A DNA stretch of 64,000 nt, from NCBI GenBank assembly GCA_947058615.1, contig CAMSHF010000001.1:62001-126000 (forward strand), read 5' to 3'. The position numbers and the translations under genes are program-made. A model generated the notes under the pieces. That model was not told the origin of the DNA and searched no databases. It saw nothing but the letters and a program-made list of their open reading frames with translations. The stretch's first letter is position 1. Every line of letters begins with the position of its first letter. This DNA comes from an uncultured Rickettsiella sp. GTDB taxonomy: Bacteria > Pseudomonadota > Gammaproteobacteria > Diplorickettsiales > Diplorickettsiaceae. Of this stretch, positions 1-64,000 are shown in pieces.

Positions 1-339
1 TTCACTTACATTTTCTGCAAAATCAGCACGAATTGTCCCTGGATTAGCTTGTTTAGGATCAGTAGCACCCATCAACTCACGATTTCTTAAAATCGCGTCA
101 GGTCCCTCTAAAACTTGTATCATTACAGGTCCTGAACTCATAAATTCGACTAACTCATTAAAAAAAGGCTTGCCCTTATGGATTTCATAAAATTTTTCAA
201 CTTGTTCTTTATTCAAACTCTCCATTTTTGCCGCAATAACCTTTAACCCTGCATTTTCAAATCTTTTAGTAATCTCACCAATACAATTTTTTCGAACTGC
301 ATCAGGTTTGATAATAGAAAGGGTCTTTTGGATTGCCAT
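1..339 (-). CDS. ndk: Nucleoside diphosphate kinase, 3' end cut by window
   Basis: Transfers the terminal phosphate from ATP to nucleoside diphosphates, balancing the NTP and dNTP pools in the cytosol. The visible 113 residues open with [18 protein letters not shown] and include the [11 protein letters not shown] and GTIRADFAE blocks typical of Ndk. The phospho-accepting histidine and the C-terminus lie beyond base 1, so integrity cannot be judged. The start is set by AGAGGA seven bases upstream of the ATG. It is monocistronic as far as can be seen, and a TATAAT lies about 60 bases upstream. Confidence 0.95.
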
Positions 340-395
340 ATTAGTCCTCTAACTTTATTTTAAGAAGTTATTTATTTTATTATAAATAAAGAGCT

Positions 396-401
396 ATTAT
401 A
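396..401 (-). promoter_or_regulatory. Candidate -10 element for ndk
   Basis: A perfect TATAAT on the minus strand lies 57 bases upstream of the ndk ATG. The -35 region is poor (TAGTCG at about 16 bases), so this is a plausible but unproven promoter. Confidence 0.35.
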
Positions 402-715
402 CAGACTTAATAGCAAGCGACTATAGGCTTTTTTAAGCCAATAACCATTGTAGACTTACACGAACAGTCCTTCTTTTCGGCCATGGCTTTATAGCCAACC
501 CTAACCCCGGCGGTTGCTCGGGTTACTCGACATGAGCTCCATTCCTCAAAAATTTTATGTCAGCTTCCTGCTGATAAAAAATATTTTTTGGTGTAGGTCC
601 ACTTCCTTATATAAAAAAGAGAATAAGGCTGCCTTAAAAGGGGGGATGAATTAACTTATCCTAATTTTTAGCAAGATTTTTTACTTTCTAGCGGATTACA
701 AAGCGCTCAAGCCAG
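402..715. other. Intergenic spacer without a recognisable gene
   Basis: Between ndk and ugpQ I see no convincing coding frame. The stretch around 470-560 looks richer in G and C than the flanks and holds short inverted repeats (GGCT/AGCC near 487, TCAGC/GCTGA near 560). It could be the relic of a gene or repeat, but no match was recognised. Its right end carries the possible ugpQ terminator listed separately. Confidence 0.4.
610..636 (-). terminator. Possible terminator after ugpQ
   Basis: On the minus strand TAAGG-CAG-CCTTA forms a five-pair stem and is followed by TTCTCTTTTTT, about 80 bases after the ugpQ stop. The stem is short, so this is a weak call. Confidence 0.35.
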
Positions 716-1495
716 TTAAATCTTTCTAATTAAAGTAAGCAGTCTATCAGGAAAATCTGTTAGTATGCCGTCGACTCCTAAAGCTAATAGTCTTTCCATT
801 TCTTCTGTTTCATTGACAGTCCAAGCATCTACCCGTATATTTTTTTTATGTGCGGCTTTTACAAAATGTTTAGTTACCATTTTATAGGGAACCTCTAAGG
901 CAACTACAGATAACATAAATGGACGAGTTAAAAATAGTTTACTTAACTTTGAAAAACGCTCCATCTCAACTTGTGTACCTGCGGTAGCAATATCGGGACA
1001 AAGTCTACGCACAACTTTCATAGTACGTGAATTAAAGGCAGAAACTAATACCTGTTTATTTTTTTTATGTTCATTTATAAGCGCTCTCAAAGCCGCTATA
1101 ATCGGTGGATCATTCTGCTTTATCTCTATGCTAATTACCTGTTTTGGGAAAGCAATAAAAATTTCACTTAAACTTGGAATTTTAATTCCTTGGCTCCGGA
1201 AAGGAAATGTTTGACCTTCGTCATTAGTCCAACGATAACCTGCATCTAATTTTTTCAATTCCGCGAATGTGAGATCTTGAACTAAACCTTTAGAGTTTGT
1301 AGTACGATCAACCGACTTATCATGGATAGCGACTAAAACACCATCTCTCGTCATATGAACATCTATTTCACTTAAGTCTGATCCTAATTTTACGGCTTCC
1401 TGTAATGCAAACAAGGTATTTTCAGGCCATAGACCCGCTCCTCCGCGATGAGCAATAACAAGTGGTTTTGCATTAACCTGGTAAAGTGGAAACAT
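716..1495 (-). CDS. ugpQ: Glycerophosphodiester phosphodiesterase
   Basis: Hydrolyses glycerophosphodiesters, products of phospholipid breakdown, to glycerol-3-phosphate and an alcohol. The 259-residue protein has the GDPD barrel signature: IAHRGGAGLWPENT near residue 14 (catalytic His and Arg), the metal-binding EIDVHMTRDGVLVAIHD block near 43-59 (second catalytic His) and VDAWTVNETEEM near the C-terminus, ending VDGILTDFPDRL. No signal peptide is visible, so it is probably cytosolic, like UgpQ rather than periplasmic GlpQ. No good Shine-Dalgarno is seen. It stands alone between ndk and a LuxR-like gene on the other strand. Confidence 0.93.
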   Translation of the reverse strand: MFPLYQVNAKPLVIAHRGGAGLWPENTLFALQEAVKLGSDLSEIDVHMTRDGVLVAIHDKSVDRTTNSKGLVQDLTFAELKKLDAGYRWTNDEGQTFPFRSQGIKIPSLSEIFIAFPKQVISIEIKQNDPPIIAALRALINEHKKNKQVLVSAFNSRTMKVVRRLCPDIATAGTQVEMERFSKLSKLFLTRPFMLSVVALEVPYKMVTKHFVKAAHKKNIRVDAWTVNETEEMERLLALGVDGILTDFPDRLLTLIRKI

Positions 1496-1647
1496 ACAAA
1501 TTCCATAGTACTTGGTATTAAATATCTTTTTTGATAAAGAAATATGTTAAAATATACCCAATTTATAGCATGTAAAGACTTAAAATACTAATTCAATACT
1601 TTAGTTAGAATTTTACTTGCTGCTTTGTCCAATGAGGTCTTTTTTCC

Positions 1648-2127
1648 ATGAGGGAATACCATTATACTCCCATATGCACAGAGTCTACACGATCTACCTT
1701 TTTTGACTATATCAACAACATAAACATCCCTCCCATTGATTATTTTTCTGTAGGCATAGAGGATCATGCACAAAAAAAACTCACTTCCATTATCTCAAGA
1801 TTAGAATGGCAAATTTACTTCGATAAAAACCAAATAACCAATAATGATCCCTTAATTCAAGCTAAAAAGTTATCTCAAAGAAATATTATACCGTTTTCAG
1901 AAATAGACTACATTGACTCTTTTGGGAAAGAAGTCATGAGACAACGATCATTACATGGCATGAAAAATGGCTTAATGCTTATACATAAACAACAGCATCT
2001 AAACTATATGGTAGTCGTAGCCACTGGACTTTCTCAATTTAATCATTTTAGCTTTCTCACTAAATACTATACCCAGCTTTTTAGACTTAAAAATGATCTG
2101 AGCAAGATTATTGAAAGAGAAATATAA
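1648..2127 (+). CDS. LuxR-type autoinducer-binding-like domain protein, no HTH
   Basis: A 159-residue protein whose pattern resembles the N-terminal sensor domain of LuxR-type regulators: a central SRLEWQIYFDKNQITNNDPLIQ segment (compare the W...Y......DP signature), IPFSEID, then RQRSLHGMKNGLML, which corresponds to the family's R..HGI.NGL loop. The frame stops at residue 159 (NDLSKIIEREI), before the usual LuxR HTH, and the next 40 bases encode no HTH in any frame. It is either a stand-alone ligand sensor or a truncated regulator. GAGG lies about ten bases before the ATG. The assignment rests on motif layout only; the true ligand, if any, is unknown. Confidence 0.55.
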   Translation: MREYHYTPICTESTRSTFFDYINNINIPPIDYFSVGIEDHAQKKLTSIISRLEWQIYFDKNQITNNDPLIQAKKLSQRNIIPFSEIDYIDSFGKEVMRQRSLHGMKNGLMLIHKQQHLNYMVVVATGLSQFNHFSFLTKYYTQLFRLKNDLSKIIEREI

Positions 2128-2163
2128 ACCTCTTTTTAAACTGAAACTCATTTTTACCTACTT

Positions 2164-2829
2164 TTATTCGTCTTTTCTCCGAATCCAGATAACTGCTGCT
2201 GCAGATTTTATATCCGCATTAAAAATTATAGGTTCCGCTGTCCTTCCCATAGGATTTAAACAAGCAAGATTAAAACGCCCTAAAGAATCTTTAAAAAGGC
2301 GCCGAAAATATTGTCCGCCTCCTTTCAAGTAAATAATACAGTCTTTATTGATCAAGGATTCAAATTCGTTGGATCTAACTCGACCTCCTACATAATCTCC
2401 AGCCTTATAATAGGGGCTCATTTCATCATTAGAAACAATCATGACTACTCCATTAGAATAGCGGTCTCGAAACTCTTGAGCATCTCGCATCATAGCAATT
2501 TCATCATCTGCATCGATAGGTAAGTTGACTATTTCGCTAGGGATAGCAAAATAATGACCTAATGAAAGTCTAACTGTTGGATCTAGCCCTTTACCATCGG
2601 CAATCCAAAATTCATCAACGATTAAACCTTCATTTTTATAGACTGCCACACATCTTTTAATGCCATTTTTTGAAATCTTTATCATACCATTTTCCCAGGA
2701 TTTTAAAGTGATTTCTGGCAGCTTATATTTTTTTTCTATATAGGCTCTGGTTAAACGTAGAATTGAGCGTAAATATTTAAGCCTTGCACCGGGAGTATCT
2801 AAATTACGTTGAAGTAATACCTGGGACAT
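2164..2829 (-). CDS. HTH / LexA-CI-like (S24) regulator with altered active site
   Basis: A 221-residue protein with an N-terminal helix-turn-helix-like region (residues about 15-70, including LPEITLKSWENG) and a C-terminal S24/LexA-like beta domain (about 125-220). The usual G-D-S-M-x-P motif reads N-D-E-M-S-P at 134-139, so Glu136 sits where the nucleophilic Ser should be. The usual Lys is replaced by Arg in YFRRLF (about 174-179). Self-cleavage is therefore unlikely and the fold probably serves for dimerisation or sensing. It is convergent with the LuxR-like gene at 1648-2127, with only 36 bases between the stops. Targets are unknown. It is probably a transcription factor rather than an active peptidase. 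Confidence 0.75.
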   Translation of the reverse strand: MSQVLLQRNLDTPGARLKYLRSILRLTRAYIEKKYKLPEITLKSWENGMIKISKNGIKRCVAVYKNEGLIVDEFWIADGKGLDPTVRLSLGHYFAIPSEIVNLPIDADDEIAMMRDAQEFRDRYSNGVVMIVSNDEMSPYYKAGDYVGGRVRSNEFESLINKDCIIYLKGGGQYFRRLFKDSLGRFNLACLNPMGRTAEPIIFNADIKSAAAVIWIRRKDE

Positions 2830-2896
2830 AATCGTCGGTCTCCTTGTAAGAGATATTTATTAAACTTAAAAAAATTATTTTAACTCAAATAGTTAA

Positions 2897-4486
<1,590 letters not shown>

Positions 4487-4570
4487 GTGTATTTCGATGC
4501 TCAAAATAATTCTTAACATTTTTATGAAACCCTAAAATTTAATCTCGAATAAAAACGGAGTGTACTTAAA

Positions 4571-6142
4571 ATGACTATACCGAAAGAACGTATATTAATT
4601 CTTGATTTTGGCTCACAATATACCCCTTTAATTGCAAGACGCATTCGTGAACTTCATGTTTACTGTGAAATTTATTCTTATGATATCTCAGAGTCTGAAA
4701 TTTTGGCTTTTGCTCCAAAAGGTATAATTTTATCAGGCGGGCCTGAAACAGTAACTCTACATACTACTCCAAGAGCACCCGAAATAGTATTTACTTTAGG
4801 TTGTCCGGTTTTGGGCATTTGCTATGGTATGCAAACTATGGCTGAACAGTTGGGGGGGAAAGTTGTTTCCTGTGAGAATCGGGAATTTGGTTATACTCCA
4901 ACCTTAGTAACTACTGAAACTGAACTATTAACTCATATTCGAGATAACCCCAAAAATGAAAAAATTGCCTCGCTAGATGTTTGGATGAGTCATGGTGATC
5001 ACGTTGAGCAGGTTCCTCCTGGGTTCATTGTTATATTAAATACTCCTAATACACCTATAGCTGGAATGGCCGATCCAACTCGCCGTTTCTATGGTTTGCA
5101 ATTTCACCCCGAAGTAACTCATACCCATCAAGGAAAAAAAATATTAGCTCGCTTTGTGGAAAAAATTTGTCATTGCTCACCCAGCTGGATAACCCCTAAA
5201 ATTTTAGAGCATGAAATTGCTGAAATAAAAAAGAAAGTAGGCAAGGAAAAAGTATTACTTGCACTTTCTGGAGGTGTCGATTCGACTGTACTTGCTGCTT
5301 TATTACATAAAGCAATTGGAAAACAGTTGCTTTGTGTTTTTGTTAACACGGGCTTACTTCGTACCACTGACAAAGACTCAGCAATCCAAGCTTTAGCTGA
5401 TGATATGCATATTTCGGTTGTAAAAATTGATGCTTCTACACGATTTATAAATGCTTTAAAAGGAGTCACTGACCCCGAAAAAAAACGTAAAACTATTGGT
5501 AATTTATTTGTTGAAATATTTGAATCTGAAGCCAATAAATATTCAGATATTGCTTGGTTAGCACAAGGTACTATCTATTCGGACGTCATTGAGTCTGCTG
5601 GAACCAGTACTCAGAAAGCCCATGCTATCAAATCTCATCACAATGTAGGCGGTCTTCCTGCTACACTTAAACTTAAGTTATTGGAGCCCCTACGTGAATT
5701 ATTTAAGGATGAGGTATGTGAACTAGGTATAGAGTTAGGTTTACCTTCGGAGTTAGTTTATAAGCACCCTTTCCCAGGCCCTGGGTTAGCAATTCGTATA
5801 TTAGGAGAAGTAACACAAGAAAAAGTAGACCTACTGCGTAAAGCTGACCTTATTTTAATTGAAGAGCTTCGTAAACAAAATTATTATCACAAAGTCAGCC
5901 AAGCGTTTTGTGTTTTTTTACCGGTAAATTCCGTTGGTGTTATTGGAGATGCTCGTCAATATGCCCCGATTATTGCTATCCGAGCCATAGAAACCATAGA
6001 TTTCATGACAGCCCGGTGGGCTAATCTACCTTATGAGTTACTCGAGACGCTATCAAATCGAATTATTAACGAAGTACGTGGCATTTCCAGAGTCGTTTAT
6101 GATATTTCAGGAAAACCTCCTGCGACCATAGAATGGGAGTAA
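4571..6142 (+). CDS. guaA: GMP synthase (glutamine-hydrolysing)
   Basis: Converts XMP to GMP using ATP and glutamine. The 523 residues contain a class I glutamine amidotransferase domain (residues about 1-205; nucleophile in [12 protein letters not shown], catalytic HPE in [10 protein letters not shown]), the ATP-pyrophosphatase domain with P-loop [16 protein letters not shown] near 230, and the C-terminal dimerisation domain ending [10 protein letters not shown]. Length and order match bacterial GuaA. ACGGAG lies 13 to 8 bases before the ATG. It lies directly downstream of guaB, so XMP made by GuaB feeds straight into it. Confidence 0.97.
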
Positions 6143-6232
6143 AAAATGTTTGTATTAACTTTAAAAATTAATAGCTATTTTTGACTTTAATCGGTCTGTT
6201 CAATAGACTTCACTTACTTACATGCAGAAGTA

Positions 6233-7318
6233 GTGTTTAATACTATGCTACAACTTATTAAAAACTGGTTTGCTCGGTATGTTCTCGACCCAGAATTGGC
6301 CATTTTATGGTTATTTCTGTTGTTTATTATTATCATTTTTTCCTCTTTAGGTAAAATTTTAGCTCCTGTATTTGTTAGTGTTGTGATTGCCTACTTATTG
6401 CAGTGGCCAATTAGCTCATTGGAAAAACTTCGGTTACCGCGAATTGCAGCAGTTTTAGGCGTTTATATCTGTTTTGTAGGTTTAGTTATCCTTGGTATTG
6501 TCGGCTTATTGCCGTTATTATTTCGTCAATTAAGTAACTTAATAGCTGAATTACCTGCAATGGCAGCAAAAGGCCAAGCACTGCTCTTATATCTGCCCAC
6601 TCGATATCCAGGCTATACTTCAGCCAGTCAGATTCAAGAATGGATTACACAATTCAAACTTCAATTAACTCACTCAGGACAAGGATTATTATCCGCCTCA
6701 TTAGGTTATATTCCCAACGTCATCGCATTTGCCATTTACTTTGTATTAGTTCCTTTGTTGGTCTATTTTTTCTTACTTGATGAAAAAAAAATAATCAAAT
6801 GGTTATTCCAATATTTACCTGAAAAGCGCCGACTAATTTCTCAAGTTTGGACAGAAGTACTTACCCAGACAGGTAATTATGTCAGAGGAAAAGCTTTAGA
6901 GATGCTGATAGTCTGGGTAGTCACTTACCTGTCATTTGCAGTACTTAAACTTCAATACGCCATATTACTGAGTGTATTAGTAGGAGTTTCCGTAATAATC
7001 CCGTACATAGGGGCTGTAATGGTAACTATTCCTGTCCTTATTATTGGATTTTTAGAATGGGGATGGACAGCTCATTTTGCTTATCTGGTTGCGATTTACA
7101 CTTTAATTATCACATTAGACGCTAACGTATTAGTCCCTTTTTTGTTTTCTGAAGCGGTGGATTTACACCCAGTCACTATTATTATTGCGGTACTTATATT
7201 TGGAGGATTATTAGGCTTCTGGGGTGTATTTTTTGCCATCCCTTTAGCCAGTGTAGTAAAAGCTATTTTAAATGCGGCTTCTTACAAAAGATTATCAAAA
7301 AAAAATCAATTATGCTGA
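6233..7318 (+). CDS. perM: PerM / AI-2E-family membrane protein
   Basis: A 361-residue inner-membrane protein of the AI-2E exporter (PerM/YdiK) superfamily. Hydrophobic segments lie near residues 20-45, 50-70, 75-100, 155-180, 215-235, 240-275 and 285-350. The C-terminal half holds the conserved block GVSVIIPYIGAVMVTIPV and the final GGLLGFWGVFFAIPLASVVKA. Family members are thought to be permeases, but the substrate is not established. The start is GTG at 6233; an in-frame ATG at 6245 is an alternative. It follows guaA and converges on bcp with a 5-base gap. Confidence 0.85.
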   Translation: MFNTMLQLIKNWFARYVLDPELAILWLFLLFIIIIFSSLGKILAPVFVSVVIAYLLQWPISSLEKLRLPRIAAVLGVYICFVGLVILGIVGLLPLLFRQLSNLIAELPAMAAKGQALLLYLPTRYPGYTSASQIQEWITQFKLQLTHSGQGLLSASLGYIPNVIAFAIYFVLVPLLVYFFLLDEKKIIKWLFQYLPEKRRLISQVWTEVLTQTGNYVRGKALEMLIVWVVTYLSFAVLKLQYAILLSVLVGVSVIIPYIGAVMVTIPVLIIGFLEWGWTAHFAYLVAIYTLIITLDANVLVPFLFSEAVDLHPVTIIIAVLIFGGLLGFWGVFFAIPLASVVKAILNAASYKRLSKKNQLC

Positions 7319-7323
7319 CTCTA

Positions 7324-7788
7324 TTATTTCAATTCAACTACAGCTTGTAAAACTACTTCTATATGACCGGAGACTTTTACTTTCCTCCATTCTCGACGTA
7401 AAATACCCTGTTTATCGATTAAAAAAGTACTCCTTTCTAATCCATAAATTTTTTTACCGTACATTATTTTTTCTTTTAGCACATCATATAACTTACAAAC
7501 TTTTTCATCCACATCAGACAATAATTCAAAAGGAAATTGTTGTTCTGATTTAAATTTTTTGTGTAGCTTCAAGTTATCACGAGATACGCCTAGGACTAAC
7601 GTATTTAAAGAAGAAAATTTTTTATAATTTTCTGAAAAATCCTTTCCTTCTTGTGTACAACCTGAAGTACAATCTTTAGGATAAAAATACAAAACTACAT
7701 TTTTACCAATTAAATTTTTTAAATTTATCACTTCACCGCTCGTTGCAGGTAAGCTAAAGTCAGGCGCGGGCTTATTTATAACTAACAT
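7324..7788 (-). CDS. bcp: Bcp/PrxQ-type thiol peroxidase
   Basis: Reduces hydrogen peroxide and organic hydroperoxides through a cysteine. The 154 residues show the AhpC/TSA fold with FYPKDCTSGCTQEGKDF at 36-52; Cys44 is the peroxidatic residue. The resolving Cys often found five residues later is Lys49 here, while an extra Cys sits at 40, so the enzyme may work as a 1-Cys type or with an unusual disulphide. It is 21 bases downstream of gcvR; the gcvR-bcp order is conserved in many gammaproteobacteria. Confidence 0.92.
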   Translation of the reverse strand: MLVINKPAPDFSLPATSGEVINLKNLIGKNVVLYFYPKDCTSGCTQEGKDFSENYKKFSSLNTLVLGVSRDNLKLHKKFKSEQQFPFELLSDVDEKVCKLYDVLKEKIMYGKKIYGLERSTFLIDKQGILRREWRKVKVSGHIEVVLQAVVELK

Positions 7789-7809
7789 ACTAATTAAATA
7801 AAAAATAGA

Positions 7810-8325
7810 TTAATTTTTTTGGGGTTCCATGGCAACATCAAAATTATTTTCATCACAAAATACAATAAAGTGCTCACGAAAATCAGCGACTAAATGATGT
7901 GCTGGGAAACCAAATGATAACGTGATACCAAGCATTGCTGCCTCTGTTATTGGTGCTTTATAGGACTCAATATGAAGGTTATAAAGAGTTACTTCTTGTT
8001 CAGATAAAAACTGAGTAATTTTAGCTAAAACATCGGGTATATCGGGTGCCACTATATAAGATGAATAAGGAAAACTATTAGGCTGTATACCTCTAAACTG
8101 TGTGCGCGCTACCAGAACTTGGCCTTCATATTTTTTTATGAGAGTTTCAAATTTAGCGATGGTATTCCAAACCCCGCCAATCAACAAGGTCATACTCTCA
8201 TGCATTGCTGTAGTATTGACACGTGCATCAACAATATGGCAACCACTATTACCAACCAATCGGAATATTTGATCAGTAAGCTGATTTTCATTAAGGCCTA
8301 GGGCAACAACGACCAGGTTTTCCAT
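7810..8325 (-). CDS. gcvR: Glycine cleavage system regulator GcvR (tandem ACT domains)
   Basis: A 171-residue protein made of two ACT domains (about 3-75 and 90-165), which in enteric bacteria binds glycine and modulates GcvA at the gcvTHP promoter. Visible features are the opening beta strand MENLVVVALGLNENQLTDQIFRL, the SGCHIVDARVN turn and the second-domain start SSYIVAPDIPDVLAKI. No DNA-binding domain is present, as expected for GcvR. No gcv genes or GcvA are in this window, so its role here is inferred from family and from its position before bcp. Confidence 0.85.
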   Translation of the reverse strand: MENLVVVALGLNENQLTDQIFRLVGNSGCHIVDARVNTTAMHESMTLLIGGVWNTIAKFETLIKKYEGQVLVARTQFRGIQPNSFPYSSYIVAPDIPDVLAKITQFLSEQEVTLYNLHIESYKAPITEAAMLGITLSFGFPAHHLVADFREHFIVFCDENNFDVAMEPQKN

Positions 8326-8501
8326 AAATATTAATCATGTTTTTCTAACAAGCCGGTAGTCTATTCTTTTTTAAGGAAGTTGTCACTAGGGGATCAAAAG
8401 AGACCTTCAAATGAGAAATTTAGGCTTCCCTCTAAATTCAGACTAATAGCTTACAAAAAAATATTAAATCTCTAAAAAATATTTAATATTTTTAAAAATG
8501 C

Positions 8502-8908
8502 TGGTGGAGGCGGTGGGAATCGAACCCACGTCCGCAAGTCCGCTGCCTTTGGCACTACATGCTTAGTACAATCTTTAAGTTTAATCGTTCTATCCCCGAT
8601 TGACAGAGAACCAAACGACGAGTCTGGTTGGTTTTAATAGCTTTCGCCTCAGACAGGCTGGACTACGAGCTTGTCAGTTATGACCACTACCTCCACATAC
8701 AAGCCTATGGAGTTCATGGCGCCGGCTGTTGTTTAGGCAGCACTAACGTTACAAAATTAACTACCGATTAAGCAGCAATAGCAACGTTTTTAGCGTTATA
8801 GTTAGCATCGTTTGCAACTATAGATTTACAACATGATTAACGAGGCAAAGTTGCATCCTCGACATGCACCTCAGGGTTTGTAACCGACGTCGAAGCCAGA
8901 TCGCCCCC
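8502..8908 (-). ncRNA. ssrA: Transfer-messenger RNA (tmRNA, SsrA)
   Basis: Rescues ribosomes stalled on mRNA lacking a stop codon, with SmpB. The 5' end GGGGGCG pairs with the 3' arm CGCCTCC ahead of an encoded ACCA (8502-8505), and the T-arm reads GGTTCGATTCC-like. The 5' part has the diagnostic GATCTGGCTTCGACG. The tag reading frame is complete on the minus strand at 8815-8768: GCA AAC GAT GCT ... GCT TAA, encoding ANDANYNAKNVAIAA. The length is 407 nt, one-piece type. smpB lies just upstream on the same strand. Confidence 0.97.
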
Positions 8909-8916
8909 AAGTAACT

Positions 8917-8922
8917 ATTATA
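8917..8922 (-). promoter_or_regulatory. -10 element of the ssrA promoter
   Basis: A perfect TATAAT on the minus strand ends eight bases before the tmRNA 5' G at 8908, which is the spacing expected for transcription starting at the mature or near-mature 5' end. The -35 region is weak. Confidence 0.55.
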
Positions 8923-9001
8923 CCTCATTTTAAAGTCAGCTTTCTTTTCATGCCAGAAAAGTTAAATTCAAATACCAATACTGTAAGTATTTTACTTACA
9001 T

Positions 9002-9472
9002 TTAATAACGTCCCGAACGTATTTTTTCACGTTGCCAATCTTTTTCCTTAATACTCGCCCGTTTATCGTGCCCCTGTTTTCCTTTGGCTAATCCTACTTC
9101 TAGTTTAATTCGATTCTTTCTCCAGTATAATTTTAATGCGATAAGTGTATATCCTTTGCGCATAATACTGCCAGCAAATTTACTCAACTCACGTTCGTTG
9201 AGTAAAAGTTTACGTGTACGAGTTGGGTCTGGGTGACTATGATGAACAGACACTGTCACTAATGGCGTAATATGACAACCTAATAACCATGCTTCACCGT
9301 TTTTTAATACAACATAGCCCTCGGTCAACTGAGCACGCCCACTACGGAGGCTTTTAACCTCCCATCCTTGTAAAACTAGTCCCGCTTCGATAGTTTGTTC
9401 AATAAAATAATCATGGCGAGCACGTCTATTTAATGCAATAGTTGTATCTTGCAATGCTTTCTTAGAATTCAT
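9002..9472 (-). CDS. smpB: tmRNA-binding protein SmpB
   Basis: Binds tmRNA and carries it into stalled ribosomes. The 156 residues contain the family core: [31 protein letters not shown], then [12 protein letters not shown], and the basic C-terminal tail [20 protein letters not shown] that enters the mRNA channel. Length is typical. The stop lies 93 bases upstream of the tmRNA 5' end, so partner protein and RNA are neighbours. ratA is divergent, 79 bases away. Confidence 0.96.
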
Positions 9473-9551
9473 ACGATATACTTAAACATCAGCCATCATA
9501 GATCCGTAAGTATACCAAACCCATAGACAACAGTCGCTCTGAACCTTAACT

Positions 9552-10007
9552 ATGCCATTTATCCGACATTCCTTAGAAGTACCTTACAATGTGTCCGAAA
9601 TGTACAATCTCGTCAACCATATTGAAAAATACAGTGAATTCCTACCTTGGTGTACAGAAAGTAAAGTTATTAGTCAAGATGAAGATAGTATACGAGCTCA
9701 ACTTACATTGACTAAAGGAGGGCTATCCAAAAGTTTTATTACATCCAATCGACTGCAAAAAAACAAATTAATTGAAATTAGCCTTATCAACGGTCCCTTT
9801 AAACATTTAGAAGGCTACTGGTCTTTTGAAATTACTCCGCGCGGGTCCAGAATCAATTTAAATCTGGAATTTGAATTCTCGACACATCTACTTGCGCTTG
9901 CTTTTTCTCCTATTTTTGAGAAGGTAGCTAATACTTTAATACAAGCTTTTTCTAACCGTGCTCAACAGGTTTATGGAGATCGCAAGTTTGAAAATAATAT
10001 TTATTAA
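9552..10007 (+). CDS. ratA: RatA / coenzyme-Q-binding START-like protein
   Basis: A 151-residue START/SRPBCC-fold protein. It begins MPFIRHSLEVPYNVSEMYNLVNHIEKYSEFLPWC, which is the classic RatA/COQ10 signature, and ends with the long helix KVANTLIQAFSNRAQQVYG. Family members are linked to ubiquinone function, and in E. coli RatA also interferes with 70S assembly. Which role holds here cannot be told from sequence. rnfH follows 12 bases later, the conserved ratA-rnfH pair; smpB is divergent, as in E. coli. Confidence 0.9.
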   Translation: MPFIRHSLEVPYNVSEMYNLVNHIEKYSEFLPWCTESKVISQDEDSIRAQLTLTKGGLSKSFITSNRLQKNKLIEISLINGPFKHLEGYWSFEITPRGSRINLNLEFEFSTHLLALAFSPIFEKVANTLIQAFSNRAQQVYGDRKFENNIY

Positions 10008-10019
10008 TAAGGTCTAGAA

Positions 10020-10307
10020 ATGAAATTTTTTCAAGTTGAAGTGGTATTTGCTAATCCTCAACATCAAAAAATCATCTCTATTTATGTGCCCTCTAATAGC
10101 TGTGTTTTAACTGCTATAAAACTTTCAGGTATTTTATTAGAATTTCAAAACATTGATTTTAATAAAAATAGAGTTGGGATTTTTGGAAGATTAAGCAACT
10201 TGGATACTAAAATTAAAGAAGGAGATCGAATAGAAATTTATCAGTCTCTTTTAATAGATCCTAAAGGAATTAGAGTCAAGCGCGCTAAAAAGCAAAAAAT
10301 ATCTTAA
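10020..10307 (+). CDS. rnfH: RnfH family ubiquitin-like protein
   Basis: A 95-residue beta-grasp protein of the RnfH (RatB) family. The N-terminus reads MKFFQVEVVFANPQHQKII, with the typical GIFGRLSNLDTKIKEGDRIEIYQSLLIDPKGIRVKR core and C-terminus. Its biochemical role is unsettled in any organism; it travels with ratA rather than with the rnf electron-transport genes, as it does here. The 12-base gap to ratA implies one transcript. Confidence 0.88.
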   Translation: MKFFQVEVVFANPQHQKIISIYVPSNSCVLTAIKLSGILLEFQNIDFNKNRVGIFGRLSNLDTKIKEGDRIEIYQSLLIDPKGIRVKRAKKQKIS

Positions 10308-10349
10308 AACTTACTTCGATATTCTATAAATCCATATTAAATAAAGATA

Positions 10350-10391
10350 ACTTCAATATTGTACTTAGACTGAAGTAAAAAAGCGCTTTTT
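10350..10391. terminator. Candidate bidirectional terminator between rnfH and bamE
   Basis: ACTTCA (10350-10355) pairs with TGAAGT (10371-10376). Immediately after comes the perfect palindrome AAAAAGCGCTTTTT (10378-10391), which gives a run of U in both directions. Position between convergent rnfH and bamE fits a shared terminator; the GC core is only four bases. Confidence 0.4.
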
Positions 10392-10466
10392 AGAGATGAG
10401 AATAGAAATACAATAGTGAGTAACAAAGCTCAAAAAAAGATGAGAGCATCATGTGTGAAGACATAT

Positions 10467-10772
10467 TTAATTAAGCGATGAGCTTTCAATATGTTGTAAA
10501 CGACCATTAGAGAATATAAGCGACACTCTTTTTTGTAGAGGCTCACCATAGCCTGGCTGGAAAAAATAAACATAGTCTTGACGATCCAATTGAAAAGGAG
10601 ATTGTAATACACAGCTACCTAATAGATAACTAACTTTCTCCTTAGTCATACCAAGCTTTAACTGGTCTATGGTAGACTGCTGCAATATATTACCCTGTTG
10701 AATATTAGGCCGATAAACAATATGACAACCTGAAATTATTAATGCAAAAAACAAACTAACCACTTTTTTCAT
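10467..10772 (-). CDS. bamE: Outer-membrane assembly lipoprotein BamE
   Basis: Accessory lipoprotein of the BAM complex that inserts beta-barrel proteins into the outer membrane. The 101-residue precursor has a signal peptide with lipobox IISGC (Cys16) and the SmpA/OmlA fold: IDQLKLGMTKEKVSYLLGSCVL, then QDYVYFFQPG and RVSLIFSNGRLQHI. fur is divergent 83 bases away; a bamE-fur neighbourhood is common in gammaproteobacteria. Confidence 0.93.
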   Translation of the reverse strand: MKKVVSLFFALIISGCHIVYRPNIQQGNILQQSTIDQLKLGMTKEKVSYLLGSCVLQSPFQLDRQDYVYFFQPGYGEPLQKRVSLIFSNGRLQHIESSSLN

Positions 10773-10855
10773 AAAAAATCAACGATAAAATAAAAAAATT
10801 AACCTAAAATCAACCCGTATTAATTACCTAATTCGAGGAGTTTAGAGATAATCTA

Positions 10856-11293
10856 ATGGATAATCAACAACTACGCCAAGCAGGTTTAAAAGCAACGGGC
10901 CCAAGATTAAAAATACTTGAATTACTTGAACAGGCTAAAAGTCGCCACCTAAGTGCAGAAGATATCTATAAAAATTTATTAGAATCTGGCGAAGTCATCG
11001 GCTTAGCCACCGTCTATCGAGTATTAACCCAATTTGAAAGTGCCGGTTTGGTTAAGCGTCAAAATTTTGAAGATGCTTATTCAGTTTTTGAGCTGAATCA
11101 AGGTCCCCATCATGATCATTTAGTTTGTATCAAATGCGGAAAAGTAGACGAATTTGTGGATAAAGTCATCGAGCAACGTCAAAAAGTAGTCGCAAAGCAA
11201 GCTGACTATCAAATGACAGACCACAGTCTCATTATTTATGGAACTTGTAACAAATGTCTCTCTAAAAAACAAAAACTCAGATCGAACAAATAG
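10856..11293 (+). CDS. fur: Ferric uptake regulator Fur
   Basis: Iron-responsive repressor. The 145 residues contain the N-terminal winged helix (LRQAGLKATGPRLKILELLEQ, then VIGLATVYRVLTQFESAGLV) and the C-terminal metal-binding dimerisation domain with HHDHLVCIKCGKVDEF (His-rich motif and CxxC) and a second CNKC near residue 130. Length matches Fur rather than Zur. The gene ends nine bases from convergent pyk. A GAGGAG lies 19 to 14 bases before the ATG, rather far for an ideal ribosome site. Confidence 0.93.
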   Translation: MDNQQLRQAGLKATGPRLKILELLEQAKSRHLSAEDIYKNLLESGEVIGLATVYRVLTQFESAGLVKRQNFEDAYSVFELNQGPHHDHLVCIKCGKVDEFVDKVIEQRQKVVAKQADYQMTDHSLIIYGTCNKCLSKKQKLRSNK

Positions 11294-11302
11294 TTAAAGA
11301 AC

Positions 11303-12733
11303 CTAGCTTACTTCTAGAATTTTTAGTGTATTAGTTCCTCCGGTAGTTTTTAATAAATCTCCATAGGTGATAAGTACTTGCTCTCCATTATGTAAAACTT
11401 CATGTTTCTTTAATTCCTTTATGGCTAATTGCCCTATATTTTCTTTATGCATTTTGTCGATGTCAAAATACAAAGGATAAACCCCACGATAAAGAGCCAA
11501 TCGGCGTGCTGTTTTTAAGCTATGTGCCAAACCATAAATAGGAATCCCTGAACGTATACGAGACATCCATAAAGGTGTAGCGCCTGATTCAGTTAAAGCA
11601 ATAATAGCCTTAATATCATAATGGTTGGCAATATACATGGCAGCCATTGCAATAGTCTCATCCGGATGATAAAAATGGCACTCTACACGATGTCCAGATA
11701 CACGAGTTTTGGCTTGTTTTTCTGCACCTAAACAAATCCGTGCCATAGCCATCACGACTAAAGCGGGATGATCTCCTGTTGCGGTTTCTGCAGATAACAT
11801 AACAGCATCCGTACCATCTAATATTGCATTCGCAACATCAAACACTTCCGCACGCGTAGGGATAGAGTTGTGAATCATTGATTCCATCATCTGTGTTGCC
11901 GTAATAACAATTTTATCTAAAGACCGTGCTCTCTGAATAATATGTTTTTGTACTGCCGGCAATTCAGCATCTCCAATTTCAACCCCTAAATCTCCTCGAG
12001 CCACCATGACCCCATCAGACGCACGAATAATTTCATCAATAACAGGAATTGCATCACTACGCTCTATTTTTGCAATCAAACCTGCGTGACCTTTTGCTTT
12101 CTTCAATAAATCTCGAGCTAAATTCATATCGGCTGCACTGCGCGGAAAAGAAATAGCAATATAATCAGCCTCTAATTTCACAGCAATTTTTAAGTCTTTT
12201 TTATCCTTATCTGTTAAAGCTACCGCCGAAAGTCCTCCTCCTTTTCGGTTTATCCCTTTATTATTAGATAATTTTCCTCCTATCTCCACGATACAAAAAA
12301 TTTTATTTTTTTGAACTTTTCTAACTTTAAGGACTAAACGGCCATCATCAAGTAACAATATATCTCCACGATGGACATCTCGTGGTAATTCTTTATAATC
12401 AATACCTACAGAAGATTCACTTCCCTCATCTTGAGCGAGTTCAGAATCCAATATAAACAAAGCATCTTTTTTTAGAAAAATAGATCCTGTTTTAAAGCGG
12501 GCGATCCGAATCTTTGGCCCCTGCAAATCCGCCATAATAGCGATTTCTCGACCTGCTGCTTTTGCACATTCCCGGACATAACTAGCCCGCTTAATATGAT
12601 CTTCAGCTTTACCGTGAGAAAAGTTCAATCTAACAACATCTAAACCCGCAACAATCATTGCCTGCAAAACTCCAGATCGATCGGTTGCAGGGCCTAATGT
12701 AGCTACAATCTTAGTTCGTTTAAATCGTTTCAT
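11303..12733 (-). CDS. pyk: Pyruvate kinase
   Basis: Makes pyruvate and ATP from phosphoenolpyruvate, the last glycolytic step. The 476 residues open with RTKIVATLGPATD, and include RLNFSHG, the active-site Lys in LIAKIERSDAI, the signature MVARGDLGVEIG near 240, and ITATQMMESMI. A C-terminal regulatory domain is present. The pgk stop overlaps its ATG by one base, so the two are translationally coupled. A single pyk copy is visible here. Confidence 0.97.
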   Translation of the reverse strand: MKRFKRTKIVATLGPATDRSGVLQAMIVAGLDVVRLNFSHGKAEDHIKRASYVRECAKAAGREIAIMADLQGPKIRIARFKTGSIFLKKDALFILDSELAQDEGSESSVGIDYKELPRDVHRGDILLLDDGRLVLKVRKVQKNKIFCIVEIGGKLSNNKGINRKGGGLSAVALTDKDKKDLKIAVKLEADYIAISFPRSAADMNLARDLLKKAKGHAGLIAKIERSDAIPVIDEIIRASDGVMVARGDLGVEIGDAELPAVQKHIIQRARSLDKIVITATQMMESMIHNSIPTRAEVFDVANAILDGTDAVMLSAETATGDHPALVVMAMARICLGAEKQAKTRVSGHRVECHFYHPDETIAMAAMYIANHYDIKAIIALTESGATPLWMSRIRSGIPIYGLAHSLKTARRLALYRGVYPLYFDIDKMHKENIGQLAIKELKKHEVLHNGEQVLITYGDLLKTTGGTNTLKILEVS

Positions 12734-13917
12734 TATGATCCTTTCCTAATACATTCTTGTAATATCGCTAAAGCAGGCAAAGTTTCTCCTTGTATAAATT
12801 CAAGAAAAGCTCCTCCCCCTGTAGATATATAAGAAAGTTTATCCGCTATACCATATTTTTCGATGGCAGCTAAAGTATCTCCCCCACCTGCAATGGTAAA
12901 AGCTGAACTACTAGCGATTGCATAACTTAAAGCGCGGGTTCCCTGTTCAAATGGCGCAAATTCAAAAACTCCAACGGGGCCATTCCATAAAACACTTGCA
13001 GCTCGGTGTATATACTGGGTATATCGTTTAATTGATTCGGGTCCTATATCTAAAATCATTTCATGCTTCTTAATTTCTGTTAATTTTTTAACAGAAATTT
13101 TAGCCCTAGCAGAAATTTCAGTTGCAACAATAGCATCCACAGGTAGTACAACTTCAACCTGTCGTCGTTTTGATAAGTTTAAAAGGGTTTTTGCTTCTTC
13201 AACAAGCTCAATTTCAAATAATGAACAACCTATTGAATAACCTTGTGCAACTAAAAAGGTGTTAGCAATTCCTCCGCCTAGAATTAAAAAATTTATTTTA
13301 TTAAGCAAGGACGCTAACAGGCTTAATTTAGTAGATACCTTTGATCCACCTACAATAGCTAATAAAGGTCTCGCTGGATTTTCTAATACTGAGCTTAAAG
13401 TTTTTAACTCTGACGTTAACAATAAACCTATACATACCTGTGTTGAGAACTGTGCTACCCCTACGGTAGACGCTTCTCTACGATGAGCTGTAGCAAAGGC
13501 GTCCATAACAAAAATATCCGCTAATTTTGCCATTTTTTTCGCTAAAGAAGGATCATTTTTCTTTTCACCCCTTTGAAACCTAACATTTTCGCAAAGTACA
13601 ACTTCACCAGGTAAAATTTTGAACCCATCTAACCAATCAGCGAGAAACTTTACTGGCTGCCCCAATAACTCTTGTAATCGTACTGCAATTGGAGCTAAAG
13701 AAAACTCTGGGTTAGTAGTCCCTTCTTCAGGTCTATCAAGATGAGAGAGTAAAATAACTGCCGCACCTTTTTCTAATGCATATTGAATGGTAGGTAATGC
13801 CGCTTTTATACGAGCATCGCTCATGATTATACCCTTATTTAAAGGGACATTAAAATCTTCCCGTATAAGAACCCGTTTGTTTTTTAAATCTAAATCTTTT
13901 ATATTGGTTAGGTTCAT
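12733..13917 (-). CDS. pgk: Phosphoglycerate kinase
   Basis: Interconverts 1,3-bisphosphoglycerate and 3-phosphoglycerate with ATP formation. The 394 residues are the usual length. Motifs include KRVLIREDFNVPLN at the N-terminus, LLSHLDRP, VLCENVRFQRGE, the hinge and C-domain LLAIVGGSKVSTKL, LWNGPVGVFEF, and the nucleotide-binding GGGDTLAAIEK with FISTGGGAFLEF-like SYISTGGGAFLEF. It leads a pgk-pyk operon; the usual gap-tkt and fba genes are not adjacent. Confidence 0.97.
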   Translation of the reverse strand: MNLTNIKDLDLKNKRVLIREDFNVPLNKGIIMSDARIKAALPTIQYALEKGAAVILLSHLDRPEEGTTNPEFSLAPIAVRLQELLGQPVKFLADWLDGFKILPGEVVLCENVRFQRGEKKNDPSLAKKMAKLADIFVMDAFATAHRREASTVGVAQFSTQVCIGLLLTSELKTLSSVLENPARPLLAIVGGSKVSTKLSLLASLLNKINFLILGGGIANTFLVAQGYSIGCSLFEIELVEEAKTLLNLSKRRQVEVVLPVDAIVATEISARAKISVKKLTEIKKHEMILDIGPESIKRYTQYIHRAASVLWNGPVGVFEFAPFEQGTRALSYAIASSSAFTIAGGGDTLAAIEKYGIADKLSYISTGGGAFLEFIQGETLPALAILQECIRKGS

Positions 13918-14345
13918 AAAAAACCAAAAAATATTTTTACTTTAAAATAGAAAAATTAGAATTCAAAAATTACTCTTTCTATCTATTCAATCTCATTGAA
14001 GCTTATTCGATTGATAAATTTGGTCATTCTAAACATAAGCTGAATTAATCATCCAAAGACAAGAAGAGTACTTAGAAATAAATACGTGCATTGGCTATCA
14101 GCTCCATTTTCAAGAATTTTTTTTGAAAAAAAGCGCACACTTATAAGTAATTAATTTATTAAATAGACTAGAATTACCGGGCAGCTTTAATAGCTCAATC
14201 ATATAGAAACTTCTCTTTTTATAATCACTTTTTATGTTAACATTATCACTAATACTTTCCAAGTAAAACCCTTAAAACAGCTATACTCCTTAAGGGCATT
14301 GGCTTTTAACTTAGTATTGCTTCTCTTTAAAATTAAGGTTATTTT
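13918..14345. other. Intergenic region between divergent pgk and hemD
   Basis: About 430 bases, very AT-rich, with no convincing frame. It must hold promoters for both directions. A TATAAT at 14220-14225 points toward hemD, and CCCTTAA (14269-14275) can pair with TTAAGGG (14290-14296) in the hemD leader. The stem is not followed by a T run, so it does not look like a terminator. Confidence 0.4.
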
Positions 14346-15146
14346 GTGGCCATGGCGTCTTTACATGGTTTATGCACACTTATAACCCGACCGGCTCATC
14401 AAGCACAAGATTTGGCAATGCACACTCAATCCTCAGGAGGCCGTGTTATTTATTTCCCAACATTGGAAATTATAGGGACTAAAAATATAAGAAAAATCAT
14501 ATTAAAAATGAAAAAACTTAACCAATATGATTTGGTCATTTTCATCAGTCCAAATGCAGTTTTCAAAACGGCTAAATATTTTCAAGCTTTTTGGCCAGCT
14601 TGGCCAAGAAATCTTAAAATTATCGCCACAGGCCCAGGAACTGCTTTATCTTTAAAAAAGCATAAACTCCCTTGCGATAACTACCCAGAAAAAAATTTTA
14701 ATGGAATAGGCTTGCTCAAGCTTAAGGCTTTACAGAATATAAAACAAAAAAAGATCTTAATCATTAAAGGAGAAGGGGGTCGACAGTATTTAGCAAAAAG
14801 TTTAAAGGCCCGAGGAGCGCAAATTGACAATTTAAGTGTTTACAAGCGACAACTACCAACAGTTAACAAAATCGATATACCTAATCTAGAAATAATAGAT
14901 GTCATTATTTGCACGAGCCATAGCGGTCTAAAAAATTTAATTAGTTTATTATATCCTCACTGGCAAGATATTTTGTTCCAAAAACAATTACTTGTCATCA
15001 GCGCTCGACTTGCTCATAGTGCTAAAAAATTAGGTTTTGTCAAACCGCCCTTAATATCGGATAATGCGAGTCATGCAGCTATTGTACAAACTCTGTTTTC
15101 CTGGCGGGAGCAATCACTATGGAACCACAGCCCACACTTTCATTAG
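14346..15146 (+). CDS. hemD: Uroporphyrinogen-III synthase
   Basis: Closes hydroxymethylbilane to uroporphyrinogen III in haem synthesis. The 266 residues fit the divergent HemD family: LCTLITRPAHQAQDLAMHTQSSGG at the start, DLVIFISPNAV, IIATGPGTALSL, LIIKGEGGRQYLAKSL and ICTSHSGLKNLI. AAGG at 14335-14338 supports the GTG at 14346 over the ATG two codons on. hemX begins inside its end (28-base overlap). The partner hemC is not upstream as in most gammaproteobacteria but lies at 30369-31328 on the other strand. Confidence 0.88.
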   Translation: MAMASLHGLCTLITRPAHQAQDLAMHTQSSGGRVIYFPTLEIIGTKNIRKIILKMKKLNQYDLVIFISPNAVFKTAKYFQAFWPAWPRNLKIIATGPGTALSLKKHKLPCDNYPEKNFNGIGLLKLKALQNIKQKKILIIKGEGGRQYLAKSLKARGAQIDNLSVYKRQLPTVNKIDIPNLEIIDVIICTSHSGLKNLISLLYPHWQDILFQKQLLVISARLAHSAKKLGFVKPPLISDNASHAAIVQTLFSWREQSLWNHSPHFH

Positions 15147-16159
15147 AAGAAACAGAAGTAAAAACCCAAAAAAATAAATATTATAAAGGCTATTTTATTG
15201 CATGGTGTGCTATGGGATTGTTACTCATTACCTGCATAGGGTTATTTTTAGGTTTAAGTTTTTTCTGGTTAAAAAATAACGAAAAATTAAGCCTCTATCA
15301 TTATCAACTCGCTATCATCAAAGCACAAGTTTCACAAAATCAAATGGAGAATAAAAAACTCCAACAATATATCATAGCGCTCCAAAATTTTATTGCAAAA
15401 AAAATCTCAACAGACGATAACGCTATTTGGCTCACTAATGTTAATCAATTAATACAGTTAGCGCAGTATAATCTGAGTTATTTTCATGATACTGATAATG
15501 CTTTATCTGCTTTAATACTAGCTGATAAACAATTGGCTGCAATAATAAAACCTGATACTCGTTTAGAAAAAATCCGCCAATTATTAACTCAAAATTTAAC
15601 TCAGTTAAAAACTTTACCGCATAGCAATTTAAGCAACATTTTAATCCAGTTACAGACTTTAAAAATGCAAATTTCTCAATTACCATTGTTAGCTAAAAAC
15701 AACTCCATCGTACCTAACTCAAATTCAGTTGCTAGTCATTCCTCAGAAAATAAATGGTTAAGTATGTTAAAAAACAGTTTAAATAATTTCCGGAATCTTG
15801 TTATTATTCGTCGATGGAATAAACCAATAGAACCTTTACTGCCAGAAAAAGAACTGCAATTTTTACAACATAATTTATTATTATTATTACAACAAGCTCA
15901 GTGGGCGTTAATACACCATGAAGCAGCCATTTACCAAGCTAGCTTACAAGAAATTCTAGAAACGATAAAAGATCATTTTTCACCCGATGCTTCCATTACA
16001 CAAACCGCTATACAAAACATTAATCAATTAAAACAAATCGATTTGCAGACACCTGCTCTTGATCTAAATCCATTACTTGAAGTTATTTTAAATATCCAAA
16101 AAACACGTAATGATCCTAACTTTACTATTACTACCGCTAATCAAAAGGAAGCCTCTTGA
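15119..16159 (+). CDS. hemX: HemX-like membrane protein of the haem operon
   Basis: A 346-residue protein with a cytosolic N-terminal tail, one membrane helix (about 28-50) and a long helical periplasmic part beginning with a predicted coiled coil (about 55-100). This is the architecture of proteobacterial HemX, often labelled a methyltransferase although it lacks that domain. The conserved VNQLIQLAQYNLSYFHDTDNALSALILADKQL block is present. GGGAG stands eight bases before the ATG. It overlaps hemD by 28 bases and touches hemY through TGATG, so the three genes are one unit. Confidence 0.85.
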   Translation: MEPQPTLSLEETEVKTQKNKYYKGYFIAWCAMGLLLITCIGLFLGLSFFWLKNNEKLSLYHYQLAIIKAQVSQNQMENKKLQQYIIALQNFIAKKISTDDNAIWLTNVNQLIQLAQYNLSYFHDTDNALSALILADKQLAAIIKPDTRLEKIRQLLTQNLTQLKTLPHSNLSNILIQLQTLKMQISQLPLLAKNNSIVPNSNSVASHSSENKWLSMLKNSLNNFRNLVIIRRWNKPIEPLLPEKELQFLQHNLLLLLQQAQWALIHHEAAIYQASLQEILETIKDHFSPDASITQTAIQNINQLKQIDLQTPALDLNPLLEVILNIQKTRNDPNFTITTANQKEAS

Positions 16160-17073
16160 TGTATCGGTTTTTTATTTTTTTATTAGTTCTCGCTCTTGCC
16201 GTTTGGATTGGAGTGAAAATCACCTTTGATCCAGGTTATGTCCTGGTTACTTGGCATCAATTCTCACTCGAAATGCCACTATGGTTGCTTATCTTGATTT
16301 TAATTGTAGGTTTTATTTTAATTTATTATTTAATTCGTTTTTTTAAATATTTATTAACGCTCCCAAAGCAATGGCATGAAAGTTTAAATAAAAGGCGTTT
16401 ACAAAAAACTATTGCCTTTGAGGATCAGCATCTTTTCTCTTCAATTTATCAGAAACCACAAAATTGGCACCATATTTTAGAAATTTTACCTCAGTTAGAA
16501 AATAAAACCTGGATTTCTAAAGTTCAGATTCAAAAATTACGACAAGAAAGCTATGAAGGACTGTTAAGTGAAGAGAAATATACCTATAATCTATCAACAC
16601 TCGAAGAAATATGGAGTAATTTATCACCTAAATTAAAAAAAGATCCGTTACTACTTAACTTTTATATTCAAGCACTTATAAGACTTCACGAAGATACAAA
16701 AGCAGAATTATTAATAATAAAGCAGCTTAAAAAGCAGTGGTTTGGTCCACTTGTTTCGACCTATAGTTTAATTAAAAGCACAAACCCTACACGTCAATTC
16801 GCTATAGCAGAAAAATGGCTTAAAAAACATCCCGACGATTCTTATCTTTTATTAAGTCTAGGTCGTCTTTGTAGACAACGAAAGCTATGGGGAAAAGCAA
16901 AGGATTATTTAGAAAAAAGTTTAATTTACGACTCGTCTAACCCAGAAATCTATTTGGAATTAGGTAAATTATTTGAAAATCTAGAAGAGCCTTTACAAGC
17001 ATTAGTCTGGTTTAAAAAAGGATTAATAAGAAATTATGCTCATAGTAATTGGGCTTTTGGAAAGATATACTGA
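16159..17073 (+). CDS. hemY: HemY-like membrane protein with TPR, short form
   Basis: A 304-residue inner-membrane protein with two N-terminal helices (about 1-17 and 40-63) and TPR-like repeats at the C-terminus (SYLLLSLGRLCRQRKLWGKAKDYLEKS, then PEIYLELGKLFENLEEPLQAL). This matches HemY of the hemCDXY operon, whose exact role is unclear. It is distinctly shorter than the roughly 400-residue E. coli protein, having lost part of the TPR region. The start ATG overlaps the hemX stop (TGATG); a TTG one codon earlier is less likely. Confidence 0.83.
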   Translation: MYRFFIFLLVLALAVWIGVKITFDPGYVLVTWHQFSLEMPLWLLILILIVGFILIYYLIRFFKYLLTLPKQWHESLNKRRLQKTIAFEDQHLFSSIYQKPQNWHHILEILPQLENKTWISKVQIQKLRQESYEGLLSEEKYTYNLSTLEEIWSNLSPKLKKDPLLLNFYIQALIRLHEDTKAELLIIKQLKKQWFGPLVSTYSLIKSTNPTRQFAIAEKWLKKHPDDSYLLLSLGRLCRQRKLWGKAKDYLEKSLIYDSSNPEIYLELGKLFENLEEPLQALVWFKKGLIRNYAHSNWAFGKIY

Positions 17074-17154
17074 AAAAACAAAGTAAATGGACAGACATAA
17101 AGCATAAGAATGAAATTAAAGTATCAACAGGGTTACTGCCTACTCAGTTTGTAA

Positions 17155-18312
17155 TTATAAACTTTCTAAATTATAGATATGCTTATTTAAGACAGTAATA
17201 ACCGGCCAACCTCTCAAAAGACGTCCAGAAAAAGGTGACCACTGGCATTTAGTACTGAGATACTTGTCCTCAACTATTTTTTCTAAAGATAAATCGACTA
17301 ATACGTAATCATTGGGACAATCTGGCAGATTAAATATTTCTTTTGCACGGCGAGAAGTTAAATCAATAATGTTGTCTAAGGAAAGTAAATTTTGATGATA
17401 AGCTTCAAATAATAGGGGTAAAGTAGTTTCTATCCCTGGAACGCCTGATGGGCATACACCATAAGGCCTAGCTTTTTCTTCTAAGGTATGTGGAGCATGA
17501 TCAGAACCTATCGTATCAATAATACCTGATTTAATTGCAGAAAATAGTGCTATTTGATGTTCAGAAGATCGCAAAGGTGGATTCATTATTGCTTTACCCC
17601 TTAGACTTTGATAATCAGAACTATTTAAAAATAAATGATGCGGTGTTGTTTCTGCAAAAACTGACAGTTCCTCAGCTTTTGCTTGAGCAATTAAATCAAT
17701 TTCTTGGCGTGTACTTACATGCAAAATGTATAATCGCGTTTTGTACACCCGAGCAAGCTGAATTGCCCTTTTTACTGCGATTATTGCGGCTGATTCATCA
17801 CGAATTTCAGAGTGTATCGAATAGGGTTGTACACCGCTAAACTTTTTTGCATTTTCTTTTAATCGGTGCGCATCTTCTGCATGAACTGCAACAAGCATAT
17901 TTTCTTCAGCCGCAACCTTGAAAATAGAATGTAAACTTTCTTCGTCATCAATAACTAACCCCCCTGTACTACATCCCATAAAAACTTTAATTCCAATGAC
18001 CTGTCCTTTTACTTTTTTTATTTCATTTAAATGATGTTTATCAGCACCAAAATAGAGATAATAATGAAGAGGAATTCCTACTTCTTTTAACTGCCCATCA
18101 ATAAGTACTTTTTTTTCTATCAAAGCGTCTTCGGTTACTGTGGGAGGAATCGTATTAGGCATATCAAAAACAGTCGTGTAACCGCCTTTTATGCTAGCTA
18201 TAGCTGCAGTTTTCCAATCTTCTTTATATTCCCAACCTGGAGTACGAAAATGAACATGCGGATCAATTAATCCAGGAATTTTTAATAATTGATTTTTTTT
18301 TAACTGAATCAT
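17155..18312 (-). CDS. pyrC: Dihydroorotase (class I type), lacking N-terminal strand region
   Basis: Cyclises carbamoyl aspartate to dihydroorotate. Zinc and active-site motifs are present: DPHVHFRTPG near residue 18, the carbamylated Lys in GIKVFMGCSTGG, HAEDAHRL, LHVST, TTPHHLFLN and GSDHAPHTLEEK. Class I enzymes normally have some 45 residues of beta-domain before PGLIDPHVH; here only about a dozen precede it, and the C-terminal beta-domain is also short. The ATG at 18312 overlaps the pyrI stop as ATGA, so the short N-terminus is not a missed start. Last gene of the pyr operon. Confidence 0.93.
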   Translation of the reverse strand: MIQLKKNQLLKIPGLIDPHVHFRTPGWEYKEDWKTAAIASIKGGYTTVFDMPNTIPPTVTEDALIEKKVLIDGQLKEVGIPLHYYLYFGADKHHLNEIKKVKGQVIGIKVFMGCSTGGLVIDDEESLHSIFKVAAEENMLVAVHAEDAHRLKENAKKFSGVQPYSIHSEIRDESAAIIAVKRAIQLARVYKTRLYILHVSTRQEIDLIAQAKAEELSVFAETTPHHLFLNSSDYQSLRGKAIMNPPLRSSEHQIALFSAIKSGIIDTIGSDHAPHTLEEKARPYGVCPSGVPGIETTLPLLFEAYHQNLLSLDNIIDLTSRRAKEIFNLPDCPNDYVLVDLSLEKIVEDKYLSTKCQWSPFSGRLLRGWPVITVLNKHIYNLESL

Positions 18313-18767
18313 AAGCAAATCTCTTCTACTTGATCACGTTCAAACTGTTTCTCACAATAAAAACAGCGTAATTTTACCTGACTCGGAGAACCTTCCAATT
18401 TAAAATACCCTTTCAGTTCAATATGATTAATACAATTTTGATTGGGACATACTAATACATCACGTATCGTTTCAGGTAATGCACAGTTTATTTTTTCGCT
18501 GACTTTAAAATTTTCAATTCGGTTAATCGTAGCTTCAGGAGCAAAGATTGCGACATAACCCATTTCGTGAGGAGCAAGCAATCGATTTTCAATTTTAATT
18601 AAATCTTTCAATTTTAAAGAGGTGCTTCGTAAATTTAGTCCCAAAGTAACACGTTGTTTGCTATTGACTACATGTAACAAACGCATAATTTTAAGTGCCT
18701 GGCCCGCAGGAATATGATCAATAACAATACCATTTTCAATTGCAGATACTGAACGAGTTTTGACCAT
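18309..18767 (-). CDS. pyrI: Aspartate carbamoyltransferase regulatory chain
   Basis: Binds CTP and ATP and carries allosteric control to PyrB. The 152 residues show the nucleotide-binding domain (IDHIPAGQALKIMRLL; VTLGLNLRSTSLKLKDLIKIENR) and the four zinc cysteines, CPNQNC and CFYC, in the C-terminal part. Length matches E. coli PyrI (153). Its presence means the enzyme is the dodecameric feedback-regulated form. It lies 29 bases after pyrB and overlaps pyrC by ATGA. Confidence 0.96.
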   Translation of the reverse strand: MVKTRSVSAIENGIVIDHIPAGQALKIMRLLHVVNSKQRVTLGLNLRSTSLKLKDLIKIENRLLAPHEMGYVAIFAPEATINRIENFKVSEKINCALPETIRDVLVCPNQNCINHIELKGYFKLEGSPSQVKLRCFYCEKQFERDQVEEICL

Positions 18768-18796
18768 AAATTCAATCCAAAAATGAATTTAAAATT

Positions 18797-19714
18797 TTAA
18801 CTCTTACTCAATAATAACACTAGAATTGCTTGTCTTACACAAATGGCATTACTAACCTGTTTAAAATATAAAGCGTAAACCGTTTCATCTATTGCTTTAT
18901 CTATTTCACGTCCTCGCGGTAAAGGATGTAAAATATTCAAATTAGTTTTAATTTTTTTTAGTTTATCGCACGTCAAAATAGTTTGATTTTCAAATAGTCG
19001 ATGTTCTGATTGAGCAAATCTTTCTTGTTGTAATCGAGTCATATATAAAACATCAATTTTAGAAATCACCTCATCTAAACTTGAATGAAAAGAAAATCGA
19101 ATACCTTTATGCTTCAATTCATCGCATATTATTTTTGGTAGACTTAACAAAGCGGGTGAAATTAAAAATAATCGCATATTAAATAAAGCACATAGCTGCA
19201 CTAAAGAATGTACAGTCCGTCCATATTTCAAATCTCCTACCAATGCAATCGATAATCCTTCTAAGTCCCCTCGTGCTTCTTGTAGTGTGAATAAATCGGT
19301 TAAAGCCTGTGTAGGATGTTGATTTGCACCATCTCCTGCATTAATAATAGGTTTATCAGAAATCTCAGCAGCCAAACGTGCCGAACCCTCTAACGGGTGC
19401 CGAATAATAATAAGATCTGCATAACAAGAAACCGTTTTAATCGTATCTTGTAGATCTTCACCTTTTTTAACTGAGGTACTTTCGATATTGGAAAAACCAA
19501 TAACTTGTCCTCCTAAGCGTAAGGTAGCTGTTTCAAACGATAAACGTGTCCGTGTTGAAGGCTCAAAAAAGCAATGTGCAATTATTTTTTCAGTTAAATA
19601 TTTTCTAGGTGGACTCACCTTAATTTTTTTAGCAAAATTTAAAATGTCATTTACTTCACTCAAAGAAAGATCACGGATAGATATAATATCTTTTCTATTC
19701 AATACCTTAGACAT
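18797..19714 (-). CDS. pyrB: Aspartate carbamoyltransferase catalytic chain
   Basis: Condenses carbamoyl phosphate with aspartate. The 305 residues carry the carbamoyl-phosphate loop FFEPSTRTRLSFE (about 49-61), the TSVKKGEDLQDT loop, HPTQALTDL, and LHPLPRGREIDKAID. Length is that of E. coli PyrB, consistent with pairing with PyrI. The gap from carB is 78 bases, the longest inside this operon. Confidence 0.97.
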   Translation of the reverse strand: MSKVLNRKDIISIRDLSLSEVNDILNFAKKIKVSPPRKYLTEKIIAHCFFEPSTRTRLSFETATLRLGGQVIGFSNIESTSVKKGEDLQDTIKTVSCYADLIIIRHPLEGSARLAAEISDKPIINAGDGANQHPTQALTDLFTLQEARGDLEGLSIALVGDLKYGRTVHSLVQLCALFNMRLFLISPALLSLPKIICDELKHKGIRFSFHSSLDEVISKIDVLYMTRLQQERFAQSEHRLFENQTILTCDKLKKIKTNLNILHPLPRGREIDKAIDETVYALYFKQVSNAICVRQAILVLLLSKS

Positions 19715-19792
19715 AACTTACCCGCCTATTAAGCATACATTTTAAAATAAAACCAGCGCTTTTTTATGGACATTTAGTGCAACTTTCATTGT

Positions 19793-22700
19793 TTATTTTC
19801 TTTTTAAAACTAAATCTTGCCAAGATTCTATTGGCAATTCTTTGCCCAATAAGCTGATTAAAGATTGCAAAATTATTAGCGCGATCTGAGCATTAGTAAT
19901 TAAAGGGATATGGTAATCGATGGCTAATCGTCGAATTAAAAATCCATCTGTTTGCTGCTGTAAACCCGTCATAGAACTGGGTATATTGATAATAAGAGCT
20001 ATCTTACGCTGTGTAATTAAATCTCTAATATTCGGTTTTTTAATTTCACTTGTTTTGTTAACAAAATAAGAAGCTATGCCATGTTGAGATAAAAATTGAT
20101 GAGTTTTTTCTGTGCTATAAATAAGCCAACCTTGATCATCCAATTGTTTGACCCAAGGTAAAAGTTTGATTTTATAGTTATCTGCAATACTTAATAACAA
20201 TTTCTTTTCTAGGATATTTTGATCAGTTGCTAACCAAGCTTTATAAAAAGCCTCTACTAAATCTTCAGCAATACAAGCCACTTCACCTGTCGATGCCATT
20301 TCAACCTGTGCGACTGGATTAGCCCCCTTTAAACGGCTATATGAAAATTGTGCTGCTTTGACACCGACATAATCGAGCTCTAAAGTTTCATAATGTTTCG
20401 TTTGGCGCTTATTTAACATCACTTCAGTGGCTATTTGTATAAAGTTATGCCCTGTCACTTTAGAAACAAATGGGAAAGAACGAGATGCTCGCAAATTACA
20501 TTCGATAACCTGAATATCATTATTTTTAGCAATAAACTGGATATTAAATGGTCCGGTAATATGTAAAGCTTTTACAATTTTTCTCGCTATTCTTTTAGTA
20601 CGACGTATGGTTTCTAAATATAATTTCTGAGGTGGCAATACGACTGTTGCATCACCAGAGTGGATACCCGCATTTTCGATATGTTCTGAAATGGCTTCAA
20701 TAACAATATCACCCTGCTTAGCAACACCATCTATTTCTAATTCTTTTGCTTCTTGAACAAATTTAGATATAACGACGGGATGATCTTGCGAAACATGGGC
20801 CGCAGCATGTAAATGGTGTTCTAAGGAATCCGAATCGAAAACCACACTCATTGCTGAACCTGATAAAATATAAGAAGGCCTAATTAAAACTGGATAACCC
20901 ACTTTTTCTGAAAAAATTTTAGCTTTGTTTAAGCTAGTAATTCTTTCCCAAGCAGGTTGATCCACATTGAGTGTATTTAATAAAGCAGAAAATTTCTCTC
21001 GATTTTCGGCTTGATCAATAAAAATTGGATCGGTACCTAATAAACGATAGCCCTCTTTAGCTAAGGGTACTGCTAAATTATTGGCAATCTGCCCACCAAC
21101 TGAAACAATAATACCTTTTGCCGATTCAAAATCTAAAATATCTTGTACTCGTTCAAGAGTAAGTTGTTCGAAATACAAACGATCGGATTCATCATAATCA
21201 GTAGAGACTGTTTCTGGGTTTGAGTTAATAATAATGGCCATTTCATTTAAACGGCGTAAGGTCTGTGAGGTATTAACGGAGCACCAATCAAATTCTACTG
21301 ATGATCCTATTGAGTAGGGTCCCGAACCTAATACAATAATAGGTCGACGCCTAGCAGGAGCAATGTCATGTGCGAAGGCATGATAGCTTAGATAGAGATA
21401 ATTTGTTTGTGCAGCAAATTCTCCTGCCAATGTATCTATCTGCTTCACAAAAGGTATGATGCCATATTTTAAACGTAACGCTCGAATTTGTTTTACTGAC
21501 TTGTTTTTTGCTTTAGCAATAAAGCTGTCTGAAAAGCCCGCTTGCTTTAATTGGCGTAAAAAATTTTTACCTAACTTATAAAAATTTAATTGCCTCTCTA
21601 ATTCTGTTAATCGATGAATTTGCGCTAAAAACCAAAAATTAATCTGAGATAAACGCTCAGCTTGCAAAATTGAGCCCCCATCTTTAAAAAATTGATAGAG
21701 GGCAAATAAGCGTCTATCGGTTGCAAATTGAATTTCTTGGTGTGGATTATCAATTTTATCAGGATAATCCATGAGGCAAGTAGCTCCTTTATTTAACATA
21801 CCCACTGCTTTTTGTAATGCTTCTGGAAAAGAACGGCCTATTGCCATTACTTCGCCGACACTCTTCATTTCTGAGCCTATTGTTCTTTCAGCTGCTCTTA
21901 ATTTATGTGTATCCCAACGTGGAATTTTTACAACGATATAGTCTAATGCAGGTTCAAAATAAGCACTTGTCACTTTTGTGACACTATTTTTTATTTCACA
22001 TAAGCGATAGCCCAATGCTAACTTGGTAGCAATAAATGCTAAGGGATAACCGGTTGCTTTGGATGCTAATGCACTAGAACGCGATAAACGTGCATTCATT
22101 TCTATAACTCGGTAATCACCATTTTTTGGATTAATAGCAAATTGAATATTACATTCGCCGATAATATTAAAGTACTCAGCAATCTGCAAAGCCATATTGC
22201 GTAATAATTGGTGTTGCTCGTTATTTAAGGTCTGCGCAGGCGCTACAACGATACTTTCTCCGGTATGAATACCCATCGCATCCATATTTTCCATATTACA
22301 AATGGTTACCGCATTCCCTTCCCGATCTCGAACAATTTCATATTCAAATTCTTTCCATCCGAATAAGTATTCTTCGATTAAAATTTGCGGTACAGTAGCT
22401 AAACTTTCCTGGGCACGTTGTTCAAGTATTTCTCGATGAGTGATCTTTCCAGAACCTAGTCCGCCTAAAGAAAAACCTGAACGCAGCATAATAGGATAAC
22501 CAATCTTTTCTGCAGCATCTAAAGCTTCTGCCACTGTTTTAACTGCAAAACTAAGTGGTGTCTTAATTTTAATTTCTGTCAAAACCGCTTTAAAAAGATC
22601 CCGATCTTCCGTTTGACGGATCGATGCAACGGATGTACCTAATACATTTACTTTATATTTTTTTAATATTCCTTTTTCATCTAAATTCAGACCTAAATTA

Positions 22701-22990
22701 AGCGCCGTTTGACCGCCAAAACCTAACAAAATCCCACTAGGTTTCTCTTTTATAATAATTCTTTTAACGGTATCAAAATTTAAGGGTTGTAAATAAATTT
22801 TATCAGCTAAATTAACATCCGTTTGTACGGTAGCAATATTTGGATTAATTAATATCGAAGTAATTTTTTCTTCTTTTAGTGCTTTAATAGCTTGTGAGCC
22901 TGAATAATCAAACTCACCTGCTTGACCTATTCGTAAACCACCAGACCCTAAAATCAAAATTTTGCTCGCTTTAACTCGTTGTGTTTTCAT
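19793..22990 (-). CDS. carB: Carbamoyl-phosphate synthase large chain
   Basis: Makes carbamoyl phosphate from bicarbonate, ammonia from CarA and two ATP. The 1065 residues contain the two homologous synthetase halves: first (about 1-400) with ILILGSGGLRIGQAGEFDYSG and MLRSGFSLGGLGSG, second (about 550-930) with IVLGSGPYSIGSSVEFDWC and LIRPSYILSGSAMSVV, followed by an MGS-like allosteric domain that ends near SWQDLVLKRK. Length is close to E. coli CarB (1073). It starts six bases after carA. Confidence 0.97.
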   Translation of the reverse strand: MKTQRVKASKILILGSGGLRIGQAGEFDYSGSQAIKALKEEKITSILINPNIATVQTDVNLADKIYLQPLNFDTVKRIIIKEKPSGILLGFGGQTALNLGLNLDEKGILKKYKVNVLGTSVASIRQTEDRDLFKAVLTEIKIKTPLSFAVKTVAEALDAAEKIGYPIMLRSGFSLGGLGSGKITHREILEQRAQESLATVPQILIEEYLFGWKEFEYEIVRDREGNAVTICNMENMDAMGIHTGESIVVAPAQTLNNEQHQLLRNMALQIAEYFNIIGECNIQFAINPKNGDYRVIEMNARLSRSSALASKATGYPLAFIATKLALGYRLCEIKNSVTKVTSAYFEPALDYIVVKIPRWDTHKLRAAERTIGSEMKSVGEVMAIGRSFPEALQKAVGMLNKGATCLMDYPDKIDNPHQEIQFATDRRLFALYQFFKDGGSILQAERLSQINFWFLAQIHRLTELERQLNFYKLGKNFLRQLKQAGFSDSFIAKAKNKSVKQIRALRLKYGIIPFVKQIDTLAGEFAAQTNYLYLSYHAFAHDIAPARRRPIIVLGSGPYSIGSSVEFDWCSVNTSQTLRRLNEMAIIINSNPETVSTDYDESDRLYFEQLTLERVQDILDFESAKGIIVSVGGQIANNLAVPLAKEGYRLLGTDPIFIDQAENREKFSALLNTLNVDQPAWERITSLNKAKIFSEKVGYPVLIRPSYILSGSAMSVVFDSDSLEHHLHAAAHVSQDHPVVISKFVQEAKELEIDGVAKQGDIVIEAISEHIENAGIHSGDATVVLPPQKLYLETIRRTKRIARKIVKALHITGPFNIQFIAKNNDIQVIECNLRASRSFPFVSKVTGHNFIQIATEVMLNKRQTKHYETLELDYVGVKAAQFSYSRLKGANPVAQVEMASTGEVACIAEDLVEAFYKAWLATDQNILEKKLLLSIADNYKIKLLPWVKQLDDQGWLIYSTEKTHQFLSQHGIASYFVNKTSEIKKPNIRDLITQRKIALIINIPSSMTGLQQQTDGFLIRRLAIDYHIPLITNAQIALIILQSLISLLGKELPIESWQDLVLKRK

Positions 22991-22996
22991 AATTGT

Positions 22997-24049
22997 TTAT
23001 AGCATTCGATAAAAACGTTCAAATAACCATTGCGTATCCATAGGTCCAGGTGCTGCTTCAGGATGAAATTGCACTGAAAAAAAAGGGTCTTTCTTATGCT
23101 CAATTCCTGCAACGGTTCCATCATTGATATTTCGGAATAATACCCGCCAGTCATTGGGTAGTGTTCTTTCATCCACAGCATAACCATGATTTTGTGAAGT
23201 TAAAAAGCATCGTTGTGTAGGCAGATAAATGCAAGGCTGATTTTGAGAACGATGACCGAAAATTAATTTATAGGTTTTAGCACCGACCGCTAAAGCCATT
23301 AATTGGGTCCCTAAACAAATTCCAAAACAAGGTTTCTTCTTTGCTAAAGCCTTTTTTAAAATAATTACCGTTTTTTTACAAAGTTGGGGATCACCTGGAC
23401 CGTTGGAAATAAAAACTCCATCATAATCTTCTTCACTATAATCATAATCATAAGGAACTCGTTTAATCCTTAGTGGAAATTTTAGCAAACAACGTAAAAT
23501 ATTCTCTTTTAGGCCGCAATCTACAACAATTATTTTTTTTATACCCTCACCATAATTTAGCGGTTCATTAATTGTTACTTGCTTTACCCAATCGATAGTT
23601 TCAAAATTAATAAAGTCAGTAAGAGATTTATTTAACTGAGTAATAATCCCTGGCGTTACTCCGTTGACCCTTAAGCAATGCGTTAAAGCGCGGGTATCCA
23701 AACCGGTTATAAATGGTATATTTTCTTTTTCTAACCAGTTTATAAACGACTGTTGCGCAGTATGATTTGAATAAAATGCAGCAATCTCAGAAATAACAAC
23801 TCCTTTTACTTGAATTTTACTAGACTCCCAAGTATCCGGTGCAGAAACTCCGTAATTCCCGATCAAAGGATAAGTAAAACATAATATTTGGCCTGCATAA
23901 GAGGGATCGGTTAGAGACTCAACATAACCTAACATGCCGGTATTAAATATAACTTCTCCGGAAACTTCAAATGCTTGAGTTGACGAAATATATCCCGAAA
24001 AACTTTCACCTGTTTTTAATAATAATCTTGCAGAAACTAATTTTTTCAT
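22997..24049 (-). CDS. carA: Carbamoyl-phosphate synthase small chain
   Basis: Glutaminase subunit that feeds ammonia to CarB. From the ATG at 24049 the protein has 350 residues, beginning MKKLVSARLLLKTGESFSGY. The N-terminal CPSase domain has EVIFNTGMLGYVESLTDPSYAGQ; the class I amidotransferase domain has FISNGPGDP, GICLGTQLMAL (nucleophile Cys) and VQFHPEAAPGP (His-Glu). It is about 30 residues shorter than E. coli CarA, from small internal losses. The ATG overlaps the pyrD stop as ATGA; an upstream in-frame start would lie inside pyrD. Confidence 0.96.
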   Translation of the reverse strand: MKKLVSARLLLKTGESFSGYISSTQAFEVSGEVIFNTGMLGYVESLTDPSYAGQILCFTYPLIGNYGVSAPDTWESSKIQVKGVVISEIAAFYSNHTAQQSFINWLEKENIPFITGLDTRALTHCLRVNGVTPGIITQLNKSLTDFINFETIDWVKQVTINEPLNYGEGIKKIIVVDCGLKENILRCLLKFPLRIKRVPYDYDYSEEDYDGVFISNGPGDPQLCKKTVIILKKALAKKKPCFGICLGTQLMALAVGAKTYKLIFGHRSQNQPCIYLPTQRCFLTSQNHGYAVDERTLPNDWRVLFRNINDGTVAGIEHKKDPFFSVQFHPEAAPGPMDTQWLFERFYRML

Positions 24050-25125
24050 AATTCTGATTGTTGATGAAATTGTGCAGCAAGATAAGGATTCCACATCATA
24101 CCCGTGGCTGAAAGCGCTGCATCTGCACCGCTATTAAAAAACTCATTAAAATGTTCAGGCAAAGTAATTCCTCCCATACCTAAAATAGCTAAATTTAATT
24201 TTTCATCTTGATTAACTTGAGCCAATTTTTTAATACTTTGCAATGCTAATCGACGGATTGGGTAGCCTGAAACTCCACTATATATTCTTTTTCCAAATGC
24301 AGGGCCCTGCATTTGGTTCAACACACGCATACTGATTGAATTAATAGCACTAACCCCTCTTGCGCCTGCACGCGCAATGGAAATTAATAATTTAAGCGGC
24401 GACTCTTGCTCACGAAGTAAGCCCAATTTCAATAATACAGGAATATCACCCATAGATTTCACTACACGCGCTGTTATATTCGATACATAATCAACATTCC
24501 AATAAAGAGGCTCCCCGGGCTTTATTAAATTAGGACAGGAAAAATTTAGTTCAATAATATCCGCTCCTGCTTCTTTAGCCATTAAAGCCGCTGTAACAAA
24601 ATCTTTTGACATTGCTGACAGCGAATCACCTGTTCCGTAGACAGATACAATCAATACTTGACCTTCTGCTAAAACATTTTTTGCAAAAGCGATATCTGGC
24701 ATAACTATTAAAGGCTCAAAACTAGCATTGCCAAAAGAATTACTAATTGCAATCTTGCTACTTACTTCTTCAATTAGTTTTTTTGTGTAAATAGCAGCCC
24801 ATAAATCAGAGTAATCGAGTAGCTTTTCAGCCTCGACATGAACAATATTGGGTAAAGGGTGTGAAGGATGGGCTTGAGAACGTATAGTCTTGTAGGTCAG
24901 TAAATCAAAACCCAGTTGTGATAATAATGCGATGCCTTTACCGGTAGTCACTGCGCAGGGCGCTACACCGATTTTTGAGGCTAATGTATAACCTAATAAT
25001 GAATGCCAATGCGCTTTATCAGGCCAAACCCTAATCGGTGGCTTTATGGATGGAAAAGAAGGATTGTTGAAGTTTTCTTCAAAAGTTTTATTAATGTCAT
25101 AGAGAGGCGATGAAACGCTCAGCAT
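24046..25125 (-). CDS. pyrD: Dihydroorotate dehydrogenase with class-1-like catalytic Cys
   Basis: Oxidises dihydroorotate to orotate with bound FMN. The 359 residues include KIGVAPCAVTTGKGIALLSQLGFDLLTYKTIRS, then ELNFSCPN at 192-199 and a GMGGI phosphate-binding turn. The base in ELNFSCPN is Cys197, as in class 1 soluble enzymes; class 2 quinone-linked enzymes, usual in gammaproteobacteria, have Ser. There is no N-terminal membrane helix, and no pyrK (needed by class 1B) follows. The natural electron acceptor is thus uncertain. First gene of the pyr operon, behind a good promoter. Confidence 0.92.
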   Translation of the reverse strand: MLSVSSPLYDINKTFEENFNNPSFPSIKPPIRVWPDKAHWHSLLGYTLASKIGVAPCAVTTGKGIALLSQLGFDLLTYKTIRSQAHPSHPLPNIVHVEAEKLLDYSDLWAAIYTKKLIEEVSSKIAISNSFGNASFEPLIVMPDIAFAKNVLAEGQVLIVSVYGTGDSLSAMSKDFVTAALMAKEAGADIIELNFSCPNLIKPGEPLYWNVDYVSNITARVVKSMGDIPVLLKLGLLREQESPLKLLISIARAGARGVSAINSISMRVLNQMQGPAFGKRIYSGVSGYPIRRLALQSIKKLAQVNQDEKLNLAILGMGGITLPEHFNEFFNSGADAALSATGMMWNPYLAAQFHQQSEL

Positions 25126-25154
25126 GCAATATAGGGCTAAAATTAATTTCGACT

Positions 25155-25183
25155 ATTTAAACCGATTTTCTAAAAATTACCAA
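25155..25183 (-). promoter_or_regulatory. Promoter of the pyrD-carAB-pyrBIC operon
   Basis: On the minus strand TTGGTA (25183-25178) and TTAAAT (25160-25155) are separated by exactly 17 bases, 29 bases before the pyrD ATG. The predicted leader is only about 23 nt, too short for the attenuator that controls pyrBI in enteric bacteria. Confidence 0.5.
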
Positions 25184-25469
25184 GTTTTTTATTGTTTTAA
25201 CTAATATTTTGCTTTACGCTCACTTTTTTATCGAATTTAAAAAACCATTCTTATTTGCGTCTTGTCTCAATATCAATTGAATATTTTTTTACTACCCGCA
25301 TCATCACAATCTTAGAATCTGAAAAGAGAAACTCCTTGCTGACTATGGGCAGCAATATTCAAAAAAGTAAAACTCGTATTAATTCATAAAAAGCTATAAT
25401 TGGCAGCGCTTTGGCTCGCAGTAAGGATAAATAATATTGTAAAAACATGTGTGATAAAGCGCTTAAATT

Positions 25470-25554
25470 TGGTGCCGAGAAGAGGACTCGAACCTCCAAG
25501 GGTTACCCCACAAGTACCTGAAACTTGCGTGTCTACCAATTTCACCATCTCGGC
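25470..25554 (-). tRNA. tRNA-Leu (CAG)
   Basis: Minus-strand 85-nt tRNA with acceptor GCCGAGA/TCTCGGC, encoded ACCA end, T-arm GGTTCGAGTCC and a variable arm (GGGGTAACCCT) that marks a class II tRNA. The anticodon stem CAAGT/ACTTG closes the loop TTCAGGT, giving anticodon CAG, which reads CUG. It lies between pyrD and the rhodanese gene, same strand. Confidence 0.96.
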
Positions 25555-25578
25555 AAACTTTTTCATGAGGCAGATAAC

Positions 25579-25968
25579 TTATTGGCTCTTCTTATTTAGT
25601 GGATAACCAGCTTCTAACCAAGCTCGTATACCACCTTGCAGAGATAGGACATGGTGATAGCCCATTTTTTGTAAATTATCTGCCACTAAGCAGGATCGAG
25701 AACCACCACCACAATAAACAACAATCTCTGCCTCAGAATCTGGAATGTATTTCTCAATATCACGCTCAACGATACCTTTACTAAGAAAAATAGCGTGAAT
25801 TATAGACCCTTGCTGAAACTCATCAGGTTCGCGTACATCAATTAAATAAAAAGGACATCGATTTTTCATTTTTTTATTTAAATCGATAACTGTAATCTCT
25901 CTTATACGAGGCTTTATTTTATTAACTAAATTTTTAAAACTTGATGTACGCTGTTTTTGATTAATCAC
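25579..25968 (-). CDS. Single-domain rhodanese-like protein
   Basis: A 129-residue protein with one rhodanese domain: [30 protein letters not shown] and the active loop [21 protein letters not shown], in which Cys of YCGGGSR would carry the persulphide, then the closing [15 protein letters not shown]. Likely a sulphur-transfer or persulphide-handling protein; the physiological acceptor is not known. The first 30-40 residues are an extension before the domain. Its ATG overlaps the pnp stop by four bases, so it is cotranslated with pnp. Confidence 0.9.
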
Positions 25969-28091
25969 GAATGTATTTCATTCTCCGTTTCTTTTTCGAC
26001 ATCTTTCATTGTTAAACGAATTCGCCCCTGCCTGTCTATTTCGAGTACTTTGACTTTGACAATTTGACCTTCGCTTAATACATCACTCACTTGCTCTACA
26101 CGTTCCTTAGAAATTTGTGAAATATGTACTAAACCATCACGACCAGGTAATACATTAACAAATGCACCAAATTCGGTCAATTTAACAATTTCACCTTCAT
26201 AGGTACAGCCTACTTCTACTTCTGCCGTTACTTTCTTAATACGTTCTATTGCATTTTGGCAAGCTTGTAAATCAGATGTCGAGATTCGAACAACTCCATC
26301 ATCACTAATATCAATTAGAGTGCCTGTTTCTTCAGTAATAGCACGAATTGTCGCCCCACCTTTTCCGATTAAATCACGTATTTTTTCAGGATTTATTTTC
26401 AACGTAGTTATACGCGGTGCATAAGGAGAAACTTCGATGCGTGGTGCAGATAAAGTTTCTTGCATAATATTTAAAATATGAAGACGGCCTTCTTTTGCCT
26501 GGTTTAAAGCCAATTCCAAAATTTCTTCCGTAATACCATCTATTTTAATATCCATCTGCAGTGCCGTAACCCCATCAACGGTACCTGCCACTTTAAAATC
26601 CATATCTCCCAAATGGTCTTCGTCGCCTAAAATATCCGTTAATACCGCAAATTTCTCGCCTTCTTTTATTAGGCCCATTGCAATACCCGCTACATGTTTT
26701 TTTAAAGGTACGCCTGCATCCATTAAAGCGATACTCGCGCCGCAGACTGTTGCCATAGAGCTAGAACCATTTGACTCGGTAATTTCAGAAACAATACGCA
26801 ATACATAAGGAAAATCAGATTCACTCGGTAATACTGCACGCAAAGCACGCTTCGCCAAATTTCCATGTCCAATTTCACGTCTTTTTGGGCTGCCCATCTG
26901 TCCAGTTTCACCCACACTGTAAGGAGGAAAATTATAGTGAAGCATAAATGTTTCTCGGCTTTCTCCATCTAAAGCTTCTACGGTTTGTGCATCCCTATCT
27001 GTACCTAAAGTAACTACGACTAATGCTTGAGTTTCACCCCGGGTAAATAAAGCAGACCCATGAGTACGTGGCAAAAAATTAGGCTGAATAGCAATCGGTC
27101 GAACTGTTACTTTATCACGTCCATCCATACGGGTTTCGCCTGATAGAATAAGGCTACGCACTATTTTCTCTTCTAAACTTTCTAGAAATAACTGAATTGC
27201 TTTAGCAGAAATTCCTTTTTCTTCATCTAACCATTTCTCGATAGTACTATTTCTCAAATTATCGAGTTTAGCTTTACGAGTTAACTTTTCCGGAATTGTA
27301 TAGGCCTCAATATATAAAGGTTGGATAGCTTGTGTTATTTCTCGTTCTACTTCAACATCTAACTGGAATGCTGTAGTTGTCTGAATATATTCCCAAGCGG
27401 GATTATTTGACTCTTCAGCAAGCTCTTTAATAGCTTGAATAACCCCTTGCATTTGTTGATGTCCAAACAAAATAGCCTTCAACATAATTTCTTCGGTAAG
27501 CTCCGCCGCTTGAGATTCCACCATTAAGACGGCTTTCTCCGTACCTGCAACAACTAAATCTAAATTCGATGTTTCAAGTTGCTTGAAGCTTGGGTTTAGA
27601 ATGTATTGTCCTTCCGAATAACCCACCCTTACTGCTGCTATTGGGCCCCTAAAAGGTAGACCTGATAGAGTTAAAGCCGCGGAAGCACCAATTAAAGCAG
27701 GGATATCTGCATTAATATCTGGATTTGACGACAAAACTGTCGCAACAATTTGCACTTCATTACAGAAATCTCTAGGAAATAGTGGTCGCACCGGTCTATC
27801 AATTAAACGTGAAGTCAAAATTTCTTTTTCAGAAGGTCGGCCTTCTCGCTTAAAATAACCCCCTGGAATCCGTCCAGCAGCATAGGCGCGCTCTTGATAT
27901 TGAACAGTTAATGGAAAAAAATCTCTTTCTTCACCTACTTGCTGCTTATTGCCTACAACAGTCACTAGAACAGTCGTTCCCTCCAAATTCACAACAACTG
28001 ACGCTGTGGCTTGGCGTGCGATTGCCCCCGTTTCTAGGGTTATCGTCTGTGAACCAAACTGTATGACTTTCTTAATAGAATTAATTAACAC
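25965..28091 (-). CDS. pnp: Polyribonucleotide nucleotidyltransferase (PNPase)
   Basis: Phosphorolytic 3'-5' exoribonuclease of mRNA decay. The 708 residues contain two RNase PH cores (about 10-225 and 310-545), the helical linker, a KH domain (about 550-615, [15 protein letters not shown]) and an S1 domain (about 620-690, [31 protein letters not shown]). The second core has [13 protein letters not shown] and [16 protein letters not shown]. The start is GTG with GAGGG nine bases upstream. The rpsO-pnp hairpin lies immediately before it. Confidence 0.97.
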
Positions 28092-28104
28092 GTTTACATT
28101 CCCT

Positions 28105-28138
28105 CAAAAAAACAAATGGGCGAAAGCTACCGCCCATT
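28105..28138 (-). terminator. rpsO-pnp intergenic hairpin and T run
   Basis: AATGGGCG (minus strand from 28138) pairs perfectly with CGCCCATT across an eight-base loop and is followed by TTGTTTTTTT. In E. coli this interval holds the rpsO terminator and an RNase III stem through which PNPase controls its own mRNA. The structure here could do either; it is a good rho-independent terminator by shape. Confidence 0.7.
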
Positions 28139-28196
28139 GGTATAAATAAAATGCCTTCAACAATTGGTTGAATATATGAACCTGGGCTAGCGTTAC

Positions 28197-28454
28197 TTAG
28201 CCACGCAAGCCAAGTTGCTTAGTCAGCATTGAATAGCGCTGTAAATTACAGGCTTTCAAGTATTTTAATAATCTACGACGTAAGGCAACCTTCTTTAATA
28301 AACCTTGCCTTGAATGGTTATCTTTCTTATGTAATCGAAAATGGCTATTTAGCTGTTCGATATCCCCAGATAATAAAGCAATCTGCGCCTCTGGAGACCC
28401 TGTATCGCCTGGAAAGCGCTGATATTTAGCCAATATTTCTTTTTTAGCCAACAT
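28197..28454 (-). CDS. rpsO: Ribosomal protein S15
   Basis: Small-subunit protein binding the central domain of 16S rRNA. It has 85 residues with the complete family signature, from KYQRFPGDTGSPEAQIALLSGDIEQL through HKKDNHSRQGLLKKVALRRRLLKYL. AGAAGG stands four bases before the ATG, and a strong promoter lies just upstream. It precedes pnp as in E. coli, but truB is not upstream. Confidence 0.98.
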   Translation of the reverse strand: MLAKKEILAKYQRFPGDTGSPEAQIALLSGDIEQLNSHFRLHKKDNHSRQGLLKKVALRRRLLKYLKACNLQRYSMLTKQLGLRG

Positions 28455-28485
28455 AAAACCTTCTACCTCTTATAAGTGAACCGCC

Positions 28486-28514
28486 ATTTTATGCATAATC
28501 TCTTCAGCTGACAA
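28486..28514 (-). promoter_or_regulatory. rpsO promoter
   Basis: On the minus strand TTGTCA (28514-28509) and TAAAAT (28491-28486) are separated by exactly 17 bases. The predicted start of transcription is about 25 bases before the rpsO ATG. This is one of the best sigma-70-like matches in the window. Confidence 0.6.
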
Positions 28515-28953
28515 GAAATATCTTCGCAAATTATCCTCCAGTAGTTAAACTTTTGATAGATCTTTTTCGTATCAAACAGACGCTTAAATAGTGTAAGTAA
28601 AATGCTGACATTCTTTATCTTTCTACTTGTTTTTAGAGGCCACTTTAAACAGTTAAAATATGAATTATACACCTTTACTTTTGAAAGAATTATGTGAAAC
28701 GAAAATTTTAGATGAAACACAAGACGCTTAGTCTGAGCGCAAGAAATTGAGTTATAAGCAATGCATGTTCATATATTGGGTGATTTCTGTACTGAAAACT
28801 AATTTTTATCCTAAGTCCAGTTTAGTATCAATGCAGTGTCATGCTAGAATACTTACCCGCCGTAAACAGGCTCATGCAAACTTGTACCACGGCTGGAAAT
28901 TATTATCGGCATGGACACCAGGTAAAATTTACCACTAATTTAAGTGAAAAAAT
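28515..28953. other. Spacer between divergent rpsO and an S24-like regulator
   Basis: About 440 bases with only short, lysine- or isoleucine-rich frames that look accidental. A TGCTAGAAT at 28842-28850 is a plausible extended -10 for the regulator at 28954, implying a leader of roughly 95 nt. No RNA gene was recognised. Confidence 0.35.
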
Positions 28954-29634
28954 ATGAAAACTACGAGTAGTATGAGTAAAATTCTTAAGGGATTAATGAC
29001 TGAGCTAGGAATCAATGAGTCGGAACTTGCACGACGCACCGGTGTAGGCCAACCTGTAGTGCACCGAATTTGTTCAGGGGAAACTGATAATCCCAAAGTC
29101 GCTACTTTAAGCCCTATTGCTAACTTTTTCGCTATTTCAATTAGTCAACTCATTGGTGATGAACCCTTATCAGCCGATCGCATACCCGGTACTTTTAATC
29201 CTGACGCTCAAGGCTGGCGAAAAATTCCATTACTCACCTGGACGCAAGTACTAGATTGGCCCAATCTTTCTGAGAAACTAACCCCTCTACCAACGATTTC
29301 TACTGATATTGATATGAGCCAGCATGCTTATGCGGTTTCTGCAAGAGATACGACGATGGAACCTCGCTTCCCAGAAGGAACAATTCTCCTTATTGATCCT
29401 AATCTAAGGCCTAATAATCTTGACTTTGCTATTATTCACATTGAAGGCCATGGCCTACCCAGTTTTAAACAAGTTTTAATTGATGGTGGACATACTATTC
29501 TTAAGCCTCTCAATACTGATTTCAAAACCTTACTATTAGATAAGCCTCATCGATTTTTAGGTGTCATGGTCCAATCCAGAATGGATTTTAAAAGAAAAAA
29601 TAATTTTTTTGATATTGACTCTAAGATGCTTTAA
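28954..29634 (+). CDS. XRE-family HTH regulator with S24-like C-terminal domain
   Basis: A 226-residue LexA/CI-like repressor. The N-terminal XRE helix-turn-helix (residues about 8-65) reads LMTELGINESELARRTGVGQPVVHRICSG. The S24 domain (about 120-215) has MEPRFPEGTILLIDPN and Lys172 in SFKQVLI, but the nucleophile motif is D-T-T-M (132-135), with Thr134 where Ser belongs. Thr could in principle still act, so cleavage is doubtful rather than excluded. It stands alone, divergent from rpsO; targets are unknown. Such phage-repressor-like regulators are common in Legionellales, and no prophage genes surround it. Confidence 0.85.
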   Translation: MKTTSSMSKILKGLMTELGINESELARRTGVGQPVVHRICSGETDNPKVATLSPIANFFAISISQLIGDEPLSADRIPGTFNPDAQGWRKIPLLTWTQVLDWPNLSEKLTPLPTISTDIDMSQHAYAVSARDTTMEPRFPEGTILLIDPNLRPNNLDFAIIHIEGHGLPSFKQVLIDGGHTILKPLNTDFKTLLLDKPHRFLGVMVQSRMDFKRKNNFFDIDSKML

Positions 29635-29697
29635 TGGAGCACTTTGAAATCTGTTATTTTACGCTAAAATATATTGTCTATCTAAAGAAATACTTAC

Positions 29698-30351
29698 ATG
29701 AATCAAAAAAAACGTAAGGCTATTTTTCAGCGTTTTAATACTTACGATCCCAACCCAACAACAGAATTAGTTTATTCCTCTCCCTTTGAACTATTAATTG
29801 CAGTTATTCTTTCTGCGCAAGCAACAGATAAATCAGTCAATAAAGCAACCAAGCCATTATTTATTAAAGCGAATACACCAAAAAAAATTGTGTTACTGGG
29901 ATTATCTAATTTGAAAAAATATATTAAAACAATTGGTTTATATAATACTAAAGCTAAAAATATTATAAACACCTGTAGAATCTTACTTGATCAATATCAA
30001 GGGATAGTTCCTAATAACCGCGGTGCATTAGAAAGATTACCTGGCGTTGGTCGTAAAACAGCCAATGTTATTCTTAATACAATATTTCACGAAGCTACGA
30101 TTGCTGTTGATACACATATTTTTCGCGTATGTAATAGAACTGAACTTGCTCCAGGAAAAACACCTTTAGCTGTTGAAAAAAAATTATTAAAAGTTATCCC
30201 TAAGATATATTTGAAAAAAACTCATCATTGGCTCGTTTTACATGGGCGTTACATATGTTTAGCTCGAAAACCTAAATGTCCTGAATGCATCATTCAAGAT
30301 CTTTGTGAATACACGCATAAAACTGTACTTAAAAATCCTAAAATTTCATAA
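29698..30351 (+). CDS. nth: Endonuclease III
   Basis: DNA glycosylase/AP lyase that removes oxidised pyrimidines. The 217 residues include the helix-hairpin-helix LPGVGRKTANVILN with the catalytic Lys (about 121), the catalytic Asp in VDTHIFRVCNR, and a [4Fe-4S] cluster motif CLARKPKCPECIIQDLC (C-x6-C-x2-C-x5-C) near the end. Length is normal. It converges on hemC with a 17-base gap and shows no close operon partner. Confidence 0.97.
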   Translation: MNQKKRKAIFQRFNTYDPNPTTELVYSSPFELLIAVILSAQATDKSVNKATKPLFIKANTPKKIVLLGLSNLKKYIKTIGLYNTKAKNIINTCRILLDQYQGIVPNNRGALERLPGVGRKTANVILNTIFHEATIAVDTHIFRVCNRTELAPGKTPLAVEKKLLKVIPKIYLKKTHHWLVLHGRYICLARKPKCPECIIQDLCEYTHKTVLKNPKIS

Positions 30352-30368
30352 GGTTTATATTAAGATAT

Positions 30369-31328
30369 TTAATAAGCGCTTTTAGAGTTTTTATCTAAAA
30401 TTTCCTTGAGGATTTCATCAACACCCAAATCACGCAAATTCTGTGCTGCTAAGCGCCCGATTTTTTCTGCATCGGTTACACATCCTTGTTTTTCAACTTT
30501 GATTAATTTAGAACCATCTACTTTTCCAACTAAAGCTTGTAAATTTATTTGATCTTGATCCACTAATAACGCATAAGCGGCTATAGGAACTTGGCAGCTG
30601 CCCCCTAATTCTCGACTCAAAGCTCGTTCAGCTAAAACACAATGATACGTATCTATATGTATCAATTTTGAAATATAAGCCTTGCTTTTCTCATCATCAG
30701 CACGGCATTCAATCCCTAAAGCACCTTGACCCGGTGCAGGTAAAAAGTAATTTGTTTCCAAATACTCATTAATACTATTCTCTTTTTTTAGGCGAATAAG
30801 TCCAGCAGCCGCTAAAATGATTGCATCAAATTCCCCTCTGGCCAACTTATCTAAGCGAGTCCCTACATTTCCTTTTAATACACGCACCCTTAAATCCGGA
30901 CGCAAAGCCAATAATTGTGATTGGCGACGCAAACTTGAAGTACCGACACAGGATCCAGGCAATAATTGATGTAATGATTTCGAAAATCTTGAAACTAATA
31001 CATCGCGAGGATCTTCGCGCTTGCAAATGGCTCCTAATACTAGACCTTCTTCTAAATCCATAGGCAGATCTTTCATAGAATGCACAGCAATATCTGCTTG
31101 TTGATTAAGTAAAGCCCTTTCTAATTCCTTAACAAAAAGCCCTTTACCTTTACCATTTAATTTAGCTAAAGAACTACTTTGCTGCCTATCTCCTTCTGTA
31201 AGCAAAGGATGTAAACTAATCGTCAAATAGGGAAAGCGCTTTTCCAATTGCTTTTTTACTGTGTTTGCTTGCCAAAAGGCTAAAGGGCTTTTTCGAGTAG
31301 CGATACGTAAAAAATTCTGTTTATTCAA
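30369..31328 (-). CDS. hemC: Porphobilinogen deaminase (hydroxymethylbilane synthase)
   Basis: Joins four porphobilinogen units into hydroxymethylbilane. The 319 residues begin LRIATRKSPLAFWQANTVKKQLE and include AVHSMKDLPMDL, TSSLRRQSQLLALRPDL, RGNVGTRL-like LKGNVGTRLDKL, and the cofactor Cys in LSRELGGSCQVPIAAYA. Slightly longer than E. coli HemC at the C-terminus. Unlike the usual hemCDXY operon it is separated from hemD (14346) and on the opposite strand; it is followed upstream by an acyltransferase gene 11 bases away. Confidence 0.96.
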   Translation of the reverse strand: MNKQNFLRIATRKSPLAFWQANTVKKQLEKRFPYLTISLHPLLTEGDRQQSSSLAKLNGKGKGLFVKELERALLNQQADIAVHSMKDLPMDLEEGLVLGAICKREDPRDVLVSRFSKSLHQLLPGSCVGTSSLRRQSQLLALRPDLRVRVLKGNVGTRLDKLARGEFDAIILAAAGLIRLKKENSINEYLETNYFLPAPGQGALGIECRADDEKSKAYISKLIHIDTYHCVLAERALSRELGGSCQVPIAAYALLVDQDQINLQALVGKVDGSKLIKVEKQGCVTDAEKIGRLAAQNLRDLGVDEILKEILDKNSKSAY

Positions 31329-31339
31329 AACTCACCTCA

Positions 31340-32230
31340 TTAGAAACCTTGTAATTGAGTTTTGATGAGTTGATCTTTTTTCTCCCATAATTCATTCAGT
31401 TTTTTTTGAAAAACTATTCGAAACTGACGATCGTTTTCATAATCACCCAACCAATCCTTAGTAATGGGTAGTGTTTCTATTTCAACAATTATTTTTTTTA
31501 TATCTCCTGATAAAAAATCGAATAAGTTAGCTCGCTGAGGCGGATAAATAATTGTGACATTAAGAATTTTATGAAAAAAAACACCTAAAACAGCTAAACT
31601 AAATGCTATACCTGCTGCTTTAGGCCTTAGCAAATATTGGTAAGGTGATGCTTGTAAAGCTTGTTTTTCTTTCGAAAAACGCGTACCTTCAACAAAATTA
31701 GCCACTGTCGTAGGCATGATTTTAAACTTAATACTTGCTTTCTTAGTTTCCTCAATATCCTTTTTTTTAAGCTCAGGATGTTTAGCTAACACGGTTTTAC
31801 TATATCGATGCATAAACGGGAAATCTAATAACCAGCAAGCCCAGCTGGCTATTGGCAAGGTCCAAAGTAATTCTTTCTTAAGAAAAAATTTTAAAGGGGG
31901 AATTTTATTACTAAAAACATATTGCAAAATAAGTATATCTGCCCAGGTCTGATGATTAGAAATCAATAAATACCATTCTTTATAACGCAACTGATCTAAT
32001 CCTTTTATTTCCCATTTGATAGGGATTATCCATTTTAGAAGAAAATAATTACTACGTAACCATAACACATATAAAGTTTCCATTAGTTTCTTGGTAAATT
32101 GATGCCATTTTTTTACAGGAATAATAAAATGAAATAATCCCACTATTAGTAACGGAACAAACCATACCGTAAGAATAATAAGGTACAAAACCGAAGTAAG
32201 TGCTGCTTTTAAGCATTTAAAAAGAGTCAT
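31340..32230 (-). CDS. PlsC-like acyltransferase (YihG type)
   Basis: A 296-residue membrane acyltransferase of the lysophosphatidate acyltransferase superfamily. Two N-terminal hydrophobic segments (about 10-35) precede the catalytic H-x4-D motif ISNHQTWADILI (about 90) and the acceptor motif FVEGTRFS (about 180); VTIIYPP follows. The arrangement matches E. coli YihG, which acylates lysophosphatidic acid or related lysolipids. hemC starts 11 bases after its stop, so they may be cotranscribed, though they share no obvious pathway. Confidence 0.85.
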   Translation of the reverse strand: MTLFKCLKAALTSVLYLIILTVWFVPLLIVGLFHFIIPVKKWHQFTKKLMETLYVLWLRSNYFLLKWIIPIKWEIKGLDQLRYKEWYLLISNHQTWADILILQYVFSNKIPPLKFFLKKELLWTLPIASWACWLLDFPFMHRYSKTVLAKHPELKKKDIEETKKASIKFKIMPTTVANFVEGTRFSKEKQALQASPYQYLLRPKAAGIAFSLAVLGVFFHKILNVTIIYPPQRANLFDFLSGDIKKIIVEIETLPITKDWLGDYENDRQFRIVFQKKLNELWEKKDQLIKTQLQGF

Positions 32231-32375
32231 AAATAATTTCGTTCATTCGTTTCTATTCATCTTCAGTGTGTTAGTAAACACCGAATTAGGCAAGATTTTA
32301 CTATGAAAAAGAAAAGCAAAGATTTAAAGTTTATTAAATTAACAGCTCTTTTGAATTTCCCTTTACCTAAGAAAC

Positions 32376-33566
32376 CTAAATCTTATTAAATAATAAATTG
32401 GTACGATCGACTAAGTTTCGCCATAAACCACCTTTCGGTAAGTTTTCCAATGCGATAAGTGGTGCAGAAGCAATCATTTTATCATTCAATGTCACGTTGA
32501 TTTGACCAATAATCTCCCCCTTTTTAATCGGCGCTTTTAAATTAGAAATATAAGTCATGGTTGTATAAGGTTTTTTATTGGCTCCTAGGGGAAGCGTGAC
32601 ATAGAGATCGCGTGCAATACCCACTTTAATTTGAGGACTTTGGCCAAACCATATACGCGCTGTAGATAATTCAACATTTGCATTGTACAATTTACGTGAT
32701 TCAAAAAAACGAAATCCATAGGTAAGCAATTTTTGGCTATCTTGAGCTCGCATCTCATCCGAAGGTGCGCCCATAACAATAGTAATTAAACGTAAACCAT
32801 TTTTTTGACCTGAAGCCGCTAAACAGAAACCTGCTTCATTAGTATGCCCTGTTTTGATTCCATCCACATCAGAGTCCCGCCATAATAAGCGATTACGATT
32901 AGGTTGTTTAATTCCATTGTAAGAAAACCATTTTTGTGAATACCATTTGTAATCTTCAGGAAAATCAAGAATTAAGGCACGTGCTAAAATTGCCATGTCC
33001 TGTGCAGTGGTATAATGGTTAGGATCAGGCAGCCCATCGACATCAACAAAATGCGTATTTTTCATTCCGAGTCTTGCTGCTTGCTGATTCATTAAATTAA
33101 CAAAAGCCTCCTGACTTCCAGCAACATATTCTGCCATGGCTACACAGGCATCATTACCTGAGTCCACTATCATGCCTTGCATTAAATCTTGTACACTTAC
33201 CTTATCACCCACCTTGATAAACATTTTAGAACCACCCGTTTTCCAAGCGGCTTCACTTATAAGTACTAAGTCATTAAGGTGGATACGACCTTGATTCAAT
33301 GCCATGGATACAACGTAAGAAGTCATCATCTTAGTCAAGCTGGCAGGTGCTACGCGTTGCTCAATATTTTCACTTGCCAAGATTTTACCGCTATAAGCAT
33401 CCATCAATAAATAAGCTTTAGCATTGATATTGGGCGCGAGAGGTGTCAATGTAGGCTGTACAGCCACCGGAGCTGCTATAGGAATCACTGGATCAGCATG
33501 AGATACTGAGCTCAATAGCCCTAATAAAAATACTAAAGTAAAACAAAATGGATATTGCTTAAACAT
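32376..33566 (-). CDS. dacA: D-alanyl-D-alanine carboxypeptidase (PBP5/6 family)
   Basis: Trims the terminal D-Ala of murein pentapeptides in the periplasm. The 396-residue precursor has a signal peptide (cut after SVSHA), then the three penicillin-binding motifs: SLTK in APASLTKMMTSY, SGN in VDSGNDACVAMAE, and KTG in GIKTGHTNEAGFCLAASG. A C-terminal beta domain (about 290-375) and an amphipathic membrane-anchoring end (WRNLVDRTNLLFNKI) complete the PBP5 architecture. It stands alone; rlpA and lipB neighbours seen in E. coli are absent. Confidence 0.95.
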   Translation of the reverse strand: MFKQYPFCFTLVFLLGLLSSVSHADPVIPIAAPVAVQPTLTPLAPNINAKAYLLMDAYSGKILASENIEQRVAPASLTKMMTSYVVSMALNQGRIHLNDLVLISEAAWKTGGSKMFIKVGDKVSVQDLMQGMIVDSGNDACVAMAEYVAGSQEAFVNLMNQQAARLGMKNTHFVDVDGLPDPNHYTTAQDMAILARALILDFPEDYKWYSQKWFSYNGIKQPNRNRLLWRDSDVDGIKTGHTNEAGFCLAASGQKNGLRLITIVMGAPSDEMRAQDSQKLLTYGFRFFESRKLYNANVELSTARIWFGQSPQIKVGIARDLYVTLPLGANKKPYTTMTYISNLKAPIKKGEIIGQINVTLNDKMIASAPLIALENLPKGGLWRNLVDRTNLLFNKI

Positions 33567-33772
33567 GATGTAAACGCCTTATAGATTAGAACTCATTCGG
33601 TTTTGTTTATATTAATATCAGCCTTGAATATAAGTCCAGATAAAAAAGCCTGAAAGCCATTTTAGTGATTCTATTATATACTGCAACTACATGATTTATT
33701 TATAGAATACTATTTCTTATTACCCCCCTAATATATCTGCGCTTTTTGTTTTTAATTTTACTTTCATTTTAG

Positions 33773-34293
33773 ATTAAGGTAGCAATTTGCCATTTTGCTC
33801 GAGCTAAAAATAAAAATTTAGGCAAAACCTTCGAATTAATCCACGCTACAATTAAAACGGCACTCGTTTTTACAGCTGTTTTTGCCAGAATTAGTTTAAT
33901 TTTTGTACAAAATTTATTTTTAACCGCTATTGGCTCCAGTGTCCTTTATCACTTTGGCTTATCAATTTTTCATGCTTATCATTGGCTAAACTTAGAAAAA
34001 AATTTGCCCCTTAGCACATTACATAAAAAAGATATGATAGATAATCTTATTCCAGTAGGCATAGAGGGAATTGTCATTGTCGGGATTGTTTTAACAATGA
34101 TTATAGGCTCCCTATTTAGACGTTAGTATTCTAGCCGTAGCGGGCATAACAACTAGCTGGCCTGTTTATGTTAGGGACTATTCTTGCAATCTTCAAAAGC
34201 ATAGGAGACGTCGAAAATATCAGCCAAGCGACAGAATGCTATTTTCAGGATATTTTAAAAAGAAAACAGCTAAAAGCTATAAAAATTATGTAA
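33773..34293 (+). pseudogene. Decayed gene for a hydrophobic membrane protein
   Basis: An open frame from 33773 to the TAG at 34126 encodes about 117 residues with protein-like composition but no usable start: VAICHFARAKNKN, then a hydrophobic stretch TALVFTAVFARISLIFV, LFLTAIGSSVLYHFGLSIF, and a final helix GIEGIVIVGIVLTMIIGSLF. A second short frame in a different phase (34168-34293) reads MLGTILAIFKSIGDVENI and ends at TAA. The missing start, frame change and spacer decay point to a pseudogene of a multi-helix membrane protein. I do not recognise the family. Confidence 0.5.
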
Positions 34294-34369
34294 ATAAATA
34301 TTTTTATAAGCCGTTCGAAGCATATAAGCTTTACTTATTGATACATATTAGGTATTTATTTAACCTAAT

Positions 34370-36091
34370 ATGATAAGAAAAATAAAATTGACTGTAGCAG
34401 GTTTCGCCCTATTAAATATCCTTTTTATCCCCGCAGGATACGCAGAACATCCTCGTGTAATGTATCAAATTCAGGGACTTAATCAAGATCTCGCCAGTAC
34501 TGTTCGAAGTCAGCTTGATCAAAGCCTAAAAATTTTAAAACACTCTTCCAGTACAGAAATTCAGCTCTGGTATCAACACTCTATCTCCGCTATCAAGCAA
34601 ACCCTGGAAGCTTATGGTTATTTTAAGCCTTCAATCGAACATACATTAAAAAAAATTGATGGTCACTGGAACGTAAATTACCAAATTTCTGTAGGTCCTT
34701 TACTAAAAATTACAACATTAGACATTTTAGTTGAAAATACTAAACAAGATCCAAAAATAATTAAACTAATCGCTGATTTTCCATTACACGCAGGTGATCC
34801 TTTTTCTAGTAAAGTCTATGAGAATGCGAAACAGAACTTACTGATTAAGGTAATTTCTGCTGGCTATCTTTCAGCCTATTTTTCTAAGCATACTATTTTA
34901 ATTAACCGTCAAGCTTATACGGCTAAATTTATCCTAATTTTAAATCCCGGTCCACGCTATTATTTTGGCCCTATTACTTTTAAACAATCCATACTTAACG
35001 ATAATTTATTAAAACGCTATCTCCCTTTCAAAGTAGGGGACCCTTATTCTTCAATACAACTACTAAAACTACAAGAGGATTTAAACAATAGTGGCTATTT
35101 TCAAAACATATCCACTCCTGATTTACAGATAAATAAAAAAAATCAAAATCTGCCTATTATTTTTGCTTTGACCCCACGTCCCTCCCAACAATATACAGCC
35201 GGAATAGGCTATGGAACAGACACGGGGATGCGTGGAACTTTAGGTTTGGAATCCCGCTATCTCAACAAATCAGGTCATCGTTTAAGTATTGTTAGCCAAC
35301 TATCAAAAATACAAAACAGCTTTCAAACTACTTATACCATTCCTGGGAAACACCCTAACTCTGATAGTTATAATATTAATTTTTCTGTTACTAGAAAAAA
35401 ACTGACTCAAGTCACTAGCACCACTCAACAATTAGGGGCAAGCAGCCTAAGCAAATGGAAGGGTTGGCAACGCAATTTATTTTTAAACTATCAAGTTGAA
35501 CATTTTAATTATCTAAATCAACCAACAACTAACTCATACTTATTAACTCCAGGTATCAATTTGTCATACAGCACATTTGACAATCTTTTGTTCTCCTTAC
35601 ATGGTTATCAGTTCAATTTTAGATTACAAGGTGCAGATCAAAATTTTTTATCGGCAACTAGCTTTTTACAAACTGAACTAAGCGGGAAGTATATCATCAG
35701 TTGGAATAATAATAGCCGTCTACTATTTCGTGAAGATGTGGGCTATACACTCACCTCCAATCTTGCAAATTTTCCTTCCTCATTACTTTTTTATGCAGGA
35801 GGAAGCCAAAGTGTGCGTGGTTATGCCTATCAATCGCTCGGTCCTGGTCGTTATTTAATGGTGGGAAGCGTTGAATATCAATACCGAATTATTAATAACT
35901 TTTACGCCGCTATCTTTTTTGATTTGGGAAATGCTGTCAATAATTTTCCGATTAATTTACAAAAAGGGACGGGTCTTGGTTTAGTCTGGGCATCACCATT
36001 AGGACCTATAGAGTTCACAGCAGGTAAAGCGTTGGATATCCCCGGGCACCCCATAAGATTTCAGTTCATCATGGGCTTTGATTTCGTATGA
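34370..36091 (+). CDS. tamA: Translocation and assembly module TamA (Omp85 family)
   Basis: Outer-membrane half of the TAM machine that helps insert outer-membrane proteins and move phospholipid. The 573-residue precursor has a signal peptide (about 1-25, ending AGYA), three POTRA-like repeats (about 30-265; e.g. LTFKQS-type GPITFKQSILND and SIQLLKLQEDLNNSGYF) and a 16-strand barrel domain with the Omp85 signatures FYAGGSQSVRGYAYQSLGP and FFDLGNAVNNF, ending with aromatic FQFIMGFDFV. tamB overlaps its stop by four bases. Confidence 0.94.
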   Translation: MIRKIKLTVAGFALLNILFIPAGYAEHPRVMYQIQGLNQDLASTVRSQLDQSLKILKHSSSTEIQLWYQHSISAIKQTLEAYGYFKPSIEHTLKKIDGHWNVNYQISVGPLLKITTLDILVENTKQDPKIIKLIADFPLHAGDPFSSKVYENAKQNLLIKVISAGYLSAYFSKHTILINRQAYTAKFILILNPGPRYYFGPITFKQSILNDNLLKRYLPFKVGDPYSSIQLLKLQEDLNNSGYFQNISTPDLQINKKNQNLPIIFALTPRPSQQYTAGIGYGTDTGMRGTLGLESRYLNKSGHRLSIVSQLSKIQNSFQTTYTIPGKHPNSDSYNINFSVTRKKLTQVTSTTQQLGASSLSKWKGWQRNLFLNYQVEHFNYLNQPTTNSYLLTPGINLSYSTFDNLLFSLHGYQFNFRLQGADQNFLSATSFLQTELSGKYIISWNNNSRLLFREDVGYTLTSNLANFPSSLLFYAGGSQSVRGYAYQSLGPGRYLMVGSVEYQYRIINNFYAAIFFDLGNAVNNFPINLQKGTGLGLVWASPLGPIEFTAGKALDIPGHPIRFQFIMGFDFV

Positions 36092-38436
36092 TAAATAAAA
36101 AATTACTTCGGCTGAAATGGTTAATCAAAACCTTATTGATCAGCGCTGTTTTAGTGAGTGGCTATCTGTTAATAAATACAGAGAAAGGTTTAGAAACTAT
36201 CTTATTAGTCGGAAAACAATTTTTGCCAGGCCAACTGAAGATACATGCTATTCATGGCCGATTATTAGGCCCAATTCAATTAAAGGAATTCTATTATAAA
36301 AATAATAAAATAAACCTATCTATCTCCGAAATACAGTTTGATTGGAATTGGCATGATCTTTTACTAGGAAAATTAAATCTGCATTCCATCTTCATTGATA
36401 AATTAAATATTTTTATAAAACAAAAAACTATTTCTATCTCAAAAAAATCAAAAACTATTCGTGAAAAAATTTTTCAAATTCAAAAAATTTTCCATTTTTT
36501 AAAATTTAACTCTATTATTATCCATCAAATAAATATTCGTTCAGAAAACATAAACTTAAAATTACAAGGTTCTATTCAACAGCAGTGGCATATTAATTGG
36601 GAGTTAAATATTAAAAAATTGACTCACTTAATTCCCAACTTACAAAGTAAAGTAGCTTTTCAAGGTACAATTAATGGTGCTTTTAAACAGCCTGAGTTTA
36701 ATCTAATTTTTAAAGAAACTAATCTACAATGGAAAAAATGGAAATTTCAAAAAACTCAAGCTACATTAAATATAAATACAAAAGATAAAAAATGGCTTTT
36801 TGATTTATCCGCTACTCAGCTCGATAATAAGCTTTTTAAATTTTATCCTTTTAAATTAAAATTATCTGGATCTTTATTACCTTTTTCACTCCATGGAATT
36901 TTATCTGGATTTAAACTAAAAAAAATACTTTCAGATGGACAACTTACTAATATACTCTTTCCTACTACACAAATTAAAAGCACGATATCGAAATATGGGC
37001 TAGAGGCATCCCTACGACTATTTATAGAAAACAAAAATCAATTAATTGCCTATCTATTTCTACCAAAATATCAAGTATACTCAGAGTTGACACCTAAACA
37101 ACCGATACGCGCTGACATTGATTTAAGGCTTAAAAATTTAAGTTTTTTAACACAATTACTCCCTGATCTTAAAAAGACTAAAGGGATTTTTAATGCTCAA
37201 TTAAAAATTTCAGGTTCATTGAATAAACCTTTATTTAATCTAAACATTAATTTACAACAAGCAAGTACTGATATTTCCACTTTAGGCCTTAATTTAAAAA
37301 AAATAAAATGTCAGCTGCATACTAATGAAAATACTTTATTAGGTATTGGGCAAGTATATTCTGGAAATGGGTCCATAGAATTCCATACTGCCAGCGATCT
37401 ATTAAAACCCTACTTGCCAACAACAATAGATATACAAGGAAAGGATGTGACTATTATCCATAATTCAGAATATCAAATAACTGCTTCTCCAAAATTAAAA
37501 ATTCAAGCGAACCTTCAAAAAATTAAAATAGAAGGCTCTATTCTATTCCCAAAAGCTAAAATTAATCCTAAAAATAATAATCTTGCTGATTTATCTGAAG
37601 ACGTACAGTTTGTTGGTGAGAATAAAAAAAATTTAACTTTTCCTTTTATTTTAAAAAACGATATTAAAATAGAAATGGGTGACGATATTCAGCTGAAATA
37701 TAAAGGGCTTAGCACTAAATTAACCGGATCGCTCATTATAAAACACGAATCTGACCATCCTATATTAGCAACAGGGCAGCTAAAGTTTTTTCGGGGCGGG
37801 TACAATTATTTCGCTCAAAGTCTAAAACTAACATCCGATTCTACATTAAATTTCGCTAATTCACCTATTAACAATCCCACGATTAACATTACAGCGAGTC
37901 GAAATATTTTAATCATGCCCATATCCGCTACCTCTCGATCAATACCTACTCCAGCAGAGATAGGTCTACACATAAAAGGAACGCTACAAAACCCTCAGAT
38001 CACTTTATTTGTAAAGCCATCTAATATAATCAAATCACAATTAGATATTTTGTCTTATTTAATTACTGGTCAGGCAAGTTATCAATTAAGCGCTGAAAGT
38101 ACACAATTACTATTAAGCGCTGTCAGCAATTTAGGAAATGAAAACAACGTTGGTCAACTTATTAATAAGTTTCAGAAAAAAATAGGTTTAGATCAACTGA
38201 CTATAGGAGCTAAACCCATCTTTAATACCCGTACTAATAACTTCCAACAAAACATTTCATTAATAATTGGAAAAAATCTTTCTCCAAAACTTAATTTATC
38301 CTATAGTTTTGGGTTACTCGACCAGATCAATATTTTAGAAATAAATTATATTCTAAACAAAAATTTTTCACTAAAAACTACCCGTAGTGATTTTGCTAAT
38401 AGTTTGGATTTATTCTATAAGTTGGAAAAAAATTAA
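36088..38436 (+). CDS. tamB: Translocation and assembly module TamB, short form
   Basis: Inner-membrane-anchored bridging protein that works with TamA. The 782 residues have one N-terminal membrane helix (about 10-28), a long beta-rich periplasmic body, and the conserved C-terminal DUF490 domain (about 560-780), including GQLKFFRGGYNYFAQSLKLTSDSTLNFAN and KNLSPKLNLSYSFGLLDQINILEINY. E. coli TamB has 1259 residues, so the beta body is much shorter here, which would bear on how far it spans the periplasm. Its start overlaps tamA, so both are made from one message. Confidence 0.93.
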   Translation: MINKKLLRLKWLIKTLLISAVLVSGYLLINTEKGLETILLVGKQFLPGQLKIHAIHGRLLGPIQLKEFYYKNNKINLSISEIQFDWNWHDLLLGKLNLHSIFIDKLNIFIKQKTISISKKSKTIREKIFQIQKIFHFLKFNSIIIHQINIRSENINLKLQGSIQQQWHINWELNIKKLTHLIPNLQSKVAFQGTINGAFKQPEFNLIFKETNLQWKKWKFQKTQATLNINTKDKKWLFDLSATQLDNKLFKFYPFKLKLSGSLLPFSLHGILSGFKLKKILSDGQLTNILFPTTQIKSTISKYGLEASLRLFIENKNQLIAYLFLPKYQVYSELTPKQPIRADIDLRLKNLSFLTQLLPDLKKTKGIFNAQLKISGSLNKPLFNLNINLQQASTDISTLGLNLKKIKCQLHTNENTLLGIGQVYSGNGSIEFHTASDLLKPYLPTTIDIQGKDVTIIHNSEYQITASPKLKIQANLQKIKIEGSILFPKAKINPKNNNLADLSEDVQFVGENKKNLTFPFILKNDIKIEMGDDIQLKYKGLSTKLTGSLIIKHESDHPILATGQLKFFRGGYNYFAQSLKLTSDSTLNFANSPINNPTINITASRNILIMPISATSRSIPTPAEIGLHIKGTLQNPQITLFVKPSNIIKSQLDILSYLITGQASYQLSAESTQLLLSAVSNLGNENNVGQLINKFQKKIGLDQLTIGAKPIFNTRTNNFQQNISLIIGKNLSPKLNLSYSFGLLDQINILEINYILNKNFSLKTTRSDFANSLDLFYKLEKN

Positions 38437-38514
38437 TAATCATTTATTAAGTAATACATCAAATATCAGAAAAAAGTTAAATAAATAATTATTAATAAAT
38501 ACCAAATAAGTTAT

Positions 38515-39600
38515 TTATCTTTTCCTTGAAAAATAAATTAATTTATCTATGATTTTTTGAGCACTATCAGGGTGCTCAAACTTCTTCAATTGGTCTTTTA
38601 TCTGTTCCAAAGTTTCAAAGCTTTTGAGTACTGTTTCAAGTAATTTCTCATCCGAAAATTCTTCGGAATAAATAACTTTACTTAAGCCTCGACGAGAAAA
38701 ATACTTTGCATTAACAATTTGATCACCTCGACTTGCTTTTTTTGACAATGGTAACAAAATATGTGGTTTGTGTAAGGTTAATAATTCATAAATGGAAGTA
38801 GCGCCCGCTCGACTAATCACTAAATCGGCACTCGCCAGGACGTCAGCCAATTCATTTTGTAGATACTCGAATTGTTTATAATCTTTTATTTCTGAAAATG
38901 CAGGATCTAATTTATTTTTACCGCAAATATGAATTACCTGAAATTTTTCTGTTAAAGGGACTATTAGACATCGAATACTTTTGTTTATATCTCTCGAACC
39001 TAAACCACCTGCCATAATCAATAAAACTGGTTTTTTTTTATCGAAAAAACCACAAATTTTTAAACCCTTTTCAGGGTCTCCATCTAATAAAAAAGATCGA
39101 ATCGGCATACCTGTTAGCAATACTTTAGAAGAGTTTTTAAAATATCGAACGGTTTCAGAAAATGTAAGACAAATCAATTTCGCAAAAGGAAAACTAAGCC
39201 GATTGGCCAAACCTGGTGTGAGATCCGATTCATGAATTACGGCTGGAATTCCATTTAATTTAGCTGCAATAACGACAGGCAAAGCAACAAAACCACCTTT
39301 AGAGAAAATAACATCTGGTTTGATTCTTCGACAAATTAAAAAGCTTTGTATGATACCTAGGAATAATTGAAAAGGAGTTAATAAATTTTTACATGTCCAA
39401 TATCGGTGTAATTTACCCACCGTAATACCATAGTAAGGAATATTTAAGCGTTTAATAAGTGAGTGCTCTATCCCTTTTTTAGAACCCACATAAAAAATAA
39501 CTACGTTTTCATTCTGTAAAGCGGATATTAAAGGTAAACTGGGTGTAACATGCCCCGATGAACCACCTCCAGTAAAAATCATTTTAATTTTTTTTTGCAT
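38515..39600 (-). CDS. murG: UDP-GlcNAc:lipid I N-acetylglucosaminyltransferase
   Basis: Adds GlcNAc to lipid I, forming the murein precursor lipid II at the inner face of the membrane. The 361 residues have the GT-B layout: FTGGGSSGHVTPSLPLISAL at the start (G-loop, here GSSGH where GTGGH is common), DVIFSKGGFVALPVVIAAKLNGIPAVIHESDLTPGLANR, and the C-domain VISRAGATSIYELLTLHKPHILLPLSK that binds the sugar nucleotide. It is not in the dcw cluster; instead it lies nine bases behind a mechanosensitive channel gene. Confidence 0.93.
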   Translation of the reverse strand: MQKKIKMIFTGGGSSGHVTPSLPLISALQNENVVIFYVGSKKGIEHSLIKRLNIPYYGITVGKLHRYWTCKNLLTPFQLFLGIIQSFLICRRIKPDVIFSKGGFVALPVVIAAKLNGIPAVIHESDLTPGLANRLSFPFAKLICLTFSETVRYFKNSSKVLLTGMPIRSFLLDGDPEKGLKICGFFDKKKPVLLIMAGGLGSRDINKSIRCLIVPLTEKFQVIHICGKNKLDPAFSEIKDYKQFEYLQNELADVLASADLVISRAGATSIYELLTLHKPHILLPLSKKASRGDQIVNAKYFSRRGLSKVIYSEEFSDEKLLETVLKSFETLEQIKDQLKKFEHPDSAQKIIDKLIYFSRKR

Positions 39601-39609
39601 AATAAAAAT

Positions 39610-42600
39610 TTAAACAGTAGGATTAGAGTTCAATTCCAATTTACCTTCAAGATGTACATCTTGAGGAACTTCTGGAGGTAAAATCCCCTCATTAGAAAAG
39701 CGCTCCCACAAACTAAATAAGAATTGCGAACGAACACCCGAACGTGAACTAATATGATTCAGATCAACATAATACTCAACTTTAAACTCTAATAAAACTT
39801 GATCAATTTCTTTAAAATAAACTTCTGGTTTAGGATTGGTTAAAATTTTTGATACGGTGGCTAATACTTCTAGAATAATATCTTTTATACGCTGTGGATT
39901 ATCTTTTCGATTTGTTCTAATCGTTACCAAGGCGCGCACTACGCTATCACGATGCGTCCAATTAATAAAATTTTTACTAAAAATATCTGCATTAGGAACT
40001 AACAACTCTTGACGGTCATCAGTTGTTACGGTAATGGAACGGGCCCCAATATGAGATACCTGACCATCATAATTACCCACTGTAACCCAATCCCCGACTT
40101 TTACGGGTCTCTCAAGTAGTAAAAAAATTCCAGTAAAAAAATTGTTAAATAAATCACGTAATCCTAACCCGACACCTAAAGAGAAAAGACCTAAAATAAC
40201 AGAAATGTTTCCCCAGTTTAAGCCTAGAATGTTTAACCCAATAGTAATCCCAATTGCAATGAGCGTATAATGTGTAAAAATAGCCAAACTATTTCGTAAG
40301 CCTAAATCCTTGGTATGTGCGAACAACCAGCGATAAGCAAATTCTCGCGACCAATGAGCTATCCAAATTAAAATCACTACTAATACAGCTAATTGTAAAA
40401 TAGTTAAACCTGTTACAGTTGCGGTACTCGCTATAACGAATAATTTTTTTGAAAGTAATTTTTCTAGGCTAGTATTAAATAACGGAACCTGATCCCCCCA
40501 ACCATAAAGTTCAAATAAAGCCATTATTGATAAAATTAATAATGCTAATTTTAAAATTTGATGCAATGGTTTTAATAAAGCTTGACTCCACAACCAACCA
40601 TTTCTGAAATAACGAATACACTGTTCGGAAGCCCAACGGACTAATTCATCTAAAAGCCCTCTGAGTAACAGATAAGCAGTCAAAGCAACTAAGAATAAAC
40701 CTTGATAGTGAGCAATGGCCCAAGCTAATTCAACATATCCCACTAAACCTATCAATGCATTAGTTAATAAACTGAAGGGTATTAAAAAACTTAACCATCG
40801 AATAACCCGCTTTAAATAAGCATGTTTATTTTCTATATATGGCTCAAGCAATGTAGGTACCACTTCCCAGCTTTTCATCAAGACTAAAGCTACGATGAGT
40901 AGAAACAACATAAATAGACGGCCAAACAAATCTTGAATTTCATAATTAACTGGTAATTGATTAACTAATATCGTTGCTAATGTTACAATACCTCCAATCA
41001 ACAGCGTAGTTCGCAAACGATAATACAGTTTGATATCATGACCACTTTCATCGGTGGTATTCTCCAGAAGCAAAATATGGGCGAGTTGAATAACAATACT
41101 AAATATTAGGCAAACAACGCCCATAATAATAATCAAAGAAAATAATTTAATGGGGATATTTAATAAAAATAATAACCCTATTAAGCCTACTAATAACATA
41201 ATACCGGATAAATGGCGCTGTAATAACTGCAATACAACTATCACCGTTTGTGCAGAAAAAAATCCTCGACTACGTTGTTGCAAACGTACTCTATCTACAG
41301 CTAAAAATCGTCTTAGCTTTAACCAAATAGTAAACCATATTAGTACCCCCAGTAATGCAATAAGCCATTGCCAAGTTGATACTAGTTCTAGCTTGTTAGA
41401 AACAGGCTCATACAGTCCTGCTAATTTATCTATTAATAATGTAGGAATTTGAAAAATAGTTTTAGCTAAACCAACCCAAGCATTCAAACTCCAACCGGGT
41501 AAGGCTTGTCTATTTGCAAGTTGTAGTTTTAATTGTTTTGCGATAAATATTTGTTGAGTTTTGGCATCTTTAGCTAATTGCTGAATTCTTTCAAATAAAT
41601 TTTGATAGGCAAGAATTATTTCTTTTAAAGGAGTTATTTTTAACTGATCCTGTGCAAAACTTGACTCTTTTTCTTTTAAATTCTTATTGATTAAATTCAA
41701 ATAATTCTGGAGAAATTTGATTTTATTTTGAACAAGATCAACGGAATAATTGATTTGATCATCTAGAGTTTCAATTTGATGCTGTAAATTACTTAGGGTA
41801 CTTAATGATAATTTTTGATTAAATGTAGAAGCTAAATCCTGTAATTTATTAGATATTTTAGCGATATTCAATTCAGTCTCAAGCAAATTGTTTTTTTCTT
41901 GAGCTTCAAATATATTAAATTCTATTTGATCATACGAATAATTATCAATAAACCCTTTGACTTCAGCTTTATTTAATTCTTCACTCCATTGACTTAAACG
42001 TTGCATCCATTTTTGTTGATCTTGTTGCAGACGCCCAGCTAATATATTTAAAGATTCTTGACGTAGAGCGTGTTGTTGTAATTGATAATTTCTTTGTAAA
42101 TTTTCTCGCCATTCCTCAGCAAAATTAATAGTTTGTTGTATCGTATCACGCGAATTTTGTAAAACTTTAATGCGTTTTTTCTGTAAATTGAATAGATTTC
42201 TTCGTTCTGGTAAAGCTTGTTGTAACTGTGTCTGTTGCTGTTGAATTTCTTGACCAGATAAAATGGGCGATGATGAAATTTCTGATTGATCCGGTGAGTT
42301 TCGAATGGATTCTTGAATCAAATCAGAAGACTGTTGAGCCGTTTTTAGACTTAAGTTAATACTTTCTAAATCCGCTTTTGTCATAGCAATCATTAAATCA
42401 AGATGACGTAAGGATTGTGTACTAATAATCGGTATTATAATGCTCTGTTCATTACGTAAATCTTGTAACTTTCTTTTAAGTAAATCACTATGAATTTGAT
42501 CGGCTACTAATTGTTGCTGAGTTAAACTCACTAAAGGAGATTCATTAAGCTCAGAATAAGCGGGCGAATAAACACCTCCTAATAAAAAAATAACTAATAA

Positions 42601-42618
42601 AAAAAATAGCTTGTACAA
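39610..42618 (-). CDS. Large MscS-type mechanosensitive channel (MscK/MscM-like)
   Basis: A 1002-residue channel that opens under membrane tension to release solutes on osmotic downshock. A signal peptide (about 1-23) is followed by a long periplasmic coiled-coil region (about 30-370), about ten membrane segments (about 415-840), and the MscS pore and cytosolic domain at the C-terminus: SVILGLFSLGVGLGLRDLFNNFFTGIFLLLERPVKVGDWVTVG, then TVTTDDRQELLVPNADIFSKNFINWTHRD. Length and layout match MscK/YjeP; I cannot choose between them. It lies between a permease gene and murG with 8- and 9-base gaps. Confidence 0.92.
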   Translation of the reverse strand: MYKLFFLLVIFLLGGVYSPAYSELNESPLVSLTQQQLVADQIHSDLLKRKLQDLRNEQSIIIPIISTQSLRHLDLMIAMTKADLESINLSLKTAQQSSDLIQESIRNSPDQSEISSSPILSGQEIQQQQTQLQQALPERRNLFNLQKKRIKVLQNSRDTIQQTINFAEEWRENLQRNYQLQQHALRQESLNILAGRLQQDQQKWMQRLSQWSEELNKAEVKGFIDNYSYDQIEFNIFEAQEKNNLLETELNIAKISNKLQDLASTFNQKLSLSTLSNLQHQIETLDDQINYSVDLVQNKIKFLQNYLNLINKNLKEKESSFAQDQLKITPLKEIILAYQNLFERIQQLAKDAKTQQIFIAKQLKLQLANRQALPGWSLNAWVGLAKTIFQIPTLLIDKLAGLYEPVSNKLELVSTWQWLIALLGVLIWFTIWLKLRRFLAVDRVRLQQRSRGFFSAQTVIVVLQLLQRHLSGIMLLVGLIGLLFLLNIPIKLFSLIIIMGVVCLIFSIVIQLAHILLLENTTDESGHDIKLYYRLRTTLLIGGIVTLATILVNQLPVNYEIQDLFGRLFMLFLLIVALVLMKSWEVVPTLLEPYIENKHAYLKRVIRWLSFLIPFSLLTNALIGLVGYVELAWAIAHYQGLFLVALTAYLLLRGLLDELVRWASEQCIRYFRNGWLWSQALLKPLHQILKLALLILSIMALFELYGWGDQVPLFNTSLEKLLSKKLFVIASTATVTGLTILQLAVLVVILIWIAHWSREFAYRWLFAHTKDLGLRNSLAIFTHYTLIAIGITIGLNILGLNWGNISVILGLFSLGVGLGLRDLFNNFFTGIFLLLERPVKVGDWVTVGNYDGQVSHIGARSITVTTDDRQELLVPNADIFSKNFINWTHRDSVVRALVTIRTNRKDNPQRIKDIILEVLATVSKILTNPKPEVYFKEIDQVLLEFKVEYYVDLNHISSRSGVRSQFLFSLWERFSNEGILPPEVPQDVHLEGKLELNSNPTV

Positions 42619-42626
42619 ACTATGCC

Positions 42627-43988
42627 TCAGGGTAAAGGTAAAGGTTGCTCAGTTACATTTACAACGCTTTTACGCGAAGAAGAACGCCATTTCATCCAAA
42701 CGTAAACAGGCGCACTACTTAGTAATAATAACGTCCCATAAAATACTGTTTCTTTACCAGAACCTATAATGACCCAAAAAGAATAGATTCCAGCTAAAAT
42801 TGCAATAATCACTGAACCCAATAATTTTCTACCTTTTTTAAAAAGTCCAGGATATTTAAAAAAGATCACTAACTCAGACATCGTAGTTAAAAAATAGGGA
42901 ATCAGCGAAGCTAAAGTGGCTAGTAAGATAATAATTGTAAATTGTTTAACCAAACTATGCTTTAAGGTCATCAAAAGCAGGAGACTAATTAAGATGCTAG
43001 AAATAACTAAACCAACCACGGGCGTACCGTTTGCAGTCCTTTTTAAAAAAATACCCGGAAATAGTTTATCCTGTGCAGCGGCTAATGGAATTTGACCTTG
43101 AAGTAAAATCCAACCGTTTAAAGCCCCTAAACAAGAAATAACTGCTCCAATAGCAACTAATGTGCTTCCTATCGGCCCAAACATAATCTTAGCTGCATCG
43201 GCATAGGGAGCGGTAGAATTTGCTAATTCTGTTAATGGCATCACACCCATCACTGCAATACTACTTAATATGTAAACAATAGTCGTTATGATAACTCCAA
43301 GAATAGTCGCTTTAGGAATTGTGCGATTAGGGTCATTGACATGCCCAGCAGGTACTGAAGCCGATTCCAAGCCAATAAAAGACCATAAAGTTAAAGTGGC
43401 TGCACTACTAAATGCACTTAAATTAGATTGACCTGATAAATTGAATGCGCTCAAAAAATGAGGATGTATATAAAAAGTACCGACTAAAGCAATAAGTAAT
43501 AATGGGATCAACTTTAAAATGGTTGTCAATAACTGAAAAATCCCTGCATGTCGAACCCCTAAAATATTAATAAAGGTTATTAGCCAAACTAAACTAATAC
43601 TAAATAAGCAAGCTCCTAAGGTATTCTTAGCCAATAGAGGCCAGAAAAAACTTAAATACCCTGTTAAAGCAACAACTATTGCAGCATTACCTACCCACAA
43701 AGCAATCCAATAATTATAGGCCATCTGAAATCCAACAAAATCACCAAATGCCTCTCGACAATAGGCATAAGGTCCTCCGATAAGCGGCATTACATTAGCT
43801 AGCTTAGCAAATACTAGTGCTATTAACAAAGCGCCCGTCGCTGTAACAGTCCAAGAAAGCAAGCTAATACTGCCATAGGCAGCTAAGGAGGCTGGTAATA
43901 AAAATATTCCTGAACCTATCATATTTCCAGTCACTAGCGCAGTTAACATCCACAACCCTAATTTTTGTTGTTTCATTTCTTTGGACAT
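42627..43988 (-). CDS. Amino-acid permease, APC superfamily
   Basis: A 453-residue inner-membrane transporter with about 12 membrane helices. The N-terminal motif GNMIGSGIFLLPASLAAYG (about 20-38) is the substrate-carboxylate loop of the APC fold, and FIGLESASVPAGHVNDPNRTIPKATILG in helix 6 and after resembles the arginine/agmatine and basic amino-acid antiporter branch (AdiC/ArcD-like). The real substrate cannot be read from sequence. Host-associated Legionellales rely on amino acids as carbon source, which fits. First gene of a permease-channel-murG string. Confidence 0.88.
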   Translation of the reverse strand: MSKEMKQQKLGLWMLTALVTGNMIGSGIFLLPASLAAYGSISLLSWTVTATGALLIALVFAKLANVMPLIGGPYAYCREAFGDFVGFQMAYNYWIALWVGNAAIVVALTGYLSFFWPLLAKNTLGACLFSISLVWLITFINILGVRHAGIFQLLTTILKLIPLLLIALVGTFYIHPHFLSAFNLSGQSNLSAFSSAATLTLWSFIGLESASVPAGHVNDPNRTIPKATILGVIITTIVYILSSIAVMGVMPLTELANSTAPYADAAKIMFGPIGSTLVAIGAVISCLGALNGWILLQGQIPLAAAQDKLFPGIFLKRTANGTPVVGLVISSILISLLLLMTLKHSLVKQFTIIILLATLASLIPYFLTTMSELVIFFKYPGLFKKGRKLLGSVIIAILAGIYSFWVIIGSGKETVFYGTLLLLSSAPVYVWMKWRSSSRKSVVNVTEQPLPLP

Positions 43989-44067
43989 CTTGAATCTACC
44001 CCTAAATTTTGCGCAGAATAAAACGCTATGTCATTATACCCATCTCAACTCTTAATGCGAAAATTTT

Positions 44068-44907
44068 ATGCCAAAAATCCCAGGCCTTTATGTGGTCGCC
44101 ACACCTATAGGCAATTTAGAAGATTTTAGCAGTAGGGCAATAGAAACTTTAAAAAATGTCGATCAAATTGCTGTCGAAAATACCCGACATAGTCAAAAGC
44201 TATTTAAGCATTTTGGCATTAATACTCCATTAGTTTTACTGCACGAACACAATGAAATCATCACTTCCAAAGTGCTTTTAGCCTTACTAAAGAAAAACCA
44301 ATCTATCGCTTTGATTAGTGACGCTGGAACACCCTTGATTAATGATCCAGGCTATCATTTAGTCAAATTAGCACGTCAAAATAAAATACGAGTTATTCCT
44401 ATCCCTGGCCCCTGTGCCTTAATAGCCGCTTTGTGCGCTTCGGGTTTAGCTTGTGATAAATTTATTTTTGAAGGCTTCTTACCTGAAAAAAGCATCGCTC
44501 GACAAAAAAAATTACAAAAACTCTTAATTGAAACAAGAACCATTATTTTCTATGAGGCACCACATCGTATTTTAGCGTTGATCGATGATATGCTTACTGT
44601 GTTTGGACCTCAACGTTATGTTGTTTTGGCCAGAGAATTAACGAAAACCTTTGAAACCCTACATGGAGATAACTTAGAACAACTAAAAATTTGGCTTAAC
44701 TCGGATAAAAATCAACAAAAAGGCGAATTTGTCGTCCTCGTGGAAGGATCAGAGTACCTAAACCCTTATGAAAGAGACATCCAACGCATTTTAGATATTT
44801 TATTAAGTGAGCTACCCATTAAGCAAGCAACTTCTCTTGCTGCTAAAATAACCCATGAAAAAAAAAACAAACTCTATGCTTTGGCATTGGCTTTAACTGG
44901 TAAATAA
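44068..44907 (+). CDS. rsmI: 16S rRNA 2'-O-methyltransferase RsmI
   Basis: Methylates the 2'-O of C1402 in 16S rRNA with S-adenosylmethionine. The 279 residues open with [28 protein letters not shown], the RsmI signature, and continue with [33 protein letters not shown] and the tetrapyrrole-methylase-like [30 protein letters not shown] and the C-terminal [11 protein letters not shown] complete it. tyrS follows two bases after the stop. Confidence 0.96.
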
Positions 44908-44909
44908 GT

Positions 44910-46115
44910 ATGAATGATAACTCTTTTGAAATCTTTCAACGTGGAAGTATGGAAATACTTGTTGTCGAGGAATTAAAACGTAAATTAAAAAAAAATAAAC
45001 CTTTACGCATTAAAGCAGGTTTTGATCCAACCGCTCCTGATTTACATCTAGGACATACCGTTCTTCTTAATAAACTCCGCCAATTACAGGACTTAGGCCA
45101 TGAAATTGATATTGTCATTGGTGACTTTACGGCACTCATTGGAGACCCCTCCGGTAAAAATATGACTCGGCCTCCTTTAAGTATCGATGAGGTTGTTGCC
45201 AATACTAAAACCTATGAACAGCAATTGAGTAAAGTATTAGATTCTAAAAAAACTCATTTAAGATTTAATTCTAAATGGTTAGGAAAACTATCTGTTACGG
45301 ATTTAATTAAACTGGCTTCATCCTATACAGTAGCAAGAATGCTAGAAAGAGATGACTTTCATCAACGCTATCGTCAGCACCAATCCATTGCAATTCATGA
45401 GTTTTTATATCCTTTACTTCAGGGCTATGATTCCGTGGCATTAAAAACTGATATGGAATGTGGTGGCAATGATCAAAAATTTAATCTATTGCTAGGAAGA
45501 GAATTACAAAAACATTTTAAACAAACACCACAAATAATTTTAACAATGCCTTTGTTAGAAGGTTTAGATGGTATCCAAAAAATGTCTAAATCTCTAAATA
45601 ATTATATCGCAGTTGATGAACCTGCAAATGATATGTTTGGAAAAATCATGTCGATTTCTGATGAATTAATGTGGCGTTATTTTGAACTACTTTCATTTAA
45701 AAAGTCTTTACAAGATATTAAATCGATGCAGCAAGAAGTCGTTCAAGGAATAGCCAACCCACGAGATTTTAAAATTGAATTAGCCTTAGAAATTATTGAG
45801 CGTTTTCACACTAAAGCAGATGCTGAAAAGGCATTACTAGAATTTCAACATCGATTTAGAGAGGGTGCCATTCCTTCAGACATTAAAGAGCTGAACATCC
45901 GCATATCCGGAGAAAATTTATCGATCGCTAACTTATTAAAGCAAGCCGGTTTGGTAACAAGCACCTCAGAAGCCTTGCGTTCAATTGATGCAGGCGCTGT
46001 TAAAGTTGACTCACTAAAAATTGAAAATAAAAAGTTATTAATTAAACCTGGCTCAACGCATGTTTACCAAGTTGGTAAACGACGTTTTGCTAAGATAACA
46101 CTTCTACATAAATAA
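44910..46115 (+). CDS. tyrS: Tyrosyl-tRNA synthetase
   Basis: Charges tRNA-Tyr. The 401 residues belong to the longer-loop TyrRS group: class I HIGH motif in [16 protein letters not shown] near residue 40, KMSKS in [15 protein letters not shown] near 225, and a C-terminal S4 RNA-binding domain (about 335-400, [28 protein letters not shown]). The gene is two bases from rsmI on the same strand and converges on the DUF971 gene five bases away. Confidence 0.96.
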
Positions 46116-46120
46116 TACTT

Positions 46121-46483
46121 TTATGAGAGCGGCTCTCGGCTTACACCGGCTAATTCCAAACGTTGTAGATAATAATTCCAATATTCCATATGATGTTTAC
46201 ATAGTTCATAGAGTGTTTCCCAACTATAGATTCCTGACTTATGGCTATCGTCAAAGAGTAATCGCACTGCATAATGACCCACTGGCTCTATGTTAGTGAT
46301 ATTCACATTTTTTTTACCGCTGATTAATTTCCCTTCGTTAAAGCCATGCCCCTTTACTTCAGCAGAAGGCGAGAAAACTCTTAAATATTCACAGGGTAAA
46401 TTAAATTTTTCGCCATTATCAAACTTAATCTCTAATATTCGTGTTTTTTGAAAAAATTTTATATTGATAGGAGCAGTCGTCAT
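46121..46483 (-). CDS. DUF971 protein (gamma-butyrobetaine hydroxylase-like N-terminal domain)
   Basis: A 120-residue protein consisting of one DUF971 domain: ILEIKFDNGEKFNLPCEYLRVFSPSAEVKGHG and then IEPVGHYAVRLLFDDSHKSGIYSWETLYELC. Members are short, cytosolic and of unknown function, with a suggested link to iron-sulphur or redox chemistry. It follows hslU after three bases, a common arrangement (hslV-hslU-DUF971) in beta- and gammaproteobacteria, so it is most likely cotranscribed with the protease. Confidence 0.88.
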   Translation of the reverse strand: MTTAPINIKFFQKTRILEIKFDNGEKFNLPCEYLRVFSPSAEVKGHGFNEGKLISGKKNVNITNIEPVGHYAVRLLFDDSHKSGIYSWETLYELCKHHMEYWNYYLQRLELAGVSREPLS

Positions 46484-46486
46484 ATC

Positions 46487-47965
46487 TTACAAAATAAAAT
46501 GACTGGTATCTTGATGCTGCGCTAAAGGTGTTAGATGTTTATCGACATACTTAATATCAATGTTTATATTTTTATCCACATAATTTGCTGCTTCAAAAGA
46601 TATCTCTTCTAATAATCGTTCCATCACCGTGTATAAACGACGGGCGCCAATATTTTCAGTCTTTTCGTTCAGATCATAAGCGATCTCAGCGATACGTCGA
46701 ATAGCGAGTTTATCAAAATTTAATACGAGCCCTTCTGTAGCTAATAAGGCCTGATATTGCGCGATCAACGATGCTTTGGGCTCAACTAAAATACGCTCAA
46801 AATCCTTTGCGGTTAATGCTTTTAATTCTACTCGAATCGGTAAACGCCCTTGTAATTCAGGAATCAAATCAGAAGGTTTTGATACATGAAAAGCACCCGC
46901 AGCAATAAACAAGATATGATCCGTCTTGACCATACCATACTTTGTCGAAACAGTACAACCTTCGATTAAAGGTAATAAATCCCGTTGCACGCCCTCACGA
47001 GAAACATCCGCCCCACTCACTTCCCCGCGACGACATACTTTATCAATTTCATCAATGAACACTATTCCACATTGCTCTACCCATTCAATTGCTTTTCGCT
47101 TCAAATCTTCTTCATCGAGTAATTTACCGGCTTCTTCTTTTTGAATCGCAGCTAAAGCATCTTTTACCTTCATTCGACGCGTGCGAGTGCGTGTCGTACC
47201 AATACTTTGCAACATGTTTTGTAATTGGTTAGTCATATCTTCCATGCCAGGAGGTCCCATAATTTCTACTCCTGCAGGTAAAGCAGCTAATTCGACATCG
47301 ATTTCTTTATCATTTAAAAGCCCCATTCGCAATTGCTTTAAAAAGACATTTCTTGCAATTGATTTCTCTTTATTTTTAAGCTCATCGGATTCATTTTTAG
47401 TGGTCAAACGTGCAGGAGGAATAAAACTATCAATAATTTTATTTTCTGCAGCTTCTAAAACCTTAGACTGTAAGCGATTAATTTCTTCTTCGCGTAAAGA
47501 TTTAAATGCCGTATCTACTAAATCTCTTGGAATAGAATCCACATCCCGCCCAATATAACCCACTTCAGTAAATTTTGTGGCCTCTACTTTTACAAATGGA
47601 GAATCAGCCAACTTGGCCGTTCGACGACAAATTTCAGTTTTCCCTACACCAGAAGAACCAATCATAAGTATATTCTTGGGAGTTACCTCGTCTCTTAAAT
47701 CGGGATCAAGTAGCATACGACGTTTGCGGTTACGCAAAGCAATTGCAATAGCTCTCTTAGCTTCATTTTGTCCAATAATAAAACGATCCAATTCAAATAC
47801 TATTTGTTCAGGCGTCATATCCATTTTATTAAAATAATTGGTCGTCCCAACAAATAAATTTGAGTCTTGATTGGATTGAACGATATCTTCTGAAAAATTA
47901 GCGTCAGTCATAGTTAGCTCAGAAACTTGGGTTTCATTAGTAGATGAATTAAAATTAGTTTTCAT
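46487..47965 (-). CDS. hslU: HslU unfoldase (ATP-dependent protease ATPase)
   Basis: AAA+ ring that unfolds proteins for HslV. The core starts at [25 protein letters not shown], with Walker [16 protein letters not shown], the pore GYIGRD, Walker [12 protein letters not shown], an I-domain (about 155-290) and sensor 2 near [18 protein letters not shown]. As given it has 492 residues because of a roughly 47-residue hydrophilic N-terminal extension. Starting at the Met at 47824 gives 445 residues, the family norm. No clear ribosome site decides between them. Confidence 0.95.
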
Positions 47966-47992
47966 TATTAAATATTAGTTTATGTGTCATAA

Positions 47993-48550
47993 TTATTTTT
48001 TAGCGTTCATAGAATCAATTTCTTCAATTGTACGATGATGATTTGTGAAAACACAGATGTCTGCGGCAATAATTAAGCTCTTTTCAACAATACTACGAGC
48101 ATTTAACTTAGTGTTTTGAAATAGTGCTAATGCAGCAGATTGTGCATAGGCTCCACCAGAACCTATGGCGATTAGATCATGCTCTGGCTCAATAACATCT
48201 CCATTTCCACTTAACATAAAAGATTTTTCTTTATCGGCAACGGCAAGCATGGCCTCTAAACGTCGTAAAACTCGATCAGAACGCCAGTCCTTGGCGAGTT
48301 CAACGGAAGCGCGGTCTAATCGACCATTACATTCTTTAAGCTTATTTTCAAAACGTTCTATCAAAGTAAAAGCATCAGCAGTTGCCCCTGCAAATCCAAC
48401 TAATACTTGACCATCGTATAATTTACGTATCTTACGAGCGTTTCCTTTTAAAACAATTGCATTGCCTAAAGTAACTTGACCATCTCCACCAATAACGACT
48501 TTACCGTTACGCCGAACTAATAATATTGTTGTACCATGTAATGACTGCAC
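47993..48550 (-). CDS. hslV: HslV peptidase subunit
   Basis: Proteasome-like threonine peptidase of the HslVU protease. The 185 residues begin [30 protein letters not shown]; processing before the first Thr of HGTTI would expose the catalytic N-terminal threonine. [22 protein letters not shown] and [17 protein letters not shown] are conserved. The start is GTG with AAAGAG six bases upstream. hslU follows after 27 bases. Confidence 0.97.
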
Positions 48551-48651
48551 TTTTTACTCTTTAATTAATTTATTTAAAAGGACGTTTAAATTAACACTAT
48601 GGTGACTTATTTACCATTTTCAAGGCCTAGGTAGGATCTTAATTTCCTCTT

Positions 48652-49335
48652 TTATTGGGCAATTTTAATTAAAACGGCGCTTAATCCAGCTTCACTTAAG
48701 CGTCTCTTTTCATCTGTAAGCTTATTTACATCAGCAGGCCCTAAGAAAATCTGATAGACTGGCTTTCCATTAATTAAACTGATTTTTTTCTTTACGGGAA
48801 ATCCCTTCAATAGCGCTTGAGCCTGTAATTGCTGTGCCTGCTCTCGAATAATAAAATTACCTAGCAATAGCATATAACCGTCATGACTGGATTGACCCAT
48901 TTCTTCTTCTAATTGCTTTTTAGCCTCAGCGATAGCGACTTGTTCTGGTGTTGGTGTTGGTGGACTCAGCATTTCATTGATAGCGGGTCCTGATGAAGAA
49001 GAAATTACTGTACTCATAGACTTAGCTTCAGGTATTTCCTTGATTGCTGAACGTACTCGGGGGGACAAATTCAAACCCTCTTGAGGTAAGATATTATAGA
49101 AATCAAACTTTGGCTCTGGTGATGGCGGTGCAGAATATGCTCCAACTGTTTTTTTATTGACTTTCTTTTCAGCTAACTGAATGGTTTTTTCCTTACGAAT
49201 AGGATTAAGAAAAAATACGCCAAAAATAAATAAACCTACTGAAATACCTAATATCACCCAAAGAGAACGATCTTTCTTACGTTTAGGTGTTAAATATTTG
49301 TGTTTTATGTATTTTTTTGCATAATCTTTAGCCAT
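48652..49335 (-). CDS. ftsN: FtsN-like SPOR-domain cell-division protein
   Basis: A 227-residue bitopic protein with a basic cytosolic tail (about 1-24, AKDYAKKYIKHKYLTPKRKKDRSL is the same region), one membrane helix (about 25-44), a low-complexity periplasmic linker and a C-terminal SPOR domain (about 150-227, YMLLLGNFIIREQAQQLQAQAL and KPVYQIFLGPADVNK). SPOR binds denuded murein at the septum, and FtsN triggers septal synthesis. Its ATG overlaps the argS stop by one base (TAATG). Position before hslVU matches E. coli, where ftsN precedes hslV. Confidence 0.9.
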   Translation of the reverse strand: MAKDYAKKYIKHKYLTPKRKKDRSLWVILGISVGLFIFGVFFLNPIRKEKTIQLAEKKVNKKTVGAYSAPPSPEPKFDFYNILPQEGLNLSPRVRSAIKEIPEAKSMSTVISSSSGPAINEMLSPPTPTPEQVAIAEAKKQLEEEMGQSSHDGYMLLLGNFIIREQAQQLQAQALLKGFPVKKKISLINGKPVYQIFLGPADVNKLTDEKRRLSEAGLSAVLIKIAQ

Positions 49336-51098
49336 TACATTGTTTCCAAAGTCTCTACACCTAATAGGTTTAAACCATTTTTAATGACTTGAGCAACTGC
49401 TGCAATTAAATTTAATCGGGCGTTTCGCAAGTTATCATCCTCTGTTAAAAAAACGAATGAATTATAATAAACATGAAACGCTTGTGCTATATCCCTCAAA
49501 TAATGCGCAAGAAGATGCGGCTCATAAGTAAGCGCCGCTAATTCTAATATTTCAGGATATCGGCTCAGTAACACTAACAAATTCTGTTCTTGTGTTTTAT
49601 TTAATTCTTTAAGCGCATTCATTCCTAAGGATTTTTCCCAAACCCATTGCTTTGCGGCAAGTTGACGCATGACACTGCATATTCGTGCATAAGCATATTG
49701 CACATAGTAGACAGGATTAGCATTCGACTGTTCTTTAGCAAGCTCAAGATCAAAATCCATATGCTGATCTGCGCGTCGCAGTACATAAAAAAAACGCGTG
49801 GCATCTGTGCCCACTTCTTCTCGAAGCTCCCGTAAAGTAATAAACTCTCCACTACGAGTAGACATCTGAATTTTTTTATCTTTACGATAAAGGATAGCAA
49901 ACTGCACTAATAAAGCCTTTAAACTATCTGCTGAAAATCCCAAAGCTTGAATAACAGCATGAATCCTGGGCACATATCCATGGTGATCGGATCCTAATAC
50001 GTTGATTATTTTTTTAAATTGGCGTTTTTCAAAAATAAATAATCGATAAGCCGCATCTGCGGCAAAATAGGTTGGCTGACCATTCTCACGGAGTAATACC
50101 CGATCTTTATCATCACCAAAGTCCGTCGATTTAAACCATAAAGCACCCTTGGCTTCATAGGTTTTTCCACTTATTTTTAAGCGGTTTATAGTTTCATTGA
50201 CAAAGCCTTGCTTAAACAAACTACTTTCTGAAAACCACTTATCAAAATTTACCCTAAATGCACTCAGATCCTCTTTAATATCCGTTAAAATAGAACTTAA
50301 ACCAAGTTCAAATATCTTTTCGTAATCTAAATTACCGAGTAAAGCCTTGGCTTGATTAATAAGACCATCAATATGTTGTTCTTTGTTTCCGCCCTGAGAC
50401 TCATCAACGGGAACATTTTTAAATACTAATTCAACTGATTTAAAAAAACGTCTGTCATACTGTAAAAAGAGTTGTTTAGCAATCTTCTGGACATAAACTC
50501 CTCGGTAGGCATTACTAGGAAAAGCAAATTTTTCACCACAGATCTCTAAATAACGTAGCCAAACACTCGTGGCCAAAATATCCATTTGCCTTCCGGCATC
50601 ATTAATATAATATTCTGCACAAACCTTATAGCCCACCGTTTTTAACAGTCTTGCTATAGAGTCCCCATAGGCAGCCCCTCGACCATGTCCTACATGTAAA
50701 GGACCGGTGGGATTAGCAGAAACAAATTCAAGCAAAACAGGTTCATTACCCCCCGTATTCGAAACACCAAATTGTTCTTTTTGACTTAGGATTTGAGGAA
50801 TAACATCATACCAAATAGATTTTTTTAAAAAGAAGTTAATAAATCCCGGCTTTGCTATCTCAACTTTTTCTAGTTTAGAATTTTTCGAGCTACAATCGAT
50901 ATTCGATTTAATTTTTTTAGCTAATTCCAAGGGAGAGATTTGTAATTTATTTGCCAAGACTAAAGCAATATTACTAGAAAAGTCACCATGCGATTTCTCT
51001 CTGGCATAATCAACTTGAACTGCCAGAGAGGAGTCTAAAGGGAGTTCGCCCATGCTTAACAAAGCGTTTTTAATTTCTTGTTGCACTATGCGCTTCAT
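49335..51098 (-). CDS. argS: Arginyl-tRNA synthetase
   Basis: Charges tRNA-Arg. From the ATG at 51098 the protein has 587 residues. It has the N-terminal Add-1 domain, the HIGH motif within VSANPTGPLHVGHGRGAAYGDS (about 120-140), the catalytic-core block VLGSDHHGYVPRIHAVIQALG, QMSTRSGEFITL in the KMSKS region (class I ArgRS variant) and a C-terminal anticodon-binding helical domain. An in-frame GTG four codons upstream is possible but less likely. ftsN follows, coupled by a one-base overlap. Confidence 0.96.
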   Translation of the reverse strand: MKRIVQQEIKNALLSMGELPLDSSLAVQVDYAREKSHGDFSSNIALVLANKLQISPLELAKKIKSNIDCSSKNSKLEKVEIAKPGFINFFLKKSIWYDVIPQILSQKEQFGVSNTGGNEPVLLEFVSANPTGPLHVGHGRGAAYGDSIARLLKTVGYKVCAEYYINDAGRQMDILATSVWLRYLEICGEKFAFPSNAYRGVYVQKIAKQLFLQYDRRFFKSVELVFKNVPVDESQGGNKEQHIDGLINQAKALLGNLDYEKIFELGLSSILTDIKEDLSAFRVNFDKWFSESSLFKQGFVNETINRLKISGKTYEAKGALWFKSTDFGDDKDRVLLRENGQPTYFAADAAYRLFIFEKRQFKKIINVLGSDHHGYVPRIHAVIQALGFSADSLKALLVQFAILYRKDKKIQMSTRSGEFITLRELREEVGTDATRFFYVLRRADQHMDFDLELAKEQSNANPVYYVQYAYARICSVMRQLAAKQWVWEKSLGMNALKELNKTQEQNLLVLLSRYPEILELAALTYEPHLLAHYLRDIAQAFHVYYNSFVFLTEDDNLRNARLNLIAAVAQVIKNGLNLLGVETLETM

Positions 51099-51274
51099 AA
51101 GAATAATCACTAGATAATCAGAAGAAACGAGATTATAGCGTAATACGCTTCAGGAAAAATAGCCAATAGGGGGGAATAAAAATTAAGGAGTTACGCGAAA
51201 AACGATCTTTTTCGGTATGGCTTCGCTTCCAACAGGGTTAATATTCCTCAAAATAATAATAAGGGTAAAAGCTC

Positions 51275-52171
51275 ATGAAAGTCTTCGCTCATTGTTTATT
51301 TATCTATTTGACCTTCTTTAGCTTACCAAGCCATGCACAATACTCTCAAAGAGATCTTATCATAAGCAAAAATATTGCTATAAATGACTTTGATAGTTTA
51401 GATATTCAAGGACCTATCAATGTTTATATTGATGCAACCCAAACCCATACATCTTTACAAGTTCTAGGGGATGCAAAAAGAGTTTTTGCAGTCACTTACA
51501 AAGAAAAAAACCATATTCTTCATCTTAGTACAAAACCAATTTATTGGCCAAAGCCTGGGGAAAGGCTAACAGTCCGAGTCAATGTCTTACCTACGCAAAT
51601 AAAAAAAATCCTGTTTAATAGTAATGCTACGCTGTTTGGCAAAGGTTTAATGGGCTCATTATCGCTTCATACTTGCGGTGTTGGCCAAATTAACCTTTAT
51701 GGCAATAAATTAAATCTAAAATCCCTTTATAGTAAGGGTAACAAAAGCATTATTCTTCATAATCTGCTTAGCTCTAACCTTAAAATAAAAGCACATAATT
51801 CCCATCAAATTGTTCTTCAAGGCAGTGTTTTATTAAATTCGATCGACTCTAACGGAGATGGAAGTTTATGGATTTATTGGATTAATAGTCCCTATTTAAC
51901 CATTAATGCGAGCGGTAAAGAACGAATTCTTCTATCAGGAGTCGCCAAAACACTTGATATTAACTTATCTCAAAATGCTCAGTTACTCGCCCAAAAACTA
52001 CATGCAAATAAAGGGTTTATTAAAACTAAAAATCAAGCCCAAGCAAACGTTAACATTAGAAACACATTAAGCGCATTTGCTAAGAACAAAAGTATAATTT
52101 ACTACTTAACCCCGGTAAATTTTATAAGTAAAAACTCAGAAGGGAGAGGGCTGATTCTTGCTAAGAACTAG
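51275..52171 (+). CDS. Secreted GIN-domain (DUF2807-like) beta-solenoid protein
   Basis: A 298-residue protein with a signal peptide (about 1-21, ending PSHAQ) followed by repeated short beta strands typical of the head-GIN/DUF2807 fold: INDFDSLDIQGPINVYIDATQTHTSLQVLGD at the start, then rungs such as SLSLHTCGVGQINLYGN and LTINASGKERILLSGVAKTLDINLS. It should be exported; no lipobox or barrel is seen, so it may be periplasmic or released. Function of the domain is unknown. The stop (TAG) directly abuts the stop of the convergent lipoprotein gene. Confidence 0.72.
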   Translation: MKVFAHCLFIYLTFFSLPSHAQYSQRDLIISKNIAINDFDSLDIQGPINVYIDATQTHTSLQVLGDAKRVFAVTYKEKNHILHLSTKPIYWPKPGERLTVRVNVLPTQIKKILFNSNATLFGKGLMGSLSLHTCGVGQINLYGNKLNLKSLYSKGNKSIILHNLLSSNLKIKAHNSHQIVLQGSVLLNSIDSNGDGSLWIYWINSPYLTINASGKERILLSGVAKTLDINLSQNAQLLAQKLHANKGFIKTKNQAQANVNIRNTLSAFAKNKSIIYYLTPVNFISKNSEGRGLILAKN

Positions 52172-52684
52172 TTAGGGCTTAATTAGGGGGTTATTTTTTA
52201 CCAAAATAATCTCAACTCGTCGATTAAAGCTACTTCCTTTAACATTTCGATTGCTTGCAATAAAATCACGTCCACCATATCCCATAGTACGCAAACGTTG
52301 CGAACCTATTCCATGTAGCCATAAAAAATTTGTAATAACTTCTGCTTGCTCTTCTGTAATAGTAGAGGCAGTTTGCGAATCATAAAGATCATCACTGTAG
52401 CCAACTACTTGGATTAAACCACTCCCATAAGATTTTACAAGTTTGATAGTTTGGCTAAGCTGATGGGCACAGCGGGTAGTCAATTTTCCATTGGGTCGAA
52501 AACAAACATCACTATAAGCAATAACTCTAAGTCGATCAGCACTTTGGATAACTTGTATAGCAGAAGATGGTAGTAATGTTTTCTTTGAAGGGCCACTATC
52601 TACCGGAGGATTTACAACACATCCAGTTAAAACAAGTAAAGTCGTACATAACGCACAACAAAAAAATAATGCTTTTTTTTTCAT
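52172..52684 (-). CDS. OmpA-like peptidoglycan-binding lipoprotein
   Basis: From the ATG at 52684 (GAGAAAG just upstream) the precursor has 170 residues: a signal peptide with lipobox VLTGC (Cys22), a short linker, and an OmpA-C domain (about 45-165) with LIQVVGYSDD, QAEVITNFLWLHGIGSQRLRTMGYGGRDFIASN and the terminal NRRVEIIL that contacts murein. It is probably an outer-membrane lipoprotein tied to the wall. The layout also resembles IcmN/DotK of the Legionella Dot/Icm system, but no other dot/icm gene is near, so I leave it unnamed. It follows rsmB by 26 bases. Confidence 0.85.
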   Translation of the reverse strand: MKKKALFFCCALCTTLLVLTGCVVNPPVDSGPSKKTLLPSSAIQVIQSADRLRVIAYSDVCFRPNGKLTTRCAHQLSQTIKLVKSYGSGLIQVVGYSDDLYDSQTASTITEEQAEVITNFLWLHGIGSQRLRTMGYGGRDFIASNRNVKGSSFNRRVEIILVKNNPLIKP

Positions 52685-52710
52685 GATCTTTCTCATTTTA
52701 TTCTAAAAAG

Positions 52711-54018
52711 CTAATCAGCTTTTTTACGTAACTTAGCATAATAAAAACCTTCAGGTCCATTAATTTGAGGGAAAATCTGTCTTCCTATTATGCAAGCGAC
52801 ACCCCAGGTTTCTCCAATGACCTCTTCTATAGCATCTGCGTAATGTGATAAAAAGCGGTGTAAAACTTCAACATTTTCCTCTGGTAAGACAGAACAAGTT
52901 GCATACAATAAAATTCCATTGGGTTTTAGTAACCCCCAAAGACTTGATAGGAGCTGATATTGTTGTTCAGCTAATTGAGCAATATCCTCCTTTTTACGTA
53001 AAATTTTAATATCCGGGTGCTTGCGAATAACTCCCGTACCAGAGCAAGGTGCATCTAATAAAATTCTATCAAAAAAATCCCCTTTCCAAGTCGTTTTAAG
53101 GTTTTGTGCTTTTGCATAAAGCAATTGTACTTTAGTATCAGTCAAGCCCAAGCGACATAGATTATCCTTAACTTTTTTTAGTCGGATTGCATCTTGATCG
53201 ACAGCCACACATTCTAATAAATCAGGTTGTTTTTCCAAAATATGTGATGTTTTTCCTCCGGGTGCTGCACAAGCATCCAAAACCCGCAAACCTGGCTCCA
53301 ATGATAATAGATTGGCAGCCAGTTGTGCTGCCGTATCTTGTATTGATATTTCTCCTTCCAAAAAACCGGGTAATTTAAATACCGAATAAGATTTATCGAG
53401 TATAATTCCTGCAGAACTCAATTCACTTAGTTCGCTTTTTATCGCTTTATCTTTCAATTTATGCTGATACTTGTCTCGAGTAATTTTCAAAAAATTAACA
53501 CGCAAGCTCATAGACGGTAAATAATTATTGGCCGCTATGATTGTTTGCCATTCATTCGGCCAAGCTCGTTGTAGTCTTTTAATTAACCAATTGGGATGAG
53601 CAAACTGAGTATTTTTATTTAAGTTTTTTAACAAACTGAACTTTTGTCTTTGGAATGATCGTAATACTCCGTTTATTAATGGTACTGCCCAAACCTTACG
53701 AAGTTCTTTTGCGGCCTGTACCGTTTCATGAATGGCTGCATGCGGGGACGTTAAATAGTTCAGCTCATAAAGACCTATCAATAATAAGACTTCAACATCC
53801 TGATCAGCTACGTTAAAAGGTTTTTTTAGTAAAAAGGAACAAAGCTTTTTCAAAGGAAGATACCAACGTACTACGCCATAACACAACCCCTCAATAAATC
53901 CTCTATCACGCGATGTAATATCCGTATTGAGACGGCTGGTTAAAGAATCTTTAAGTGATATTTTTTCTTTTAAAACACGTGAAATGATTTGTGCAGCAAT
54001 TGCCCGAGAATTAGACAT
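52711..54018 (-). CDS. rsmB: 16S rRNA m5C967 methyltransferase
   Basis: Methylates C967 of 16S rRNA. The 435 residues consist of an N-terminal NusB-like RNA-binding domain (about 1-140) and a Rossmann methyltransferase domain: [17 protein letters not shown] (SAM site), [19 protein letters not shown], and the catalytic Cys in [16 protein letters not shown]. Length matches E. coli RsmB (429). Overlaps fmt by eight bases in a def-fmt-rsmB operon, as in E. coli. Confidence 0.96.
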
Positions 54019-54958
54019 ACATTTGATCTAGAATCGCACCTGCATGGAATAATTCCGATTTACCATGAATAAAGCTAGCAATCGGTAGGCATCTGCCTCC
54101 GGGCCATTGGACTTCTAAAAGACGTAATATACCTTTACCCGTCGCCACATCAATACCTTCTCGATCAACTTTTAAAATTAAACCTGGTTTTTCAGAAGTG
54201 ACTTCATCAAGTACTTCCGCTTTACAAATTCGCAAAATAGACTTCCCTAATACAACACGCGCAATCGGTTTAGGATAAAAAGCACGGATCATTCTATCTA
54301 AATAAACAGCAGGTTTTTTCCAATCGATTTCTACCTCAGATTTATTAATTTTTTTTGCGTAAGTACTGTCTTTATCATTCTGTGGTTCTGAACGAAACGA
54401 GCCCCCTTCGATCATATTTAAACTTTCTAACAATGCCTCGGCACCTAAATCAGCTAATCGATCTTGTAATGTTTGATTGGTATCATTGGGCTCTATGGCA
54501 CAAGAGAATTTCTTGATCATTTCACCCGTATCAAGACCTTCATCCATCTGCATAATGGTAACACCGGTTTCTCGATCCCCTGCTAGAATCGCCCGTTGTA
54601 TAGGTGCAGCACCTCGCCAACGTGGTAATAAGGAGGCATGTACGTTGATACACCCAAAACGAGGTATGGCTAATACCTCTGGTGGTAGAATAAGTCCATA
54701 AGCCACCACTATCATCAAATCTGCATGAAGTCCCGCCATTTTTTTTTGTTCATTCACATCACGTAAACTAATAGGTTGGTAAACAGGAAGTTGGTTTTCT
54801 AAAGCCCGCTTTTTAACCGGGCTCATTGACAACTTTCGACCTCTTCCTGCACGTCGATCAGGCTGTGTATACACAGCGCATATTTTATAACTAGAGTTCA
54901 GCAAAGCTTGCAAACTAGGTAAAGCAAACCCAGGCGTCCCGGCAAAAATGAGTTTCAA
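54011..54958 (-). CDS. fmt: Methionyl-tRNA formyltransferase
   Basis: Formylates initiator Met-tRNA. The 315 residues begin [19 protein letters not shown]; the tetrahydrofolate site shows [45 protein letters not shown], and the [15 protein letters not shown] block follows. The C-terminal tRNA-binding domain (about 205-310) is present. Its start overlaps the def stop by four bases, the standard def-fmt coupling. Confidence 0.97.
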
Positions 54959-55461
54959 GGTTTTCTCCTTTTCTTTATTTTATCTAGCTTTTTACGTGCT
55001 AATTGACGTTTAAGAGGGGATAAATGATCTAAAAATAAGGTGCCATTGAGATGGTCTATCTCATGCTGTATACAGTGGGCCAATAAATCTTCTGCTTCTA
55101 TTTCATAAGGCTTCCCATGTCTATCTAGAGCCTGTAACTTAACCCACAGTGCTCGCGGAGCTTTGTCATAAATTCCTGGTACGGATAAACAACCTTCTTC
55201 CATTAACGCCTCACCTTTTTGCTCAACAATGATAGGATTAATTAAACACCAGGTTTTGGATTTATCATTAGAAATGTCAATAACCGCTAATTTTTTGCTA
55301 ATAGCAATTTGCGGAGCCGCCAAACCTATGCCTTTAGCGGCATACATGGTCTCAAACATATCATCAATTAATTGCTGTAATGCTTCATCAAAAACAGTAA
55401 CCGGCGCCGTAGGAGCGCGCAAACGTATATCAGGAACCTGGATAATAGGATAAATAGCCAT
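54955..55461 (-). CDS. def: Peptide deformylase
   Basis: Removes the formyl group from nascent proteins. The 168 residues carry all three class I motifs: GIGLAAPQI (about 44), EEGCLSVPG (about 87) and QHEIDHLNG (about 130), giving the Cys and two His metal ligands and the catalytic Glu. AAGG is nine bases before the ATG, and a TATAAT lies at 55527-55532. First gene of the def-fmt-rsmB operon. Confidence 0.97.
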
Positions 55462-55526
55462 AGGTATTACCTTCTTTATTCTCTCATAAAAAGGAAACGA
55501 GAATGCATATTTTTTTCATTAGTTAG

Positions 55527-55532
55527 ATTATA
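55527..55532 (-). promoter_or_regulatory. Candidate -10 element for def-fmt-rsmB
   Basis: A perfect TATAAT on the minus strand 65 bases before the def ATG, with no good -35. It is the only obvious -10 in this spacer pointing toward def. Confidence 0.4.
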
Positions 55533-56132
55533 CTAAAACTAGTATCTAATAGACTAAAGATTAATTTTTCTTAGATCAATTTTTTAAGTTAATCCACTCC
55601 TTAACAGAAAAATAGACTCTTATAGTGCACAACTGTAATAAAATGACTCAATAGGTATAAAGCTTAATTTATATTATTTTACCAAATTTAGTTAATCTCA
55701 CCTGCGTACGACAATCGTAAACTCGAACCGAATACGCGAAAGCAACATAATATCGATAATCGTAAAAGCTTAATAACTATAAAATTGGCTTGTAGTATAC
55801 CCAAATTTTCAAAAAAACGAATCCTGCCAATTAATTAATGTATTAATTATTTATTCATTAAAGTCATTTTAATGCAAAATGGCCTATTAATTAGAATGAT
55901 ATAGCTAGAATACTATAGGGTTTAAGTTTATGTTTACACATTAAATCGTCAATCACTGATAAAAGCCAAGATATAATCACGATTATAATGAATGGTTGTG
56001 AAAATATTTGTGGTTACAGCTCGAAAGCTTCTTGGAAAAATTTAATACCTGTTTTAGCATAGATACTTGCCTGTTTTTCCATTAAAATAACGGCTGTTCT
56101 AAATCTCATAGTCTTTAATAAGGAAGTTGCAC
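55533..56132. other. Long spacer between divergent def and thpR
   Basis: About 600 AT-rich bases with many stops in all frames. The only frame with protein-like codon use is a 31-codon one on the minus strand (56014-56109), listed separately. No RNA gene, repeat or attachment site was recognised. The dprA and LysM genes that often precede def are not here. Confidence 0.4.
56014..56109 (-). CDS. Possible small protein or gene relic (31 residues)
   Basis: An ATG-to-TAA frame encoding MRFRTAVILMEKQASIYAKT and ten more residues ending QEAFEL. Composition looks protein-like, unlike the surrounding spacer, but there is no good ribosome site and no recognisable family. It may equally be the worn start of a lost gene. 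Confidence 0.2.
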   Translation of the reverse strand: MRFRTAVILMEKQASIYAKTGIKFFQEAFEL

Positions 56133-56726
56133 TTGAGTACTCACGATCCCTTACGTCTATTTTTTGCCGTCGAACTTAACTCCGCATTACGTCAAGCCCT
56201 ATCTCAACTTATCGATGAACTTAAACAAGAGCCTTGGGGGCACCGTGTCAGATGGGTACACCCAGAAAACTTACATGTCACTTTACGTTTTCTAGGTACT
56301 ACTAATCCTGAAAAAATTTCGGAATTAGCTCGAGATGCCCATAATGCAATAAATAAGATCGAGCCTTTTCCGTTGCAGTTACATAATATTCGTTTTTTTC
56401 CATCTCCTACAGCGCCACGTGCTATAGCGGCAGATATAATTCCAACTTCGGAACTCTTTGAGCTTGCTAATGCATTAGAGGAGGTCGCTTCGAATTTAGG
56501 CTTCACTCCAGAAACTAAGCCTTATTTACCCCATTTAACTTTAGGAAGAATTATTCATCATCACACGCCAAATTTACGAGAAGAATTAAATCTAAATACC
56601 GGCCCTATGATAGTCAATGAAATTGTACTTTTTAACAGTAAAAAAACTGAATACAGTCAGAATTATACGCCGCTTGAGTATATTTCTTTGCAGAAATCCA
56701 AAATAATTAGCAACACAGAGGTTTAA
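56133..56726 (+). CDS. thpR: RNA 2',3'-cyclic phosphodiesterase (2H family)
   Basis: Opens 2',3'-cyclic phosphates in RNA and can act as a 2'-5' RNA ligase in vitro. The protein of about 197 residues has the two catalytic H-x-T-L motifs of the 2H fold, HVTLRFLG (about 48) and HLTLGRI (about 135), plus LRLFFAVEL at the start and FNSKKTEYSQNYTPLE near the end. AAGGA (56119-56124) is eight bases before the TTG at 56133, ideal spacing; the TTG at 56127 is too close. tRNA-Ser follows on the other strand. Confidence 0.9.
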   Translation: MSTHDPLRLFFAVELNSALRQALSQLIDELKQEPWGHRVRWVHPENLHVTLRFLGTTNPEKISELARDAHNAINKIEPFPLQLHNIRFFPSPTAPRAIAADIIPTSELFELANALEEVASNLGFTPETKPYLPHLTLGRIIHHHTPNLREELNLNTGPMIVNEIVLFNSKKTEYSQNYTPLEYISLQKSKIISNTEV

Positions 56727-56731
56727 ATTAA

Positions 56732-56823
56732 TGGCGGAGAGGGTGGGATTCGAACCCACGTGGAACTTTAAATCCCCAACCGATTTCGAGTCGGCGCCAT
56801 TATGACCACTTTGGTACCTCTCC
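56732..56823 (-). tRNA. tRNA-Ser (CGA)
   Basis: Minus-strand 92-nt class II tRNA. The acceptor GGAGAGG pairs with CCTCTCC ahead of the encoded GCCA; the T-arm reads GTGGGTTCGAATCCCAC and a long variable arm is present. The anticodon loop CTCGAAA between CCGA and TCGG gives anticodon CGA, reading UCG. It lies between thpR and the BamC-like gene. Confidence 0.96.
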
Positions 56824-56859
56824 GATAAACGCTTTTAATCCATTTGAAATCTAAGAGTT

Positions 56860-57096
56860 TTAATTAATTGGAGGTAGCAGATCAGGAAGTTCTGTAGGCC
56901 TACTACCAATATTCTGAGGAATAATATATCTCTCTTCTCTAGGAATCTGCAAACCTGCTGAAACTTCTAATATAGGTAACTCTTGACTATACAAATATTG
57001 TGAACGTTGTGTTTTTATATATTTATTAACCGAAGAGCAAGCCGATAAGTCTACAATAAAAAAGATCAAAATTAAATAAAAGAGCTTCGTTCTCAT
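56860..57096 (-). CDS. Mini BamC-like lipoprotein
   Basis: A 78-residue lipoprotein precursor: signal peptide with lipobox DLSAC (Cys20), then about 58 mature residues. These follow the N-terminal unstructured segment of BamC: CSSVNKYIKTQ, YLYSQELPILEVSAGLQIP, RYIIPQN and a final proline-rich PDLLPPIN. In E. coli that segment wraps around BamD, and two helix-grip domains follow; both are absent, and the frame ends cleanly. It starts directly after the dapA stop, the same dapA-bamC order as in E. coli. This supports homology despite the small size. Confidence 0.75.
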   Translation of the reverse strand: MRTKLFYLILIFFIVDLSACSSVNKYIKTQRSQYLYSQELPILEVSAGLQIPREERYIIPQNIGSRPTELPDLLPPIN

Positions 57097-57972
57097 TTAT
57101 GGCAAGGTCTCTAATAACTGGATAATACTTTTCAAATCAGTTTGATGTTTAGTTGATAACGTTGTCAGAGGTAACCGCAAAGTAGATGATGAGATCAAGC
57201 CTTTTTCTGCCGCTAACCATTTAACAGGTATCGGATTAGTTTCTATACACAATCCTTGATATAACGGACGAAGTCGTTGATCTATTTTCTCAGCAGCTTC
57301 CCAATCCTCTTTTTTAACAAACTCATAAAGCGTATGAACAGTCTGAGGCACAAGGTTTGCTGCTACAGAAACGACACCTTTACCGCCTATACGCATAATT
57401 TCTAAAGCAGTGTTATCATCTCCACTATAAACATCTATATTTTTACCACATAACTTTAAAATGGTTTTTGCTCGCTCGAACTGACCTTCTTTAATACCTA
57501 CAATATTTGCAATACCCGCTAACTTTAGGACGGTTTCAGGTAATAAGTCACATCCGGTACGTCTAGGGACGTTATATAAAATTTGTGGGATAGGAACCTT
57601 TTCAGCTACATATCGATAATGTTGATAAAGTCCTTCTTGTGTAGGGCAATTATAATAGGGCGTCACTAATAAACACGCATCTACGCCTATTTGCATAGCC
57701 ATTCGCGTCTGATCAATGGTTTTCTGAGTAGATTGTGCTCCTGTTCCCGCTATGACCGGGATACGTCGATGGGTTTGTTCAACAACGGTTTTTATGACAT
57801 TATTTTGTTCCTCTAAGCTAAGCGTTGATGCTTCGCCGGTAGTCCCAACAACAACAATAGCATCTGTTCTTTGGGCAACATGCCAATCAACTAATTTACG
57901 TAAACAAACATAATCTACATCTCCATTTTCCCGCATAGGTGTTAACAATGCGACGATACTGCCATGAAACAT
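57097..57972 (-). CDS. dapA: 4-Hydroxy-tetrahydrodipicolinate synthase
   Basis: Condenses pyruvate with aspartate semialdehyde, the first step to diaminopimelate and lysine. The 291 residues begin MFHGSIVALLTPM; GTTGEASTLSLEEQ, PYYNCPTQEGLYQHYR with the catalytic Tyr in YNVPRRTGCDL, and the Schiff-base Lys in VGIKEG are all present. GAGGAAG seven bases before the ATG at 57972 decides the start over an ATG-like frame eight codons upstream. Cotranscribed with the BamC-like gene. Supplies murein cross-bridges. Confidence 0.96.
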   Translation of the reverse strand: MFHGSIVALLTPMRENGDVDYVCLRKLVDWHVAQRTDAIVVVGTTGEASTLSLEEQNNVIKTVVEQTHRRIPVIAGTGAQSTQKTIDQTRMAMQIGVDACLLVTPYYNCPTQEGLYQHYRYVAEKVPIPQILYNVPRRTGCDLLPETVLKLAGIANIVGIKEGQFERAKTILKLCGKNIDVYSGDDNTALEIMRIGGKGVVSVAANLVPQTVHTLYEFVKKEDWEAAEKIDQRLRPLYQGLCIETNPIPVKWLAAEKGLISSSTLRLPLTTLSTKHQTDLKSIIQLLETLP

Positions 57973-58564
57973 AGTCTTGCTTCCTCTTGTTATCAAGATT
58001 AGTCTGATTGTACTAGAAAAGTGGTTTTTTAATGTTAACTGCGAGCAGTATATCCGATCACAGACCGGATAGACACAAATAAACTTTCAAGACAAAAAAT
58101 GCTTGGCACAAATCCCTGACAGAAAATGCGCTTTTTTGCTAGTTTACACTACAACAAAAAATAACTGAAAGACTGATACAGATTCTATTTTTTTATAAAG
58201 CTTTCTTAAAATTGTATAAAATAAGAATTTTTTAATGGCTCTTTTTGATTCAATTGATATATTTTTTAGCAGATAACATTGAGCGTCAAGGCATACTGGA
58301 AAAAAGAGATTTCCGTGTCACTCCAGAGAAAATAAAACCCCGCCTTTTTCCTTAAAAAAATTTGAAATAGCGAATTTAACTGTCTCACTAAAGGGTAACC
58401 CGTAGCTAAGCAAGTTAGTTCCAGTGTAAGATAGCCCCTTTAGTAGGTGTCAACGCAGCTCTCAGAAAAATAATGAGACTCCTTTAGCGAGAGTTTTAGA
58501 AATCTAGTTAACATATGGGAAAACCTGATATTAAAATTCGATTTTCAAAGAATAGGGCTAGGCT
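57973..58564. other. Long spacer between divergent dapA and amgK
   Basis: About 590 bases without a convincing gene. A short run near 58270-58350 (ADNIERQGILEKRD...) looks protein-like but has no start and ends at TAA, so it may be a relic. The right part holds complementary segments that could form alternative hairpins, listed separately. Confidence 0.4.
58383..58492 (+). promoter_or_regulatory. Possible two-state hairpin region upstream of amgK
   Basis: ACTAAAGGG (58387-58395) pairs perfectly with CCCTTTAGT (58436-58444). The same left arm, extended to TCTCACTAAAGG (58383-58394), also matches CCTTTAGCGAGA (58481-58492) with one mismatch. The two pairings exclude each other. A third small stem, CTCA/TGAG (58461-58476), lies between. 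It could be a leader switch for amgK-murU or chance; no known riboswitch is recognised. Confidence 0.3.
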
Positions 58565-59584
58565 ATGTCTATTGAATATATCACACAATTAACGCCATTG
58601 AGAAAGTGGTTGAAAGAATCTTGTTCTCTATCGAGCTCAAGCTTTGAACTCCAGCCATTAATTAATGATGCCAGTTCACGACAATATTTCCGTTTACAAT
58701 TAAATAACGCTACCCATATTGTCATGATAGCGCCCCCGAATGAAGAAAATATAATTTCATTTGTTACAATTGCTAAGGATTTCGCACGTCAAGGCATTTA
58801 TACACCAGAGATACTTGCTTATGACCTTGAACAAGGATTTATGCTATTGAGTGATTTAGGAAATGATTTATACATTAATATCTTAAACCCCAATACAGTT
58901 GATGACCTGTATCATCGAGCCTTTAGTGTAATTCGTCAAATTCAGGTTTGTAATCCTCAATTTCCAGACAATAAGTCTTTAGATCTTTTTAATGAAGAAT
59001 ACATACGTTTTGAATTAAACTTATTTATAGATTGGTTTCTGCTAAAACATTTAGGCCTATCAATAACCAATGAAATTAGCAACATGCTTGAAAATACTTT
59101 TAAGCTACTTATCCACTCTGCTATTGAACAACCTCAAACTTGTATCCATCGTGATTATCATTCACGTAATCTACTTTTACTAGAAAACAAAAACGTGGGC
59201 GTTTTAGATTTTCAAGATGCGATGTATGGACCTATTACGTACGACGTTGCTTCTTTATTACGCGATGCGTATATTGACTGGCCAAAAATTCAGGTCGATC
59301 AATGGATACTGAAATTTTATAATATGCTCAATCTAAGCTACCAATACAGCCTAGAAGAATTTGTTCGTTGGTTTGATCTGATAAGTCTTCAACGACATTT
59401 AAAAATACTAGGAATCTTTTCGCGACTTAATTATCGGGATAACAAGCCACATTATTTACGCATGACTGATCGCTTATTAAATTATATCAATAAGACTTGT
59501 GACGATTATATCGAGCTTTCTCATTTTAAAGAACTTTTGCAAACAAAAATTCAACCCATACTTAACGAGAAAGAAAAAAAATGA
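58565..59584 (+). CDS. amgK: N-acetylmuramate/N-acetylglucosamine anomeric kinase AmgK
   Basis: Phosphorylates MurNAc (and GlcNAc) at C1 in the murein-recycling bypass. The 339 residues have the aminoglycoside-phosphotransferase fold: N-lobe with NDASSRQYFRLQ, catalytic loop CIHRDYHSRNLLLLE near 198, and metal-binding VLDFQDAMYGPITYDVASLLRDAYIDW, which is the AmgK form of the motif. murU overlaps its stop by four bases. Together they make UDP-MurNAc without MurA, which in Pseudomonas gives intrinsic fosfomycin tolerance. Confidence 0.92.
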   Translation: MSIEYITQLTPLRKWLKESCSLSSSSFELQPLINDASSRQYFRLQLNNATHIVMIAPPNEENIISFVTIAKDFARQGIYTPEILAYDLEQGFMLLSDLGNDLYINILNPNTVDDLYHRAFSVIRQIQVCNPQFPDNKSLDLFNEEYIRFELNLFIDWFLLKHLGLSITNEISNMLENTFKLLIHSAIEQPQTCIHRDYHSRNLLLLENKNVGVLDFQDAMYGPITYDVASLLRDAYIDWPKIQVDQWILKFYNMLNLSYQYSLEEFVRWFDLISLQRHLKILGIFSRLNYRDNKPHYLRMTDRLLNYINKTCDDYIELSHFKELLQTKIQPILNEKEKK

Positions 59585-60258
59585 AAGCGATGATACTTGC
59601 TGCGGGTCGTGGTTTACGTTTACGCCCACTCACTGATAAGATACCCAAACCTTTAATATCCGTTGCTAATCAACCACTTATTACACATCAAGTATTAAAT
59701 TTAGCAAAAATTGGTATAAAAGAAATAGTCATTAACGTCTCCTATCAAGCTAAGCAAATTATGGGTACACTAGGTGATGGAAAAGCGTATGGCGTTAAAA
59801 TCGAGTATTCTTTTGAACACACTGCGCTGGAAACAGGAGGAGGTATTTGCCAAGCACTGCCCATCTTAGGATCGAGTCCATTTATCGTCATCAGTGCCGA
59901 CATCTGGACAGACTTTCCATTGGAGCGATTGCTAACTCATTCATTAAAACCGAATACATTAGCTCATCTTATCTTAGTGGACAACCCAAGCTTTCATCCT
60001 CAAGGTGATTTTTACCTTACTCCAAATGGCTTACTAAATTTAGATGATGCATCTAAAAAATCCACTTTTGCGAATCTTGGGATTTATCATCCTGCTCTAT
60101 TCGAAGGTAAATCAGGGCCTTTTCCACTCTCCTCATTATTTTATAAATATATTGCTGAACAGAGAATAACTGGAGAACATTATAAAGGTTTGTGGTTTAA
60201 CATAGGAACGCCTACTGAGTTGGAACGTCTTGGTAAATATCTGAAACAAAAACTGTAA
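59581..60258 (+). CDS. murU: N-acetylmuramate alpha-1-phosphate uridylyltransferase
   Basis: Transfers UMP to MurNAc-1-phosphate, giving UDP-MurNAc for murein synthesis. The 225 residues begin MKAMILAAGRGLRLRPLTDKIPKPLISVANQPLI, the nucleotidyltransferase signature with its G-loop and catalytic Arg and Lys, followed by ALETGGGICQALPILG and the metal-binding Asp in VISADIWTDFP. It lacks the C-terminal acetyltransferase repeats of GlmU, as expected. Coupled to amgK by ATGA; proC follows after seven bases. Confidence 0.93.
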   Translation: MKAMILAAGRGLRLRPLTDKIPKPLISVANQPLITHQVLNLAKIGIKEIVINVSYQAKQIMGTLGDGKAYGVKIEYSFEHTALETGGGICQALPILGSSPFIVISADIWTDFPLERLLTHSLKPNTLAHLILVDNPSFHPQGDFYLTPNGLLNLDDASKKSTFANLGIYHPALFEGKSGPFPLSSLFYKYIAEQRITGEHYKGLWFNIGTPTELERLGKYLKQKL

Positions 60259-60265
60259 AGACACT

Positions 60266-61084
60266 ATGAAGAATTTAATTATTAGTTTCATTGGTGCTGG
60301 TAACATGGCCACTAGCCTTATTAAAGGATTATTAAAAGAAAATTTTTCTGCCAAAAACATATGGGCGACAAATAATAATGTCGAGCAATTGAATAAACTA
60401 CAAAATTTAAACATTAATTTAACCACAGACAATCGATATGTAGTAAAAATGGCAGATATTGTTATTTTAGCCGTAAAGCCACAAACATTAAAAAATGTTG
60501 TTATTAAGATCCGGGATCAGATTCAAGAAAAAAAACCTTTAATTATTTCAATTGCTGTAGGTATAAATTTAAATAATTTAGAACAATATCTATCTAATAA
60601 AAATTTAGCGCTGATACGCTGTATGCCTAATACACCTGCTTTAATTGGATGTGGGACAAGTGGCCTATTTGCAAATCAAAATTGTTCTAATGCTCAAAAA
60701 AATGCTGCCGAATCTATATTTCAAAGCGTAGGAACTGTTGTTTGGTTACCTAAAGAAGAACAAATTGATGTAGTCGCTGCTTTATCGGGAAGTGGTCCCG
60801 CTTATTTTTTTCTATTTATGAAAGCCTTAGAAACAGCAGCCGTTGAGTTAGGCTTAGCTAAAGAAACAGCGCATTTACTCACTTTACAAACTGCATTAGG
60901 ATCAGCTCGAATGGCTATAGAAAGTAAAAAAACATTAACAGAATTAAGAGAGCAAGTCACTTCTCCGGGAGGCACCACTGAACGCGCTTTAAAAAGCTTA
61001 AATCATGATCATTTTCCTGACATTATAAAAAAGGCACTTAAAGAAGCGAAGAACCGCGCTGAAGAACTAGAAGCTAACAAGTAA
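60266..61084 (+). CDS. proC: Pyrroline-5-carboxylate reductase
   Basis: Last step of proline synthesis, using NAD(P)H. The 272 residues show the Rossmann start ISFIGAGNMATSLIKGLL, VILAVKPQTL, IRCMPNTPALIGCGTSGLF, and the signature LSGSGPAYFFLFMKALETAAVELGL with VTSPGGTTERAL near the end. Length is normal. It is the third gene of an amgK-murU-proC string, though the pathways are unrelated. Confidence 0.97.
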   Translation: MKNLIISFIGAGNMATSLIKGLLKENFSAKNIWATNNNVEQLNKLQNLNINLTTDNRYVVKMADIVILAVKPQTLKNVVIKIRDQIQEKKPLIISIAVGINLNNLEQYLSNKNLALIRCMPNTPALIGCGTSGLFANQNCSNAQKNAAESIFQSVGTVVWLPKEEQIDVVAALSGSGPAYFFLFMKALETAAVELGLAKETAHLLTLQTALGSARMAIESKKTLTELREQVTSPGGTTERALKSLNHDHFPDIIKKALKEAKNRAEELEANK

Positions 61085-61222
61085 AGTCAAGTTAAATTTC
61101 TATTAAATAAATTAAGAGTTATAACGAACTAATATTTTAACTTAAGAAACATGAAACTATCTTATCAGGTTTGTTAGGTAGCAGAAAAATGGGGTTTTTA
61201 TTCATAAGTTATTCTAAATGTC

Positions 61223-62797
61223 CTATATTTTATAAATAACCGGTCCGGCATTTTGAATCTCTAAGCTTACATCAAACTGCTTAAAATTATTAATAAATTT
61301 ATTAATTAGTTCATGCGCTTTCTTATCATAGTCTTTTGAATCTATCCAAGTCTTTTTAGGGTTTAATAGACGATTTTCTATCCCTGATAAATGCTTAGGA
61401 ATAGAGAAATTAAATCCTGGTAACTGCTGTAATTCAGCTTTATCGACTTCATCATTCAGAATCGCTTTAATAACGGCTCGCGTAGCTGGGATAGAGAAAC
61501 GTTCTCCTCCAGCTCCATAAGAGCCTCCTGTCCAACCCGTATTAACTAAATAAACTTTAGCATGACTAGTTTTTAAACGTTTAATTAACAATTCAGCGTA
61601 AACCTTTGCTGGGCGGGGGAAAAAAGGCGCGCCAAAACATGTACTAAATGTCGCTTTGATAGGTTCAGTTTGGCCCACTTCAGTACTGCCTACTAATGCA
61701 GTATAACCACTTAAAAAGTAATAAGCCGCTTGTTCATGATTCAAACAAGCCACCGGCGGTAATACTCCATATAAATCACAACACAAAAAAATGACGGCAT
61801 CAGGCAAGCGATCAACACGATTTGGTTGAAAACGTGTCTCAATAAAATCTAAAGGGTAGGCTACGCGCGTGTTTTGAGTCAACGTCGCATCTTTGTAATT
61901 GGGTTCCAACGATTTAAGATCGAGCACAACATTTTCCATCACAGCACCATAACGGATCGCATTCCAAATCAAAGGCTCTCGTTCTTTTGATAAGTCAATG
62001 CATTTAGCATAACACCCCCCCTCAAAATTAAATACTCCTATTTTACTCCAGCCATGCTCATCATCGCCTATCAGAAAACGAAGGGGATCCGCGGATAATG
62101 TTGTTTTCCCCGTCCCTGATAATCCAAAAAATAGAGCAACATCACCTTTTTCCCCAACATTCGCCGAGCAATGCATAGGCAAAACATCTGAGGCAGGAAG
62201 TAAATAATTCATGACCGAAAACATCGCTTTTTTGATTTCGCCAGCATACTGATGCCCACATAATAAAATCTTACGCTCAGTAAGATGAATAACTAAAGTG
62301 GCATCACTATTCACTCCATCACGCTGTGGATCGGTTTTTAGGCCCGGTAAACTTAAAATTGTCCACTCGGGTTTTTCAGTTTTTCCATAAAAATTATCTG
62401 GACGAATAAAAAGTTGGCGCGCAAATAAATTATGCCAAGCATATTCAGTGACAACCTTTACGGGCAAATAATAATTTGGATCTGCACCCGCTTGCAGATT
62501 CGAGATAAACAAATCCACTTCTTTCGCATATTGTTCGGCGCGCTGCCATAATGTATAAAAACGTTTCTCTGATAAAGCTTGGTTAATTGAATCCCAATCG
62601 ATGTTTTCTTCACTATGGGGTTCAGCTACAATAAATTTATCCTTAGGAGAACGTCCGGTTCGCTTACCTGTGGAAACCGATAATGCCCCATTCGCGGCAA
62701 TAACACCTTCTTTTCGCTTTATAGCAAAGTTGACCAGCTCTTCTGTAGGTAAATCAACGAAGATTTGAGATGAATTTTTGGATTCAACGGCCGACAT
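61223..62797 (-). CDS. pckA: Phosphoenolpyruvate carboxykinase (ATP)
   Basis: Converts oxaloacetate to phosphoenolpyruvate with ATP, the gateway from TCA intermediates to gluconeogenesis. The 524 residues contain [19 protein letters not shown], the kinase-1a P-loop [15 protein letters not shown] near 232 and IGDDEHGWS, then the [15 protein letters not shown] and [12 protein letters not shown] blocks. Length is slightly below E. coli PckA (540). It stands alone; its presence suits growth on amino acids. Confidence 0.97.
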
Positions 62798-62879
62798 AGC
62801 CTACACTCCTTAGCTTTACAGAAGTCGGCATGTTAGCACAGATAAAATAGCAATAACATTCCAAACAAGATCTTTTTCG

Positions 62880-63134
62880 TTAAGGACGCATTCTACAGGT
62901 AACGCTATTTCCTGATTCATTTGACTTAGAAATAGGGGATTGTGAAATTAAATAATAAACAATGTAAAGCAATAGCATTATAAATTTTTGATAAATATCT
63001 AATATTAACTTGTTAAATTTATTTCCACTTCTAAGCTTTTTAAAATCAAATAAAACATATTTTAATTCAGGAGTTAGTTCGCCTTCAAAACGCAGTGAAC
63101 ATAATTTATTTTCTGGTTTTATAATTTTTGTCAT
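62880..63134 (-). CDS. Small hypothetical protein with one membrane segment
   Basis: An 84-residue frame, MTKIIKPENKLCSLRFEGELTPELKYVLFDFKKLR..., with a basic middle and one likely membrane helix (about 50-65, KFIMLLLYIVYYLI). No family is recognised. AGG stands about 14 bases before the ATG, which is poor. It lies between pckA and trpS. It could be a real small membrane protein or a chance frame; I lean slightly toward chance. Confidence 0.35.
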   Translation of the reverse strand: MTKIIKPENKLCSLRFEGELTPELKYVLFDFKKLRSGNKFNKLILDIYQKFIMLLLYIVYYLISQSPISKSNESGNSVTCRMRP

Positions 63135-63216
63135 TTTTTACATCTTTACCTAAAAACTTGAATTTATTTTACTATTTTATCAAAATAACATCATTAAGTT
63201 AAAATTAAATAGGCCT

Positions 63217-64000
63217 ATGACTACCTCAAAACCACGCTTACTTACTGGCGATACGCCGACAGGAAGGCTCCATCTAGGTCACTGGATGGGATCATTAGCC
63301 CTGCGCGTAAACTTACAAAAAAGCTATGAATGTTATTTTATTATTGCCAATATCCATGCATTTACTACACGTGCCGAATTTCCTGATGAAATTCGGCAAA
63401 ATACACTCGATATTGCTCTAGATTATCTCGCTGCAGGTATCGACCCTAAGCAAAGTCATATTTTTATTCAATCGGAAATTCCGGCTATTGCTGAACTGAC
63501 TTGTTTTTTCAGTATGTTGATTTCTTTTCCGAGAGTCATGCGCAATCCAACGATTAAAGAAGAAATACGTCAAAAAAACCTAGGCGATAATTATCCTTTT
63601 GGTTTTTTACTTTATCCCGTAGGACAAGTTGCTGATATTCTTAGTTTTCGACCGGAAATTGTACCCGTAGGTGAAGATCAAATAGCACATTTGGAGTTAG
63701 CCCGTGAATTAGCACGGCGCTTTAATCAAATCTATTGTGGCATTGATCCCCAAACCAAAGATGAAGATTATGTCTCTGAGGGTGGTTTATTTCCTATTAT
63801 TCAAGCAAAACTAAGCCCGGTGCGTCGATTAATTGGAACTGGCCCGCCCAATACGGATGGAATATTACCCAAGATGAGCAAATCGTTAAATAATGCCATT
63901 TATCTCAGTGATAATGCAGATACCATCAAAAATAAGATAATGGGCATGTATACCGATCCTCATCGATTACGAGCAACTGATCCTGGCACCACTGAAAATA
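63217..64000 (+). CDS. trpS: Tryptophanyl-tRNA synthetase, 3' end cut by window
   Basis: Charges tRNA-Trp. The visible 261 codons begin [27 protein letters not shown], with the class I HIGH motif as LHLGH, then [38 protein letters not shown] and the KMSKS motif in [17 protein letters not shown] near residue 227. KMSKS comes later than in the E. coli enzyme because of an insertion after the VGEDQ block (about 180-222), a form seen in a longer TrpRS subgroup. The frame is still open at base 64000. Confidence 0.95.

What the first reader, a model, noticed from the sequence alone, without database searches (positions are those of the whole stretch)
56860..57096. A natural mini BamC reduced to the BamD-binding segment
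The gene after dapA, where bamC sits in E. coli, encodes a lipoprotein of only 78 residues. What remains matches the order of elements in the BamC N-terminal lasso (CSS...Y, YL...P.LEV.AGLQIP, YIIP, PP), while both helix-grip domains are gone and the frame closes cleanly. If confirmed, it suggests the tether onto BamD is the essential part of BamC and the globular domains are dispensable in this lineage.
Basis: partly seen in the sequence, partly recalled or inferred. Interest (0 to 1): 0.7.

Follow-up and report, generated by a model that had tools for sequence, protein, structure and literature searches.

The report
BamC reduced to its BamD-binding tether
A Rickettsiella-type intracellular bacterium makes a tiny lipoprotein that is BamC, a part of the machine that builds outer-membrane proteins, stripped to the strand that wraps around its partner BamD; the same stripped form turns up in Legionella and many other Gammaproteobacteria, which suggests that this strand is the part evolution keeps.

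Summary
Window 56860-57096 (-) is a real gene: a 78-residue lipoprotein directly after dapA, kept in all ten genus members and four other genera of the family, with mature-part dN/dS of about 0.11. A profile made only from mature N-termini of full-length BamC finds it (E 4e-5; next best candidate in the window E 11). A profile of such mini proteins, searched against the whole PDB, returns E. coli BamC residues 16-87 first (E 2e-6). The ordered lasso that wraps BamD is residues 32-85. No BamC globular domain was found in the genome, while BamA, BamB, BamD and BamE are present.

Legionella species and 36 further dapA loci in Gammaproteobacteria without the full-length family carry a short lasso lipoprotein after dapA. 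One-domain forms also exist. In the symbiont Gillettellia the lasso frame is intact while the globular part is full of stops.

BamD binding itself is inferred. 'Essential' is too strong: 'the part selection retains' fits. I found no description of lasso-only BamC in the papers searched; a 2012 survey calls BamC universal in beta- and gammaproteobacteria.

The parts
56860..57096 (-). mini-bamC: 78-residue lipoprotein gene holding only the BamC lasso
57040..57096 (-). signal peptide, residues 1-19, ending in lipobox LSA
   Evidence: sequence; N-terminal helix in the model
57037..57039 (-). codon of the presumed lipidated cysteine, Cys20, invariant in the minis
56941..56997 (-). lasso core YLYSQELPILEVSAGLQIP (residues 34-52), matching Y-x-x-S-x-x-L-P-x-L-E-V-P-P-x-L of full-length BamC
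56917..56928 (-). YIIP (residues 57-60), matching YAIP of E. coli BamC
56869..56886 (-). PDLLPP (residues 71-76), matching LDIRPP at the end of the E. coli lasso; the frame stops two residues later
57097..57996 (-). dapA, directly upstream; the mini-bamC ATG starts on the base after its stop codon
56732..56823 (-). tRNA-Ser(CGA) directly downstream; no helix-grip ORF next to the gene
10491..10694 (-). bamE (PF04355), another subunit of the machine, in the same window
   Evidence: G000:C1:72491-72694, window offset 62000

Best explanation
The gene is the bamC orthologue, in the usual place after dapA, reduced to the N-terminal lasso: signal peptide, lipidated Cys20, and about 58 extended residues that end where the E. 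coli lasso ends. Shown: homology to the BamC lasso, synteny, purifying selection, no detectable helix-grip domain, and presence of BamA, BamB, BamD and BamE. Inferred: the lipid anchors it in the outer membrane; the chain wraps along the BamD TPR groove as the E. coli lasso does; there it steadies BamD and the BamA-BamD joint, and may gate the BamD substrate site, with no globular domain to contact POTRA domains or SurA. The helix-grip domains were most likely lost: a lineage that is sister to the family on the DapA tree carries a longer BamC with one further domain.
For: HMM of full-length BamC mature N-termini: E 4.3e-5 for this gene, next in window 11. hhalign P 5e-9 versus shuffles. Profile of 16 minis, without any enterobacterial BamC, against the PDB: the first 11 hits are all BamC, best E 2e-6, E. 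coli residues 16-87. The ordered lasso is residues 32-85 and contacts BamD (PMC5056442). PF06804 absent in the genome; in the family its only weak hits are profile positions 1-35, on the mini itself. BamD in 16/16 family genomes; BamA, B, E. dN/dS 0.11. Other lineages show dapA-mini-purC, the E. coli order (purC read by eye). 23 of 23 genomes with a short-frame hit lack PF06804. Longer sister form L186. The isolated chain is predicted to have no globular part.
Against: The single sequence scores weakly on curated models: NCBIfam BamC E 0.004, far below cut-off; Pfam PF06804 not reached by it alone; the family-only profile gives just E 0.006 against the PDB. No complex with BamD could be modelled. 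Expression and lipidation are not shown. Loss versus gain of domains rests on one DapA tree, and the extra domain of L186 was judged helix-grip-like by eye (Pfam matched only its lasso).
Confidence: 0.87

Rival explanations
1. An unrelated small lipoprotein happens to sit after dapA and to share a few residues with BamC.
For: Single-sequence scores on curated models are weak.
Against: Profile tests in both directions on mature regions with shuffles and decoys; the same lasso motif after dapA in many lineages, with full-length BamC at the same place in others.
Confidence: 0.03
2. A decaying remnant of bamC that is no longer functional, as reduction in symbionts would produce.
For: The genome is small (1.37 Mb), and Gillettellia shows decay of the globular part in another symbiont.
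Against: Purifying selection on the mature part, conservation across the family and in Legionella, which is not a reduced symbiont, and no helix-grip remnants next to the gene.
Confidence: 0.04
3. A lasso-only lipoprotein that binds BamD but has a job of its own, for example blocking the BamD substrate groove as a regulator rather than stabilising the complex. This overlaps with the best explanation and differs only in the function.
For: In E. coli the lasso occupies the presumed substrate pocket of BamD (PMC4890855), so a free lasso could be mainly a gate.
Against: Nothing here separates this from a stabilising role; BamC deletion in E. coli has little effect (PMC13067283).
Confidence: 0.25
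4. An independently evolved BamD-binding lipoprotein that came to resemble BamC, as was argued for alphaproteobacterial BamF.
For: BamF shares a short N-terminal motif with BamC although the rest differs (PMC3359395).
Against: The mini lies at the bamC locus, excludes full-length bamC, and grades through one-domain forms whose second part matches PF06804.
Confidence: 0.04

Closest known systems
BamC (NlpB) of Escherichia coli
   Same: Lipoprotein encoded after dapA; the same order of lasso elements (Cys, Y, L-x-x-L-x-x-P-A-G, Y-x-I-P, PP), aligned over residues 16-87
   Different: E. coli BamC has two helix-grip domains after the lasso (344 residues); this one ends at residue 78
BamF of Caulobacter and other alphaproteobacteria
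   Same: BAM lipoprotein with a BamC-like membrane-proximal motif (PMC3359395)
   Different: BamF has a different C-terminal part and belongs to another lineage; not compared by profile here
One-domain BamC forms (L235, L162, probably L186)
   Same: dapA-next lipoprotein with the same lasso
   Different: They keep one globular segment: L235 matches PF06804 positions 222-321, L162 positions 2-111
Candidatus Gillettellia cooleyia truncated bamC (L224)
   Same: Lasso frame intact and closed after the lasso
   Different: Recent decay: remnants of the globular part follow, with ten in-frame stops

Membership tests
BamC / NlpB (PF06804, NF008674) | gene follows dapA | tested here: met
BamC / NlpB (PF06804, NF008674) | signal peptide and lipobox Cys | tested here: met
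   sequence, LSAC; Cys20 invariant; lipidation itself not shown
BamC / NlpB (PF06804, NF008674) | N-terminal lasso sequence | tested here: met
BamC / NlpB (PF06804, NF008674) | two helix-grip domains | tested here: not met
   absent from the protein and not found in the genome
BamC / NlpB (PF06804, NF008674) | curated whole-protein score cut-off | tested here: not met
   16.1 bits against 371 for NF008674; family members 10-18 bits against 25 for PF06804
BamC / NlpB (PF06804, NF008674) | binds BamD as part of the BAM complex | not testable with these tools
   BamD present in 16 of 16 family genomes; no complex prediction available
BamF | N-terminal BamF motif plus BamF-specific C-terminal part, alphaproteobacterial | not tested
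   different lineage; the Pfam scan listed no BamF-type family for the protein

The most novel reading that the evidence does not exclude
The lasso is the conserved functional core of BamC and acts alone in a large part of the Gammaproteobacteria, as a peptide-like lipoprotein that gates or braces the BamD groove; the globular domains are lineage-specific additions or losses, so BamC should be redefined by its lasso and its reported distribution revised.
Probability: 0.5. Interest if true: 0.72.

Novelty: new variant of a known kind. Interest (0 to 1): 0.6.

Why it matters
BamC is called the most mysterious BAM lipoprotein (PMC13067283), and its two globular domains are rarely resolved in structures. 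Nature appears to have done the domain-deletion experiment more than once: a genome with a complete BamA, BamB, BamD, BamE set keeps only the BamD-wrapping strand. That points to the lasso as the working part and gives a small, testable object. It also qualifies the statement that BamC is universal in beta- and gammaproteobacteria as one family: the full-length model misses the short form in many lineages, Legionella included.

Tried and rejected
Single-sequence searches (Pfam, PDB) were too weak to decide. Pfam DUF7209 (E 0.018) fell away: most relatives prefer PF06804 positions 1-35. The first PDB profile search (E 6e-12) was set aside because its alignment held the Gillettellia BamC lasso; it was repeated without it. 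A split gene with the helix-grip part elsewhere was rejected: tblastn of 31 BamC C-terminal parts gave only scattered weak hits in the window, none next to the gene. Structure prediction of the mini alone gave a signal-peptide helix and an otherwise largely unfolded chain, pLDDT about 60-67, so no fold search was made. No BamD contact-residue analysis was made, because contact lists were not at hand.

Full report
Observation. The ORF at 56860-57096 (-) is as described: 78 codons, clean stop, starting on the base after the dapA stop. The window lies in a 1.37 Mb genome, rated 100% complete, of the Rickettsiella group: the nearest named DapA proteins are from a Coxiellaceae MAG, Ca. Aquirickettsiella gammari and Rickettsiella. 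The gene is found after dapA in all nine other genus members and in five of six other family genomes. Codon evolution in the genus shows purifying selection: dN/dS 0.15 overall, 0.44 for the signal peptide, 0.11 for the mature part. It is a working gene, not a chance frame.

Is it BamC? Curated models hint but do not decide: NCBIfam BamC E 0.004, far below its cut-off, and the E. coli BamC chain at E 1.3 for the single sequence. I therefore tested the mature region alone, so that signal peptides could not help. (a) hhalign of 14 family sequences against 26 full-length BamC N-termini: P 5e-9, score 46.6, best of 300 column shuffles 21.6. (b) An HMM built only from the full-length N-termini, run on all 1,212 lipobox-like segments of the window and the loci: this gene E 4.3e-5, the next in the window E 11; the hits under 0.01 are nearly all dapA-next proteins or full-length BamC. 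(c) A profile of 16 minis (here with signal peptides) against the whole PDB: the first 11 hits are all BamC, E. coli residues 16-87 at E 2e-6. The part of BamC that is ordered on BamD in BAM structures is residues 32-85 (PMC5056442), and several PDB chains of BamC hold only 56-67 residues, the same segment. The mini therefore ends where the lasso ends.

What is missing. PF06804 finds nothing in the genome. In the family it gives only sub-threshold hits to profile positions 1-35, and these lie on the mini itself. No BamC C-terminal part was found next to the gene. The rest of the machine is there: BamA, BamB and BamE, and BamD in 16 of 16 family genomes, alignable to solved BamD over nearly its length.

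Wider distribution. Of 274 gammaproteobacterial genomes, 95 lack PF06804 at E 0.001. I read the gene after dapA at 67 dapA loci of such genomes: 37 have a lasso lipoprotein of at most 110 mature residues at E below 1 (27 at E below 0.001; one of the 37 is cut by a contig end), and 11 have a longer one. All 23 genomes with a family-profile hit (E below 0.001) in a short frame lack PF06804, setting aside one signal-peptide-only hit. Named cases include Legionella rowbothamii, L. saoudiensis and further Legionella MAGs, with 52 to 78 mature residues. Three MAGs show dapA, mini, then what reads as purC (L187, L188, L190), the E. coli gene order (from knowledge). One-domain forms occur, probably including L186, whose DapA is sister to this family. 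On a DapA tree the short form needs at least three changes; direction is not shown.

A case caught in the act. In Ca. Gillettellia cooleyia, an enterobacterial symbiont, the lasso frame is intact and closes after the lasso, while the following globular part is still recognisable but holds ten in-frame stops.

How it likely works. The lipid tail anchors the chain, and the chain wraps BamD. Alone it is predicted to have almost no fold beyond the N-terminal helix, as expected for a strand that orders on a partner. In E. coli the lasso occupies the presumed substrate pocket of BamD (PMC4890855), and BamC raises assembly by BamADE in vitro (PMC11130730). I favour a brace of BamD with possible gating of its substrate site. 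BamD binding, lipidation and function are inferred.

Relation to the known. By locus, lasso and lipoprotein form it is a BamC orthologue; by full-length family definition (two helix-grip domains, curated score) it fails. I therefore call it a lasso-only variant of BamC. [quoted passage not shown] Searches of the paper library found no report of lasso-only BamC; subscription papers are mostly not held.

Noticed in passing
L224 3399-4040: Ca. Gillettellia cooleyia bamC: lasso ORF intact, helix-grip part decayed with ten in-frame stops.
   Followed up: partly
L186, L235, L137, L162: dapA-next BamC forms with the lasso and only one further segment; L235 matches the second and L162 the first part of PF06804.
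   Followed up: partly
L185 3412-3690: In Rickettsiella massiliensis the mini frame runs on into what looks like the downstream tRNA-Ser gene, giving an odd C-terminal tail.
   Followed up: no
window 34490-36037 (+): A second Omp85-type ORF, probably TamA (sub-cut-off TIGR03303 hit).
   Followed up: no
window 52172-52696 (-): A 174-residue lipoprotein that looks like an OmpA/Pal-type protein by eye.
   Followed up: no
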